Below the pieces are notes generated by a model. That model was not told the DNA's origin, ran no database searches, and saw only the letters and a list, made by a program, of their open reading frames with translations. Position numbers and translations under genes: made by a program. From Argopecten irradians (taxonomy: Eukaryota > Mollusca > Bivalvia > Pectinida > Pectinidae): a stretch of DNA of 64,000 bases. Positions 1 through 64,000 of this stretch are shown in pieces. The stretch covers positions 48,411,086 through 48,475,085 of the forward strand of contig NC_091135.1 of the NCBI RefSeq assembly GCF_041381155.1, written 5' to 3'. How positions within the stretch are numbered: position 1 is the stretch's first letter; each line of letters opens with the position of its first letter.

Positions 1-273
1 CTCAATTTATACGTATGAACAAAATCGGAAACGTGTGATGGCCCGGCAGCGCTTCGATAGGTGGCTTCGACACTAAATCTACACTTGTATATATTTAGCA
101 ATAAACATATGAAAATATAAAAATGTTAACATCCGTAACATGTGAAACAATAAGAAACCATTTCGAAATCAGAATTTGCAAGTATGAAAGTATAAACTTT
201 TGTCAAAGTATCGATTGTGAAGCAGGGATGTACGTATCTGTTATTGTTTTTATCAGTCGCCATACTGTGTTTG

Positions 274-340
274 TACCTTTGAGGACCCGGATGTAAACTT
301 TCTGTGACGTCACGCCATCTTTTCTGAAATCTCCTATACA
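274..340. repeat. 67-bp CRE/YY1-like module, copy 1
   Basis: The segment starts GTACCTTTGAG and ends CTCCTATAC. It contains the full CRE palindrome TGACGTCA followed at once by GCCATCTT, the complement of a YY1-type AAGATGGC site. A second copy in the same orientation lies at 6142-6211, beyond the CR1-like LINE; similarity stops on both sides of the module. It may be the promoter part of a dispersed element, since YY1-type sites are known in LINE 5' regions, but no full element is visible. Confidence 0.5.
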
Positions 341-344
341 TGAA

Positions 345-1005
345 GATCGGTCGCTTCATGAGAGAATGGACAACGATAGTGATTTCGTGAGATTTAAATA
401 TGTTCACTCCAAATATGATAAACCATATCACATTCTGCAAACAGCGGATATCGACAATAAAAACAGTGCTGTATATCTGCAAAATGATTACCTGTGTTCC
501 TGGAGAACAACGCATCATATGTAATTTATGTGATAGGCCACTATACGACATTATAAGACATTTTGTAACAAGCTGTACAAGAACATTCCTACTGAGAGAT
601 ACTTTTATGACGAAAGTGATTGATTATTATGGTATCCAGCCATATGTAATTATGTCTAACCTTTCTGAAGAACTTTTGCTTCAGACAGTATTCAAAGCAA
701 AAATTCCTAATTTCGAATTTGAAGATGATGAACTGTCAGATGAATTTATAAAGGATTGCGCGTATCTCCTCCAAAAGTCAGCAGAAATCTACTTTCACGA
801 TATTGTGACATGAGCTGTATTAACTAGCATGTAAAGTAATATGCATGTAGTCGCGCGATTTTATCGCTAACAGAACTTTGATCTGAACTTTCAATGTAAA
901 TAGATCTGTTCCAATATATCTACAATGCATAACTTTTTTTTTCATTTCCCTGTACTCTCAACTTTTGAGGAATAAAGAATGATGATGATGATGATGATGA
1001 TGATG
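345..1005 (+). mobile_element. 5'-truncated LINE, 3' end with CCHC motif and (ATG)n tail
   Basis: The reading frame at 400-813 encodes the end of a LINE ORF2. It carries a CCHC motif (C-x2-C-x9-H-x4-C, beginning CNLCDRPL) with the same spacing as the C-terminal motif of the LINE at 18.4-22.3 kb. The stop is followed by about 150 bp of 3' UTR, an AATAAA at 971-976 and an (ATG)n microsatellite at 979-1005, a layout typical of LINE 3' ends. No reverse transcriptase domain is left, so this is a short truncated copy. The 5' limit is approximate. Confidence 0.65.
979..1005. repeat. (ATG)n microsatellite
   Basis: Nine ATG units in a row. They form the tail of the LINE fragment that ends here. Confidence 0.9.
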
Positions 1006-1799
1006 TTCAGTTTTCATGCTGCAGATTTCATTTTTAATATTTCATTTTCAGCCGCTTTAATGCCATGGACTGCTATGTTAAGTCTCAAACTGAAGTGGTA
1101 TTACTTTTAGATAATTGGAATACATATTAGGTAGACTTAATTTTAAATTGATATAAATTACAGATCGTAGTACTGTAAATGCCGACCAGGATACATTGTG
1201 CACAGCTTCGAGAATCCTAAATGCTCAAAGTTTTGTTTAAAAATATGATAAAAAGAACCTACAAACTGACTCATTTGTATGTTATAAACTAAATCCCAAA
1301 ATTGATGACAAAAAAACAACCAGAATACGTAATTTAATGACACTGAAAATGGACGAAATTCGGGTTCTCGGCTGTACTGTAATGGCTGCCGTGGGCTTGG
1401 GGTAATTTACGAAAGCAAATGTTTAATTTTGCACTAATCACACATCGTAAAGTGTTTTATCAAGAAACACTTCGAAAACAGTAATTGCATTTAATTATAT
1501 TTTGAGGGACTTCGAATTTAATTTGTAATTTCAAGTTGATATTTGCAATATATCTGTCAATGTTTATATATACTTAATGGCGACCGTGTTTTCTCGTAGC
1601 GGTCGAAAATGGAGTATAAACAGAGTAAAATATATGAATACTATATGTTTAAATTTGTATATTATTGTAAAATATTTTTATTTAAATAACGCAATAGTTC
1701 TCGGATTGGCGTACTATTTATTACAATAAAATGTAAACAAACATCGCAAGCGGCTGTGTTCACACAATGGAAATATCCGGTCACGTGACTTAGGTAAAC
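1006..1799. other. non-coding, no gene recognised
   Basis: A+T-rich sequence without a convincing reading frame, splice pattern or RNA gene. The segment from about 1740 may already belong to the 5' UTR of the next LINE; the boundary is not visible. Confidence 0.5.
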
Positions 1800-1964
1800 A
1801 ATAACAATTCACGGAGGTCCAGTAAAGTGAAAATACCGCGGTTATCCGAAGAGACCAAAGTTACCCAAAGACGGATAGTCTATTTAAGACTTCCTGAGGG
1901 TAGTCATTACAAAAAACATCAATCAGTGGGTAGAGAGGCGATGTAATCAACTGAAATACGAACC

Positions 1965-3035
1965 ATGTCAACACAGTCTTCAAAGAACAATGGCGGCGTC
2001 CTTAGCAACGCACAGAAAAAATCCCGTGGAAGGCCTCCCGGCTCCAAAAATGTGTTGAAAACATCCCAAAGAGAGATGTCAACTGGCTCAAACTTCATAA
2101 CAAACTATGATTTACTGAATAACAGTGATGAAGAGGATTTGGGATGGAAATGCATTGATTGCGATAATGTATTTTCCGATCCAGAGGACAAAATGTTAGA
2201 ATGTGAACGCTGTACATCGCGTCATTGTATACGATGTCTAGGGAAATCGGAAGATGAATATAGAATCCTCCAAGATTCTGATTACATGTGGTTCTGCATG
2301 TCTTGCAGAGAGAATGTACAGAAAAACATAGCAACAGATCTGAAGATCGAGGAACGTTGCCAGGCTATTATGGAAAAATATGAGAAAAGAATAACAGCTA
2401 TGGAGGATCTGATCAAAACCAAATGTTCGCAGTCCGAGGTGCGAAATATCTTCAAAGAAATGAGAGCGTCAGAGCAGGAAAACAATATTGAATGGCCTAA
2501 AATTACTGACATCCCTCAATCCCGATCACCACCACAGGATATCAAGAATGTTTTCTCTGAGATAAACGAAAGAAAAGCTAGAGAGAGCAATATAGTGGTA
2601 TACGGTGTTCCAGAAACTGAATCTACGGACAGTAAAGGAAGGAAGGAACACGACACAGGTATTGTCTATAAAATCCTCAATAAGTGTGAAGTACATGATC
2701 TTGAAGGAAAGGTTACCAGATGTTCCAGAATTGGACAATATCATCAGAATAACAAGGAAACAAATAGGAAAAATAGACCTATGCTTGTGTCGTTGAACAA
2801 TCTTGAAACAAAAAAGAGTATTTTCAGGAACATCAAAAACTTAGGCCACGACCAGGAACTAAAAGATATAAGAATAAGCAACGATCTCACTAGGGCAGAA
2901 AGGGAACAAGAAAAACAGTTATGGGAACTGGCTAAGGAAAAAAGACAACAAAATTCCTCGGGGGAATATACCTTCAAAGTCCGAGGACCTCCCTGGGCCA
3001 GATCAGTGAAAAAAGTGAGGAAAGCAGGTTTTTAA
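1965..3035 (+). CDS. LINE ORF1 protein with PHD finger, intact
   Basis: A 356-residue open frame. After a basic N-terminus rich in S, K and R comes an AT-hook-like patch (GRPPGSK, residues 22-28). A PHD/FYVE-type zinc finger follows at about residues 61-114: CxxC in CIDC, CERC, then H and CIRC, and finally CMSC. The remainder is charged and likely coiled coil (about 115-170), followed by a region resembling the RNA-binding C-terminus of CR1 ORF1 proteins (residues about 205-345). In this family ORF1 binds the element's RNA and forms the RNP used in target-primed reverse transcription. The first ATG was chosen because the 5' UTR upstream is closed in this frame. It has no host role that I can see. 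Confidence 0.85.
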   Translation: MSTQSSKNNGGVLSNAQKKSRGRPPGSKNVLKTSQREMSTGSNFITNYDLLNNSDEEDLGWKCIDCDNVFSDPEDKMLECERCTSRHCIRCLGKSEDEYRILQDSDYMWFCMSCRENVQKNIATDLKIEERCQAIMEKYEKRITAMEDLIKTKCSQSEVRNIFKEMRASEQENNIEWPKITDIPQSRSPPQDIKNVFSEINERKARESNIVVYGVPETESTDSKGRKEHDTGIVYKILNKCEVHDLEGKVTRCSRIGQYHQNNKETNRKNRPMLVSLNNLETKKSIFRNIKNLGHDQELKDIRISNDLTRAEREQEKQLWELAKEKRQQNSSGEYTFKVRGPPWARSVKKVRKAGF

Positions 3036-3097
3036 ATGGAAACTTCAACCATGAAGATAAAGACAGAAAGCAGAGGCTTGTCGAACACCTAAATTGT

Positions 3098-5986
3098 ATG
3101 TATACTAATGCGGATCAACTAAAAAACAAAATGACAGAATTAAACATAAGAGTGAGTAACTACAAACCAGATGTAATCGGAATTACTGAAGTGAAAGCAA
3201 AAACTAGATTACAAAGTTACAAGGAATCAGAATACAGCCTAGATGGAAATGAAAATTATTCACTGTTCAGCAAGAACATTGAAACCCCTGCGGGTAGGGG
3301 GTTACTGATGTTAATAAATTCCAAGTTCATAGCAAAAGAAGTAATAATGGAAACACAGTTTCGTGAAAATCTGTTTGTAGAAATTAAAACTGGGAAAACT
3401 ACAAAACTGCTAATAGGATTGATATACAGATCGGAATCGGGAACCATGGACAACAACAAAAAATTACAAGATTTGATTGAAGAAGCCGATCAGAAAAAAC
3501 ACAACAAACTTTTGATAATGGGAGACTTTAATTATCCAAATATAAACTGGGAAACATGGAATACAAAGAGCGAGAATACAGATTCTCAAGAATACAAGTT
3601 CATTCAAAAACTCCAAGACAACTTTCTTTTCCAACATGTCCAAGAACCAACAAGATGGCGAGGTCAAGACAATCCGAATGTCCTAGATCTTATCATAAGC
3701 AAAGACGAGCATTCACTATCAGATATTGAATATCAAAGCGCTTTAGGTAAAAGTGATCACTGTGTACTACTGTTTAAGGTCATTTGTAAAGTAAAGATAG
3801 CTCTACAAAGCAAGAAGAAAAAGAGTTATAAAAATGCCAATTATGAAAGGATAAACGAGGAGATAAGTGATACCAACTGGGACGAAATAATTATGAACTC
3901 TAACAACATCAACGAGAATTGGAACACTTTCAAAAAGGTGGTCAAAGAAATAGAAGAAAGCCATGTCCCTACAAAAATCATTAAAATAGGTCGGAACAAC
4001 AAGCATAGTTTCCCAGCAGATACAACAACACTTGAAGCCATAAAAAAGAAGCATTCGTTATCAAGGAAGGCTGCAACTACAAAGGATATGAACGTGAGAA
4101 AGGAATACAATAGGGTCAGAAATAAAGTAAGGAAATTAACACGCAGATTGAGGAAAGAATATGAGCACAATATAGCGATAAAGGCAAAGTCGGATCCAAA
4201 AGCAATTTGGAATTATATAAAATCTAAATCTACGTCGAAATCAGAGATTGGAGAACTATATGCAAAACCAGCGGACAAAACTTCAACTAAAGTTACATCA
4301 AATAAGGGAAAAGCTGAAGTGTTATGTCGGTTTTTTAGCAGTGTATTCATACAGGAATCGGACACGACCCCTCATCTGTACATAAGAGAAGTCGCCGAAG
4401 AGATGTCACAAATGAATATAGAACAAGAAGCTGTATCAAAGATCCTAAAAAATCTCAAACCGGATAAATCCCCCCGGACTAGACGAACTCCACCCGATGT
4501 TCCTGAAAAACACCTCTGGTACAATATCATATCCAATAACGAAGTTATTCAACCAATCAATTTCAACAGGAACTCTCCCGGATGATTGGAAAAGGGCTCG
4601 AGTGTGTGCCATTTTCAAAAAAGGAGATAAGTGTGAACCGGGAAACTATAGGCCTGTAAGTCTCACGTCAGTTGTTTGTAAAACACTAGAAACTCTAATA
4701 AGGGATCATATAGTAACATTTATGAGGAAAAACAAGTACTTCTCCAACAAACAATACGGTTTCTTATCAGGTAGATCAACAACATTACAACTTTTAGAAG
4801 TTTTGGATAAATGGACAACTGCTTTAGATAAAGGTGACGTAGTCGATTGTATATACATGGATTATCAGAAAGCTTTTGATACAGTTCCGCACAACCGTTT
4901 ACTGAATAAATTAAACTCATATAATTTCAACCAGCAGATGAAAACTTGGATTTCATCTTTTTTGAAAGGAAGACATCAAATGGTAACAGTGAATGGCAAA
5001 AATTCCGAATGGTCAAGTGTAACATCAGGAATTCCACAAGGATCGGTTCTTGGACCCTTATTATTTGTGATATTTGTTAATGATCTTCCAGATATAGTGC
5101 AGTCAGACGTATACTTATTTGCGGATGATACTAAAAATATTCAAGGCTATCCGTGGCAAAGATGATGCTTTAGATCTGCAAAGTGATTTAGATACAATGT
5201 CGAAATGGAGTGAAACGTGGCTTCTAAAAATGCACCCAGATAAATGCAAACACATGAGGATACACAAACAGAGAACAAGAAACCAACGTGAGGAAATTAT
5301 ACAATACCAGCTCAATGGAAAAAAACACTGCAACATATAGACCAAGAAAAAGATATAGGAGTAGTTGTAGATTCCACGTTAAGCTTCGACCCCATATATC
5401 AGAGAAAGTAAAAAAAGCCAATTCCATGTTTGGACTTTTGAGAAGAACTTTTCAGTTTTTAGACATCAAATCATTTATTCCGCTATATAAATGCTTAGTT
5501 CGGTCTCATTTGGACTATGCTTGCCCCGTATGGGCGCCTTACCTACAGAAGCATATAGAAATGATAGAAAGTGTCCAAAGAAGAGCGACAAAATGTCTAC
5601 CAGGAATGTCACATCTAGCATACAGTCAAAGGCTGGAGAAACTGAAATTACCAACATTGGCATATAGAAGAATACGAGGAGACATGATAGAACTCTTCAA
5701 AATTTTAGATGGAATATATGACTCCGAATGTTGTAACATTTTATCTTTATGGAAAGATGCAACGGACCGCGAGAGCAGCAGGGGGCATAGGAGGAAGCTA
5801 TTCCATACAAGATCAAACTATGAGATTAGGAGAAACTTTTTTTCACTAAGAGCTACTAAGATATGGAACGATCTACCAGAGAATGTAGTGATGGCGCCAA
5901 ATATAAACTCCTTCAAAAATGCGTTAGACAAACATTGGAAAGAACAAGAACTCTTATACAACTACAAAGCCTTTATACATCATTAA
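3098..5986 (+). pseudogene. LINE ORF2: endonuclease plus reverse transcriptase, frameshifted
   Basis: The first frame (3098-4585) holds an APE-like endonuclease with motifs GITEVK, LLIMGDFN and ALGKSDHC, then the linker domain. The second frame (4497-5165) holds the reverse transcriptase with NYRPVSLT, MDYQKAFD, SGIPQGSVLGP and the catalytic FADDT. Frames at 5119-5340 and 5288-5986 carry the thumb and C-terminus (KMHPDKCK, YACPVWAP, ATKIWNDLP). Four length changes join these frames: the C6 run at 4470-4475, the A5 run near 5134, the A7 run at 5319-5325 and the C4 run near 5390. No other break was seen, and catalytic residues are present. Confidence 0.85.
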
Positions 5987-6141
5987 TTTATTATTATTAC
6001 CGGATAAAAATGTATTAACTGTAAACTCTATATTTTGTCTGAGTCTGGTATAGAGGACTTTACATATAAGTCCTGAACCAGAAATAAACTTATCTTATCT
6101 TATCTTATCTTATCTTAATGTTTATGTGTACAGATATAAGA

Positions 6142-6211
6142 GTTGTACCTTTGAGCGCCCGGATGTACCTTTGTGTGACGTCATCGCCATCTTTTCTGAA
6201 ATCTCCTATAC
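6142..6211. repeat. CRE/YY1-like module, copy 2
   Basis: Same orientation as the copy at 274-340. It keeps the CRE TGACGTCA and the adjoining CGCCATCTTTTCTG. Differences are a few substitutions and a 1-nt insertion. It begins about 25 bp after the LINE tail. Confidence 0.5.
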
Positions 6212-6540
6212 TTGGCCAATTTTGTTCATCAAGCACTCAATGGAAAGATAAATTATTTCTCTTTAATGTAAGATATCCGTCAATGTTGTATAGAACCAAT
6301 TTATTAAAATAATCACGGTTTTAAAAAAAATAGGTCCGGGTTTTTTCGACCGCCGAGTTCATACCCTTGATACTATAATATATATATGTATACTATTGGT
6401 TAAAAATGTTCGTGCCGGGTCCCTGTGGTGTGGTATATGAAACTGTCAATGCATGCAACAGGATATAACTAACAGCAAGATCAGAAGTTTCCGAGACAGG
6501 GCTCAGTAACAAGGGACGATTTATTTGTTTAATTAAATTA
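6212..6540. other. non-coding, no gene recognised
   Basis: A+T-rich DNA with a TATA(TG)-type simple stretch near 6380. Nothing else is identifiable. Confidence 0.5.
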
Positions 6541-6830
6541 ACATCCATTTAACAGCTGCCACTATTGCATGATCGTAAAAGGCGACTCAATATATGATCT
6601 TAATTTTTCCTAACTTTCGTTGACATCGCCTCACTTTTGGCCTTCAGTTAAGCCGATACACACCGAGGTCTATAAAAGTGGTAGTTTCTGCTACTGCTTA
6701 GCGTTCAGCATACTTTGAGTAGGACGACTGGTTCGCCCGTTGTCAGTATAATGTGACCGGATAGGGTGTAATGCTTGGTGTCTTTGACAGCATGCGTCAT
6801 TGATATCACTATAAAAAGGCAATTATGGTA
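6541..6830 (+). mobile_element. SINE-like dispersed repeat, copy 1 (partial)
   Basis: Closely similar to the longer copy at 13221-13737. Shared landmarks are the block beginning ATTGCATGATCG, the CGCCTCACTTTTGGCC block, GTCTATAAAAGTG and the block with ACTGGTTCGCCCG. The last resembles a pol III B box and is followed by AGTATAATGTGACCGG. This copy lacks the 3' tail seen in the other copy. The family is repeated in this window but I cannot give its name. Confidence 0.65.
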
Positions 6831-6884
6831 ACTATGAAAATTATGCCTTTCATGTATTCTATTCATTTTGTATTTGAGAAAAAA

Positions 6885-7205
6885 ACCACCATATATGCCA
6901 GAAATGCGAGAAAGCCTAATGTATGTCACAAATGGCAAGTTATGTCACAACATGAAAAAAACAAATTTGTGAATGTACGTATTGCAACAAGACATTTAAA
7001 TTCGCGTTAATAAGAGAAGACATGAAAACACTGTGCACATGGAACTCCGCATATACAAATGCGACAATCATGATACATCTTTTGCGTCAAATTACTCTCC
7101 GACCGGTCACGAAAGAAAAAACAACCACGACTTATTGAAATGTCAAGGTTGTGATGGACAATTTGTGTTTAAATACTCGCTTAAGGAACGTGAACGGCGC
7201 GGTGG
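6885..7205 (+). pseudogene. degenerate C2H2 zinc-finger remnant
   Basis: Successive frames give pieces of C2H2 fingers: CQKCEKA near 6900, then CTYCNKTFKFAL near 6975, then IYKCDNHDTSFAS with GHERK, and KCQGCDGQFVFKYSL near 7140. Spacing fits three or four consecutive fingers with linkers. The pieces lie in different frames, with an in-frame stop after the first finger and one frame change within the second, and several histidines are lost. It could be the remains of a host multi-finger gene or of a transposon-captured exon. It follows directly on the SINE-like repeat at 6541-6830. Confidence 0.4.
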
Positions 7206-7447
7206 AAATAACTTAGATAGAAAGATAGATTTTCAAGGGGAAATAGACCGACTTTGATAGACTGATTTTTTCCTTGTTTCCCCCTTGCTCCAAGAGCATT
7301 CTTCGTTGCTAACGTCATTCAACTGGCATATAGCTTCTGTAGTCTTCATAGTTTCAAAAGGTGTTGTTATTACGTTTCACCTGGTTTACCTGGCGATGGC
7401 ATGTGCCGTCAATATGATTTTTATAAAGGACTATACTTTTCCTTTTT

Positions 7448-7877
7448 TATCCCCCGCGAAACGCGTTTGCGGGGGATATTGAATTAGGCTCCGTCCGTCC
7501 GTCCGTCCGATATTCTTTTCCGGGCTATAACTAAAAAGCCGTTCGACACAGCTCCATGAAACTTTTTGAATATATCAGACAAATGACCTAGTTGTGCTTT
7601 TTGCTATTCCATGTTAAGTTTTTTTTCTTGCCATGGAAACTTAGTCAAAATACCAAATTATTTTTTCTTTTTGTTTCCGGGCTATAACTACAAAATCGTT
7701 CAGTGCAGCTCCATGAAACTTTCGATATATAAATCGGATTACTGTTTCTTTGTATTACCTATTTTTTCAGTTTTTAAATTATTCTTGAATAATTGTTACT
7801 TTGACCTTGATGTATTTGGGCTTTTATACCAACTGCGGGGCGCGGGGGATAATGCCACGCTTTGCGGCTCCTTGTTT
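7448..7877 (+). mobile_element. hairpin-headed tandem-monomer element, two 156-bp monomers
   Basis: The 5' end is a hairpin, TATCCCCCGCG ... GCGGGGGATA, around a small AAACGCGTTT palindrome. A (CCGT)n stretch at about 7494-7509 follows, then two monomers starting TTTCCGGGCTATAACT at about 7517 and 7673. The 3' end repeats GCGGGGGATA and finishes CTCCTTGTTTC. The layout matches the elements at 7988-9300 and 28438-29246 but the monomers differ. It resembles bivalve pearl/BIV160-type non-autonomous Helentron elements, a comparison from memory rather than a search. Confidence 0.7.
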
Positions 7878-7987
7878 CTTTTGCCGCGAAACAGGCTCAT
7901 TTCAATCTTTTTTAAAGAAACTAATTTACCAACTTGTTTGACTTATATTTAAAGAGGCATAACTGAAGACTATTCTATAGTATTTAT

Positions 7988-9300
7988 TATCCCCCGCCCA
8001 ACGAAGTTGGCGGGGGATATACAAATGTCCGTCCGTCCGTCCGTACGAATGGTTTCCGGAGCATAACTATAAAACCAGTAGAGATATTCCACGAAACTTC
8101 ATAGACACATTGGTCTTATGGTCTAGTAGTGCCTTTTGCTATTTTTAGGTTTTCATTTTTTGCATTTTTTCCGTAACCATGGAAACATTGCTGAAAATAT
8201 CATATTTTTGTACCAGGTTCGTTTCTGGAGCATAACTCTAAAACCAGAAGAGATATTTCCACGAAACTTCATAGACACATTGGTCTTATGGTCTAGTAGT
8301 GCCTTTTGCTATTTTAAGGTTTTCACATTTTGTACTTTTTTCTGTAACCATGGCAACATTGCTGAAAATGGCAGATTTTTGTGTAAGAATCGTTTCCGGA
8401 GCGCAACTCTAAAACCAGCAGAGATATTTCCATGAAACTTCATAGACACATTGTTCTTATGGTCTAGTAGTGCCTTTTGTTATTTTTAGGTTTTCATTTT
8501 TTGCACTTTTTCCGTAACCATGGAAACATTGCTGAAAATATCATATTTTTGTACCAGGTTCGTTTCCGCAGCATAACTGGAAAACCGGTTTAGATATATG
8601 CACTGAACTCCATAGGCACATTAGTCTTATGGTCTAGTAGTGCCTTTTGCTATTTTAAGGTTTTCACTTTTTGTACTTTTTTCTGTAACCATGGAAACAT
8701 TGCTAAAAATGGCAGATTTTTGTGTAAGAATCATTTCCGGAGCACAACTCTAAAACCAGCAGAGATATTTCCATGAAACTTCATAGACACATTGTTCTTA
8801 TGGTCCAGTAATGCTTTTTGCTATTTTTAGGTTTTCGCTTTTTGTGCTTTTTTCTGTAACCATAGAAACATTGCTGAAAATATCATATTTTTGTAGCAGG
8901 TTCATTTCCGGAGCATAACTCTAAAACCAGCAGAGATATTTCCACGAAACTTCATAGACACATTCTTTTTATGGTCTAGTAGTACCTTTTGCTATTTTAA
9001 GGTTTTCATTTTTTTCACTTTTTCTGTTACCATGGAAACATTGCTGAAAATATCATGGTAAATGGTAAATGTTATTTTGCAAAACTCCACCCATCTTTGT
9101 GTATATAGTCTAATATAAATGTCAAGGCTGTATACCTGATTCAACAATTGCAGCCCGGCTCTACTTGAATTATCCTCCATCTTTCTTTAGCTCAACTTCC
9201 TTTTTCCTGGGTTTTTTTCATACACATAAGTCTCCACAATCAAACTTACTTCAGCTTTGATATCTCCATTGGCGGGGGATCTGAATGACTATGTCCTTGT
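7988..9300 (+). mobile_element. hairpin-headed tandem-monomer element, six ~170-bp monomers
   Basis: It begins with the hairpin TTATCCCCCGCCCAAC / GTTGGCGGGGGATA, which has a 1-nt bulge, then (CCGT)n. Six monomers start near 8050, 8220, 8391, 8560, 8731 and 8902, so the period is 169-171 bp. Each opens with TTTCCGGAGCATAACT (with variants) and contains AAACTTCATAGACACATT and CCATGGAAACATTGCTG. A unique segment from about 9060 leads to GGCGGGGGATCTGAA and the terminal GTCCTTGT. Reading frames inside are by-products of the repeat. The same element, with four monomers, is at 28438-29246. Confidence 0.85.
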
Positions 9301-9671
9301 ATATATTTCTATAATCCAGTTTCTTTTGTTTATCAATTATTATTTGGCAAGGAAACTGTTTAACAAGAAAGTGATATTATACCTCAATCAGTTTCTGTGT
9401 TTTATACACCCACTCATAACACCCGTTATCAGCACATAACCTTTGTCTCTCACTCATAATAATGAAATACCAAATTATCCTAATCTATGGTTTTGAATAT
9501 CTAAGCATGCATAATACATAAATGTGTAACTAAAATTTTTCCATAGTTATGAAGACAAGTGGGGAGTTTTCTCAGCACATTAGTCAAAAATAGCGCTGTT
9601 AAAATACGGCATTTGAGCACGAGTAAACGCAACTTCGCTAGATAATGGTATTTAGCCGATTCTCTTCCTAT

Positions 9672-10301
9672 TACCCTTGGCATTTCTCGCTTCAGAACAG
9701 GTGTTTTGCTTTCAAATTCTGATTAGATGCGGCTAGGTTCAGGCGACCAATGAAAACGCGGCTTTGATATGTCAACAAAACTGAACTGAAGCATTAGTAT
9801 ATAATGACCTACATTTGAATATTAGGGATCAGGCATGTCATGCCTGTCAACAGCAACTCCTAGCGAAGTTATAATACTGACTATTTAATCAATAAGATGT
9901 TTTAGACCAGCTATTTAAATGAACGTCTTGGAGACGTTGTTCTCCAAACAGATAGGAAAGTACGTGCGCGGTTTTGTTTCACAAAGTAAACAATACGAAG
10001 ATATACTGCGATCTCGTAACAAAATTGGACACTGCAGAACTTAAGCATGAAACACAAAACTAGTGTCCGAACATACTAATAAACAAATGACTCACACACA
10101 TGTTAATCTTAGGTATTTTCAATCTGACGCAAACAACATGCGTGTTTCATAGGGCGCTGCCATTTTTTTTCAACCATACAACAATGATACGAGCTTTTTA
10201 ATTGGTTGCTTATTACGTAAATGGAAGGGGCGCAACTGCGGTGTTCCAGCACGTGGCGCACTGCGGAAACACCCGTTCTGAAATGAAATATGCTAAGGGT
10301 A
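9672..10301. mobile_element. MITE with ACCCTTGG termini, copy 1
   Basis: About 630 bp. The left end TACCCTTGGCATTT and the right end AAATATGCTAAGGGTA are inverted, and the similarity continues inwards through TTCAGAACAGGTGTTT on the left and its complement on the right. Interior blocks CAACAGCAACTCCTAGC and GGAAGGGGCGCAACTGCGG recur in the copy at 63528-63880. No transposase is encoded, so it is a non-autonomous DNA element. Superfamily is unknown because the target duplication is unclear. Confidence 0.65.
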
Positions 10302-10635
10302 GTTGAGAACCCGTTGATAACGAAAGATAAGCGGCCATCAATTCATACCGGAAATAGCCAACAACTTTTTTCTTGTCATAACACCAGGCTATGAGTTGGT
10401 AGATTGGTGGCCGTGAGAAATATAGAACAAATCATTTATGGTCTCCTGTGACAGACCTAGTTTTTCACACACCAGGATCAACTCATCGAATGGTCTCGGG
10501 TTTCTACGTTTTCCAGGCTTTCAATGTTTAGATTTGAGTAATTGTTTATACGTTAGGAAGAAGAGAAAATATAAGATCATAAATTTACTCGCCATTTACG
10601 ATCAAAGTTAGAATGCCTAAATGATTTAAAGATAT

Positions 10636-10945
10636 TAAAGATGCTCCACCGCTGACAAATGGTATTTTTTCACTATCAAAAACAGGAGTAGACGATTCAG
10701 TATTTTTCTTCAGATACAAAAGCTACTTACATTACTCCATTACCACCATTAAAAAGTTTGAACTTCTAATTTTACTGTAAGAAAAATATTTAATTGTATC
10801 CAGAAAAAAAATCCGTGGGACTATATCCTATATGGAATGAATTACTGATTGCACATGCACCAAAGGCAAAATAAATTATTCTATATTGTTTTTGTGTTTA
10901 TTAGACATATATATACACGATTAAACACCAATAAATATTAAAATG
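10636..10945. mobile_element. MITE with AAAGATGCTCCACCGC end, truncated copy
   Basis: It starts ATTAAAGATGCTCCACCGC and matches, in the opposite orientation, the copy at 39167-39546 for about 300 bp, including TGGTATTTTTTC, AAAACAGGAG and the block TATATCCTATATGGAATG. The second terminal repeat, present in the other copy, is missing here. Confidence 0.7.
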
Positions 10946-11341
10946 ATGAATATCGTTTATACTCTGTGGGCGGTAGATAATATGTAAGTAAAATGTTAAG
11001 TATCCTGATGCATTAGCATTTCCTGTCAGTTGACAAACCGGATTTACCCACGTGTAGGTTGTGGCATCAACAACTCGCATTAATGGATTATCTTGATTTT
11101 CCCTCTTCTGATTACAAACAAAATTAATCACTGCATATTTTACAAAGTAATATCGCCATAAGGTTATCAACTCTATTATTTGGCAACATCTTGTATTTTT
11201 ACAATGAAAAATATTACAAAAACTTTAAATATGAACTTTACCTCAATAGATAACGGGATAATCTCATATAGACGTTCACCTAGGAAACACCAAATCTGAT
11301 TACCTTTAGTATAATACCATGGGAAGACTACTACTTAGTCA

Positions 11342-11783
11342 GAAGGACCAAGGTGAGTTTATGCGAAATCGTGGTGTGCGGCGTACGTCGTCCGTCCGTC
11401 AACAATCGACTTCTTCTCCATAACCGGTGGTCGGAATTTAACAAAATTTGACTGGTAGCATCCCATAAGGGGTACTGACTGATAATTGTACAAATGGTCG
11501 GGTTGACCCCATGGAGGCCTGAGGGACGGTGCCAAAATTGGTCAATTTGGCTATTGTCATATAAACGACTACTTCTCTGAAACTAAGCATGGAATAGTAC
11601 TAATAAGTCAATAGTAGGGTGGGGAGACAACATTGTACAAATGGTGGGACTGACTGGAACACCCTTTTTATGTGGTTGGGATTAAAAATTAAACAAATCA
11701 TGGAGTCAATTTTGCTATTTCTTGATTTTTTGTGATAATTTGTTTAAAAAGGTGAGTGATACAGGCCCCTGGGCCTCTTGTTT
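11342..11783 (+). mobile_element. hairpin-headed tandem-monomer element, second family, short copy
   Basis: It matches the element at 61017-62726. The 5' block has GGACCAAGGTGAG, a GTCCGTCCGTC stretch and CAACAATCGACTTCTTCTCC. Parts of two or three monomers follow (GGGTTGACCCC ... GGCCTGAGGG; ACGACTACTTCTCTGAAACT). The 3' end is the hairpin AGGCCCCTGGGCCT plus CTTGTTTT. Only a few hundred bp of array are present. Confidence 0.75.
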
Positions 11784-12237
11784 TATCTCACAAAGACCGC
11801 GTGTCTTGCGTATCCGTATCAATGTCTACAAATTAACAATAAACGATGACTGCAAAATATATGCATGTTAGCTTTATTAGGAACACATACAAACCTGTAA
11901 ACACTTTAGTCGCTTAGATCTCTGAGCGTCAAACTTTTACTGAAAAGCTTTATTGAATATTAATTAGTGGCTTTTGATGAGCCGTTAAAATCAGTTACGG
12001 CCTTACTAGATAAAGTAAGTCTTCTTTGAAATTCTCCGAGGAATAGCGACGTCTTCATGGACACATTATGTAATGATAAGCTATTGTCTTGTCCATTCTG
12101 TGGCGACACTTATTATATTGCCTTATCTCAAGATTACATTTGGCCGGAACAACCAGACTGACCAATGTGACCATTATCTTTCAGTGAACCACATTTAACA
12201 TGGACGACACGTGTAACTTTTTATTTATAGATATCAA
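11784..12237. other. upstream region of the acyl-CoA synthetase gene
   Basis: Non-coding A+T-rich DNA between the tandem-monomer element and the first ATG. It must hold the promoter and 5' UTR, but I see no clear TATA box or upstream exon. Confidence 0.4.
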
Positions 12238-15200
12238 ATGACAACAAGGATAATTGATATGGCGTCTAGTGCGTGCAAATTATTAAATAATTCACGTTTT
12301 CTGGGTATATTTATTTTAAGGAATAATCGCTTATTTCATACATCGCCCTACACGGTCGATATACCAGATTGCTCTATAACGGAGTACCTAGTAAATGGAT
12401 TTAGCAAGTATGGGGAATTGACTGCCCTCGTAAGTACTTTTGAAATGACAAGTATCAAATGTTTTCTTCTTTTTGAAATAGACTTCGCTCATATATGACA
12501 GGATTTGAAATATATATTATATGCACATTTGTTGTAATTATGCTGGTTTCTACTTTTCATATGTATATGGTTATGTTTTTGCTCAATTTCAAGATACCTC
12601 GACACTTAATTATAGTACAAGCCTTTTGATAAGTAGCTAGCTACTAAACGTGAATATATGATTTATTTGCTATATTTATTATCAGTGATTAATCAGAAGA
12701 ATCGTACTCTTAGCATGCAATTGAAACCTTTTATGTCACATTCTTGAAATCATCTAATTAATTAGAATAAACCTTTTTATTGCCGGCACAGATAGATGGG
12801 AAGCACGGAAGTAAAACCACTTTCCATGACCTTCAAGGTCAGATCACTAGGACCACTGCTGGATTTCAGAAGATCGGCCTGACAAAGTCTGATGTCGTAT
12901 GTCTGTTCGGCACTAACACGGTAGAATTTGTCCATACGTTATGTGGGGTAACATCAGCGGGAGGAATATTAACCATCGCCAATTCCCAACTCACCTCTGG
13001 TAAGTCTGCAGGACACAATTTCTACATTATCAACTTCTTGTTTAAAAGTTTGTTTTTTTAAATAATTATCATCAGAAAAAGGTCCATTGAAAAACCATTT
13101 ATTTATGTTAATTTGTCTAGTTTTTATTTGATAAAACGGAATGAAAATCTATTAGAGATTACATCTATTCATACACTTTTGTTATTGAACATTTTCATTC
13201 CTTATTCTAAACATTCTGCCCTGCAGGTAAGGCGTTAGAATTGTACCTGCTGCCCCTATTGCATGATCGAAAAAGGCGACTAAATTTAGTATCTTGTCTT
13301 TTCTCTTCCTAGCTGACTTTATCTTTCCTAATGCCTCCCTTGGCACCGCCTCACTTTTGGCCTTGAGTTGAGCGTTCGCACCTGTGAGGAAGGCTCTGGG
13401 TTCTGTCCCCAGCCTGAGACACACCAAAGTCTATAAAAGTGTTAGTTTCTGCTCCTGCTTAGCGCTCAGCAAACAGGGAATGGGACGACTGGTTCGCCCG
13501 GTGTCAGTATAATGTGACCGGGCGGGGTGTGTTGCTTGGTGTCTTCGGCGGCAAGCTTCAGTGAAATAACACTATAAAAGGGGCAAGAGTTCCACTATAC
13601 AAGAAGACACAACACGAACATACCGCAGTCCCCCAAAACACGCATCTCGCATTTCACACACCCTACACACTGCATACATGGGAGGCCGTCCTAACATGAC
13701 CATGGCTGTTAATAGGACGTTAAAATAATCAAACAAACAAAATAATTAATTGTAAAAGTTACCCATTGCAGTTGAATTGTCCCATCAACTCCTGGAGACC
13801 AACACAGGTTATATCGTGGCCACTCCTGAATGTGCACCTCGAGCCAAAGAAACCTTAGCATTCTGTCCAAACATCCGGGTTAGTGCTATCAAACTTTTAC
13901 CACTAAATATGGCTGTGTAATTCTACATTATTTACAAAAAATGTATGTTTTCCGTGTTAGTAATGAAAAAGCAGGAAAGTCAGGTTGTTGCCGACAAAGT
14001 TGATATTTTCACATACCACATTATTGTTTATGATTTTATCGCGCTGATGGGCTAGACAAAGACGTCTGTAAAGTGGTAATGTACATAATTCTTTTATTGC
14101 TATCTTTATTTTAATAGTAGTAAAGACGAAAAAGGTTGAAACAAGAATTTCGGATTTGTATTGATGTCTATGAGCGTTACGATGTTCATATTATGTAACT
14201 TGAAGACGATACGTTGTACTCTCTTGTCAACGGATCAATGTCCTATCACGTAATTTTGTGTGAAAGAACAATTTTTTGTTTGTGCCATTATGGCCATTTC
14301 TGAAGGAAATATTTCGTTTTTGAGAAAAGGTGTGCACCATTAATTTTTCAAACTAAAATTCTAGCTCTGTGTTGTACCACAACTATTACCTTTTTCGTTA
14401 TTCGTTATTTGAAACAGATCGTAACTTTTTACTACAATTGGTCATTTTCAGGAAATAATTGTACTGGGCGAGGCTGAGGGATGTCGCCCTTTCTCTTCCC
14501 TACAATCAGTCGGTGAACAGATTAGTAGTGTGTCTGTCGACCCTAGAGAAGATATAGCGTTGATGCCTTACTCCAGTGGAACCACGGGGCTGCCAAAGGG
14601 AGTACAACTGACTCATCACAATCTGGTGTCGCAATTGTCGCAGCTCAGGTTTCTTATATATTCTCTTCAAATAATTACCTCTCAGTTCATTAAGTAACGT
14701 TAAATTGAGCTTATTTACTTTATTGTCGTGAAAATAAAGAGGTTTACGGTATATATTTATAAATATTATATCATAAAAAGATGTCATGGTTTTGTATGAA
14801 TTACAGAATAATAAGTGAAAAGCTTTTGATTTTATGGTTATTGTTTATTTTAATGTATCTTGATATCCAAGATAAAATGTGATTGAGACAAAGTGTCAAG
14901 AATTTAAAGAAAATCGATATAAATCGACTTTGTTTTCAGACACAAAACCATACTTCCCTTCCATGCCGGAAGTGATGTATCTATAAATCCGTTACCAATG
15001 GTGCACATAGCTGGAATGATGATAGGATTACTGAACCCACTTTCTCAAGGCGCATGCGTGGTCACCTTACCAAGGTTCGAACCCGAGTCCTATCTATCAG
15101 CTATAGAAACTTACCGGGTATGTTTATCCTATATCGGATGTCAAACTCAGCCTTAGTTCTACATTTCTTCTGAACGTGTTTCTTGTCATTGCCTCGCATT

Positions 15201-17923
15201 AGACTTTTAATGCTTACTTTTTGTATCGCCTGCAATGCAAGGGCGACACTTAATTATCACTATGTCGGCGTCGTCGGCGTCCGGAAAAAAGTTTCCGTGC
15301 GATAATTTTAGTATTTATTGTCCGATTTCAACCAAATTTGCTATATTGCATTATTTCAACGTGATCTCGATAATGGTCAAAATCCGTCAATATTGAGTTA
15401 CGGGACTTAAAATCGTCAAAACAGATAAATCCATAGTTTCCGCTCGATAAGTTAAAAATGTATTGTCCAATTTCAACCAAATTTGGTATATTGATTTATA
15501 TTAATGATAATGTTTGATGTATACCATGTTTGTAATAATGCGTTGAGATACCAAAACCAAATTATTCTGAACCTGAACATGTATTATAAAGCTTTTATTA
15601 TGAATGTGTTTTAGGGGACATTTTCTCTGATAGCGCCTCCTTTGGTGAATTTCTTTGCAAAGCACCCCTTGGTGGACAAGTATGATTTATCAAGCCTACA
15701 TACCCCATACTCCGGGGCGGCCACCCTGTCACGTACATTAACGGAACAAATGGCAGAGAGGTTGAATATTACCAGTATCCGACAAGGTGAATATTAAATA
15801 ACAAGTCAAAATAAAAAACACCGACGTAACAAAACATATATGACAGCTGATTAAGATATCCCTTTGTATTTGTAATTTCTCCACTATGAATATTACGAGA
15901 AATACAAAATGACGCTTTATATATATATAAAATAAAAGATATAGAACAAGGAGATTTTATCAACAGGCAATGGCACGTTGCATATATCTATTAATGTCGT
16001 GTTAAAGGTTATGGCATGTCTGAAACTACGGGAGCTACACATACTGACCCCAAAGATGGCTGGAAATATGGATCTATCGGAAAGCCAGTTCCCAACACAC
16101 AGAGTAAGGTACGGGAGTGTTGTCAGATTGACTGTCACATAAGGTCTTGAGCCCGGCGTCAATGTATTGGGCACCAATACGTTATAACATTATGATATCG
16201 TATGTTGAACCCAGCTTTAGAATGCGCTTCACCTTCCTATATTCAAGATCTAATTTTGCGTAGGGCAATTCAAGGATCAAGTTTTGTCCGCTAATGAATG
16301 TTTGATCCAAATTCTTGTGGATAATCTTTCGTTTCCACAGATCATAAGTCTTGAGACAGATGAATCCCTGGGACCGGAACAGATGGGGGAGATTATGTGT
16401 AAGGGGCCACAGGTTATGAAGGGCTACCTGAACAACATAGCTGCAACCTCTGAAACCATTACAGAAGACGGGTGGATTAAGACGGGTAGAGTGTAATCCA
16501 TCTTTAATCTGACATATTTTGCTTTGAATCTTAATTTTATTTCACTATTGGTTTCGTTAGCACATCATGAAGTTGCTATCGACCTGATATATCAATATTA
16601 GCTTGTTTTTATTTAAGGTGATATCGGGTACTATGACAACGACGGTCACTATTTCGTTGTTGACAGACTGAAAGACATCATCAAATACAAGGGCTATCAG
16701 GTAAGATCGTAAACAGCAGTCGTCTCCCATTACATACTTACTATATCAATTTGATTTGTTTGTATGAGTTAGTTCCCTAAACGTGTTTTATGGTATAAAA
16801 ATATTGACAAAAACCGATTTGGCGGAGAACACTATTATCCTTTCGTCTAGTATTAGCGGCAATACGCTACATTGTGAAAACGGAAAACTATTCATTTTGC
16901 ATGGTTCTAGGGGAATAAGATTTAGCAGTCGAACGCATTAGACAAAATGTCATTTAAGCATATTGGACATATCAACACACAGTTTGAAAAGAAAATATAA
17001 ACGACGAAAAGAAAGCTGGAGAATGAAAATCATGTATCTCATTTTAATTGAATGTGAGTACTGTTTTCGTTTAACTCATTAACTAAGAAAGTGATGTTTT
17101 AGAAAACGTGTGTCGATTTGTATCCATATCTGTATATGTGCATAATATTTTACCAGATCTCTCCTACATACATTGAATCCATTCTGACGTCACATCCGGC
17201 TGTTATGGAGGCAGCCATTGTTGGTATACCATGTGATGAGATGGGCGAGATACCCCGAGCGTACGTGGTAAAAAAGTCGCAAGTGACTGCCGAGGAGTTA
17301 GTCAAGCATGTCAATGGTAGGATTTGTCAAAATAATATTAAAGTTCTCATTTAAGAACACACGTCATGATGTATAAATAAAACATGTTCAGTAAAGCCGG
17401 TTATTTTCACGATTTCATGGGACATTGCTATGATGATCGCGAAATTTTGATATATACATAAATTTATACTAACTTATAGCCATATCACGAAAATTTAAAA
17501 CCACTAAAATTTGATTTCCTCGTTTTTAAATAAGTCCAAATACTGTTACTCGAAATGTTAAATATACATTTCCTTACAACAACTCAAGTCGCATTTTCAT
17601 CTGCTTTCGTGGAATTCCTTTATATTTTTTGATAATTTGACAAACTAATATCCGTTTCATATTTGGTGATCGAATATCTAATATAACATATCCTCGTAAC
17701 AATGCCGATCATCGATGATCTGTATCATACCACAAATACAGTGCGTCTGAAAATACATACATTTTTATTCATTGCAGATCAAGTATCGCCTTTTAAACGG
17801 CTTCGTGGTGGACTTGAATTCGTAGAGGAAATTCCAAAGTTACCGAGTGGTAAAATTCTACGCCGGAAAATAAAAGAAGAAATATTAAACTTGGAAAACG
17901 ACACTCTCAAAATAAAGTTGTAA
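12238..17923 (+). CDS. acyl-CoA synthetase, 4-coumarate-CoA-ligase/luciferase type, 11 exons
   Basis: Exons 12238-12429, 12792-12999, 13772-13878, 14452-14648, 14940-15117, 15615-15786, 16008-16108, 16341-16485, 16618-16700, 17157-17316, 17778-17923; phases agree throughout, giving 562 aa, the usual length. The family adenylates a carboxylic acid with ATP and passes it to CoA. Motifs: P-loop [11 protein letters not shown] (209-219), A5 GYGMSET (352-358), A7 TGDIGYYD (433-440), A8 around [12 protein letters not shown] (450-461), A10 PKLPSGK with catalytic Lys540. The N-terminus is rich in S, R, N and hydrophobic residues and free of acids for about 40 residues, suggesting a mitochondrial presequence. 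The C-terminus is IKL, not the peroxisomal SKL type. A second Met at residue 8 is an equally good start. AATAAA lies at 17928-17933. The substrate (medium-chain fatty, aryl or other acid) cannot be told. Introns hold a SINE and a small tandem-monomer element. Confidence 0.93.
13221..13737 (+). mobile_element. SINE-like repeat, copy 2, in synthetase intron 2
   Basis: The longest copy of the family also present at 6541-6830. It has ATTGCATGATCG, the CTATAAAAGTG box, GGTTCGCCCGG followed by GTGACCGGGCGGGG, and then a 3' tail reading GACCATGGCTGTTAATAGG into an A/C-rich end with CAAACAAACAAA. The same tail is found on different heads at 34945-34988, 35098-35280 and 36528-36662, as expected for SINEs mobilised by one LINE partner. 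Confidence 0.7.
15213..15500 (+). mobile_element. small tandem-monomer element, third family, in synthetase intron 5
   Basis: The head is TCGCC TGCAATGCAA GGGCGA, a short hairpin, followed by a (TCGGCG)-rich stretch at about 15263-15282. Two diverged monomers then begin GTTTCCGTGCGATAA (about 15292) and GTTTCCGCTCGATAA (about 15438), each containing TTTCAACCAAATTTG. The period is about 146 bp. Layout follows the other tandem-monomer elements in this window; the 3' end is not clear. Confidence 0.5.
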
Positions 17924-18430
17924 AATGAATAAAACAAGTATTTAAAATAAAAAAAAATATACTTTAAATACTTGCTTATTTTTTTATTTACATTTAGGCG
18001 GTTTGGGATATATATCTATAACCGTAATTGCATTTTTTGTTGAAATTAATATTAACGGTTCATTGTCAGTAGATTATTCTACTCAAAACTATATATAACA
18101 TTCATGTCAACCATTAATGCAAACAAGAGTTAATCAAATTCAATTTTGTCGAAGTTAACACCGGTTTGTTTTAACCTTAAGAAATAGCAAGGTTACTGGG
18201 ATGGTCTTTGTACACGGATTGTGACCTACTATCCTTACTTGATCATAAACATCATCTTGTTTGTTGATGTGTTTCTGGTAGATTCTTACTTCCCCTTAAC
18301 AGATAGGCAAAGAAGAGCGTACGTGATAAAACCATGTGCAACTTAATAAATATATTACTTAATTCCTATTTTAACTACATGTACCATATCTGCCGCCACA
18401 TTCAAATTTTGAATAAAGAGTACCTTTTAC
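17924..18430. other. 3' flank of the synthetase gene
   Basis: Two AATAAA-type signals close to the stop codon (17928 and about 17947) mark the likely 3' end. The rest is A+T-rich and shows nothing identifiable up to the LINE. Confidence 0.5.
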
Positions 18431-18439
18431 CTGATCCAA

Positions 18440-21400
18440 ATGTCTGACAGGAAACTATGCCCAAGGTACCCAACGTAATGCTACTCCACCATTCCACGCA
18501 TTCGGCACGCCCGATCGACGACGCCCCCGCAAGCGAGGGCGTTTTGACTCCACCCCTGATAGATACCGCTAGGGGTGCGAGGAGGAACTATACAGTGACT
18601 CTGACGATGAAACACCGGGACATTGTCCGAATAAAACAATCAAAGTTACATTTGTTAATGTATGTGGTGTATCATCAAAACTGAGATCACCAGAATTTGA
18701 TTTACTTATCCAATCGTACGACATATTGATTTTTGCCGAAAGTAAAATGGATGAATTTGATGTATTAGATTTACCACATGGCTATGAATATTTCTGTAAA
18801 AACAGGTCTAAAGAGGTGAAAAGAAAATCGGGTGGCATTCTTATTATATATAAAGAAGAGCTGAAAACTCATTTACAATTCCACCAAACTCCATCTGATT
18901 TTATACAGTGGATGAGATTGCCTAAAACATTAACTAATAAGGATTTTGATATACTTTTAGGTTGTGTTTACATTCCTCCTGAAAACTCGAAATATTCATC
19001 AGCCGATTGTTTTGAAGAAATTGAAAACGAAATTATTGATATTGCTGACGGTAATTGTAAATTTGCTTTTGTTGGTAACTTTAATGCCAAAACACAATGT
19101 AATAATGATTATATACAGCCTGATGATACTCTTATTGATGTTTTAGATATCAATTCTAATGATGAACTCTATAAATACTTTTATGATCTACAAAAGCTAA
19201 GTGATGCTGGTATTTCGTTACAGAGAACAAGTCAGTGTAAAGGAAGAATTAATAGTTTTGGATATAAACTTCTAGAGTTTTGTAAAAATAATAATATATT
19301 CATTGCTAATGGTCGGATTGGGAAAGACAGATTTATTGGAAAAGTTACATGTAACGAAACTAGCGTGATTGACTATCTACTACTTTCATCTGATTGTTTC
19401 AAGCACATATCTAACTTCGAAGTATTTGATTTTGACCCCTTATTTTCGGATGTTCACTGTAGACTTGAATTTTGCGTCTCAAAAAAATGGATATAGCTAG
19501 AACAAACAGAGAAGATATAGAGAACACTTCAGCAAATAATTATATAAAATGGAATAATGAAAAATTAATGGCTTATGTTAACCATATCGAAGAAGATGCG
19601 TTTGGTAGTCTTCAAGATATTATGGGAAAATTGGACAGGTTAGTAGTTAAGCCGAATGAGCTAGTCACCGCTTCTGAAATAGACAATGTTGTAAATGATT
19701 TAGGTATATTATTCAAAAATTCGGCGAAGCATATTTTTGGCGAAAAGAAAAGATCCCACCATTCATTTAGATGTAAAAAAAAGAAATAAACCTTGGTTCA
19801 CTAATGAATGTCATCTTAAAAGAATTTTATTTCACCAGGCTAAAAGATGTTATAATCAAGATAAAACTTCTACAAACAAGACTACCCTTAAGAATACTTG
19901 TAAAGAATACAGAAAAACTCTGAATAAATTTTATAGAATTCACCAAGAAAAAATGGAGAGGGAATTACGAAACGTATCCAGATCAGAGCCCAGAACATTT
20001 TGGAATATCCTCAATAAAATTGACGGAAACTAGTAAACAAAATATTATTGATAAATCCATAGAAGATTTGTATGATTATTTCAAAAATTTAAACAAGGGA
20101 GATAACTCTAATAATAGCTTTGATGGCGAAATTGTTGATGGGGTATTTGATGATTTATTAAATAACGAAATTACTGAGGATGAAATAACTTGTTCTATTG
20201 CTGGTTTAAGTAATAATAAGGCTCCAGGTCATGATGGAATTCTAAATGAATACTTAAAACCACCGCAGAAATTCTTATGCCATTATATTGTAAGATATTT
20301 AATGTCATATTTGATACGGGCTTCATTCCAAGCTCATGGAAAGTAGGGGTTATAAAACCTGTATATAAACGTAAAGGGGATCCTAACAATTTAGATAATT
20401 ATAGAGCAATAAGTCTTGTTTCTTGTCTCGGTAAAGTTTTTACATCCATATTAAATTGTAGACTAAACAAAATGGCTGATGAAATCAACTTGATAACTTC
20501 TGCCCAGGCAGGATTCAGGAAAAACCATTCTACAACTGATAATATTTTTATTCTACATGTTCTAACTTCTATCTATTTCTCACTTGGTAAAAAACTGTTC
20601 TGTTCGTTTGTTGATTTTAGAAAAGCTTTTGATTCAGTTTGGAGACTCGGTTTATGGCAAAAAGTTCAAAGAAGCAATATAACTGGGAAAATGTTTAAAG
20701 CAATAATTAATCTATATGAAAATACAAAATCCTGTGTCAAAAATGGAAATGATGTATCTGATATGTTTACTTGCAACGTCGGTGTAAAGCAAGGAGAAAA
20801 TTTGTCACCCTTCTTATTTGCTATTTTTCTTAATGATATTGAAAGTTTTTTTGAAGAGCATGGTGTCAATTGTTTGAAGAATATAAAAGATTTAGGTAAT
20901 ACTATTGGAATGTATATAAAACTATTTGTAATTCTTTATGCAGATGATACAGTTATAATGGCTGAATCAGCTAACGATCTACAGTCAGCCTTAAATAAAT
21001 TTGAAATTTATTGTGAAAATTGGAAACTTGAAGTAAACACAAATAAGACAAAAATTGTTATTTTTTCAAAGAGGAAGTCTCGAACCCGTCCTCATTTCAC
21101 ATTATTTAACAAAGAGATTGAAATTGTAGATTCGTTTTCTTATTTAGGAATATTGATGAATTATAATGGGAGTTTTCAGAAAACGAAATTGAAACTGTTG
21201 GAACAGTCAAGAAAGGCTATGTTTGCTGTTTACAAGAAAATAAGAAACATCCCTCTTCCTATTGATCTCCAGTTAAAAGTATATGATTCCCTTGTTTTAC
21301 CAATATTGATGTACTCAGTAGAAGTATGGGGCCACGAAAATATTACAGCTATAGAAAAGCTTCATTTACAGTTTTGTAAACGTATACTTGGCGTTAGGAA

Positions 21401-22262
21401 AAGTACGTGTAATTACATGGTATATGGTGAATTAGGGAGATTCCCTCACTATATAGAGGTTAAAAACAGAATTATTATGTTCTGGCACAAATTGATTACT
21501 ACTGATAATCTTTCAAGTAATATATATAAGTTGATGTTAAACTTGCAAACAAATAATATCATGGAATTCAAATGGATGCATAATGTTAAAAATATTTTTG
21601 AAGAAACTGGTTTGAATTATATATGGGACTTCCAGAATGTATGTACATATAATAGAGAATATTTAAAATCTATCGTAAAACAAAGATTACAAGATCAATT
21701 TGTACAAAAATGGTTTAATGACATAGAGAATTCATCAAGAGGTCGTACTTATTCTATTTTTAAAAGTAATTTTGAATTTGAAAAGTATCTTGTGAAACTA
21801 AAGCCAATAGATAGACAAATCATCATAAAATTCAGAACCTCGAACATGCACTTACCTATAGAAACTGGAAGATGGACTGGGACCCCTGAAGTAAATATAG
21901 AAACTTGTAATCTATGTTTTACTGATATTGGAAACGAATATCATTACTTGTTTCAATGCAGTAATGAAATGGTGAAACGTTTACGAGAAATGTATATACC
22001 AAGTTACTATTATAGAAACCATAGTGTTATCAAAATGAAAGGCCTGTTTACTATATGTAACATTACTGTTCTGACAAATATATGTAAGTTTTTGAAAAAA
22101 TTTGAAAAACTATTGATTGAGCATGTACATCACTAATACATATTGTAATAGTTGCACTGTTGCGCTATGGGCCCAATATACTTGTATGTTTATATTATGT
22201 ATAGTGACCTCCTGTTACATACTTGTATGTCTGAGAGTGAAATAAAATCTGAATCTGAAATC
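18440..22262 (+). mobile_element. second LINE (jockey superfamily, I/Nimb-like by eye), 5' truncated or ORF1-less
   Basis: Endonuclease-reverse transcriptase element with a 3' UTR, an AATAAA at about 22240 and a tail of repeated AATCTGAATCTGAAATCTG units. No ORF1 is visible upstream, so the copy is either 5' truncated near 18440 or has an unrecognised ORF1. Reverse transcriptase motifs (YRAISLVS, FVDFRKAFDS, GVKQGENLSP, YADDT) differ from those of the CR1-like LINE at 1.8-6.1 kb, so this is another clade. Clade assignment is from motif memory only. Confidence 0.8.
18600..22136 (+). pseudogene. LINE ORF2: endonuclease, reverse transcriptase and CCHC end, frameshifted
   Basis: The endonuclease runs at about 18630-19490 (TFVNVCGVSSKL, FAESKMDEFD, FVGNFNAK, SVIDYLLLSSD, FSDVHCRLEF). 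The linker is at 19490-20250. The reverse transcriptase lies in the long frame 20277-22136, with ILYADDTVIM as active site. A CCHC motif (CNLC ... H ... C, C-x2-C-x9-H-x4-C) sits near the end. Frame changes fall in A runs at 19481-19487, 19748-19751, 20027-20029 and 20256-20259; the 619-residue last frame is uninterrupted. One more change near 18630 is possible. Confidence 0.8.
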
Positions 22263-25071
22263 TGAATCTGTTGACATGAAGCTTAAAAATACTAGTTAAA
22301 ACCGTTAGGTATTCAACAATATTTAATATTTTGCTTATAGAGCTACTGGAATCCTGGATAATGGTTCGTGTGTCTAACATACTATCAGACGTCCCTTATA
22401 TCTTAATTGCAGATTTGTGTAGACTATGTCTAAAAATGTATTTGATATCAGAAGTGTAATAAAATTAATTTCATTTGCATTAATATGCATTTGCAAAAAA
22501 ACTAAATTATCTAACTTGTTCAACTCGAGTATCTATATTGATTCTTTAGGCCCAACAGCTATGCTGATATTCCGCGTAAAAATTTAATTACACGGCTGCT
22601 GGCGAGAATAGAATAATGAAATCAATGAAAATTTGGCCCTAAATGAACTAGGTGTCGTTGACTCAACCAGACAAACAATGTATGTAGAACCAACGCAGTG
22701 TTTTGAACCGATTCCACGGTAAACAACATGCTCATATTCATGATTTACTATATTTATCATAACTTACTTAACAATAAAAGAAAATAAATGTTAATTTACG
22801 TAATACGGGTTGTCTTATGTATACCGACGTCATCCTAATTACTTATCGCGCAGTAGTTGACTGTAAATGCGTTATTCAGTAAACAGTAAAACGAACTTTC
22901 ATTATTTACATAGATTCATACAGATAGTTTATTTGGTGTTGTCAGGTCATAGATATAGATGTCGTTAAAATTCCGTTTTACCTTTTTTTTTTTTTTTTTA
23001 AATTCTGGAACAAATAGTGAAATATCAGAAGGAAAGGAATGAACAAAGTGAAGGAAAACCATGGAAGGAGATATGATGAACATTGATAAGCCGAAATTTG
23101 TGCGTAGTGGATTGTGTACTTGTGCCATCTGGGTCGAGAAAGATCATTCACGCAGTCTTAAACAATGCTTCTTTTTTAGTGAAAATGTCTTAACTATAAT
23201 TTATGATAATATAAACGAAGGCCTTTCACATTCTTTTCATATACCTGCACCTTCTTACATCCTATCTTTACCCTTCCCTTATCCACACTTCCACAAAAAT
23301 ACTATTTTATTGTTAATGTCATCTTGTATAATTTTGTGTGTGTTACCTAATATTGTATGGCAAGGGCTTAATATAAGTTGGAAAACTTGTGCCCAATCCT
23401 ATAGTACATATTTGATACAATAAAATATGTTTAAACTAATAGTAGACCTTTAATTAAAGACTCTAAAATTACACTAAAACCCACCATCTTTGTATGGTAA
23501 GTCCGAAAAAAAAGCTAGAAATCGTTGCCTCGTCGCCTACGTGACAGAAAACAACTTACACCCGTTACAAGACCTTTAACAAGTTTTGTTTTAATGTTTA
23601 TCATGTCTTCGCATATTTTGATAATTTATAGATGTACGGAATTGACTAGAACTTACGTATTATTCTACTACATCAATAAATAATCTGTTACCGGTGAGAA
23701 TTCCTAATTAGCATTTATACAACATTATGTTCTTGTTCAATTGATTTAAGTGATACACCAGGTTACAAACGAGACTGATTACGGCCCAATATTTACACTT
23801 ACTATATACAATGTTTACAAATTGGGGATTTGAAGTAGGTTTGTACTTGCAGTTTACCTACTGCTGATTTAACATAGATGCATAATAAACTAAAATTATG
23901 TATAATTGATATATCTTTCACCATGTGCCGATAATGTCATTTTTACGTCTAAAGTTTAAAAACAAATACATAATACGTGTGTTTGACTTTTCGACTATTA
24001 CCAGAGATTTACTATATAAATCTCTGCTATTACTCAATAGAAATTATCGTATCAATTAAAATCTTTCTAATGAATGAAAGATAAAGTTCGGAATAATTCA
24101 GGTAAAAATGGCAGTAATCTGAAGTGAATTCTGGTATTTTGTTGTGATCGTGATTTTATATAAGAGTTTTTCATTTCAACTGATATAATGGTCTCTATAT
24201 TATAAATCTTCTTCAGTTATCAAGTTGATGGTTCACTTTGCTATTATTTATTTATGTGTTGATATGTTTCGTTTTATCAATTACGTAACAAGTGATTTGG
24301 AAATATAGGATAAGATATGTTTACATTTTAAATCTACAATAATTGTCAAGTTGGTGGTTCAAATCGCTATTTGTTTTTACATGTTTGGTTTTATTAATTA
24401 CATTGCAAGTGGAAATTTGTTTCTATGTAATAAGATATGATTATGTATTTGATAAGCTGGTACAATTTTGTCGTGGGTTATCATACCTGTATCGGAGTCC
24501 CCTGTGATAAATCTATGTTATCATCTATCAACATGTTTGTATCACGACTAGATCAGCATTTTGCACCAATATTTCAGATGCAAATCAATAATTGATGATA
24601 CAGAAATGAACCAAATTTTTGCCATGTGCAAAGACTAAGCACGTGTGCAATCCCATTGCAAAATCTTCTATTTGTCATGCACGTGAGGAATTTACTCATC
24701 AGTTGATAAGGTCACAGAGGTGAATAGATTTTGATTGGCACACGCCACATTATTATTAGGCTATCTACCTGCATAGTTCGCTTCAGGTAAGAGGTGACTG
24801 ACAAATGGAATCATACGAATACCGCGGTAACCACATTCTCTTTGTACTGAAAAGACATTCGCCTCATCTGACCCACTTCGAGCTAGTTAAGTCTGTTTGA
24901 TTCGTCCTAGACAAAATAGCAATATCATGTCAATGACAACAGCCGGATAGCTACACAGTATAATGCAGTGGACGTAAAGGAGGGCTTTGACTTCGGCGGC
25001 ATATACCTTGTTGAAGATTTTACACTTTCCTGTGGGCAGAACTTGGATAAGGATTTAAAGTGTGGCTCAAA
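22263..25071. other. long intergenic region, promoter side of the transporter gene
   Basis: Mostly A+T-rich non-coding DNA. A 120-codon frame at 23061-23423 has no recognisable domain and ends on an AATAAA, so it may be another repeat's 3' end. A poly(T) run is at 22982-22999. GCTTCAG followed by GTAAGAGG near 24785 could be the donor of a noncoding first exon of the transporter gene, but this is only a guess. Confidence 0.45.
24002..24026. repeat. short palindrome of the ACCAGAGA...TCTCTGCT type
   Basis: CAGAGATTTA and AAATCTCTG flank a 6-nt centre. The outer context (TTACCAGAGA on the left, TCTCTGCTATTACT on the right) is the same as that of the longer palindrome at 58319-58358, so the two are probably minimal copies of one foldback element. 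Confidence 0.5.
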
Positions 25072-28000
25072 ATGGAGAATCCTGTTTTTGTTGGTAAGTT
25101 TATAAAATGTTTGAAATAAGTACAATGCGTATCATGGTTGACATGATCATGTATCTATCGCTACTGTATATATTGACATTGTGTGTCCATTTACAATAAT
25201 ACCCCACGGCATTTCAGACTTTAAACTCTCTTACCACATGTTTGCTCACCATGCTAGTTATCACATGAAGTATTTTCTTGATTTATGCTTTATACATGCA
25301 GGTATGTAATCTGTTAAGATACATGTGTGTTACAAGGTGTATTTACGCTTTAAATGAAGACCATTGTGACTTAAGCCTTGACATATCACCAAGTATAAAC
25401 CATTTATGGATTATTGCATTAGATAAGACAGTGGATAATTAATACATAAACAAAACAAAATTAAACCACTAGGGTTCTAAAAGTATCATTCTTGCTGCTC
25501 GCGTGAAGAAATTTGTATTTTATTTATTTTATGAAGTTAAGACGTATACAAGGACGGCATTGTGACTGATTGAATGTTTACGTTGTTAACTTAAAATGCA
25601 TCATTTCGTCATAAAACAACAGGCATCATTTTTGTTTTGTTTGATTCTACATTTATTTAACGCCTGATTATAAAACTTGATCTCCTCAAATGTGCGAGAT
25701 GTATAAATATGTATATGAATTAGGAGTTTACAGCTTTTGTTTGTTTATATATTGATATACTTTGGTACATAATTTCAATATTGAAGAAGACACAAAACAT
25801 GATATCCTACTTGGTTACACGGTACTTTGAAAGGCCAAACTAGTCATCCCACTCTTATAGTGATATGGCCGTTGTCAAGCAGGAAACGCAACCACAATAT
25901 GTATCAATGGTAGTCTCTAGAAGAGTCCACGTTATCAAACTGGAGTGGACTTATCTGCGGATGAATGACAAAATAAACAAAATGAAATGATGTACATATA
26001 TATAATCAGGCTTGCGATCTTATGACACCTCTTTTGAACGCTGATTACATGATTTGACCGTATTCACCATCTCTTATCCGGAGACAAAAGACCCGTTACA
26101 TCACTGTCTGAACTTCTTTGTTTGTACCGTCTGTCCTTTATATGTATCTTATCCTTCCCAATTTTCGACGGCTATTAAATTCTGGCTGATAAAGCTTTAT
26201 GGAGGAACACTATCCAGTACTATATGATAGTATATTGATTTTGTCAATAACATAGTAAAATACCGTGTTGACGTTCCCAGTAAACGATGACAACAATTAC
26301 ACCGAACCAAGCAGTAGGTCTCCCATATCTAATTATAGAAAAGGACTCGATGTGCTTTAGACACTAGAAAACGTAATTTGGTTTCCGAACCTTGTATAAT
26401 TTATTCCGGATATATACAATTTTCCGCAAATATTATAAGCTATACAACTAACGGGTCAACAGTTACCTATGGTTGGTCATGATACATACGCAATTTAGAT
26501 CACCTTAGGCATGTTCAAGTGCATCATATCGACATTAGGGGATAATCTTTTAAAGATTTTATGAGTAGCAACAATAAGTAAATGTTTAATTTATTCTTAT
26601 CAAATACTTTATTGCTAAATATGCTATATACATCGTTCTCTCGGTTGCCAATATCTAAAAGATACGTTGACCAATATTCTAGCCATTCGTGGAATTCAGA
26701 AATCAAGGGACACAGGAAACAGTTAAGTCATATACTCAAATAATTTGACTTAAATCTATACTAACAAATTTGTTTTATAAAATGGGTTAGAAAACACAAC
26801 ATGAACCGTACATCAGTCTCCCGAACGATAATCACAATCATCATACACAAAACATTGCATATAATTATACAGCCGTCCTTAAATGACCATTTGATAGGAC
26901 TTTAAACATGATCATCCAATGACTTTTGGTATTAAATGTATTGATATCAATTAGTGACCCGGTTCATAATGAAATCACGTGCTTAATTGAGAAATGATTG
27001 CAATCGTCCAAGACTAGCATCATATGATGTTGTCCGAAATTTTCTGAAATGAAATTAATTCACCCAGGTTAAGTCACAAACTTAAGTAAGAAGAGGAAAT
27101 TGTGTTGATTTGTATTGCTCTGTCAGTAGCTTCATCTGTTGAAGAATTATGTATAGAATTTAGTTGTAGAACATCAAACACAATTCTAATTGCCAAGCGT
27201 TAGAGATACGGATGTTACTGTTAAGAAATCATTATTTCCAAAACATATAGCAGTGCAAAATAATCTGGTTATAACTTGGTACACATGACTTCCCATGGGG
27301 GTTGCTACATCATTCAACAGATTGAAAATTACAGACATCAGTTTGCTTATAAAGCACCATTCGTTACACCGAGATTCAAATCTAATTACGCTTTATCATA
27401 CTCGAGTAAACAATAGTCTGTAGATAAGGCCTTATCGCTCGACATTCTTTCTTTTATAGACCACAACATTATAGTATACCCACTAGTATAAAGTCGGGGT
27501 TAAAACGACAAGACTTCGACTAGAATTGGTATATGTTGTGAAATAACACTTGTACAACGTTTCTATATCAAACTGATCCTATACTAATGCTATGTAGGGG
27601 ATACACGGTACTAAACGTAGGTTGGTGTTTTTATGGGTAAACCAATTCCTCTAAGTGATATCGTCCCATATCCAAAATGGAATTGACTGGAGAACAAAAG
27701 TTAGCAAAAGACAACTTGCAAACACATATCATTAAAGATATTTCAAATATTGCTAAGCACAAAATAATAGCCATGATGTTTTAATTTCTATACTGTATTA
27801 ATTAGAGATATTCCAAGTCGTATCGAAAATCATTAGGCTACCATATACCTGGAGAATTACCCACTTTACAACCGGTGCACATAATACCTCCTACCTAAAA
27901 AGTTATTAGAAAAAACAAGTCGTATTTTATGTAATTTTATATGACCAGATGTATGCTAGTTGTAGATGTCGTAACAACGTTATGGTATCAACACAATCAA

Positions 28001-31000
28001 TATTCTTACTAAACTTTGACTTGGATTATATAACAAGTGATAAAAGCTAAACCTAGAGGAGTCTATATCCACGTATCTATGCACACCGGCAATATTTCTT
28101 CACGTGAATTTTACGTGAGCTGGGGCGAATAGAAAAGTGAATTTCACATGAAAGGGCGTTCAAATGAAATTCACGTTAAGAAATATTGCCTGTGTATAGC
28201 TCTATATTGGAGTTATGCATTTTGCACATTACACTGATTTAGACGAATTCATGGTCATTTCACGCAACAAATGTATAATTACCGTGCTTGATTTTGTGGG
28301 AAAGGTTTAGTCTGGCCGGAGTTTTTCTCAAGGAGACCAAACACTATGTCAATATTTCACGCACGGGATAGTTCGTTAAGAAATTTAGGCATATATACTT
28401 TTATGTCGTGAGGGAAATCCTAGTAATTATTTTCTTGTTATCCCCCGCCCAACGAAGTTGGCGGGGGATATACAAATGGGTTCCGTCCGTCCGTCCGTCT
28501 GTCCGTCCGTCCGTACGAATGGTTTCCGGAGCATAGCTCTAAAACCAGTAGAGATATTTCCACGAAACTTCATACACACATTGGTCTTATGGTCTAGTAG
28601 TGCCTTTTGCTATTTTTAGGTTTTCATTTTTTTTCATTTTTTCCGGAACCATGGAAACATTGCTGAAAATATCATATTTTTGTACCAGGTTCGTTTCCAG
28701 AGAATAACTCTAAAAACAAAAGAGATATTTCCACGAAACTTCATAGACAAATTGGTCTTATGGTCTAGTGGTGCCTTTTGCTATTTTAAGGTTTTCACTT
28801 TTTGTACTTTTTTCTGTAACCATGGAAACATTGCTAAAAATGACAGATTTTTGTGTAAGAATCGTTTCCGGAGCACAACTCTAAAACCAGCAGAGATATT
28901 TCCATGAAACTTCATACACACATTGTTCTTATGGTCTAGTAGTGCCTTTTGCTATTTTTAGGTTTTCACTTTTTGTGCTTTTTTCTGTAACCATAGAAAC
29001 ATTGCTGAAAATATCATATTTTTGTAGCAGGTTCATTTCCGGAGTATAACTCTAAAACCAGCAGAGATATTTCCACTTCATAGACACATTCATTTTATGG
29101 TCTAGTAGTACCTTTTGCTATTTTTTTGGTTTTCATTTTTTGCACTTGTTCCTAGTTTTTTTCATACACATAAGTCTCCACAATCAAACTTACTTCAGCT
29201 TTGATATCTCCATTGGCGGGGGATCTGAATGACTATGTCCTTGTTTGATATATATTATGTATGTGTTGCTGGTATTGTAATTGTCATAATCTATGATATC
29301 ATATCGGAAGTGTATTAAAATTTGAGGGACGTGGATTGCGAAACATATACTTTTAACAAATTGTTTTTTCCGGAAAATCCTTAACACTGACTATGCAGCT
29401 TAAGCTTATTACAGTTAAGGCTAAAACTATTTGTTCTATATATTAACCTGTTTAATACGACGTCCTTTATTTCACATCTAAATAGAGTCATAAACAGAAC
29501 TCTGCGACACACATCAATCCAAAGCAGTTTTGAGCAAAGGTTTATCGTCAATGTTGCTTTTGTTCATTAATGCTGTCCTTCGCGAATATATCGAAACAAA
29601 GGCCTTACAAATACTGATATTTTTTAATGCACTAACATAAATATATTTAGTCTGTAGCATGCTGTGAAGAACGAGTACAAAACCATTGTCATTTGGAAAG
29701 TTGATTATATGTACTGTCTTAAGTAATTCACGGTAATCGACTTCTTTATTCTGCCATGTGTTGGTATAAGATTCTATTGAATTGTTTTTAAAGTTGATCA
29801 CCTCTATATCGATATGTGAATGTTACATGTGTCAAATATGCTTAAACCTTTAAAAGATAACATTTTTAGTTGAACTTCGCATTTCTTTGGAAGCTCGTGT
29901 TTTCTTGTATAGTACATTTATTTAACTGTAGACCTACACACACGTGTTTTTTGTGTTTTTTTTGAGGTGATGTGTTTTGTACATTGTAAATATTTTCTTT
30001 TAAGAAAATATTTATATACGATTGTATGTGAGGATTAAAGATACATAATCGATTCTGATTTATTTTGTTAAGCCTTTTTTCTAATGCTAAATTATAATGA
30101 AGCTTTAAACACGTACATACTAATAGAATTAACAACTGTGGTAGAAATGGATAATTAACCAATATATTAACGATATACCATAGTTAATGGATATCTGTTT
30201 CAGATGACTCGGACGGCAAAAATAACGATATCCGAAAGAGAATAAAAGAGTTCCCGGAAGATGAAAAAGATGGAACTACCAAACCTACCACCGTGAAGCT
30301 CAAAAAGCAGGTTGGGCTCATCAGCGGGACTTCATTTATTGTCGGGACAGTCATTGGTAAGACTATATTAGCTCAGGACGACACTCCGTATGTTGGCTGT
30401 TAACATCACGTTTACATACAATCTTAAACTTTAATTAAGAAATATGTAAATGCAATAGCAACAGCAGTAGCTACATTAAGCATACGATTCCGTTTTATGT
30501 TTTGATCATAATTCCTGCAGCAGACACCATCGTCTTGATCTAAAATGGCAATAACGGTTAATGAATTTCATTAGTTCCCTTAATTGTTTTCATTTTTATA
30601 ATATATCTTTTAACATTAACTCTCTGGTGTGTTGGTCTACGTTGGCTCTGTTGAAACCTTCTTATCTAGCTTTACGGCGTTAAACATAACAACGCAAGTC
30701 TGATGATTATAAAGTTATTTATTTATACGATTTTTTTCTCTATCAATGGTCCTTTTTGTCGTTGATCGAATTAAGAAAGAGAAAACAAATTGTATGATAT
30801 AAACTCACTTCTTTTTTTCCAATGAGGTAGATATACAAAATGAAAAACAAACAACATTTGAATTAAATATTTTATCGTTGCAGGGTCCGGGATCTTTATC
30901 TCTCCGAAAGGTGTACTTGAAGAGACCGGGTCGGTAGCGCTGAGTCTAATCGTCTGGGCAGGAGCTGGTCTATTGGCACTGATGGGTATGTATATGTGGA

Positions 31001-34000
31001 TGATTTTTGGTGTTACTTAAGAGGTTATTCCATTGTATACATCTAATTGCTACCGTTCGGTTTATTAAATTTAATGTCATATAAACAATCTGGGTCATAT
31101 TAACGGTGGAAGAGGGGGTTCCATTCGAAGACACAGTTTAATCTTCAACTTGAAAAATAGTACAAAATAAAAAAATCAAACGATTGTACGAATTTGCACG
31201 CAAAATCTTTCAGAAGAGCCAGGTGTTTCAATAGAGAAGGAGATCTATGCTCCATCAGTGGCACCAGACTAAAAAACTATCCTTTCACATTATAACGAGA
31301 TTTGGGTGATATTTCACTAATTCCGAAAGTAGATATATTTAAGTCCATACTGTATTCAAGGGAAAGCAATAGATTGCCTATACAATTATTATGTCGAACT
31401 TGAAATTCCCTTAGTATTTAATGATCACATGTAGCGAGTCTATGTACATAATTTATAACAAGATACGACTGCAATAAAACACGTCTTTCACGTCGTCAGA
31501 ACCAAAATATATGTGGATTATTGTAATAAATCGTGTCATGATTTCTAGTGTTATAGTATAAAATGGACCTCTTGACTCACTTACCTTGTCCGAGGAGTGT
31601 TTACTAAGCAGTTAATCAAATCATGTGAAGAGTCTAAAACTTTGTTTCATAACAATCGAACACCGGTTTTGCATCTGTAAAACAGTTTCTATCGAGTGTT
31701 TTATTACTCCTAATATCAACAAGGACGCTTTAAAGACGCATAAACACGGAACTATAGCAATATTAGACACGTTTGTATGTACATAAGTCGGATTAAGTGA
31801 AATATTTTTTCATGGAAATATTTGCTGATATTTTTTATTCTTTGTTAATTTCGGCTTCCAAAACTAAAATTCTACCTATATGTTTCTCATAAATACAGTC
31901 ATATATTAAATACATCTAAAATAGATAAAATGCCAACTCCTGAAATACTGCGATCTTTAATCTGAATTGTGCTATCAAGTAAGCATAGTTATTATCTGTT
32001 AGCAAATTAATACCGAGGTACATCTGTAATATATGGATAGGAACTGTTTACAATTCAAACTTCAGGTAATATATCGGGACCATGGATGGTGTTTAATTGT
32101 GTTACATTTTTAAATTGTGTTACACTTTCTTTTCACAAAGGGTCTTTATGTTATGCGGAACTAGGAACACTAATCAGAAAATCTGGGGGAGAGTATCAGT
32201 ACATCAAACAAGCGTACGGAAACATCCCCGCGTTCTTGTACGCATGGACGTCCGTCATTGTCATCCGAACATCCTCTATGGCCATCATATGCCTGACGTT
32301 CGGGGAATATGTTGCCACATTCTTCCCCTATTGCGGCAGTCCGGAACTCCCGACGAAATTGGTGGCAGCACTAGCCATTTGTAAGTTTTCATATTTAGGG
32401 TGGTACAACCGATAACACTTATTTCAAAAAATAACTAAAGAAAGTGCTAAACAAAGCCAAGTTATCTGTGTATATGTAACCTATTCATTAACTCTATAGT
32501 TAGATCATGGGATGATTTGAACTGGGTAAAAAACGGACAACAGAGATTTAATTTGCCGTCATTTAAAAACTTTTAACCTTAACATAATGGGAAAATCACA
32601 TGAACGTCAATCTGAACATCTACTCTTCATTCTATAGATGTTCCTGTCATTTTACATATATCTTTATATTGTTACACATAGAATTATCCTGATAAGAGTA
32701 TGGTGATACATGAAGTAACTATATTTAAATTAATTTCAGTGACACTGGCCATCATCAATTGTATCGACACTCGCCTAGCTACTCAGGTCCAAGTGTTCTT
32801 CACCATCGCCAAGCTGGTGGCTCTGCTCATCATCTCCGTTGGAGGCGTAGTCCGTATGGCACAAGGTTGGGTTTAGTATTGCTCATCGTCCTGATACAAA
32901 TGTTATATTTTTGTTTTTAAAATGTCTTCTCTAAATAAGTACCTATGTAAGCATATGTTCTGTAAAATATTTTAACGTTCGCTTTGCCATTGTTGAGTAG
33001 AAGCGTTGTTAACGTAGGCCTTTGCATAGCAGTGTGCCAATGCAAAGCGAACTGTTTAGGGTAAAACTTATTATCTCTGTTTAGGAAATATAAAAGAATT
33101 ACAGCGTGGATTTGAGGGGACAACAAATTCGCCGTCTACAATAGCGCTGGCTTTCTACGATGCTTTGTGGTCATATGACGGATGGTGAGTACGGTTGGTC
33201 TGTCACATACCATCTGGATGGTGAGTACAATTGGTCTGTCACATATCGTCCGGATGGTGAGTACGATTTGTATGTCACATATCGTACGGATGGTGAGTAC
33301 GATTTGTATGTCACATACCGTACGGATGGTGAGTACGATTTGTATGTCACATATCGTGCAGATGGTGTGTACGATTTGTATGTCACATACCGTGCGGATG
33401 GTGAGTACGATAGTTATGTCACATACAGTACGGATGGTGAGTACGATAGTTATGTCACATACCGTACGGATGGTGAGTACGATTGGTTTGTCACATATCG
33501 TACGGATGGTGAGTACGATTTGTATGTCACATATCGTGCAGATGGTGAGTACGATTTGTATGTCACATACCGTGCGGATGGTGAGTACGATAGTTATGTC
33601 ACATACCGTACGGATGGTGAGTACGATGGGTGTATCACAAACCTTAATCTTTGACAAGAAAAAACTTATTAAAAGACATGTTTGATGATACTACTTGTAA
33701 GGAGATTTGGTAGCTTATATGAACGTGTTTTCCATTCCAATTTCAACAAGATGTTCAGACATATTTTGCACTTTATTGATTACGACCAATCTATCTCAGT
33801 GAACTCAAATCTGTATTATTGAACTATTGTATCATGTCGTTATATGTATGTTTTCTCTCTTTTGTAAATGTTTGTGGATATGAGCATTTTCCCTGTACAA
33901 TTTAGTAATCAGCCTTTTGTGGGGGGGTTTTCAGACAAACTGTTCTGTTATGTACTCTTTCTTAAAGTGCTAGTTTCTGCTTATGTTGTTTAGCGCTCGG

Positions 34001-37000
34001 CATAAAGAGCGCTTGCGTTGCCTTATCGTTTTGCACATTCGTTACCGCAAAAACAGTGTTGACATACGCCAGTGTATTTTGTAACCTAGGCCAGCTACTG
34101 TACTATGCAGTTGAAACGCCCATATCCATGAACCTTCACATTTTGGCTGACAGTTTTTTTCTGATTATTGATATTGAACATGATGTTTTAAATATGATAA
34201 TGAAAATTCTCTTCCAATATTTTTATAGGAACAATCTGAACTATTTAACAGAAGAAATGAAAAATCCTAAAAAGTAAGTATTTCATTACTATGGCACATC
34301 AAATATTGGATTTTATTAAACTTTTAAAGTCTTTTCCATTTCATTCATTCAAGCTTTGTCAAGCAAAAGTTAACAGTTATTTGTATGAAATAAATACATG
34401 TTTTAATCATTTAACTATATGAGCTTTATTTAGATAAATTTAAAAGTAAAAATGCTGGCCAACAATCAAGCGATGTCTCCTTTCATTACACCAATTTTTC
34501 ATGTAAATGCTTTCGGTTTCGCACAAATCAGTTTACACGAATGCGTATCTTGAATCTGGTGGTGTTCACATGAAAAGAAATTAATAGGATATGAAAATCT
34601 ATTTACGCAAGCCTTCCTTTCTCATATCATACAGGAATCTGCCTCGTGCTAATGTATTCGGCATCCTCCTCGTGACCTTTATATACCTGTTGACCAACGT
34701 ATCTTACTTGACCGCCATGACGTCAGCAGAACTTTTAGCCTCAAATGCAGTGGCAGTGGTAGGTATAGTACTGTGATTTCAGACTAAGAGTATATATGCT
34801 GTAATAGTGATATGATTGCGTGTTTTACTAAAGGTCCAATAGCTTAGACACAAGACAAATCAAGATGAGAGATGAGTCAACTCAATTCAGAGATATTTAT
34901 ATTTTCTATTTAATCAATAATTAAACGTGTAGTAACAGGTTTACTTAGCTGATAATAGGACGTTAAGCAAATATCAACCAACCAAAATCATTATTAAAGT
35001 TATTTATATGATATCGACTTGGTTCCCCTTTTCAAAAAACAACTATTTGTTTCTATTGAACTGATATTTCGAATTTTTAATTCACTATCACGATAGAGGC
35101 CGCGGTGGATGTGTAGTTAAGGTGTCTCAATATATTACCACAAGCCCTCCACCTCTGGATCGCGAGTTCGAATCCCATGTTAGGCAGTTGCCGGGTAGTC
35201 CAGTTTTCCTCCGCCATCAAACCTGGCACATTTTTTCATGACCTTGGCTGTTAATAGGACGTAAGACTTACCAACCCAAACTATGAGGGTGTTGCTTTCT
35301 TTGCTAGACTTGGGGTGACCGTATCCTAGGCGGGGCAGCCATCTTAATGCCGCTTTCTGTCCTCTTTTCTACATTCGGAGCAGCTAATGGAACACTGTTC
35401 TCGGGTGGCAGGTATACATCATGTGTTATTGGTATCAATTGCTTAGCAGTGTCTGTTTTATTAATTATAAATCATTATAAAGTGAACCAGATAGTGTTGA
35501 TTAATTATAATTTGTATTGAAATTGAAATGATGTAACTAACGTTATCGCTACTCGTTTCTCAGGATTTGATTTTAAAAAGGACTGTGCCACCCTTTCCTG
35601 TTTTCATGTACAATTTGGTCTTGGCTGGCACATTACAAATGAGGTTTTTGATGAAACATTTGTTTTCATTTCCGCGATATACTAGTATCTGATGTACCCA
35701 TGTTATAGATATTCATAAACATTGAGTTTGTGTGTCAGTTCCTTTACTGTCGCCTTTTTAAAATCCATTTTGAGTATGTTTTCTGTATATCCAATGAGTT
35801 TAGCTGCACATATTCATGGATAATCGGCTGTTCAGTTAGTATCCACATCTGTTCTGTAGGGTTGTCTATGTAGCTGGTAGGGATGGAATGCTTCCTGAAC
35901 TGTTGTCATATGTAAACTGTAAACGCTCAACACCAGTGCCATCAATTATATTCACAGTGAGTATGTTTCATAATCTTTAATATTCAAACAATATATTAAA
36001 GAAATAACATTAATAAGTACATTGTGTTGGTCATTCAACAATCTGGCATAACGTTGGATGTATCGATTTGATACCAATTATTACAAGACTCGATACGTTG
36101 GTGTATCTTCTTTTTAAACATTCGTCTCATGACTGTGACTTTGGAGCTGCGGATTTCCCCACATATGACCATAACATAATGAAGGAACGTGTGAGCTCGT
36201 AAAGCATATGAAAAACATTGAGAAGAAAAATACGACTACGTTAAACCTGAATTTGAATCTATCTTCAGACGATCATTTCCATCGCCATGGTTATTCCCGG
36301 TAACCTGTCGGAGCTGATAGACTTCTTTAGCTTTACCGCTTGGATCTTCTATGGCGTGACAGTCAGTACCCTGATAGTGTGTCGATACACCATGAAGGAC
36401 GTGGAGAGGCCGTTCAAGGTAAAGTAGTCTTCTAACTGGACAATGGTAGTTAGTAATTCTATAATGGCTATGAAAATCTAGTAATTTAATCACTTGCTAC
36501 CTGCTCACTAAATGTGAAGACTTTTAAAGAGTCACAACAAAAACATACCGCAGGCTCCCATTCACTCACGCACTCACACATGCAATGCACCGCATATACA
36601 TAAGAACATCTTTAAATGTCTCTGGCTGTTATTGAATATGACATTAATCTAACCAACCAAACAAAAGTGAAAACCTATCGGATTAAATTGAAATCGATAT
36701 TTTTTGCCAAAAAATCATTTTTTTTCTCTTTTGATCAATTTTGTACATTCTATTATGTTTGTTTTCATTTGTTAAGGTGGCCTTACCGATTCCCATCCTA
36801 TTTGTACTTATGTCGATCTATCTGGTGATCGGCCCCATCATCCAGAGTCCCCAGATAGAATTCCTGTACGCCTTCTTGTTCATCGTAGGGGGACTCATAT
36901 TCTACATCCCCCTCGTCCACTTCAAACTCACCATCCCTTTAAGTAGCTGGGGTAAGTATGTGTTAAAGGTAGGATTATTGCCGGATGTCTATTGAGATCA

Positions 37001-37502
37001 GATTATTGGAGTTGATTGTTTTCTGACATCTTTTTGAAATAACATGTTTTAATACATGAATGTTATTTTTATTTTAACAAATTGCTATTTGCCATAAATA
37101 AATAAATGAACCATTGAAATGCACTACAGTAATTTCTGTAATGATATCCGTGGATAACAGGGGTCAATATAGGTCAATAATCATTAGTGCATCAAATGGT
37201 TAATTAACTCATCGTTAACGATGAACTACTAATATTCATGTGTATTCTTCTGGTTGAAAACCTTGATTAACATGCTGAATCAAGGTTCCTGTAATAGAGT
37301 TTGGTTAAGTTTATAATGTGTCAACAAACCTTGTAAGGTGCATAATTGCTGCGTGAATTGACACCAGAATAAAAAGATAATCATCTACAAAGTTATTTTA
37401 AAATTGTTTATTAATTTTCATATTTCTCTTTCAGGAAAAATATCTACATTTTCTCAGCTGTTTTTCGAGGCTGTACCGAGTCCGTTTATCCCTGACGAGT
37501 AA
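25072..37502 (+). CDS. SLC7A9: SLC7 light-chain amino acid transporter, b(0,+)AT-like, 13 exons
   Basis: Exons 25072-25093, 30204-30356, 30884-30985, 32141-32380, 32740-32865, 33085-33184, 34229-34273, 34635-34758, 35308-35411, 35860-35956, 36269-36418, 36777-36951, 37435-37502; phases agree, giving 501 aa. b(0,+)AT exchanges cystine and basic for neutral amino acids across the plasma membrane, bound to the heavy chain rBAT. TM1 carries the substrate-binding GSGIF (residues 60-64); CYAELG, KSGGEY and TM6 [14 protein letters not shown] follow the family. Cys157 (PYCGSP, between TM3 and TM4) sits where light chains make the disulfide to the heavy chain. The C-terminus [12 protein letters not shown] aligns with the end of human SLC7A9 as I recall it. 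The start MENPVFV is a 22-nt exon 5.1 kb upstream, chosen because its phase-1 donor fits exon 2. Other SLC7 light chains (LAT, xCT) are less like it. The exon 6 donor lies in a minisatellite. Confidence 0.9.
28088..28190. mobile_element. 103-bp MITE in transporter intron 1
   Basis: Inverted ends GGCAATATTTCTTCACGTG and CACGTTAAGAAATATTGCC pair over 24 nt with one mismatch. The 55-nt middle holds a further TGAATTTCACATGAAA near-palindrome. No coding capacity. Confidence 0.75.
28438..29246 (+). mobile_element. hairpin-headed tandem-monomer element, four monomers, in transporter intron 1
   Basis: Same family as 7988-9300: hairpin head TATCCCCCGCCCAAC, (CCGT)n, monomers starting near 28520, 28690, 28862 and 29033, and the same unique 3' segment (CACATAAGTCTCCACAATC to GGCGGGGGATCTGAA) ending GTCCTTGTTT. 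The last monomer is shortened. Copy number differs from the other copy while both ends are conserved, which fits array change after or during transposition. Confidence 0.85.
33181..33640 (+). repeat. 36-bp minisatellite, 13 units, carrying 13 splice-donor copies
   Basis: The unit starts GATGGTGAGTACGA and continues to TCACATA and CGTACG; starts lie every 36 bp from 33181 to 33613. The first unit begins with the last four exonic bases of transporter exon 6 (GATG) and the intron donor GTGAGTAC. Every unit repeats that junction, with one variant, GTGTGTAC, at 33361-33372. Because 36 is a multiple of 3, long frames run through both strands; they are not genes. Confidence 0.9.
33945..34015 (+). 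mobile_element. fragment of the 13221-type SINE-like repeat
   Basis: AAAGTGCTAGTTTCTGC and TTTAGCGCTCGGCA match the middle of the repeat at 13430-13470. Both ends are missing. Confidence 0.5.
34832..34925 (+). repeat. dispersed ~95-bp repeat, copy 1
   Basis: Shares CAATAGCTTAGACAC, the AGATGA/GTCAAC blocks and AGATATTT ... ATTTAA with 39862-39955 in the same orientation. No coding capacity or terminal structure seen. Confidence 0.5.
35098..35280 (+). mobile_element. tRNA-derived SINE in transporter intron 8
   Basis: Pol III boxes are visible: an A-box-like TGGATGTGTAGTTAAGG and the B box GAGTTCGAATCCC. A central GTCCAGTTTTCCTCCGCC block follows, similar to a domain common in metazoan SINEs, and then the tail GACCTTGGCTGTTAATAGG shared with the repeat at 13221-13737. 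The tRNA part does not fold as a complete tRNA, so it is a SINE and not a tRNA gene. A bare copy of the same tail is at 34945-34988. Confidence 0.75.
36528..36662 (+). mobile_element. SINE 3' part in transporter intron 11
   Basis: Matches the last 130 bp of the 13221-13737 repeat: AACATACCGCAG, CACTCACAC-type stretch, then CTCTGGCTGTTATTGAATATG and CCAACCAAACAAA. Confidence 0.55.
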
Positions 37503-38560
37503 CTAGTGTAGTTAGTATCAATAATAAGGTATAGGAGTTAGTTTATTATGTATTTAAAGCTATTGAAAATGTAGCCCAAACATTGCTAAATCAAAACGGT
37601 ATCAAAGACCATGCCAGCAAGCATTACCGGTACTACCGCGAGTATTTATCTGAAATCCGAATGTCTATTTTAGGAAAAGTAGACGATTTTTAGATAAGTT
37701 ATCAAGTATTTGGTGGTAAAACTGTTTCAGTGTCAAGATTTGCACAAAGGCACTTGTTGAGAATAGTAAACTGCATGTTGCTTTTTTTTAATTCCATAAA
37801 CATTAAACAAAATTGAATATCTTATAAAGCTGTTTATCCAAGCAAGTGTGATTCAATATTATGTCATATTGATATGCAATATTCTAAGAGGAGTTCCAGA
37901 CGACAACTCTGGCGCATGATTTCTCTGTTTAAATGTGGACGTCGTGTCACGTTAACCCAGTCTGGTTCTTGTGTGGCATGCTTCAATATTATTGACTTCA
38001 CATCTAATTCAGATTAGACTTGTAAATTTGCTCCATTGTGATTCTCCTCTCTACATGCGCATCGCAGTGAAGCAGAATTACAATATAAACTTATTTAGAT
38101 TGAATCATATTTTGTTTTGCTTTTCCAGACCTTTGGTTGCATTCATATGTTAAACAAGAAAACATTATTCACAATCTCGGTGTAGTTGATTGAGTTTATC
38201 TGCCACAATTTCTTAACACGCAATATTGTACGTGTGCAATTCCCTAGGCATAAATTGTGTAAAACTTTATCATATCATTTTTCTTTTCATTTTAAATTAT
38301 TATTTCCACATAGTGGGTATTAAGCATTTCATATTCATTATAGAAATTAAGATATGTAACACAACCAATATCATAGTAATACCAAAGATTGACGTGCATT
38401 CAATGCATATGTATAAAATCCCGGTCATAAAACTACGTTTCTTTGTATTGTTTTTCGTTATTACACCCTTTATTCGTTAGTGTGGGTGACAATGATGGTA
38501 TGTTGCATTTCGTACATTGATGCTTATAACAGTATTTGTGCACGGTCTGTAGTTATGGTT
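37503..38560. other. 3' UTR and flank of the transporter gene
   Basis: The stop codon at 37500-37502 is followed by A+T-rich sequence with no gene. No single AATAAA stands out as the polyadenylation signal. Short open frames here have no recognisable content. Confidence 0.45.
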
Positions 38561-38735
38561 GGGCTCTCACGAGTTGGATATCCCATGTTGGGCTCTCACG
38601 AGTTGGATCTCCCATGTTGGGCTCTCACGAGTTGGATATCCCATGTTGGGCTCTCACGAGTTGGATATCCCATGTTGGGCTCTCACGAGTTGGATATCCC
38701 ATGTTGGGCTCTCACGAGTTGGATATCCCATCCTC
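38561..38735. repeat. 29-bp minisatellite, six units
   Basis: Unit GGGCTCTCACGAG TTGGATATCCCATGTT; starts at 38561, 38590, 38619, 38648, 38677 and 38706. Units are nearly identical (one GGATCTCC variant), so the array is young. Three overlapping frames are open only because of the repeat. Confidence 0.9.
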
Positions 38736-39166
38736 TGTGGATTGTTCCTTCTAACATCTACAAAATCGGCCATTATAACCATGAATTTCATTCGCTCAAA
38801 ATTGCAACTAACAAAGGAAGAATGACGTCTGAGACTCGTGTTATAACGTAATCATGGGTCCCCGACGATTAGGAAGGGTGTGGTATATGCACGAATATCT
38901 CCGAAGTAGTTGCTGGACTTTTTCCCGAACGGGACTTCTACAGACTTACCGCAGACATGTCTCTGTATAAATTCATGTAAGCTTTAGGAGATACATTCCT
39001 ACTATGTGCTGGCTGCTATGTTTTAAATATGATCAAAAACTATTTCCCACTTGGCACATACAAAATTATATTGTTGAAAATGTTATCGAAAGAGTTTCAT
39101 ATCATGTTTACTCATTTACTTATAATGATAAACAAATGATGAGCTGGGAATCACAATCATCATCAA

Positions 39167-39546
39167 TTAAAGATGCTCCACCGCCTACAGAGCATAAATG
39201 ATATTCCTCATTTGAACAATAATTGGTGTTTAATCGTATATATATATTCGTTTATATATATATGTCTAATTAACAAAAAAATGATATTAAATAATTTATT
39301 TCGCCATTGGTGCATGTGCAATCAGTACTTCATTCCATATAGGATATAGTGACACGGAATTTTTTCGGGAAGCAATTAATTATTTTTCATATTTTTAACT
39401 CAAAGTAAAATTAGAAGCTCAAATTTTTCAATGGTGGTAATGGTGTAAAGTAAGTAACTTTTGCAACTGAAGAAAATACTTAATCGTCTGCTCCTGTTTT
39501 TGATAGCGAAAAAATACCATTTGACAGCGGTGGAGCATCTTTAATG
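39167..39546. mobile_element. 380-bp MITE with AAAGATGCTCCACCGC ends, full copy
   Basis: Left ATTAAAGATGCTCCACCGC and right GCGGTGGAGCATCTTTAAT are perfect inverted repeats. The interior matches 10636-10945 in reverse orientation. No protein is encoded. Target duplication is not evident. Confidence 0.8.
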
Positions 39547-39861
39547 ATATGTTTATTAGACACATCATTCAGTAATTTCCAAATAAAATGGTCAGCCTAT
39601 TACTATAAATAAACTTATTTTATAATACTATATCTAAATATTACTGTGAATTGAGCTAAGTTTTACAACTTGTAATTAGAGCATTACCTACAATACATAA
39701 AGTTACATTTTCCTAGGTAATTATTGTTTTGTCAATTATCTGATGGTCTATGATGTTACAATGATGAGTTGTAACGTTGTTTTATGAGTACTGTAAATGC
39801 TATTTCAGCCTTCGAGTATGTTGTAACAGTTGGATTGTTTTGTTTTCCTTTGTTCAATGTT

Positions 39862-39955
39862 CAATAGCTTAGACACGAGGCAGAACCAGATGAAAGTCAA
39901 CAAAATAAAACGCGTAGATATTTCTATATCCCATTTAACCAGTAATAATAGTATT
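39862..39955 (+). repeat. dispersed ~95-bp repeat, copy 2
   Basis: Partner of 34832-34925; starts TCAATAGCTTAGACACG. The surrounding 39547-40300 holds no gene that I can see. Confidence 0.5.
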
Positions 39956-40303
39956 ATGTAATAGACCATAGATTGAATAACTTTATTTCGTTTATTCAAT
40001 TGTGGAATGGCACCTGGCATAAACAGTGCCGTTTTCTAATATCAATGCAAGGTAAAAAATGAATAACTCTTTAAATATGGCAACATTATATAACGTCAAT
40101 ATGTAACAACGGGTTTGTGAATCCAGAATAAAGATGTTGAAGTACATTGTTATAACAATATATTTTGTAAAGGATTATAATAGTACTAATTATCACTGTG
40201 ATATATATGTATACATATGTATTCTGTAAACCAACTTATTTTCGTGACGATTTCATTTCATGATTTACAATTAAAGCTAATTTCCCGCTAATTCTAATGG
40301 CTC

Positions 40304-40450
40304 TCTAGTTTCGCGAATTTAAATGACCAACGAGTTTCGCGAATTTAAATGGCCTACTAGTTTCGCGAATTTCAATGGCCTACGAGTTTCCCGAATTTTA
40401 ATGGCCAATGAGTTTCGCGAATTTTAATGGCCAACGAGTTTCGCGAATTA
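40304..40450. repeat. ~26-bp tandem repeat with TTCGCGAA core, six units
   Basis: Unit GAGTTTCGCGAATTT plus AAATGGCCAAC. The repeated TTCGCGAA palindrome and its CpGs are preserved in five of six units while the flanks vary. Confidence 0.8.
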
Positions 40451-41550
40451 TATATATCTCGCGCGATAATACGTTGGATTACTGTAGAATGTTTGTTTTT
40501 GTTTGATAAAGCATACTAGTTAATTGGTTGGAAAATAAAATTGATACAAGGAAAATCTATGTGTCTATTATAAATGTCTGAACGACAGACACTGCATCAT
40601 AACAGACAATACATGCTTATCAAGTTATTATATTTACAAAGTCTCATTCAGTTCGGTAATTCCTCATCTTTCTTTCATATTTAGTAAATTAAGTCATGAA
40701 TCATCACATGCACATGTTGGAGATGATATTTTACAAATGAAAATATAGCTTTAAATTTGCATCTGTTTTCCCGGGAATTTATTAATTGCTTTTGAAGGGC
40801 CACATTGGACTCGACTTACGCAGGAGAATGTTTTTTGGACATGGTGATGCTTGATAGCCTTTTTGTTCAAAACAATAGAGGAAATGTTCGTCGTCTCAAT
40901 CTTATAACATTATACATTGTATATATATATATATCTACAGGCATCCAATACATGTAATACTTTTCAAGTTAAAAGTATCATTTAGACGCACTCTTCATGT
41001 GCATGTAAATATACCGGTACTAAAAATACGATACAATGCACTTATTTCTGAGGTTGCCCGATTTCATTCCTTTCTTTTATACATATATCATAACCAATTA
41101 ATATTTTATCATCTAATGCCAAGGAATGTATACAAATGATTTACACATTAAAACTTCCAAAATTGATTTTATATCATTTGTTGATATTCGTTGAAAACTC
41201 AAATTACCGTGAACCATTCCACGAACTGCAAATTCATCAAGTTAGACATGTTATTTATTTATATTTAGAGCTCTAATCATTATTGATACACATTATTAAT
41301 AGAATCGCATACTCCGTCTATTTTTAGAACATTACGACAATAATGCCACTGATTGGCTCACATTGTGTGACGTACAAAGTTAGATCATAAGACCAGTATA
41401 TTCCTGTCTAGGTAAAAATAGAAATGCTGTCATATGCCATTCGTGACTCCTCGGATTTAACCCTTATCACAATATGAAACCGAAACTAGAGGGGGCGTGG
41501 CATGTTTGTAAACCAGGCAGAAAGCAAGTATGAACACGTCAAACCCGACA
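40451..41550. other. non-coding region upstream of the ligase gene
   Basis: A+T-rich with short (TA)n stretches near 40920. No gene, RNA or mobile element recognised. Confidence 0.5.
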
Positions 41551-41559
41551 TATATAAGG
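41551..41559 (+). promoter_or_regulatory. TATA box of the ligase gene
   Basis: TATATAAGG stands about 30 bp before the presumed first exon (about 41582-41620), which ends in a good donor (AACA, then GTAAGT). Position and spacing fit a core promoter. No transcript evidence is available. Confidence 0.5.
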
Positions 41560-41581
41560 CCAGTGGATTGCCAGTACGGGT

Positions 41582-41620
41582 AGATCTCTAGATCAATCAC
41601 CGACCTGACAGCCACAAACA
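41582..41620 (+). other. predicted noncoding first exon of the ligase gene
   Basis: The exon would splice from the GTAAGT donor at 41621 to the CTAG acceptor at 42731-42732, placing 27 nt of 5' UTR before the ATG at 42760. Its 5' end is set only by the TATA box spacing. Confidence 0.45.
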
Positions 41621-41934
41621 GTAAGTCAGTAAAATAGCAATAAAATGTAGTTAATTCAGATGATAGTACATGTATGAACTACATATATACCAAAACGAAA
41701 CGTCTTACTTGTCGTCAGATGGTTAATATGATCTAATTTACAACAATTAAATGTTTTAACTGATTTGCTGACTATGCATATTATATTAGTAGATCGGAAA
41801 CTTGTATGATATATATTGCTATGTAAAAATTATGACAATGTAAATGATTGCTGCAGTTTAATAGTTTGCTGTCATGCAGTTACTGCATGGATACTGAGTA
41901 ATAAAGATCGAGCAACCAAATTAATTAGTGGTGG

Positions 41935-42605
41935 CCATAGGGTATTTAGCAACCAAATACTGCAACCCAATAAGTGGTGACTGGATAGTGGGTCAACCCA
42001 ATTAGTGGTGACTGGATAGTGGGACAACCAGATGAGTGGTGACTTAATAGTGGGGCAACCAGGTTAGTGGTGACTGGATAGTGGGGCAACCAGATTAGTG
42101 GTGACTGGATATTGGGCAACCCAATTAGTGATGACTGGATAGTGGGGCCACCCAATTAGTGATGACTGGATAGTGGGGCCACCCAATTAGTGATGACTGG
42201 ATAGTGGGGCCACCCATTTAGTGATGACTGGATAGTGGGGCAACCAGATTAGTGGTGACTGGATAGTGGGGCAACCCAATTAGTGATGACTGGATAGTGG
42301 GGCCACCCATTTAGTGGTGACTGGATAGTGGGGCAACCAGATTATTGGTGACTGGATAGTGGGGCAACCCAATTAGTGATGAATGGATAGTGGGGCCAGC
42401 CAATTAGTGGTGACTGGATAGTGGGGCAACCAGATTAGTGTTGGCTGGATAGTGGGGCAACCCAATCAGTGATGAATGGATAGTGGGGCCACCCAATTAG
42501 TGGTGACTGGATAGTGGGGCCACCCAATTAGTGGTGACTGGATAGTGGGGCAACCAAAATTGTGGTGACTGGACAGTGGGACAATCCAATTAATGGTGAC
42601 TAGAT
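41935..42605. repeat. 31-bp minisatellite, about 22 units, in ligase intron 1
   Basis: Consensus AGTGGTGACTGGATAG TGGGGCAACCCAATT. Two alternating unit variants (GGGGCAACCAGATT and GGGGCCACCCAATT) are interspersed, suggesting higher-order duplication. It makes up most of the 1.1-kb first intron. Confidence 0.9.
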
Positions 42606-42759
42606 AGTATAGGGCAATCATGACAAATAGATCAGATCACACCAAAAAACCAACATAAACATGTGTATACTGGATGATTATGATTTACACAGGTGCTGTG
42701 ATTATTAGATGTTTGTTGACATCCTTTTCTAGGTAAACAATACAACCAGTGTCATCAGC

Positions 42760-45700
42760 ATGGTCAAAGATAAGTGTAAATTCTGGGAGACATGTTACAG
42801 GAAGGACCCAACACACAAGAAAAACTTTCTCCATCCTGGAGACAAAGTAGAAAAGGATGGTATGTATATAAATCAATTATCATACATGATATTATTTCAT
42901 ATCAGGTCACTCTTAACTATCAGTATAGAAATGCAAATCTGAAGTAAAAATTTCAAATGATCCGGTTTTAGTTTCAAAGATTCAGCAAAGTTCTATAATA
43001 CTCCTAGATTATCTAGCCCTATCAATAAGGGAATACTGTTGCTTTTATGGCATAAATTTCATATTCAACCACAGATAGCTAATGAAATTATGTTCTTATT
43101 TATGTAAACACCTGATTATATTTAACTGTTGTGTTTTGATACAGAGGAGGAAGATATGGAAGTAGAAGATACTATCTCCAAACCTGTTCCTCTGAGGAGG
43201 AGAAAAACACATGAGCTTAGCCAGAGTGATGGTGAAGATGATGAAGATGTAACACCACAAAAGACTCTAAAGAAATCTGACTCTAAAAAAGCTAAAAGCT
43301 CAGAGGACGAAGAAAAGCCTGGCCCATCAGGGGGAAGCAACTCTAGTGATGAGGACACTAGTAAACCTAAACCAAAGTGTGAATATTGGATAAAGTGTTA
43401 TAGGAAAGATCCTAAACACCTCAAAGACTATCGTCATCCAAAACAAAGAATAAGTTCGCGGCCAAAACCTACGCGGAAGTTAGAAGATGGAGATATTGTG
43501 AGTGTGGAGGGAGGATTTAAACTGAAGAGGATCGGGAGTGATTTCACCTGCACGTAAGTTAATCTCATTGTCTATTTTTCAAGAGGCTTTGATCATTTTT
43601 ACTGTTATCATTGAAAGAAAAAGTCAGAAAAAGTGTTTAATTGTAGGATTTTCAAACTAGCAGTGGCATAATTTTAAATGAATGATCTGATTAATTTTAA
43701 CACATGTTTTACTGTTGTCATTTCAGTTGTATTGGATGGAAGACACAAAAGAATGCTACAAACAAGCGTACTTGTAAGCACCTGAGAGAACACTTGGGCG
43801 ATGTTTATGAATCAGCAAGAATCGGACAACTTCCTGTTGCCAAGAGGAAGGCCCCAGAACCAACGCAACATTTCAAACATCTTAATGTCAGCCTGTTACT
43901 GGCTCACAAGTATGACGAAAAGTAAGTTACAACATCACATGGTATTTTACTAAACATCACAATACCTTGTTTACATGTATAACTTGCCCAAACCAGTCCA
44001 TGTCTAATCCAGAAACCTGTCCATCCCGACATAATTGAATGGCATTTTCCTACATAATCCAGACTATATTGTTACATAAAAATTACATTCTTTTCTTATG
44101 ATGTAAATTTCCTGGTCCATACAAACTAACATTTGAGGAATATTTTGGTATCTAACACAGTATTCCTTTTTCTATTGAAGAGCTACAAATCCGGTTGGGT
44201 GGTGGGTGAGCGAGAAGTTGGATGGTGTTCGGGCGTTCTGGAATGGAAAGTAAGTTACAGTAATCAGATTGGTGTTTGGTATGAAATATTTACTTCTGGT
44301 GTACTAGTATTTATTAAGCATTAAAGATGTCTAGTATACATTAAACAGTAATACATTGATGTTGATGTCCACTATCCTGTGCCAGGAGGATTACTTAAAC
44401 AAATCAATATAAACAAGCTGAGTGTCATTTACCTTGTCATGGGCCCAGTTTAATAATATTATGCTATTTATTTTTTTATTTTATTGAATTTATGTTATAT
44501 AAAAATACTTGATAAACAATAAAGAGAAACATTTTAACAATATACGCTTGATTTACAGGTGTTTCTACTCTCGACTGGGAAATCCTTTCTACGCTCCTAA
44601 GTGGTTTACCAAAGTAAGCCTTTCTTTGTTAACTAAAGACTAGACATCATTTCACTGATTTCATTTGATATTTACTCATATAAAATTTAGTATGAACATG
44701 TGTCAATCATTTTGGATAGCCAACTGAATTATAATGTTTTTAAAGCTTGGAAAAAACCTAGAAACATACATCATTACGATAATACTTTAACATTACAAGT
44801 CTTAGGTTGATAAAGATAAACTTCCTAATAAAAATATTAACTAAAACTAAATGTAGTTACCAAAAACGTTTCATACTATTTCAGTAATTTTAAATGTTTG
44901 TGTCCTAGGATCTGCCAAAAGACATGCATCTAGATGGTGAATTGTTTGGAGGAAGAAAGAAGTTTCAGTCCACTGTCAGCATTGTTAAGACTCCAGAGTG
45001 TGACAACTGGAAAAAGATTATATACTCTGTAAGTTAAGTGGTCAAATTAGCAGAGATAAAATCGCTTGAAAATATCTTATGTCTGTTGATACCAATGCAT
45101 TTAATAATTATTTTCATAATTTAGCCTTTATCATGATAAAAGTAATTGAGGTGATTCAAAATTTTGATTATTTTGCAATATCAATTTTTTATAGTCAATA
45201 TCTGTACACTTCCAAAAAATTTAAAATTTGAAAAAAATGTTCAAAACAAGTGAATATTCTCTACCTAAGATTACATTAAATAGAACGCCCAAAATTTTGT
45301 TCTGAATCTTCATTGTATGATTCCCCAGGATACACAAACCTAATCATCTTTTGTTATTTCTTGTGTATTTAGGTGTTTGATGCTCCACACATGGAGAAGG
45401 AAACATTTGAAAAGCGACAGGAAGCACTTCAAGAGTACTTTGATGAGAATGAGTAAGTACATTTACCAGGCACCACATTTAAAACCAAAATATTGATATC
45501 ACACTAGGAAAAGGGCATCCAGATACTTTTTTTTTATATATTCATTGCATAGACATTCCAGAATAAATTGGGCGTTTATTTTATATTGGAATAATTAAGT
45601 TTTTGCACCCTACCTGCCCCACCTCAGAAAAATCTTGTGAGCTTACAGAGGCTTTTTGAAAACATCCTGTTATTGATTCATTTAATAGTGCTGAAATAAA

Positions 45701-46723
45701 ATTCATAATGTATTGTAAATGTATTATTACAGACCCCAGTATGCAGAACTTGTGAAACAGTCCAAATGTACAAGTAAACAACAGTTGGATGAAGATCTGA
45801 AAAAAATCATCGCCCTTGGTGGGGAGGGACTCATGATTCGGGAACCAAAATCTAAATATGAAAGACGGAGGTCAAAAACACTGCTCAAGTTAAAGAAGTT
45901 CTATGATGCTGAGGTGAGTCAGAGAACATACCTGTATATGGTGCCATAATTTAGGACAAATGCTTTTCCAGATTAATAAGCAGGGTTCAGGTTGTTTCGA
46001 CAATTGACTGAAGTCTTGAAACAGCTTCTTTTCAATAAATAAGAGGCCCAGAGATGTAATATTGAAATAGAATATCATTCTAGTAGCTGGTGGCTACCTC
46101 ATTTGATGACACTCTGAGGTCAGTTAATCTGATACAACGTTTCTCATGACAGATTACTGGACAAAACTATTGTAATCAAATCAAAAGGATAATGAAATTA
46201 AACTAAATTATTAAGATTTTATCTGAGAAGGCTTCACATTATTGATTTTGTTTTCTTTAGGCTGTTGTCATTGGTTACGACCCTGGCAAAGGTCGTTTTA
46301 CTGGAGCTGTGGGAGCCTTAAGGTGCAAGATGGAGTGTGGCAAAATCTTTTCTGTTGGGTCTGGGTAAGTACATTAAATCCAGATATCTATTTAGATATT
46401 TAAATTGTAACAAATTGTCCATAAATATCACCTTTTAGTTATTTACAATATTTTTTCGTTAAAATTGTTGAAATGTTCATTTTTCGTATACTTCATAGAT
46501 TGTTTTTAAATTATTAGAAATTGAAAAAGACTTTTTTTCCCTTTCTTACAGACTGACAGACAAAGACCACAGAAGACCACCTAAGATCGGGTCTATAATA
46601 ACATACAAATTCCAGGAGTATACTAACTCGGGTAGTCCACGTTTCCCCACGTTTTTGGGTGTAAGAATTGACGCCACAAAACCAAAGGATGCAGAGGTAC
46701 CAGTGACTGCGGCTGATGAATGA
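42760..46723 (+). CDS. PBZ-PBZ-SWIM-LigE-type ATP-dependent DNA ligase, 10 coding exons
   Basis: Coding exons 42760-42859, 43145-43553, 43727-43921, 44181-44249, 44559-44613, 44909-45028, 45373-45452, 45733-45913, 46261-46364, 46552-46723; phases agree, giving 494 aa. The N-terminus has two PBZ fingers (C6, C12, H19, H25 and C112, C118, H125, H131, each with CYRKDP) joined by an acidic, Ser-rich linker with KR-rich patches. PBZ fingers bind poly(ADP-ribose). A SWIM finger follows (C169-x-C171, C186-x-H188). The ligase core has motif I EKLDG with the adenylated Lys247, III DGELF (285-289), IIIa FDAP (318-321), IV EGLMI (374-378) and V LKLKK (394-398), then an OB fold (VGALRCK, PPKIGSIITYK, FPTFLGVR). 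The core is short, lacks the N-terminal DNA-binding domain of Lig1/3/4 and resembles bacterial LigE. Inferred role: nick sealing at PAR-marked breaks, nuclear. No organelle signal seen. Confidence 0.92.
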
Positions 46724-47729
46724 AATGTTTTACTCAGTGACAGAGAATTTAATACGATGTACCTATGATTGACTACCAGGCTTTAAAAAGGCATAAACTT
46801 TTAAAGGCAGCTCGTTTTCATGACCATGACAGTTCTGTGATATCATTTCCATTTTTAGTAGAGATTTTCATTTTACCATTTAAAATTGTGTTAATAATTT
46901 ATATTTTATTATTTTACTGATATACATTAAAACATAATTTTATTAGAATTCTTCATATATCATAAATATGTTTTAACCGTGTACATTGATATACATTTTG
47001 AAATTTAATTTATTTAATTTGTCCTTGATAGGTAGGATTTATTTATTCGTATTAGTCATTTAAACACGGACACTAATTATTCATCTTCAAAATGGAGTAC
47101 CCGGTATATTGTATAATACTATTTACTTTATTTATTCCTTTGCTAATTACAATAGTCTAATTTCAGAAACACTAATTTATTATGACTCCTTATATTCAAA
47201 TACTGTGATACAATTTTAATTTAAATATCAAATATTGTTGATGGTAAATGTTTTTGTTTTGATAAATTCTTCAACATTTTGTAATGTTATGTATCTTCAA
47301 CAGAATTAGGATATTATCACAGTCGGCAAAGGGACGTAAATACCTATGTGGTAATTCAGTTGTGATATTCACGAAAAAGTCTACAAAAAAACATCCCATT
47401 GATCTTATGTTTCATTGGGCAGAGTTCTATTGGTTCTCTTCTTATTAGTAATAATTTCAATGCAGGTTTTTCATTATTCATGTGAAATTTATATTATTCT
47501 TAAACAGTTTTTTTATATAATATCATTTAATTTTCTTTTAATGTACAATCATTAAAAATCTAAAATAGAGAAAAAATACTTTTACTTCATTGCGATGAAA
47601 AGTTTTGAAACCATGTTGTGCAATGTTTTGTAAATCAGTCTGTGATAAAAGAGTAAGACATATTATATTTCACAGTTGACTGAATGATTGTGATGAATCT
47701 ATTAGTGATCTGCTGTGTATGTAGACAAA
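46724..47729. other. 3' UTR and flank of the ligase gene
   Basis: A+T-rich, no reading frame or RNA recognised. Several ATTAAA/AATAAT-like signals, none decisive. Confidence 0.45.
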
Positions 47730-48680
47730 GCGATGTTATATCTTTATATTTACAGTATGTGTATAGAGCGATGTTATATCTTTATATTTACAGTATGTGT
47801 ATAGAGCGATGTTATATCTTTATATTTACAGTATGTGTATAGAGTGATGTTATATCTTTATATTTACTGTATGTGTATAGAGTGATGTTATATCTTTATA
47901 TTTACGGTATGTGTATAGAGAGTGATGTTATATCTTTATATTTACTGTATGTGTATAGAGTTGTTATATTCTTTATATTTACGGTATGTGTATAGAGTGA
48001 TGTTATATCTTTATATTTACGGTATGTGTATAGAGTGATGTTATATCTTTATATTTACGTATGTGTATAGAGTTGTTATATCTTTATATTTACAGTATGT
48101 GTATAGAGATGTTATATCTTTATATTTACAGTATGTGTATAGAGATGTTATATCTTTATATTTACAGTATGTGTATAGAGTGATGTTATATCTTTATATT
48201 TACAGTATGTGTATAGAGTGATGTTATATCTTTATATTTACTGTATGTGTAGATGTTATTTTTATTTAGTATGTGTATGATGTTATATCTTTATATTTAC
48301 AGTATTGTATAGAGATGTTATATCTTTATATTTACAGTATGTGTATAGAGTGATGTTATATCTTTATATTTACTGTATGTGTATAGAGTGATGTTATTCT
48401 TTATATTTACAGTATGTGTATAGAGATGTTATATCTTTATATTTACAGTATGTGTATAGAGTGATGTTATATCTTTATATTTACTGTATGTGTATAGAGT
48501 GATGTTATATTCTTTATATTTACGTATGTGTATAGAGAGATGTTATATCTTTATATTTACTGTATGTGTATAGAGGTGTTATATCTTTATATTTACTGTA
48601 TGTGTATAGAGTTGTTATATCTTTATATTTACTGTATGTGTATAGAGTTGTTATATTCTTTATATTTACGGTATGTGCCA
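47730..48680. repeat. 38-bp minisatellite, about 25 units
   Basis: Unit GATGTTATATCTTTATA TTTACAGTATGTGTATAGAGT, very homogeneous with small 1-4 nt indels. It lies 1 kb downstream of the ligase stop. Open frames on both strands follow from the repeat. Confidence 0.9.
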
Positions 48681-50935
48681 TCAATGTGTATTGGTGGTTC
48701 ATTAAGTGATATATAAATTATTGATATACTCTGTATATGCAGCTGTATGTTATCCGTGTGATTTCTGTCGTGGTGAATAGCTAGTTTCTTGGAGAAAATT
48801 ATTTATTTCCAGAGACATGTTTTATATTGCTTTACATTAAACTGCTTTACGCCTCTTTAATCACTTTTAAATGTTTAATAGTTTTAGGACTGGGAGTTGA
48901 TAACTGAAAATCAAAGTTATTTGTTGAAATTGTCTTAACTAGAATTTTTATATTATAGTATATCTATCTGCATCACATGTAAAATCAATTGTTTTGAGAG
49001 TTATAGATGATGAGCGTGATAAAATAAATGTGTGTGATCTACATTTTGTCTGAGTTAATATGTTACCTTCATTACAATTACTACATCATCCATATAAAGA
49101 GCTAGTGAGTGTTACTTTACATATTGTCGTAGTAGTCACTCCATGGACAGAAAAAATATTACAGTTTGGATTGTAGAACTCCAGCTGGATAGGAATACAT
49201 TGATTCTAATTCTCATTCAAGCAGTTTCTCAAGATTTTAAAATACAACAGGTAGAGAATAAAACCATCTGTCATGGACCTACAAATGTTGTTAGTTATAG
49301 CCAGAGATAAACAGCTGGCGACAAAACATGATAGGCACAATACTGTAGTTAGTTCTCTAGGCTTTTTATAAGTAAATGCATAAAGGCAAATAAACCAGTA
49401 TTAAAAATTTAATCTTGAAGAATCTTTCTTATATATATACCGATACATTGAAAGAAACTGGGTACCTCAAAAGTTCCTTGTGTTTTTCCATTTAACGTTT
49501 GTTGAATGTCACAGAGGTCATGAAGTGAGATCGTATCAAAATAATGAAAATGAGAAATCTTTATAATAATTACTACAATTTATTTCACTTAAGAAACATT
49601 ACATACAACGATTGCTGGTTACTTCATGGTCAATATACACACAATATCAACATCCATACAATTACGCCATTTACATTTACAATTATTCTGTTTAAATATA
49701 TTATCATGTAACAATGATTATGTCCATCAATTGTATCATGCAAACTGATAGATAATTAATCTAATAAAAATTTGATGTTGCTTACAATGTTGCTTACAAA
49801 GTGAAAATGAACATCATTTTTTTTTAGATTTTAAGACTAGTTGAGCTGAAGTCAAAGGATGAATTTATGAATACATGTGTTTTTCTTTTTTTAATGGCAG
49901 TAGATTAGCTGGATAAGGGTCCATGCAGAAATGTCCCTAATGATCTAATTATTGTTGGTCCCAAATAGTTCTCACCTAAACATGACATTTAAGTTCGGTA
50001 TTAACAATCAGTGTGAAATAAAGGGAGATAACTTTTATTGCAATTGATTATATGTATATTGATAGCTGAAAATTATAAGGATCTTTTATAGGCTTGTGAG
50101 CAGCTGTGTTCATACAGCAAGGAATTTGGTACTGTTCACACCATATCATCACATGAACTGTGTACATCAAACATGAAAAAAAACAACCACTTACTTATTC
50201 ATCCACCCTAAAATATCACATGAGTAGCATTACCAGATTTCTATATTTGCCATAATTAGTAGGTTTCTAAAAAAATGAGTTCGAGAGAGATACATTTACA
50301 GGAATATAAGATGTTATATGGAAAGAAATGCATTGAAGAAATCTCTTAACAGAGTATCACTACTTTGTGCTGAAAACCATTCCAAAACAGCTACATACAG
50401 AGCACAATGTGTAAAATCATTGTAAATAGAGGACACCCCCCATCTCTGAAGTAAAACATATTTATGCTAAATCATTTGCTTTTAATCAACTTATTTAAGT
50501 GTGCAATAAAATTTTGCATATTTCACAAGTGATCATGATACTCAAATATTTATCACACTCGCCCCATTACAAGATGTGTAGAGTGTTAAACTCTGAATTA
50601 CAAAATTAAACTGCTGTTGAAAAATTTTAGGGGCATGAAAACGCACAATTTAGTCATTGGGAAAATAAGTTGGTTTACAGAATATTTAACATCAATCATA
50701 CCATAACTTTACTAATGTAAACCCATATGTCTCTGAATTCAAGACAGCCATTTTAACACTGATACTATAAAAAACTTATTTTCTTGGTCATTTATGAAAA
50801 TCTACATCACAAGTCAACTGCAATCTCTCTGAACAGGTTCAATGGCTACGAACAGGTGGCCAGGATGTAGTTTTAGGTAAACCTTGGATACTTCATTATT
50901 TTCAGCTTCGACTGAATGTTCTATTTAGTAGAATT
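48681..50935. other. non-coding region between the ligase and MSS4 genes
   Basis: A+T-rich with no supported gene. The genes on either side are convergent, so the MSS4 3' UTR lies here on the minus strand. TTTATT near 49577 would read AATAAA on that strand, but it is far from the stop. Confidence 0.45.
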
Positions 50936-53890
50936 CTAGTCTGCATGTCTAACACGATCTAGTGCAATGTAGAACTGTTTGTTTTGTCGTGTGTCATGCA
51001 CTCCAATTGGTCCAACTTCACAATCTGCACATATAAGGTATTTAATGTTGTCAACAGTGTTTGTGAAGCCAAGATTTTCGAAGGTGAACATGTCTTCTAC
51101 CAGCCAGAAATCGTTCAGTGTTTCTCCATCCTCTGGTGCTGCATTTGGCTTCTTTTTCATATGTGGCAGAAACAACTGTAAACAAAAATAAGAATTAAAT
51201 AGAAGGTGGAGGTTTCCAACGTCCTGTAAGTATATCATAATGGTAAGATGTAATGGCAGAGGGATCAAAGGTGGATACCGGAGTGTTCTAACAGCGCTCC
51301 ATAGACGGTGTAGAAATATAAGTATGAAGAACGATGGAGCATCAACACCAAAGATTAAGAAGTTCCATCATCAGAACTGATGGTTCTTATGACGGTTTGC
51401 CTAGCCATCCGAAACATGTAAACTAATAAATACCCACAAATTCACGGAATCTTTGGTGTTGATGCTCCATCCTTCTTCATTAAGATAAGAATTGATATTC
51501 ACATTTTTCCTCTACCTAGTATTTATATAGAAGCTTCTTTTTTAAACGATTAATGTGTGGTGCCTACTAATTATGACGGTCCATTCCTATGAATAAAGTC
51601 ACTGTTATAAAACATACTATAGCATCATTTGGACAACGATCCAGGCACATTATTTATGAAATCAAAATAAAGGCCCAGTATTTGATATCTATACATCTAT
51701 TTCAAATAACATTATAAAAAAACCTCAATGCAAATATTTTATGTTTTGTTAGTTGAGTAAGTTGAGGTCTACAATTGTATTTCTTAAAGTTTCAAATTGG
51801 CTTTTTGCAGAGTCTGGCTAGCTGCACACTATGCTTTTGTTCTGTTTCATCTGGTGCCATAGACCATTCCAAACTTGCAAGCTACATAATGAGACTAAGA
51901 TGCATCAATGGGAGATACAACCTTAGTTGGTTTGTGTTCAAGATCAAACATATTTGAAAGTGGGAATCAGTAGTGAAGCAAGTTTTTGGTGCCTTGTGCT
52001 AGAGAGAATTTCCCTTTAGCTCAGTTGGTTTTATCATCATTTAAGTCTGGAATCATAGGTTTGAGCCCGCCTGGACGCATAAACACTACTCTTGCACTGT
52101 TACACTTGGTGTCTTACACCATAGAGTCTAAGTGCAAGCTATAGCTATGATATTGTGAGAGGCTTTGTAGGAGATATTTAGTGACTGTTGGGGGCGGACC
52201 ACGTTTGTAAGTAAGAGGGAATTTTCCTTTAACTTATATGGTAGAGTGGTGGACACTTGTCACCAGTAAGTCTTCTCTCATAACATGAGAGTGGACTGGT
52301 CAGCAGTTTATAATCGGACATTATTTTGCTGTTAGACACAAAGTTATGTTTCAAAAGTATCTTGTTGTGCTATACCTCTAACATTGTTGGAGTACAGTAA
52401 GTCCAGGGTTCGAGTCTGACACTTGTCCTTTTTTTACACTATTATTTCAGAAACTTATATACATAGAGATTGGAAACTCCTTTTTTTGTCTTTGTTGACA
52501 GGCAGAGGGGCCTTCAGTTTATAGGCATTTCCCCTTTGAATTGGCTAACTTCTTTTAAGTGTATTCTTTTAAACATGATATTTTTGCATCAACACAAATA
52601 TTATTTTTTTCTGTTTAAAATCATACTCAAACCATCTGAAAATTACTGAACTTTTAAAACATATCAAAGTTATTCTGCTGTATTTAACTATTTAAGAGTT
52701 TATCTAAAAACCCCTTAGCACATACAGAGGTACATCTGACGATCGTAAAAATGGCAGAGTTGCCAATCTCTATGTATAGATGACTGGGTACATGATAATG
52801 TAGCTCAATAGGTAGAGCTTCTGGCTAATGTTTGCAGCTCCCAATTTGAACCCTGGTCTGGCCACTACTTTTTTCCTCTACTGCGACAAAATTGACAAGC
52901 TTGCCAACACCTGTTTCAAGCTATGGGAGTATGCTTATCAGGAAATCTTTGAGGGTGATGATGTGTGGAAAGGAGATGGAATTGGACTGGGTCAATCATA
53001 GGAGACCAGGTAGCTCAATCGATAGATCACCAAGCAAGTGTTCGGAGGTCCTGAGTTCGAACCCCGGTAATTGGATGCCGGTTGCACTCATTAGACCCAA
53101 ACTAGAGTACTGCTCCTCTATCTGGGACCCACACAACTCTGGCCAAATTCAACAAACAGAAAAAATTCAATGCAGAGCAGCACGATATGTACACAACAGA
53201 TATCATAACACTTCTTCAGTTACAGATTTGTTAAACACAATCTAATGGCCAACACTACAGACACCATTTATAATCAGGAATCATTCTCTTATATAAAATC
53301 ACACATCACCTCGTCGCCATCAACCCAGATTATCTAACACCTGTTGAAATCCGCACTAAACACACATGCATACAGACACATCGCAGCCACAGAGGCCACA
53401 TGTATTCAACTGTTCAAGTATCAGCCAATCTCCTCTCTGTGGCAACAGTAAAAAGCACTACACTGGAGGGCTTCAATGCAAATATAAACAACGTAGCCAC
53501 TGAAGCCCCCATTCACACGTAAACACTTCATTTTTATCCTGTTTTTACCTTTATCTATTTCAGCACCAGTAACAAACAAAAATGCACTGTATATAACCGC
53601 CACTATTAACCCCCTCCCCACGCCTCCAAATATGCCAATAATCGTCATCATTGACGGATGGCGTAACCACTAACAAGAAGAAGAAGCGCTGTTGAACAGT
53701 TGAACAAAAACACTATCATGTGGGTAGATCAAGATTTGATTACCTCTTTCTCCTTCTTGCTGGCTTTCTGCGATAGCAGTATAAGCGATGAACATCGTTG
53801 GCAATATATCTTCGTTTTATTCTTCCCTCCCACTACCATCCCGCCGAATTTGTTTTGGGACACGTCGTCTGCAGTCGCCTCACTCATCAT
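50936..53890 (-). CDS. RABIF: MSS4/RABIF guanine nucleotide-exchange factor/Rab chaperone, 2 exons
   Basis: On the minus strand exon 1 is 53890-53744 and exon 2 is 51175-50936; both splice sites are consensus and in phase 0, giving 128 aa (family about 123). MSS4 binds nucleotide-free exocytic Rabs in the cytosol, releasing GDP and stabilising the Rab. Zinc is held by two CxxC pairs, here CQRC (C30, C33) and CADC (C98, C101). Exon 2 has the family signature LFLPHMKKKP, FWLVEDMFTFEN and NIKYLICADCEVGPIG. The usual GPIGWH reads GPIGVH here, a change at a conserved aromatic residue. The start is the first of two adjacent ATGs. The 2.57-kb intron is packed with SINEs, MITEs and a LINE tail. Exon 1 was found by translating the reverse strand around the first CxxC. 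Confidence 0.93.
51326..51478. mobile_element. 153-bp MITE in the MSS4 intron
   Basis: 31-bp terminal inverted repeats with one mismatch: left starts GAAGAACGATGGAGCATC and the right is its complement ending CCATCCTTCTTC. The inner part of the arms includes ACACCAAAGATT. No coding capacity; target duplication uncertain. Confidence 0.85.
52013..52080 (+). repeat. tRNA-like SINE head 1
   Basis: TTAGCTCAGTTGG (A-box/D-arm type) and GGTTTGAGCCCGCC (B-box/T-arm type) are about 35 nt apart. The ends do not pair as an acceptor stem, so this is a SINE head or decayed tRNA, not a working tRNA gene. Confidence 0.55.
52222..52430 (+). mobile_element. tRNA-like SINE head 2, split by a MITE
   Basis: An A-box-like half (TATATGGTAGAGTGG near 52238) and a B-box half (AGGGTTCGAGTCTG at 52406-52419) lie about 150 nt apart. 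Taking out the 122-bp insert and one copy of the duplicated CAGTAAGTC restores the usual spacing. Confidence 0.6.
52273..52394. mobile_element. 122-bp MITE with exact 9-bp target duplication
   Basis: Flanked by CAGTAAGTC at 52264-52272 and again at 52395-52403. The right end GTTGGAGTA (complement TACTCCAAC) and left end TTCTCTCATAAC form imperfect inverted repeats; a better-kept left end, TACTCCCATAACATG, is seen at 58730-58716 on the minus strand. A 9-bp duplication is typical of Mutator-like transposases. Parts of the same family make up 57874-58016 and 58656-58730. Confidence 0.75.
52460..52776. mobile_element. 317-bp Tc1/mariner-like MITE
   Basis: Ends TACATAGAGATTGG and CCAATCTCTATGTA are inverted over about 22 nt with one or two mismatches, and TA dinucleotides flank both sides (52458-52459, 52777-52778). 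A TA target duplication is the mark of Tc1/mariner elements. No transposase. Confidence 0.7.
52798..52866 (+). repeat. tRNA-like SINE head 3
   Basis: GTAGCTCAATAGGTAGAGC followed by AATTTGAACCCTGG gives A- and B-box spacing. The CCA-like end (CTGGCCA) is not followed by a pol III T-run terminator close by, and the stem is poor. Confidence 0.55.
53008..53062 (+). repeat. tRNA-like SINE head 4
   Basis: GGTAGCTCAATCGATAGATC and GAGTTCGAACCCCGG are well kept A- and B-box regions. Directly downstream is a LINE tail (53080), so this may be the head of a composite element. Confidence 0.6.
53080..53697 (+). mobile_element. LINE 3' fragment (jockey/CR1-type) in the MSS4 intron
   Basis: The frame ending at 53245 reads LIRPKLEYCSSIWDPH then AARYVHNRYHNTSSVTDLL, a common C-terminal signature of jockey-type LINE reverse transcriptases. 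Decayed frames continue to TVKSTTLEGFNAN near 53450 and an (AAG)n tail at about 53683-53697. The copy is 5' truncated and antisense to MSS4. Confidence 0.75.
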
Positions 53891-54328
53891 GTTGTTTTGC
53901 GTCCAAAGTGTTTATGGTGTTCTCGTAATCCTCATCTTACTAACGCTTATGCATTGAGTTCAATCTCATGACATCAAACGTTCAGGCGACGAGATAATTA
54001 ATTAACTAATGCGCATGCGTACTGAAATTAAAACTTATTCTTGGTTATTTGTGCGTTTGTAATAGACACGATATGTCCAGTACAAGTAAAGCTTAAAAAT
54101 TACGTAGAGAAAAAAATAGAAGGGGCATCTGCATGTAATATTTTTAACTCGCATAACACCATTGCAGTTGTTAGCTGATGGTATTTTACTTGAAAAAGGT
54201 ATGCAGTTAAGTTGTTTTTGTTACGGTCATCCTATTTACTTATCTCGGACACATCGATAATGAATAGTAGTAGATCTCTGTAATACACATCCCTATGGTT
54301 GGGCTATAATATAAGAGGTATCAGGACA
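53891..54328. other. 5' flank of MSS4
   Basis: Upstream (minus-strand) region of MSS4 with presumed promoter. No TATA box is evident. TGCGCATGCG at about 54010-54019 is an NRF1-like palindrome, often found in TATA-less promoters of housekeeping genes. Confidence 0.4.
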
Positions 54329-56879
54329 TCTCGGCACTTGGAGACCTCGGCACTTGGGCTTGGAGTCACTTCGGCACTTTTCCGAGGTCACCTCGGCACT
54401 TTTGGTCAGATATCTCGGCACTTGTCGACAGTATATAAAGTTTCACTTATAAGTCCTTGATATATAAAATATCCCATCTTTGTATATGCTTCTGTAGTTA
54501 TACATGTTGACAGAATACGAACATAAATTGAAAAAAAATAAGATTGATTACAATTTGCGGCACATGTTTATTTTGAGTTACACAAATATATGTAAATACA
54601 TGTACAAGAATATTGAATAATTCTTAATTTTTTTATTCTAAGCAACGTTGTTTCATAAACACATACGTACCGTAGACTGGTACAATAATAATGTAGTTAA
54701 GGGTAAATAATTCACTGCGTTTTATGTTTATATAAAGATCGTCAGTTGTCTCTCATATCATACAATAATTACGGCAATAAAATCTTTATAAACTAGCTGC
54801 CAGTGTTTAATAGTAAAAGATGCATGGAATGTATTATGCTGTCGACAGACTTTTGAAGCGTGTAGGAACTAAAAAATATTTGCCAAATGCCAAATGCTTG
54901 AATTTCTTAATTTCAGCGTTTTTAAAATAAATAGAGTAGACTATTCATAACTGGAATATTTGCAGCATATTGATCATCGTATCGCTATACGATTATCATG
55001 CTTATACCAACAACAAGATTAAAGCGCAGTGTATTTGACACGGACACATGCAATTTTATGTAATAAATCTTTCACTGAAGTATGGCTTTTGCGAGACGGT
55101 CACCGTGACCAGGTATAATTGACAAGCACGTGACTACAGAGGCCCCGCCCCTACCATATCATTGGCTACTAGCCTCGATGTTCATGTGTCAGTCAATTAT
55201 AATTACCAACTGATTGACGAGGCGTGTTCCTTATATTGGTTACTGAATCTGTGCTCCAGACGAAATACGCTCAGATTTATTTCTATAACCAAAAGGAAGC
55301 ATATGATATGCAATATGTTGCTATAAAGAAATCTTTAGTTATGTTTTGCAATCATGTTCATTTACGTTGGACTGTCCTTGTATTTTGGCATACCGGTAAC
55401 CAGAAATAAATACCATCTACTTAAATTTGATATATATTTTTTCGTTAAAAAATTTCCAATTATTAGTTCACAATAAAATTTGTTACAGGGAAAGAAAATC
55501 ATATTTAAATAAGGTTGTACAACCGTCTATATCTTCAATATGTTGTATCCAGTATTTTCAGTTATAAATAAATTATTAGGTAACTGTACATGTGAATTAC
55601 CCGTAATATATTACGATGTTGAATTGACCAAATTACTAAAAATACATGTAACAGCGATTAAATGGCACTGGAAAATTATACTCTAGCAGAAATTTAAATC
55701 TCTGACTCTAGTAATAAGCATGATTATCAGAAGAGTAAGCAAACGATAAATTAGAAAGTTGTAGGTAAAATTCAAGTTTAATCCAAGACAAACCTATCAG
55801 CACAAAATAGCCGAGAATGAAAACAGAGCAAGATTCAGTACGAAAAAATCTGACACGTACTTTATTCATTGCACTGTTTTCTTGTCCAGACCGTGTCTTG
55901 ATACAACTTAGTCAAAAGATGTTGTAAAATCAATCAATCGTTGACGTTTAATTGGGTTTTTTTTCTCCAAAACTTCACAGTTGGTCTCGGTGACAACTTA
56001 TCTGGCTTTAGTCATCATTTTATACAGAGAGAGCATGGTAAGTTTCTTGTTAATGTTTGTGATAACAAAAAAAACAAAAACACAAAAACAAAACCTGAAA
56101 AGTTACGTAAATTGGGCCTTTAACACGGTTGAAATCAATTCTTTACATTTGCTTTTAATTGTAAAATCGAATTTCCCAACATTTTACAATATTTCATGCA
56201 TTTTAACATATTTTAGTTGATTGTCACCTGTTCGTTTTTTAACCAAATTACTTGTGATCGTAGAAATAACATTAGCAGATTCCGTAATAATTGAATGTAT
56301 AATTTTCCGTGGCCTTATTTAAGATATATTTATGTTACATGCATTTTTATCGCCAGCGGAACTTGATATTGACGTCAAAGTTCTGTTACACTGTATTTTG
56401 ATCGTCTATTCACATATGAAAGGGCACTTATATTACCGCGGAATTTATGGAAAATTCTTGAAAAACGAAGCGTGAAATTCGATCGAAAAATAGTCAAAAT
56501 GCATTAAATATTATATATAAGTAAAATATCAATAATATATTAAAACGTTTAAATGCTAATAAATTAGAAATATGTTTGTTCCACAATTATTGTATCATGA
56601 CTGAAATATAAATATAACAACTTTTTAACAACTTTAATCGGTCGTCACTGCTGTGCATCTGACACAAACAGTTTCATAAATTCGGAGAAAATTATAGGAA
56701 GGAAAGTAAATATTTCTCGTACAGCGATAGACTTTATAATATTTCAAAAAACTAAGTGCCGAATTCTCTTCAAAAAGTGCCGAACATTCCAAATGCCGAA
56801 AATAAAAGTGCCGAGATTACCAAGTGCCGAATATCAAAGTGCCGAGGTGACCAAGTGCCGAGGTCTCCAAGTGCCGAGA
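54329..56879. mobile_element. 2.55-kb DNA element with 29-bp perfect TIRs and CGGCACTT motif arrays
   Basis: The left end starts TCTCGGCACTTGGAGACC and the right end carries its exact complement, 29 of 29 positions. Inside each end the motif TCGGCACTT is repeated: five copies at 54330-54435 and eight or nine in inverse orientation (AAGTGCCGA) at 56755-56879, at irregular 12-25 nt spacing. The interior is A+T-rich with no transposase. Arrays of short subterminal motifs serve as transposase-binding sites in several DNA transposon groups. No target duplication is clear, so the superfamily is open. Confidence 0.8.
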
Positions 56880-56893
56880 CTTCTATGATTCAT

Positions 56894-56943
56894 ATTAGAT
56901 CTCGATATTGAGAAACTTCTGATGTGCAATACCGAGATCTAAT
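56894..56943. repeat. 50-bp palindrome
   Basis: Arms ATTAGATCTCGATATTG and CAATACCGAGATCTAAT pair over 17 nt with one mismatch, around a 16-nt loop. It begins 15 bp after the 2.55-kb element. Confidence 0.6.
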
Positions 56944-57180
56944 GGCCGACCCCTATATCAGTCTTCGCAAGTTACGCCCTCGAATTAGAGCGGAACTTTG
57001 ACGCTTAATATTACTAAGTGAAAAACTTGCCAGAATGTCAAAAAACATGTATAGCGTGAATCACAAGTTATCCATGAACACATCCTGGTATAAGAATAGG
57101 TATGACATAACATTAATCCACGGAATAATCACACATTTAAGAGCTGACCCATAGCAATTATGTGCATCGCTGTATAATCT

Positions 57181-57395
57181 AGGGCCGTTTTCGATTATAC
57201 GGTTTGACTGGTTGGACCTAGTTGTTCGTTTATTAATTAAAGACGGACCTGTGGATTTTACATTGTTTTCAGACGAGCCTAAGCAAAGCCCTCAAAGGCC
57301 AGTATCAAAAACTGCAGGTCCATCAAGATTTCTACTTGATATAATGACTTTAGCCAATGGTCGAACCTGTTGTTCCGAATAAACGAAAACGGCCT
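57181..57395. mobile_element. 215-bp MITE with GGGCCGTTTTCG ends
   Basis: Left AGGGCCGTTTTCGATTATAC and right CGAAAACGGCCT are inverted, with imperfect similarity over about 39 nt to the GGTTGGACC / GGTCGAACC blocks. No coding capacity. Target duplication not clear. Confidence 0.75.
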
Positions 57396-57873
57396 AAGTT
57401 AATTCCTATTCAAATTTTCGTCACTTCTGGTTTATCAAATTATAGTACAGTGTATCAAGTGGAAATATAATATTAATAGTGATAACCAAGGTTGTTTATA
57501 TGCATGGAAACAAGTATTTTTTATCAGTTCTGATTGATTCTGGAAATATTTAAATAAATTAATGCATTAATATTTTAGTCGAAATGCTGCAAGATATTTT
57601 ATAGATAACGATACTTTTACTTTCCGTCACCATTCCGTAATTTGTAACAACCGAGTAAAAATGGCGACCGGGTAGACTTACAAATAGTGGTGGGGGTAAA
57701 AAAATGTCTAAATTCGGTATAAAAGTGCAAAAGTGAGGTTTTGAATTTTGGATTTAACATGATTTGGGATTATTCTTTCAGGATATACAAAGGTTAGTGA
57801 ATACGTAAACACAACTTGTAATTTTGAATTTATATCGAGCCCATTTCTGCGCCATGTGAATCCTGTCTCGATA

Positions 57874-58016
57874 GAGATTAGACACGACGTAATGATCAAA
57901 AGTGTCTCGTCGTGCTAAACCTCTAACATTGTTGGAGTAAGGTTTAGCATACTCCAACAATGTTAGAGGTATAGCACGACGAGACACTTTTGGAACATTA
58001 CGTCGTGTCTAACCTC
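57874..58016. mobile_element. 143-bp long hairpin built from two head-to-head MITE arms
   Basis: Arms of 66 and 67 nt (57874-57939, 57950-58016) pair with three mismatches and a 1-nt bulge around a 10-nt loop AGGTTTAGCA. Each arm matches the inner half of the 9-bp-duplication MITE at 52331-52394, ending TTGGAGTA. It is therefore an inverted dimer of that element. Confidence 0.85.
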
Positions 58017-58318
58017 TAACTTCTGATAGGCCATTTACCCGATGCTGAGGGTAACATTTTCAAAGTTTGGATTGTGACAATATAAAACGTTTAAATCATA
58101 TTTAAATCGTCATCAATGTCAAATACCTACCTCTTTTTCATAAATCAACAAGTATTTTGACAAAATCAGCCGTAAAATCCATCTAAAACAAATATTTACA
58201 TCTCCTAACTTAAATTTTCATGACCCAGACAAAACTTCATGATGAAAGTGATCCGGCCGGTAAATAGAAAAAACGAATTGCAAAGTCCCCAAAACGCTTG
58301 ATCTTTCTTTACTTTTAC

Positions 58319-58358
58319 CAGAGACTTAGATATGATATATATTATATCTAAGTCTCTG
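58319..58358. repeat. 40-bp palindrome of the ACCAGAGA...TCTCTGCT type
   Basis: CAGAGACTTAGATAT and ATATCTAAGTCTCTG are perfect 15-nt arms. Flanks (TTTTACCAGAGA, TCTCTGCTTTCACT) match those of the smaller palindrome at 24002-24026. Confidence 0.6.
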
Positions 58359-58655
58359 CTTTCACTTGCATTCTGCCTGCTTGAATTCACGTTCCGTTTT
58401 TTGTAGTAACCAGCCGCCATATTTAAAACTAGGTCAAAATGTTACGGAAGGGATTCATCATATCTAATCCACTAAAATACTATTTTATGAGGCCTCAAGT
58501 TATGGTTTTCCTAGATAAATGGGATAATTAATACCTAAACTGTAAGTACATATCAATGTTATCACTGTTAGAACAAGAAATATTGATATTATTGCACTTT
58601 TCCTTCCGCTTTCATCTGACGTCGGAAGCTGCATCAAAGAAATAGGCCTTCGGAA

Positions 58656-58730
58656 ATGAGAGTCGACAGTGAGCAAAATAACGTCCGATAATAAAATGGC
58701 TGACCAGTCGACTCTCATGTTATGGGAGTA
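58656..58730. mobile_element. palindrome-ended copy of the TACTCC MITE family
   Basis: ATGAGAGTCGAC and GTCGACTCTCAT bound a 63-nt unit (58656-58718), followed by GTTATGGGAGTA. On the minus strand the sequence from TACTCCCATAAC matches the left half of the MITE at 52273-52394 (CAGC, ATCGGAC, TTATTTTGCT blocks). Confidence 0.65.
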
Positions 58731-58924
58731 AGGTTGGGCATAACCCTGCATACGGGTAACAGTTACCCATCTGAGTAACAGTTACCTGTTTGAGTAATCA
58801 GTAAGTTACTCAAATGAGGAATTCTGTGAAAGAAAAATGCATGAAGTTGAAACCCAAACCCTTTAAACTTGTTTATCAAAAAAGGGCGTAATAATTTTGA
58901 CATGGCATTACTAACCTAATCCTT

Positions 58925-59545
58925 CTATTATAGTTTGGTTAGTGTAATTCCACTCTGCTTTCCGAAGTTGCCACTTGCATTCTTTTTTAACATGCCTGTA
59001 GTTGTCCCACTTACTAGTTTTTCTGGCCTTGGTGTATAATCGGTGTTTACATTTTAGCCATTTTTTGTGCTGTGATTTATCCAGGGGTTACTGTTTTTTT
59101 CCAAATAGCCTTCGATAGTATGACTTTGTTGATCTTATCGTTTAGCTCTGTTTTAAAATTGTCCCATAGTTCTTACGTTTTGGTCCATTTTAGAATTGGT
59201 CTTGGATTTTCCGCGATAGGTCTTCTAGAGCTTTACGTAAGTTTGTCCAGTCTGTTTTCCCATACAGGTACCTTTTGCGTGGTTTTTGGTGTTGATAATG
59301 AGGTTTAGTGTCCGAGTCGGTGACAATCATTGCATTGTCTGATATTCGTGGAATGTTCATTGCATTGTCTGATATTCCTGGAATGTTTGTTGATGATTTG
59401 ATTAAGGTTGGAATGGTGGTGAAGATAAGGTCTAGAAGGTTGTTTTCCCTAGTTGGTTCTGCATGCACTTGTGTTAAATGTGTGACAGTGTCATTTGCAA
59501 GTGGCCATTTATTATCATCTAGTGTGATGAGGTGATGTAGATCAG
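58925..59545 (-). mobile_element. LINE ORF2 fragment (CR1-like endonuclease/linker)
   Basis: On the minus strand 59468-59190 reads PTRENNLLDLIFT, GISDNAM, VTDSDTKPH, KRYLYGKTDWTNLR, the junction between endonuclease and linker in CR1-like LINEs. Decayed frames continue downstream to about 58925 (KWDNYRHVKKECKW, KAEWNY). The stretch PGISDNAMN/PRISDNAM is a local duplication of about 30 nt. Reverse transcriptase is missing. Confidence 0.75.
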
Positions 59546-60450
59546 TGCGTGAGTGTCTGATCAGCCTTCAGTGCTGTATCGCTGTTCTGCTCAATTTAAA
59601 AACAAGTCAATTAAATAAGATACATGAAAGGGAGTAAGTAAGCAACAAAATTAAGATGAATGGCCCCATACACATGTATTGTATGTGATTTCTAATAGTG
59701 TATATTATACAATATTTGACAGTGATATTCTGATCTAGATTTTGGATCTTTATCCTATTTTTTTTTCAAATATTAGTAAGTGTCTCAGTGTACATGTATG
59801 TGGTAAAACTGGGGCGTGTCGTAAATTAAATGTAAATCTGTAATATCGTTATCATAAAATGATTTCTAAAGTTTTATATTAACAATAAACCAAATATGTA
59901 AAAGTAATATAATGTAGGAATAATAAATAATTGCTGAAAAATGCATACAATAACTGTTTAAAGTATCAAGTAAAAAAAAATACTTTGAGACATAGTACAC
60001 AGAACATTATTATTAAATTACAAGTAATATTTTTTGATAGTCATGAAAACATCTTGTTTTTGATTAAATGTTCCTTTTATGTTATTTATATGTAACACAT
60101 ATCATTTGAGATTTGAATTGTGGACCAAATTTTTTCACATGCAATTTAACCCAACAAATTGGACCAGTCAATTTCACTGTGGGCCAATTTGACTCTAAAT
60201 CTACTGTGCATATTATATTCACATGCACAATGTATATGTATTGAATCTATAAATTAGTTATAAAAGCAAATAAAGACAACCACTGAGGAAGCTTTTATGG
60301 TTCTGAAATAAAATACAACAGGTATCAACAATGACAATAGGTCTATGTACGTATATCATATGTAATATAATTTAAGCTGATAATTAATTATAACATATTG
60401 TGCAGTATAATACAAAATGAATTTGTGGCCATGAGATATTTTGTTTTTAG
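59546..60450. other. non-coding region upstream of PSME3IP1
   Basis: A+T-rich. The exon starting at 60451 follows a consensus acceptor (TTTTTAG), so a noncoding first exon and promoter must lie somewhere upstream; I cannot place them. Confidence 0.45.
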
Positions 60451-60469
60451 AGAACACAGAAAAAAGAAG

Positions 60470-63323
60470 ATGAGTACGGGAGGTGAATCAAAAAATGTTC
60501 CTGGAATGTCGATGATGTCCTTTGTCTCTCAGGATGAAATTGATAGCATCCGGAAGAAACGACAAGAGGAATGGGAGAAGACAAGGACAGAGGACCAACC
60601 TTTAGGTGAAATTTACAAATTAAATATCATTATGATCAAAGAGCAATGATAATGATATATGTTTCTCCCTGGGGAAGGCAGTATACTGAATTCAGTTACT
60701 CTGTCTGTAGATGTTTGTCTGTAGACCAGGGTTGAAATTCTTTCTCTTTTCAGAGGATTTCCTCTGATTGAAGAATATCTTTTAGAAACAATTAAGTTAT
60801 GTTAGATGTGATCTGAAACCTCAGAAAATGACCTTTACAAATGCTAGAGGAGGATGTCCTCTGATTATTTGAGAGATTTCCTCCCTTTGCAGATAGGATG
60901 AATCACATCTCTGGTAAACAAAATGATCAACCGACTACTTCTCCTGGGGTGGTCATATACCTTAAATCGTGTAGATGTGCATAATCTTTATAAAAACCAG
61001 ATACCTCTCCTTTTTTAGCTGACCTGGTCCGAAGGACCAAGGTGAGCTTATGGGATACCGCAGCATCCGTCGTCCGGCGTCCGGCGTCCGGCGTCCGTCA
61101 ACAATCGACTTCTTCTCCATAACCGCTGGTCAGATTGCAACAAAATTTGACTGGTAGCATCCTAATGGGCTACTAATATAACTATAAATTGTACAAATGA
61201 TGGGGCTGACCCCCTGAAAACAAGCATGGGATAGCACCCATAATGCGATGGTAGCATCCTTATAGGGTGGGGATTCAAAATTGTACAAATGATGGGGCTG
61301 ACCCCCCGGGGGCCTGAGGGGCGGGGTCAAAAGGGGTCAATTTGGCTATTTCCATATAAACGACTTCTTCTCTGAAACCAAGCATGGGATAGCACCCATA
61401 ATGCTATTTTGTATCGTTATAGGGTGGGGATTCAAAATTGTACAAATGATGGGGCTGACCCCCGGGGGGCCTGAGGGGCGTGGTCAAAAGGGGTCAATTT
61501 GGCTATTTCCATATAAAGGACTTCTTCTCTGAAACCAAGCATGGGATAGCACCCATAATGCAATGGTAGCATCCTTATAGAGTGGGGATTCAAAATTGTA
61601 CAAATGATGGGGCTGACCCCCTGGGGGCCTGAGGGGCGGGGTCAAAATGGGCCAATTTGGCTATTTCCATATAAACGACTTCTTCTCTGAAACTAAGCAT
61701 GGTATAGCACCCATAATGCAATGGTAGCATCCTTATAGGGTGGGGATTCAAAATTGTACAAATGATGGGGCTGACCCCCCGGGGGCCTGAGGGGCGGGGT
61801 CAAAAGGGGTCAATTTGGCTATTTCAATATAAATGACTTCTTCTCTGCAACTAAGCATGGCATAGCACCCATTATGCAATGGTAGCATCCTTATAGTGTG
61901 GGGATTCAAAATTGTGCAAATGATAGGGCTGACCCCCCGGGGGGCCTGAGGGGCGGGGTCAAAAGGGGTCAATTTGGCTATTTCCATATAAATGACTTCT
62001 CTGCAACTAAGCATGGTATAGCACCCATAATGCAATGGTAGCATCCTTGTAGGCTGGGGATTCCAAATTGAGCAAATGATAGGGCTGACCCCCGGGGGCC
62101 TGAGGGGCGGGGTCAAAAGTGGTCAATTTCCATATAAATGACTTTTTCTCTGCAACTTAACATGGGATTGCGCTCATAATGCAATGGTTACATCCTTATA
62201 GGGTTTGGATTCAAAATTTTGCAAATGATGGGGCTGACCCCCCGGGAGCCTGAAGGGTGGGGTAAAAAGGGATCAATTTAGCTATTTCCATATAAACGAC
62301 TTCTGCTCTGCAACTAAAAATGGAAGAGCACTCCTAATGCAATGGTAGCATCCTTATAGGGTTGGGATTTGAAATTGTACAAATGATAGGGCTGACCCCC
62401 GGGGCCTTAAACGGCAATAGATGCGAGGTCAAAAAGGTCAATTAGGCTACTATTTTCATATAAATTACTTTGTCTCTGAACCTATGTATTGGATAGCATA
62501 TTTGTATGGTATCAATAGCATCATTGTATGGTTGTGATTCAAAATTAAATTTTGGGAGTCAATTTTGCTTATTTTTCTAATTGTCAGATTCTTGTGATAA
62601 TTACTAACAAAAAACCAGGTGAGCGATACAGGCCCTCTGGGCCTCTTGTTTTTCTAATTGTCAGAGTCTTGTGATAATTACTGAAAAAAACCAGATGAGC
62701 GATACAGGCCCTCTGGGCCTCTTGTCTTTTTAGTTATACCCCTTTGTTTTGATATGATAAAATGGCTCCCTCCTCCTTAACAACTGAAAGGATTTCAACG
62801 AAATTTGGAGACAATAATCCTTATACAGTATGGATGTGTGTAACCTTATCTGAACAATATAACTCCACCTTTTTTTAGATCTTTACCCTCATATCAAAAA
62901 AGGGGATGGGGGTATAAGTTGGCCTCCAGTTCTAGTTTGTTATGTATTTTAAACATTTTACATTCATTTGTATAATCAAGATAATAAGTTTTGATAAAAA
63001 TTTAACTATGTATCAAATATTTTGTTGTTTAAAAGATAAGAATTTACATTATTGTAAGTGATGAAGCACCAGGCTGTTTTCTTTTATTTAACCTTTACAC
63101 ATTTAAAAAAAGCAAAGTCTTTACCCATTCTTTCTTGGCAAGAACAGTTGCATGTATTTAATTACAGTAATTACAATGACTAATTTTGCTACTGTTTATT
63201 GTATATGTTTTATTCGACAACCAGAGTGTCCAGATGAAGTTGTGGATAACCGATCATTGTTTGAGAAACTACAAGAACAGAAGATGAGACAGCAAGAGGA
63301 GTATGAGGAAACACATAAATTGA
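60470..63323 (+). CDS. PSME3IP1: PSME3IP1/FAM192A (NIP30 domain), 5' part, continues beyond the window
   Basis: Two coding exons: 60470-60605 (exon from 60451 with 5' UTR) and 63225-63323, joined in phase 1; the second ends in phase 1 at a GTAAGT donor and the rest lies past 64000. The 78 complete residues have the NIP30 signature: MSFVSQDEIDSIRKKRQEEW, then CPDEVVDNRSLFEKLQEQK and QQEEYEE. Human PSME3IP1 (PIP30) binds the 20S proteasome activator PA28-gamma in the nucleus and affects its substrate choice. The start is the first ATG after the acceptor; the N-terminus (MSTGGESKNVPG) is unlike the human one. The 2.6-kb intron contains a 1.7-kb tandem-monomer element. It is transcribed divergently from MSS4, 6.5 kb away. 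Confidence 0.9.
61017..62726 (+). mobile_element. hairpin-headed tandem-monomer element, second family, long copy
   Basis: Head: TGGTCC GAA GGACCA hairpin, GGTGAGCTTATGGGATA, a (GTCCGGC)n stretch, then CAACAATCGACTTCTTCTCC. Eight or nine monomers follow with starts near 61112, 61364, 61520, 61676, 61831, 61990, 62138, 62295 and 62465; the period is about 155 bp, and the first is irregular. The 3' end GGTGAGCGATACAGG plus hairpin GGCCCTCTGGGCC and TCTTGTTTT is present twice in tandem (to 62650 and to 62726). Minus-strand frames (starting MTPPLRPPG) are by-products. It sits in intron 1 of PSME3IP1. Confidence 0.85.
62727..62918. mobile_element. 192-bp element with TTATACCCC ends
   Basis: Left TTATACCCCTTTGTTTTGAT and right ATCAAAAAAGGGG then GGGGGTATAA are inverted with a short gap. 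The centre contains AACTGAAAGGATTTCAACG and AAATTTGG, as in monomers of the other tandem-monomer families, so it may be a one-monomer relative. It directly abuts the end of the 61017-62726 element. Confidence 0.55.
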
Positions 63324-63527
63324 GTAAGTTCTATGGAATTGATTTGGCAGCTGTGGCCAATAAAACCATTTCTTATATAGATATCTGTGGTAAGCTTATA
63401 CAAACGGAGAAAGGAAATTATTATTATTTTTAGAATTTTCTTCTGTACAAAAAACCCCAAAATATTTGAAATTTATCTTTATATCAACTTTGCTGGACAA
63501 AGGTATTCAGTACGATACTCTACCTGC

Positions 63528-63880
63528 AACCCTTGGACGATGTCGCATCAAAATTGAAGTTCTCGCTTGTAAATTAAAGCATACCATGACTGTCAACAAC
63601 AGCTCCTAGCAAAGAAATATTTACTATTTAGTCAATTATTAAATGTTTTAGACAAGCTAAATGAAGTACATGGATACGTTGCTCTTCAAACCAATTGGGA
63701 AATTAAATATTTGCGTGGTTTCTGTTTCTCAAAGTTAAACAAATTATGCAAAATAAACTGTGATCTCCTGACAAAATTTCATTGGTTGCTTGTTACATAA
63801 ATGGAAGGGGTGCAACTGCGGTGATCCAGCAGGTGCGGCAGTCCGAAACTTTAGTTTTGACGTGGCATCTGCCAAGGGTT
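63528..63880. mobile_element. MITE with ACCCTTGG termini, copy 2
   Basis: Left AACCCTTGGACGATG and right CATCTGCCAAGGGTT are inverted repeats that extend about 35 nt inwards. Interior blocks (CAACAGCTCCTAGC, ATTGGTTGCTTGTTAC, GGAAGGGGTGCAACTGCGG) match the longer copy at 9672-10301. Confidence 0.7.
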
Positions 63881-64000
63881 CATTATCGTAGACTACTTTA
63901 CCCTTGGCTAGTGAAGTTGTCTTTATATCAACTTTGTTATTTATTGAGTGAGTATATGCACCAGGTTGAGGTATATGTTTAGTTTGATTTTTCTAATTGA

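Follow-up and report, generated by a model that had tools for sequence, protein, structure and literature searches.

In animals, nick sealing is linked to poly(ADP-ribose) (PAR) through LIG3-XRCC1. The recruitment of LIG3-XRCC1 by PAR is treated in PMC4030884, and several repair proteins of Dictyostelium, Ku70 included, are described as fused to PBZ fingers in PMC5087659. Ligases of the LigK/LigE kind are scattered over fungi, protists and some animals (PMC6264785, PMC10665377). In PMC6264785 the PBZ finger is usually placed N-terminally of the LigK core, with domain models given for Lottia, Aplysia and Capitella. LigE occurs in Saccoglossus, Lottia, Biomphalaria and Capitella according to PMC10665377, which describes an N-terminal PBZ in three animals and infers transfers of LigE. 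According to the same work, the bdelloid LigE-B is a radiation-induced, nuclear and active ligase, the expression of which raises the radio-tolerance of human cells. In PMC10809525, few bdelloid genes are induced as strongly as LigE by desiccation and radiation. In bacteria, a periplasmic location is predicted for the leader-type Lig E, and nicked DNA is bound by Lig E without an added DNA-binding domain (PMC6144786); a leaderless group of Myxococcales LigE (cluster c), accompanied by a few eukaryotic, mainly fungal, sequences, has been delineated in PMC8455567. The idea of an animal PBZ-bearing ligase, raised in an earlier note on the DNA considered here, is therefore already present in PMC6264785 and PMC10665377.

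Gene structure and genomic context

The window, i.e. the whole stretch of 64,000 nucleotides of Argopecten irradians DNA that was analysed, carries a gene whose ten exons splice in phase into an open frame of 494 codons and a stop, with all nine introns of the GT...AG type; the recomputed frame agrees with the ten-exon model that the earlier note had drawn. The features are as follows.

42760..46723, + strand: gene of the PBZ-PBZ-SWIM-LigE protein, 494 aa, 10 coding exons (in-phase splice, Pfam, NCBIfam)
42760-42859, 43145-43553, 43727-43921, 44181-44249, 44559-44613, + strand: exons 1-5 (in-phase splice)
44909-45028, 45373-45452, 45733-45913, 46261-46364, 46552-46723, + strand: exons 6-10 (in-phase splice)
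42775..42837, + strand: PBZ finger 1, residues 6-26 (C6, C12, H19, H25; F8, Y13, R14; Pfam zf-CCHH, also matched in the genome family search)
43378..43443, + strand: PBZ finger 2, residues 112-133 (C112, C118, H125, H131; Y114, Y119, R120; Pfam zf-CCHH, phmmer to APLF)
43471..43832, + strand: SWIM-like finger, residues 143-205 (C169, C171, C186, H188), split by the intron 43554-43726 (bacterial SWIM-LigE profile)
43881..45913, + strand: adenylation domain, residues 222-403, exons 3-8 (DNA_ligase_A_M; PRK09125)
44215..44217, + strand: Lys247 codon, predicted nucleophilic lysine in EKLDG (computed position; role by homology to Lig E)
46261..46672, + strand: OB fold of Lig E type, residues 404-478, exons 9-10 (DNA_ligase_OB_2)
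46721-46723, + strand: stop codon (in-phase splice)

The GC content is 43% in the coding exons versus 28% in the introns. Since exon 2 encodes the second PBZ finger with the first part of the SWIM-like finger, and exon 3 the remainder of the latter with the start of the ligase core, the modules have exons in common. The acceptor-like CTTTTCTAG, which ends 27 bases upstream of the ATG, makes a further upstream exon likely, perhaps a 5' UTR one; no such 5' exon of the gene was found. The whole-genome family search with PF14743 found only this locus in the 846-Mb genome, on a chromosome-scale contig of 73 Mb, where AMP-binding, amino-acid permease and FAM192A genes have exons around it (ten stretches were tried, one of them without a Pfam match). 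Contamination by a bacterial contig is ruled out by the nine introns, the nearby exons of other genes and the 73-Mb contig.

Identity of the ligase core

Pfam recognises DNA_ligase_A_M at residues 239-397 (4.8e-13) and DNA_ligase_OB_2 (PF14743) at residues 411-476 (6.3e-28, 97 bits), and the elements EKLDG 246 (Lys247), DGEL 285, FDAP 318, GEGLMI 373 and LKLKK 394, which we take to be the named ligase motifs, follow one another in order; Lys247 would be the nucleophilic lysine by homology to Lig E. The compact core with its lysine, later motifs and OB fold, as read earlier from the letters, is thereby borne out, and so is its likeness to LigE. The NCBIfam equivalog NF006592/PRK09125, used as the Lig E model, reaches 320 bits over residues 218-478 (cut-off 200) against 38.7 bits for dnl1 (cut-off 217.8), so that the profile comparison of the core with LigE and Lig1/3/4 favours the former, and neither the N-terminal domain of Lig1/3/4 (PF04675) nor the OB domain PF04679 occurs in the 494-aa protein in Pfam at E <= 1. 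The best PDB matches are the Lig E chains 4d05 (3.7e-57), 8u6x (1.7e-55) and 6gdr (7e-47), followed by chlorella-virus-type and similar minimal ligases at 3.2e-10 and weaker and by DNA ligase 4 at 0.011; in the 60 of 66 PDB matches listed, neither DNA ligase 1 nor DNA ligase 3 appears by name. Judged by these family models, the core is Lig E and not Lig1/3/4, the latter type being ruled out by the profiles (Pfam, NCBIfam and PDB matches) rather than by a tree. The leader-type Lig E is distinguished by a leader peptide and the lack of any appended domain; here, the core comes after two PBZ fingers and a single SWIM-like finger.

PBZ and SWIM-like fingers

The zf-CCHH (PBZ) family is found by Pfam in two stretches of the 494-aa protein (E 8.6e-19), with the family score above the Pfam cut-off and with each finger singly above it in the genome search. 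The best stretch comprises residues 109-133, i.e. the second finger, and residues 96-132 match the APLF structures 2kqb/2kuo at 2.9e-8 (phmmer against the PDB). Both fingers keep the zinc ligands and the aromatic and arginine positions of PAR contact: in an alignment of the motifs, the ADP-ribose contacts of APLF, as given in PMC6264785, fall on F8/Y13/R14 and Y114/Y119/R120. The PBZ consensus, as quoted from PMC4030884, is shared in the Cys, the His, the aromatic residue following the first Cys and the basic pair, with its G changed to W in both fingers. The two PBZ fingers of the earlier note are thus present, and PAR binding by both of them may be expected from their sequence. The linker between them (residues 34-108) is acidic, 22 of its 75 residues being Asp or Glu.

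The third finger, with the pattern C169-x-C171...C186-x-H188, is called SWIM on our assumption that the CxCxnCxH arrangement denotes that type. The Pfam SWIM model gives no match in the 494-aa protein at E <= 1, and scanning seven relatives, bacterial and viral, at E <= 0.1 likewise yields none. Nevertheless the SWIM-type finger claimed in the earlier note is upheld by a profile of 79 LigE proteins from bacteria, which scores residues 143-205 at 60.8 bits (E 4.7e-18 in a set of 1001 sequences), whereas the top-scoring of 1000 shuffled sequences reaches 11.5 bits; the profile of 12 viral proteins yields 49.9 bits. The typical bacterial finger reads C-S/T-C-P-A-W-R-N-Q-S...R-T-C-K-H and lies shortly N-terminal of the ligase core. 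The name SWIM-LigE is coined in the present analysis for the subtype with a CxCxxW...RTCKH finger shortly before the core, and the scallop protein has such a finger in that position. In the AlphaFold2 model of one bacterial relative (L018), the pLDDT lies near 90 in the SWIM module, falls to some 50-60 in the linker and exceeds 90 over most of the core, and the four best Foldseek matches of this model are Lig E structures.

Bacterial and viral relatives

In the genome scan, a SWIM finger stands before the LigE core in 80/80 bacterial loci, these being the best 80 of at least 544 relatives, a count biased by a ranking that favours SWIM, since the query itself held the finger. When the search was made by the core family alone, LigE was found in 38 of 146 genomes of Myxococcota, with SWIM in 30/30 of the best-scoring loci, and in 5/149 genomes of Planctomycetota, with SWIM in all five; each of the two samples includes its own central genome (Myxococcus L019 and Blastopirellula L053, respectively). 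In the genome scan, SWIM-LigE is spread over several bacterial phyla.

Among the viral-contig LigE loci (80 kept of 113 relatives), SWIM was recognised by motif in 13, whose contigs are 20 to 527 kb long; 65 have a core without the finger (L104 and L175 were not readable). In one 485-kb record of an uncultured phage, the match extends over 95% of the SWIM-plus-core query, with an identity of 38%. When the viral contigs were scanned by SWIM alone, 19 stretches came up, with no relative among them. For those viral loci whose match reaches over or near the SWIM part, 14 records were examined; a terminase match occurs in 4 of the 14, one of them above the cut-off, as in tailed phages. The NCLDV capsid was matched in none of these 14 records and in none of five further ones, an absence that is weak because the control also matched nowhere. 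Thus, giant eukaryotic viruses as carriers are not supported by the capsid (0/14 and 0/5) and terminase (4/14) results.

A PBZ-like pattern, which finds both fingers of the 494-aa protein, was met in 0 of the 156 bacterial and viral ORFs read. The earlier note had regarded both PBZ and SWIM as eukaryotic domains gained after transfer: this is supported for PBZ, which looks like a later, eukaryotic addition to the ligase, and not for SWIM, already present before LigE in bacteria and on some large viral contigs. Only PBZ appears to have been added; as the comparison of loci indicates, the SWIM finger is a component that the ligase inherited from its bacterial form, because it precedes the LigE core in bacterial and some viral loci.

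Origin of the animal gene

In the tree that includes SWIM (49 rows), a starred branch (95/91) sets two leader-type Lig E apart from the remaining rows, of which the animal is one; the animal row is long and has no starred placement, and the program issued a long-branch warning. In the core-only tree (47 rows) it is likewise long and without a starred placement. The bacterial rows had been thinned from 79 to 25 and the non-SWIM viral ones to 9, two long viral rows were dropped from the core-only tree, and both trees were confined to LigE rows with the scallop as their one eukaryotic sequence. In blastp of the core, identity amounts to at most 54% with SWIM-LigE, 42-49% with phage LigE without SWIM and 41-42% with the leader type (4d05, 8u6x), so the cores of phage-contig LigE without the finger are nearly as close to the animal core as those of SWIM-LigE. 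A grouping of the animal core with the two leader-type Lig E is not rejected by the AU test on the core alone (p 0.356), which leaves the finger they have in common as the stronger reason for linking the animal protein with SWIM-LigE. The viral locus L110 was considered as the nearest relative (51% column identity) and set aside, the extra length before its core looking like read-through ahead of a phage ligase.

The ancient horizontal acquisition suggested in the earlier note is the published view for such genes, and it is plausible for the scallop one, for which a horizontal origin is what we infer. Tentatively, and with confidence a little short of balanced, we propose that SWIM-LigE constitutes a LigE subfamily which has so far gone unrecognised and which occurs in Myxococcota, Planctomycetota, certain further bacterial phyla and some huge phages, SWIM being its inherited DNA- or partner-binding module, and that animals like Argopecten irradians acquired it and grafted PBZ at the N-terminus, independently of the bdelloids and Mortierella, in which PBZ is C-terminal. 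If this is true, PAR-guided LigE was invented at least two times, from different stocks.

The descent may instead have been vertical, from an old eukaryotic LigE/LigK lost from most animals, with no transfer into animals; the same mechanism of action would be compatible with it. We regard such descent as unlikely, yet deserving of attention: the scattered occurrence of LigK/LigE noted above accords with it, and the nine introns indicate a long residence. The occurrence of SWIM-LigE across several bacterial phyla and the transfers inferred in PMC10665377 count against vertical descent, and neither decides the animal case.

Proposed function

The gene probably represents a single-copy animal Lig E of the bacterial SWIM subtype, to which eukaryotes added two PBZ fingers, and which would carry out PAR-recruited nick sealing beside LIG1, LIG3-XRCC1 and LIG4. 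In the mechanism proposed, PARPs make PAR at breaks, both PBZ fingers would bind it and hold the ligase there, with the acidic linker between them giving reach; the SWIM finger, on a flexible tether, may contact DNA or a partner, and the compact core would charge Lys247 with AMP and seal the nick. Since Lig E needs no appended DNA-binding domain to bind nicked DNA (PMC6144786), SWIM may add affinity or a partner and need not be essential. Nick sealing and a role in nuclear repair are predicted, and the protein would act beside the other ligases, perhaps as a stress-tolerance one.

The same genome contains exons of LIG1, LIG4 and LIG3, the last with zf-PARP and with an OB exon that matches the DNA ligase 3 structure 3l2p at 1.7e-52, as well as XRCC1_N exons at two places on one contig (C9) and 22 matches of the PARP catalytic family; all these genes are known here from exons or family matches rather than complete gene models. 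The LIG3 OB exon is followed, some 3 kb further on and on the same strand, by a PBZ exon. Because the LIG1, LIG3, LIG4, XRCC1_N and PARP exons share its genome, the PBZ-SWIM-LigE gene is best understood as supplementing a full set of ligases.

An active ligase whose main work is other than PAR-guided nuclear repair (e.g., on organelle DNA or in other DNA joining, with PBZ binding another ligand) seems distinctly improbable. The G-to-W change in both fingers relative to the consensus in PMC4030884 could be read in this sense, and the predicted periplasmic location of leader-type Lig E (PMC6144786) means that the family is not tied to chromosome repair. However, the zinc ligands and the aromatic and arginine positions of PAR contact are kept in both fingers, and a PBZ-bearing bdelloid LigE-B is nuclear and radiation-induced (PMC10665377). 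A substitute for XRCC1-LIG3 with PBZ and SWIM both gained after transfer, the role suggested in the earlier note, is highly improbable: PBZ, SWIM and the core are in one protein and PBZ could, by inference, replace recruitment through XRCC1, but the protein need not stand in where exons of LIG3, XRCC1_N, LIG1 and LIG4 are present, and bacterial LigE already has SWIM.

The PAR-recruited Lig E beside the standard ligases, which we prefer, ties an animal enzyme that is published but little studied to a specific bacterial form, and SWIM-LigE may serve as a marker both for the donor and for separate acquisitions. With the SWIM finger, a ligase usually called minimal has a module that probably binds DNA or a partner. 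The animal keeps PBZ-LigE beside LIG3 and XRCC1-type genes, and this, together with the PBZ exon near the LIG3 exons, suggests that PAR recruitment of ligases may recur within one repair system.

Comparison with known systems

The closest counterpart is the animal Ligase K/Lig E that likewise combines a LigE core with PBZ on the N-terminal side (PMC6264785, PMC10665377); the animals reported to have LigE/LigK include Lottia, Aplysia, Biomphalaria, Capitella and Saccoglossus. The word SWIM has no occurrence in the main texts of PMC6264785, PMC10665377, PMC8455567 and PMC6144786, the figures and supplements of which could still show it; among the papers listed in the literature search, none combines SWIM with a ligase for LigE, and none treats animal PBZ-LigE beyond PMC6264785, PMC10665377 and the other papers cited. 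As far as this search goes, two points are new, namely that the third finger originates in bacterial SWIM-LigE and that a set of ligases exists beside PBZ-LigE; PBZ-LigE in animals is known already.

The bdelloid AvLigE-A/B and the Mortierella MvLigE also join a LigE core with PBZ and are proposed DNA-damage ligases; in these, however, PBZ lies C-terminal of the core, accompanied in bdelloids by PST-rich repeats and with the core itself N-terminal, in contrast to the scallop order PBZ-PBZ-SWIM-core. The leaderless Myxococcales LigE (cluster c of PMC8455567) belongs to the same LigE family, and the Myxococcota LigE sampled here carries the same SWIM module but, unlike the scallop protein, no PBZ. 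The leader-type Lig E (4d05 of Psychromonas, 8u6x of Neisseria, and 6gdr) has the same catalytic core and fold, with 41-42% identity to 4d05 and 8u6x, but its PDB chains of 258-297 residues match the core only, with no SWIM or PBZ match. LIG3-XRCC1, with another OB family and zf-PARP, differs from PBZ-SWIM-LigE in its build, and exons of both LIG3 and XRCC1 (XRCC1_N) are present in the same scallop genome.

LIG3 and XRCC1-type genes

In the 846-Mb genome of the same animal (G000), the family searches placed a PBZ exon at C1 21132131, about 3 kb downstream of the OB exon of LIG3 and on the identical strand, in the following region:

G000:C1:21117733-21132208, all on the same strand: LIG3 exons (zf-PARP, core, OB) and a PBZ exon (loci L183, L178 and L179)

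Because the PBZ exon follows the OB exon at this distance on the same strand, the exon order suggests that LIG3 of Argopecten irradians carries a putative PBZ finger of its own. The XRCC1_N exons were found at two distant sites of a single contig, G000:C9:13012526-13013568 and C9:30972127-30975067, and from these separate sites the genome possibly contains two XRCC1-type genes.

Repeats and mobile elements

The ligase gene of the window has minisatellites on both sides, and the window also contains LINE-like elements and two copies of a tandem repeat, as follows:

2936-5162: LINE-like element 1, with endonuclease and reverse transcriptase matches
20250-22133: LINE-like element 2, with a reverse transcriptase match
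8043-9056 and 28522-29147: tandem repeat, 171-bp unit
41962-42608: minisatellite with 20.9 copies of a 31-bp unit; its end lies about 150 bp upstream of the ligase ATG
47734-48677: minisatellite with 25.8 copies of a unit of period 38, located about 1 kb downstream of the ligase stop

The 171-bp-unit repeat is probably an interspersed element; a translated stretch closely similar to it, as judged by eye, lies in the LIG3 region of C1 from about 21127068.

Bacterial relative

The SWIM-LigE arrangement is also present on the contig of the bacterial relative L080, whose record title reads Klebsiella pneumoniae MAG, a label that may be wrong. In the 49-row tree, SWIM included, L080 was placed, without support passing the tree program's mark, beside the Obscuribacterales and Planctomycetes rows.
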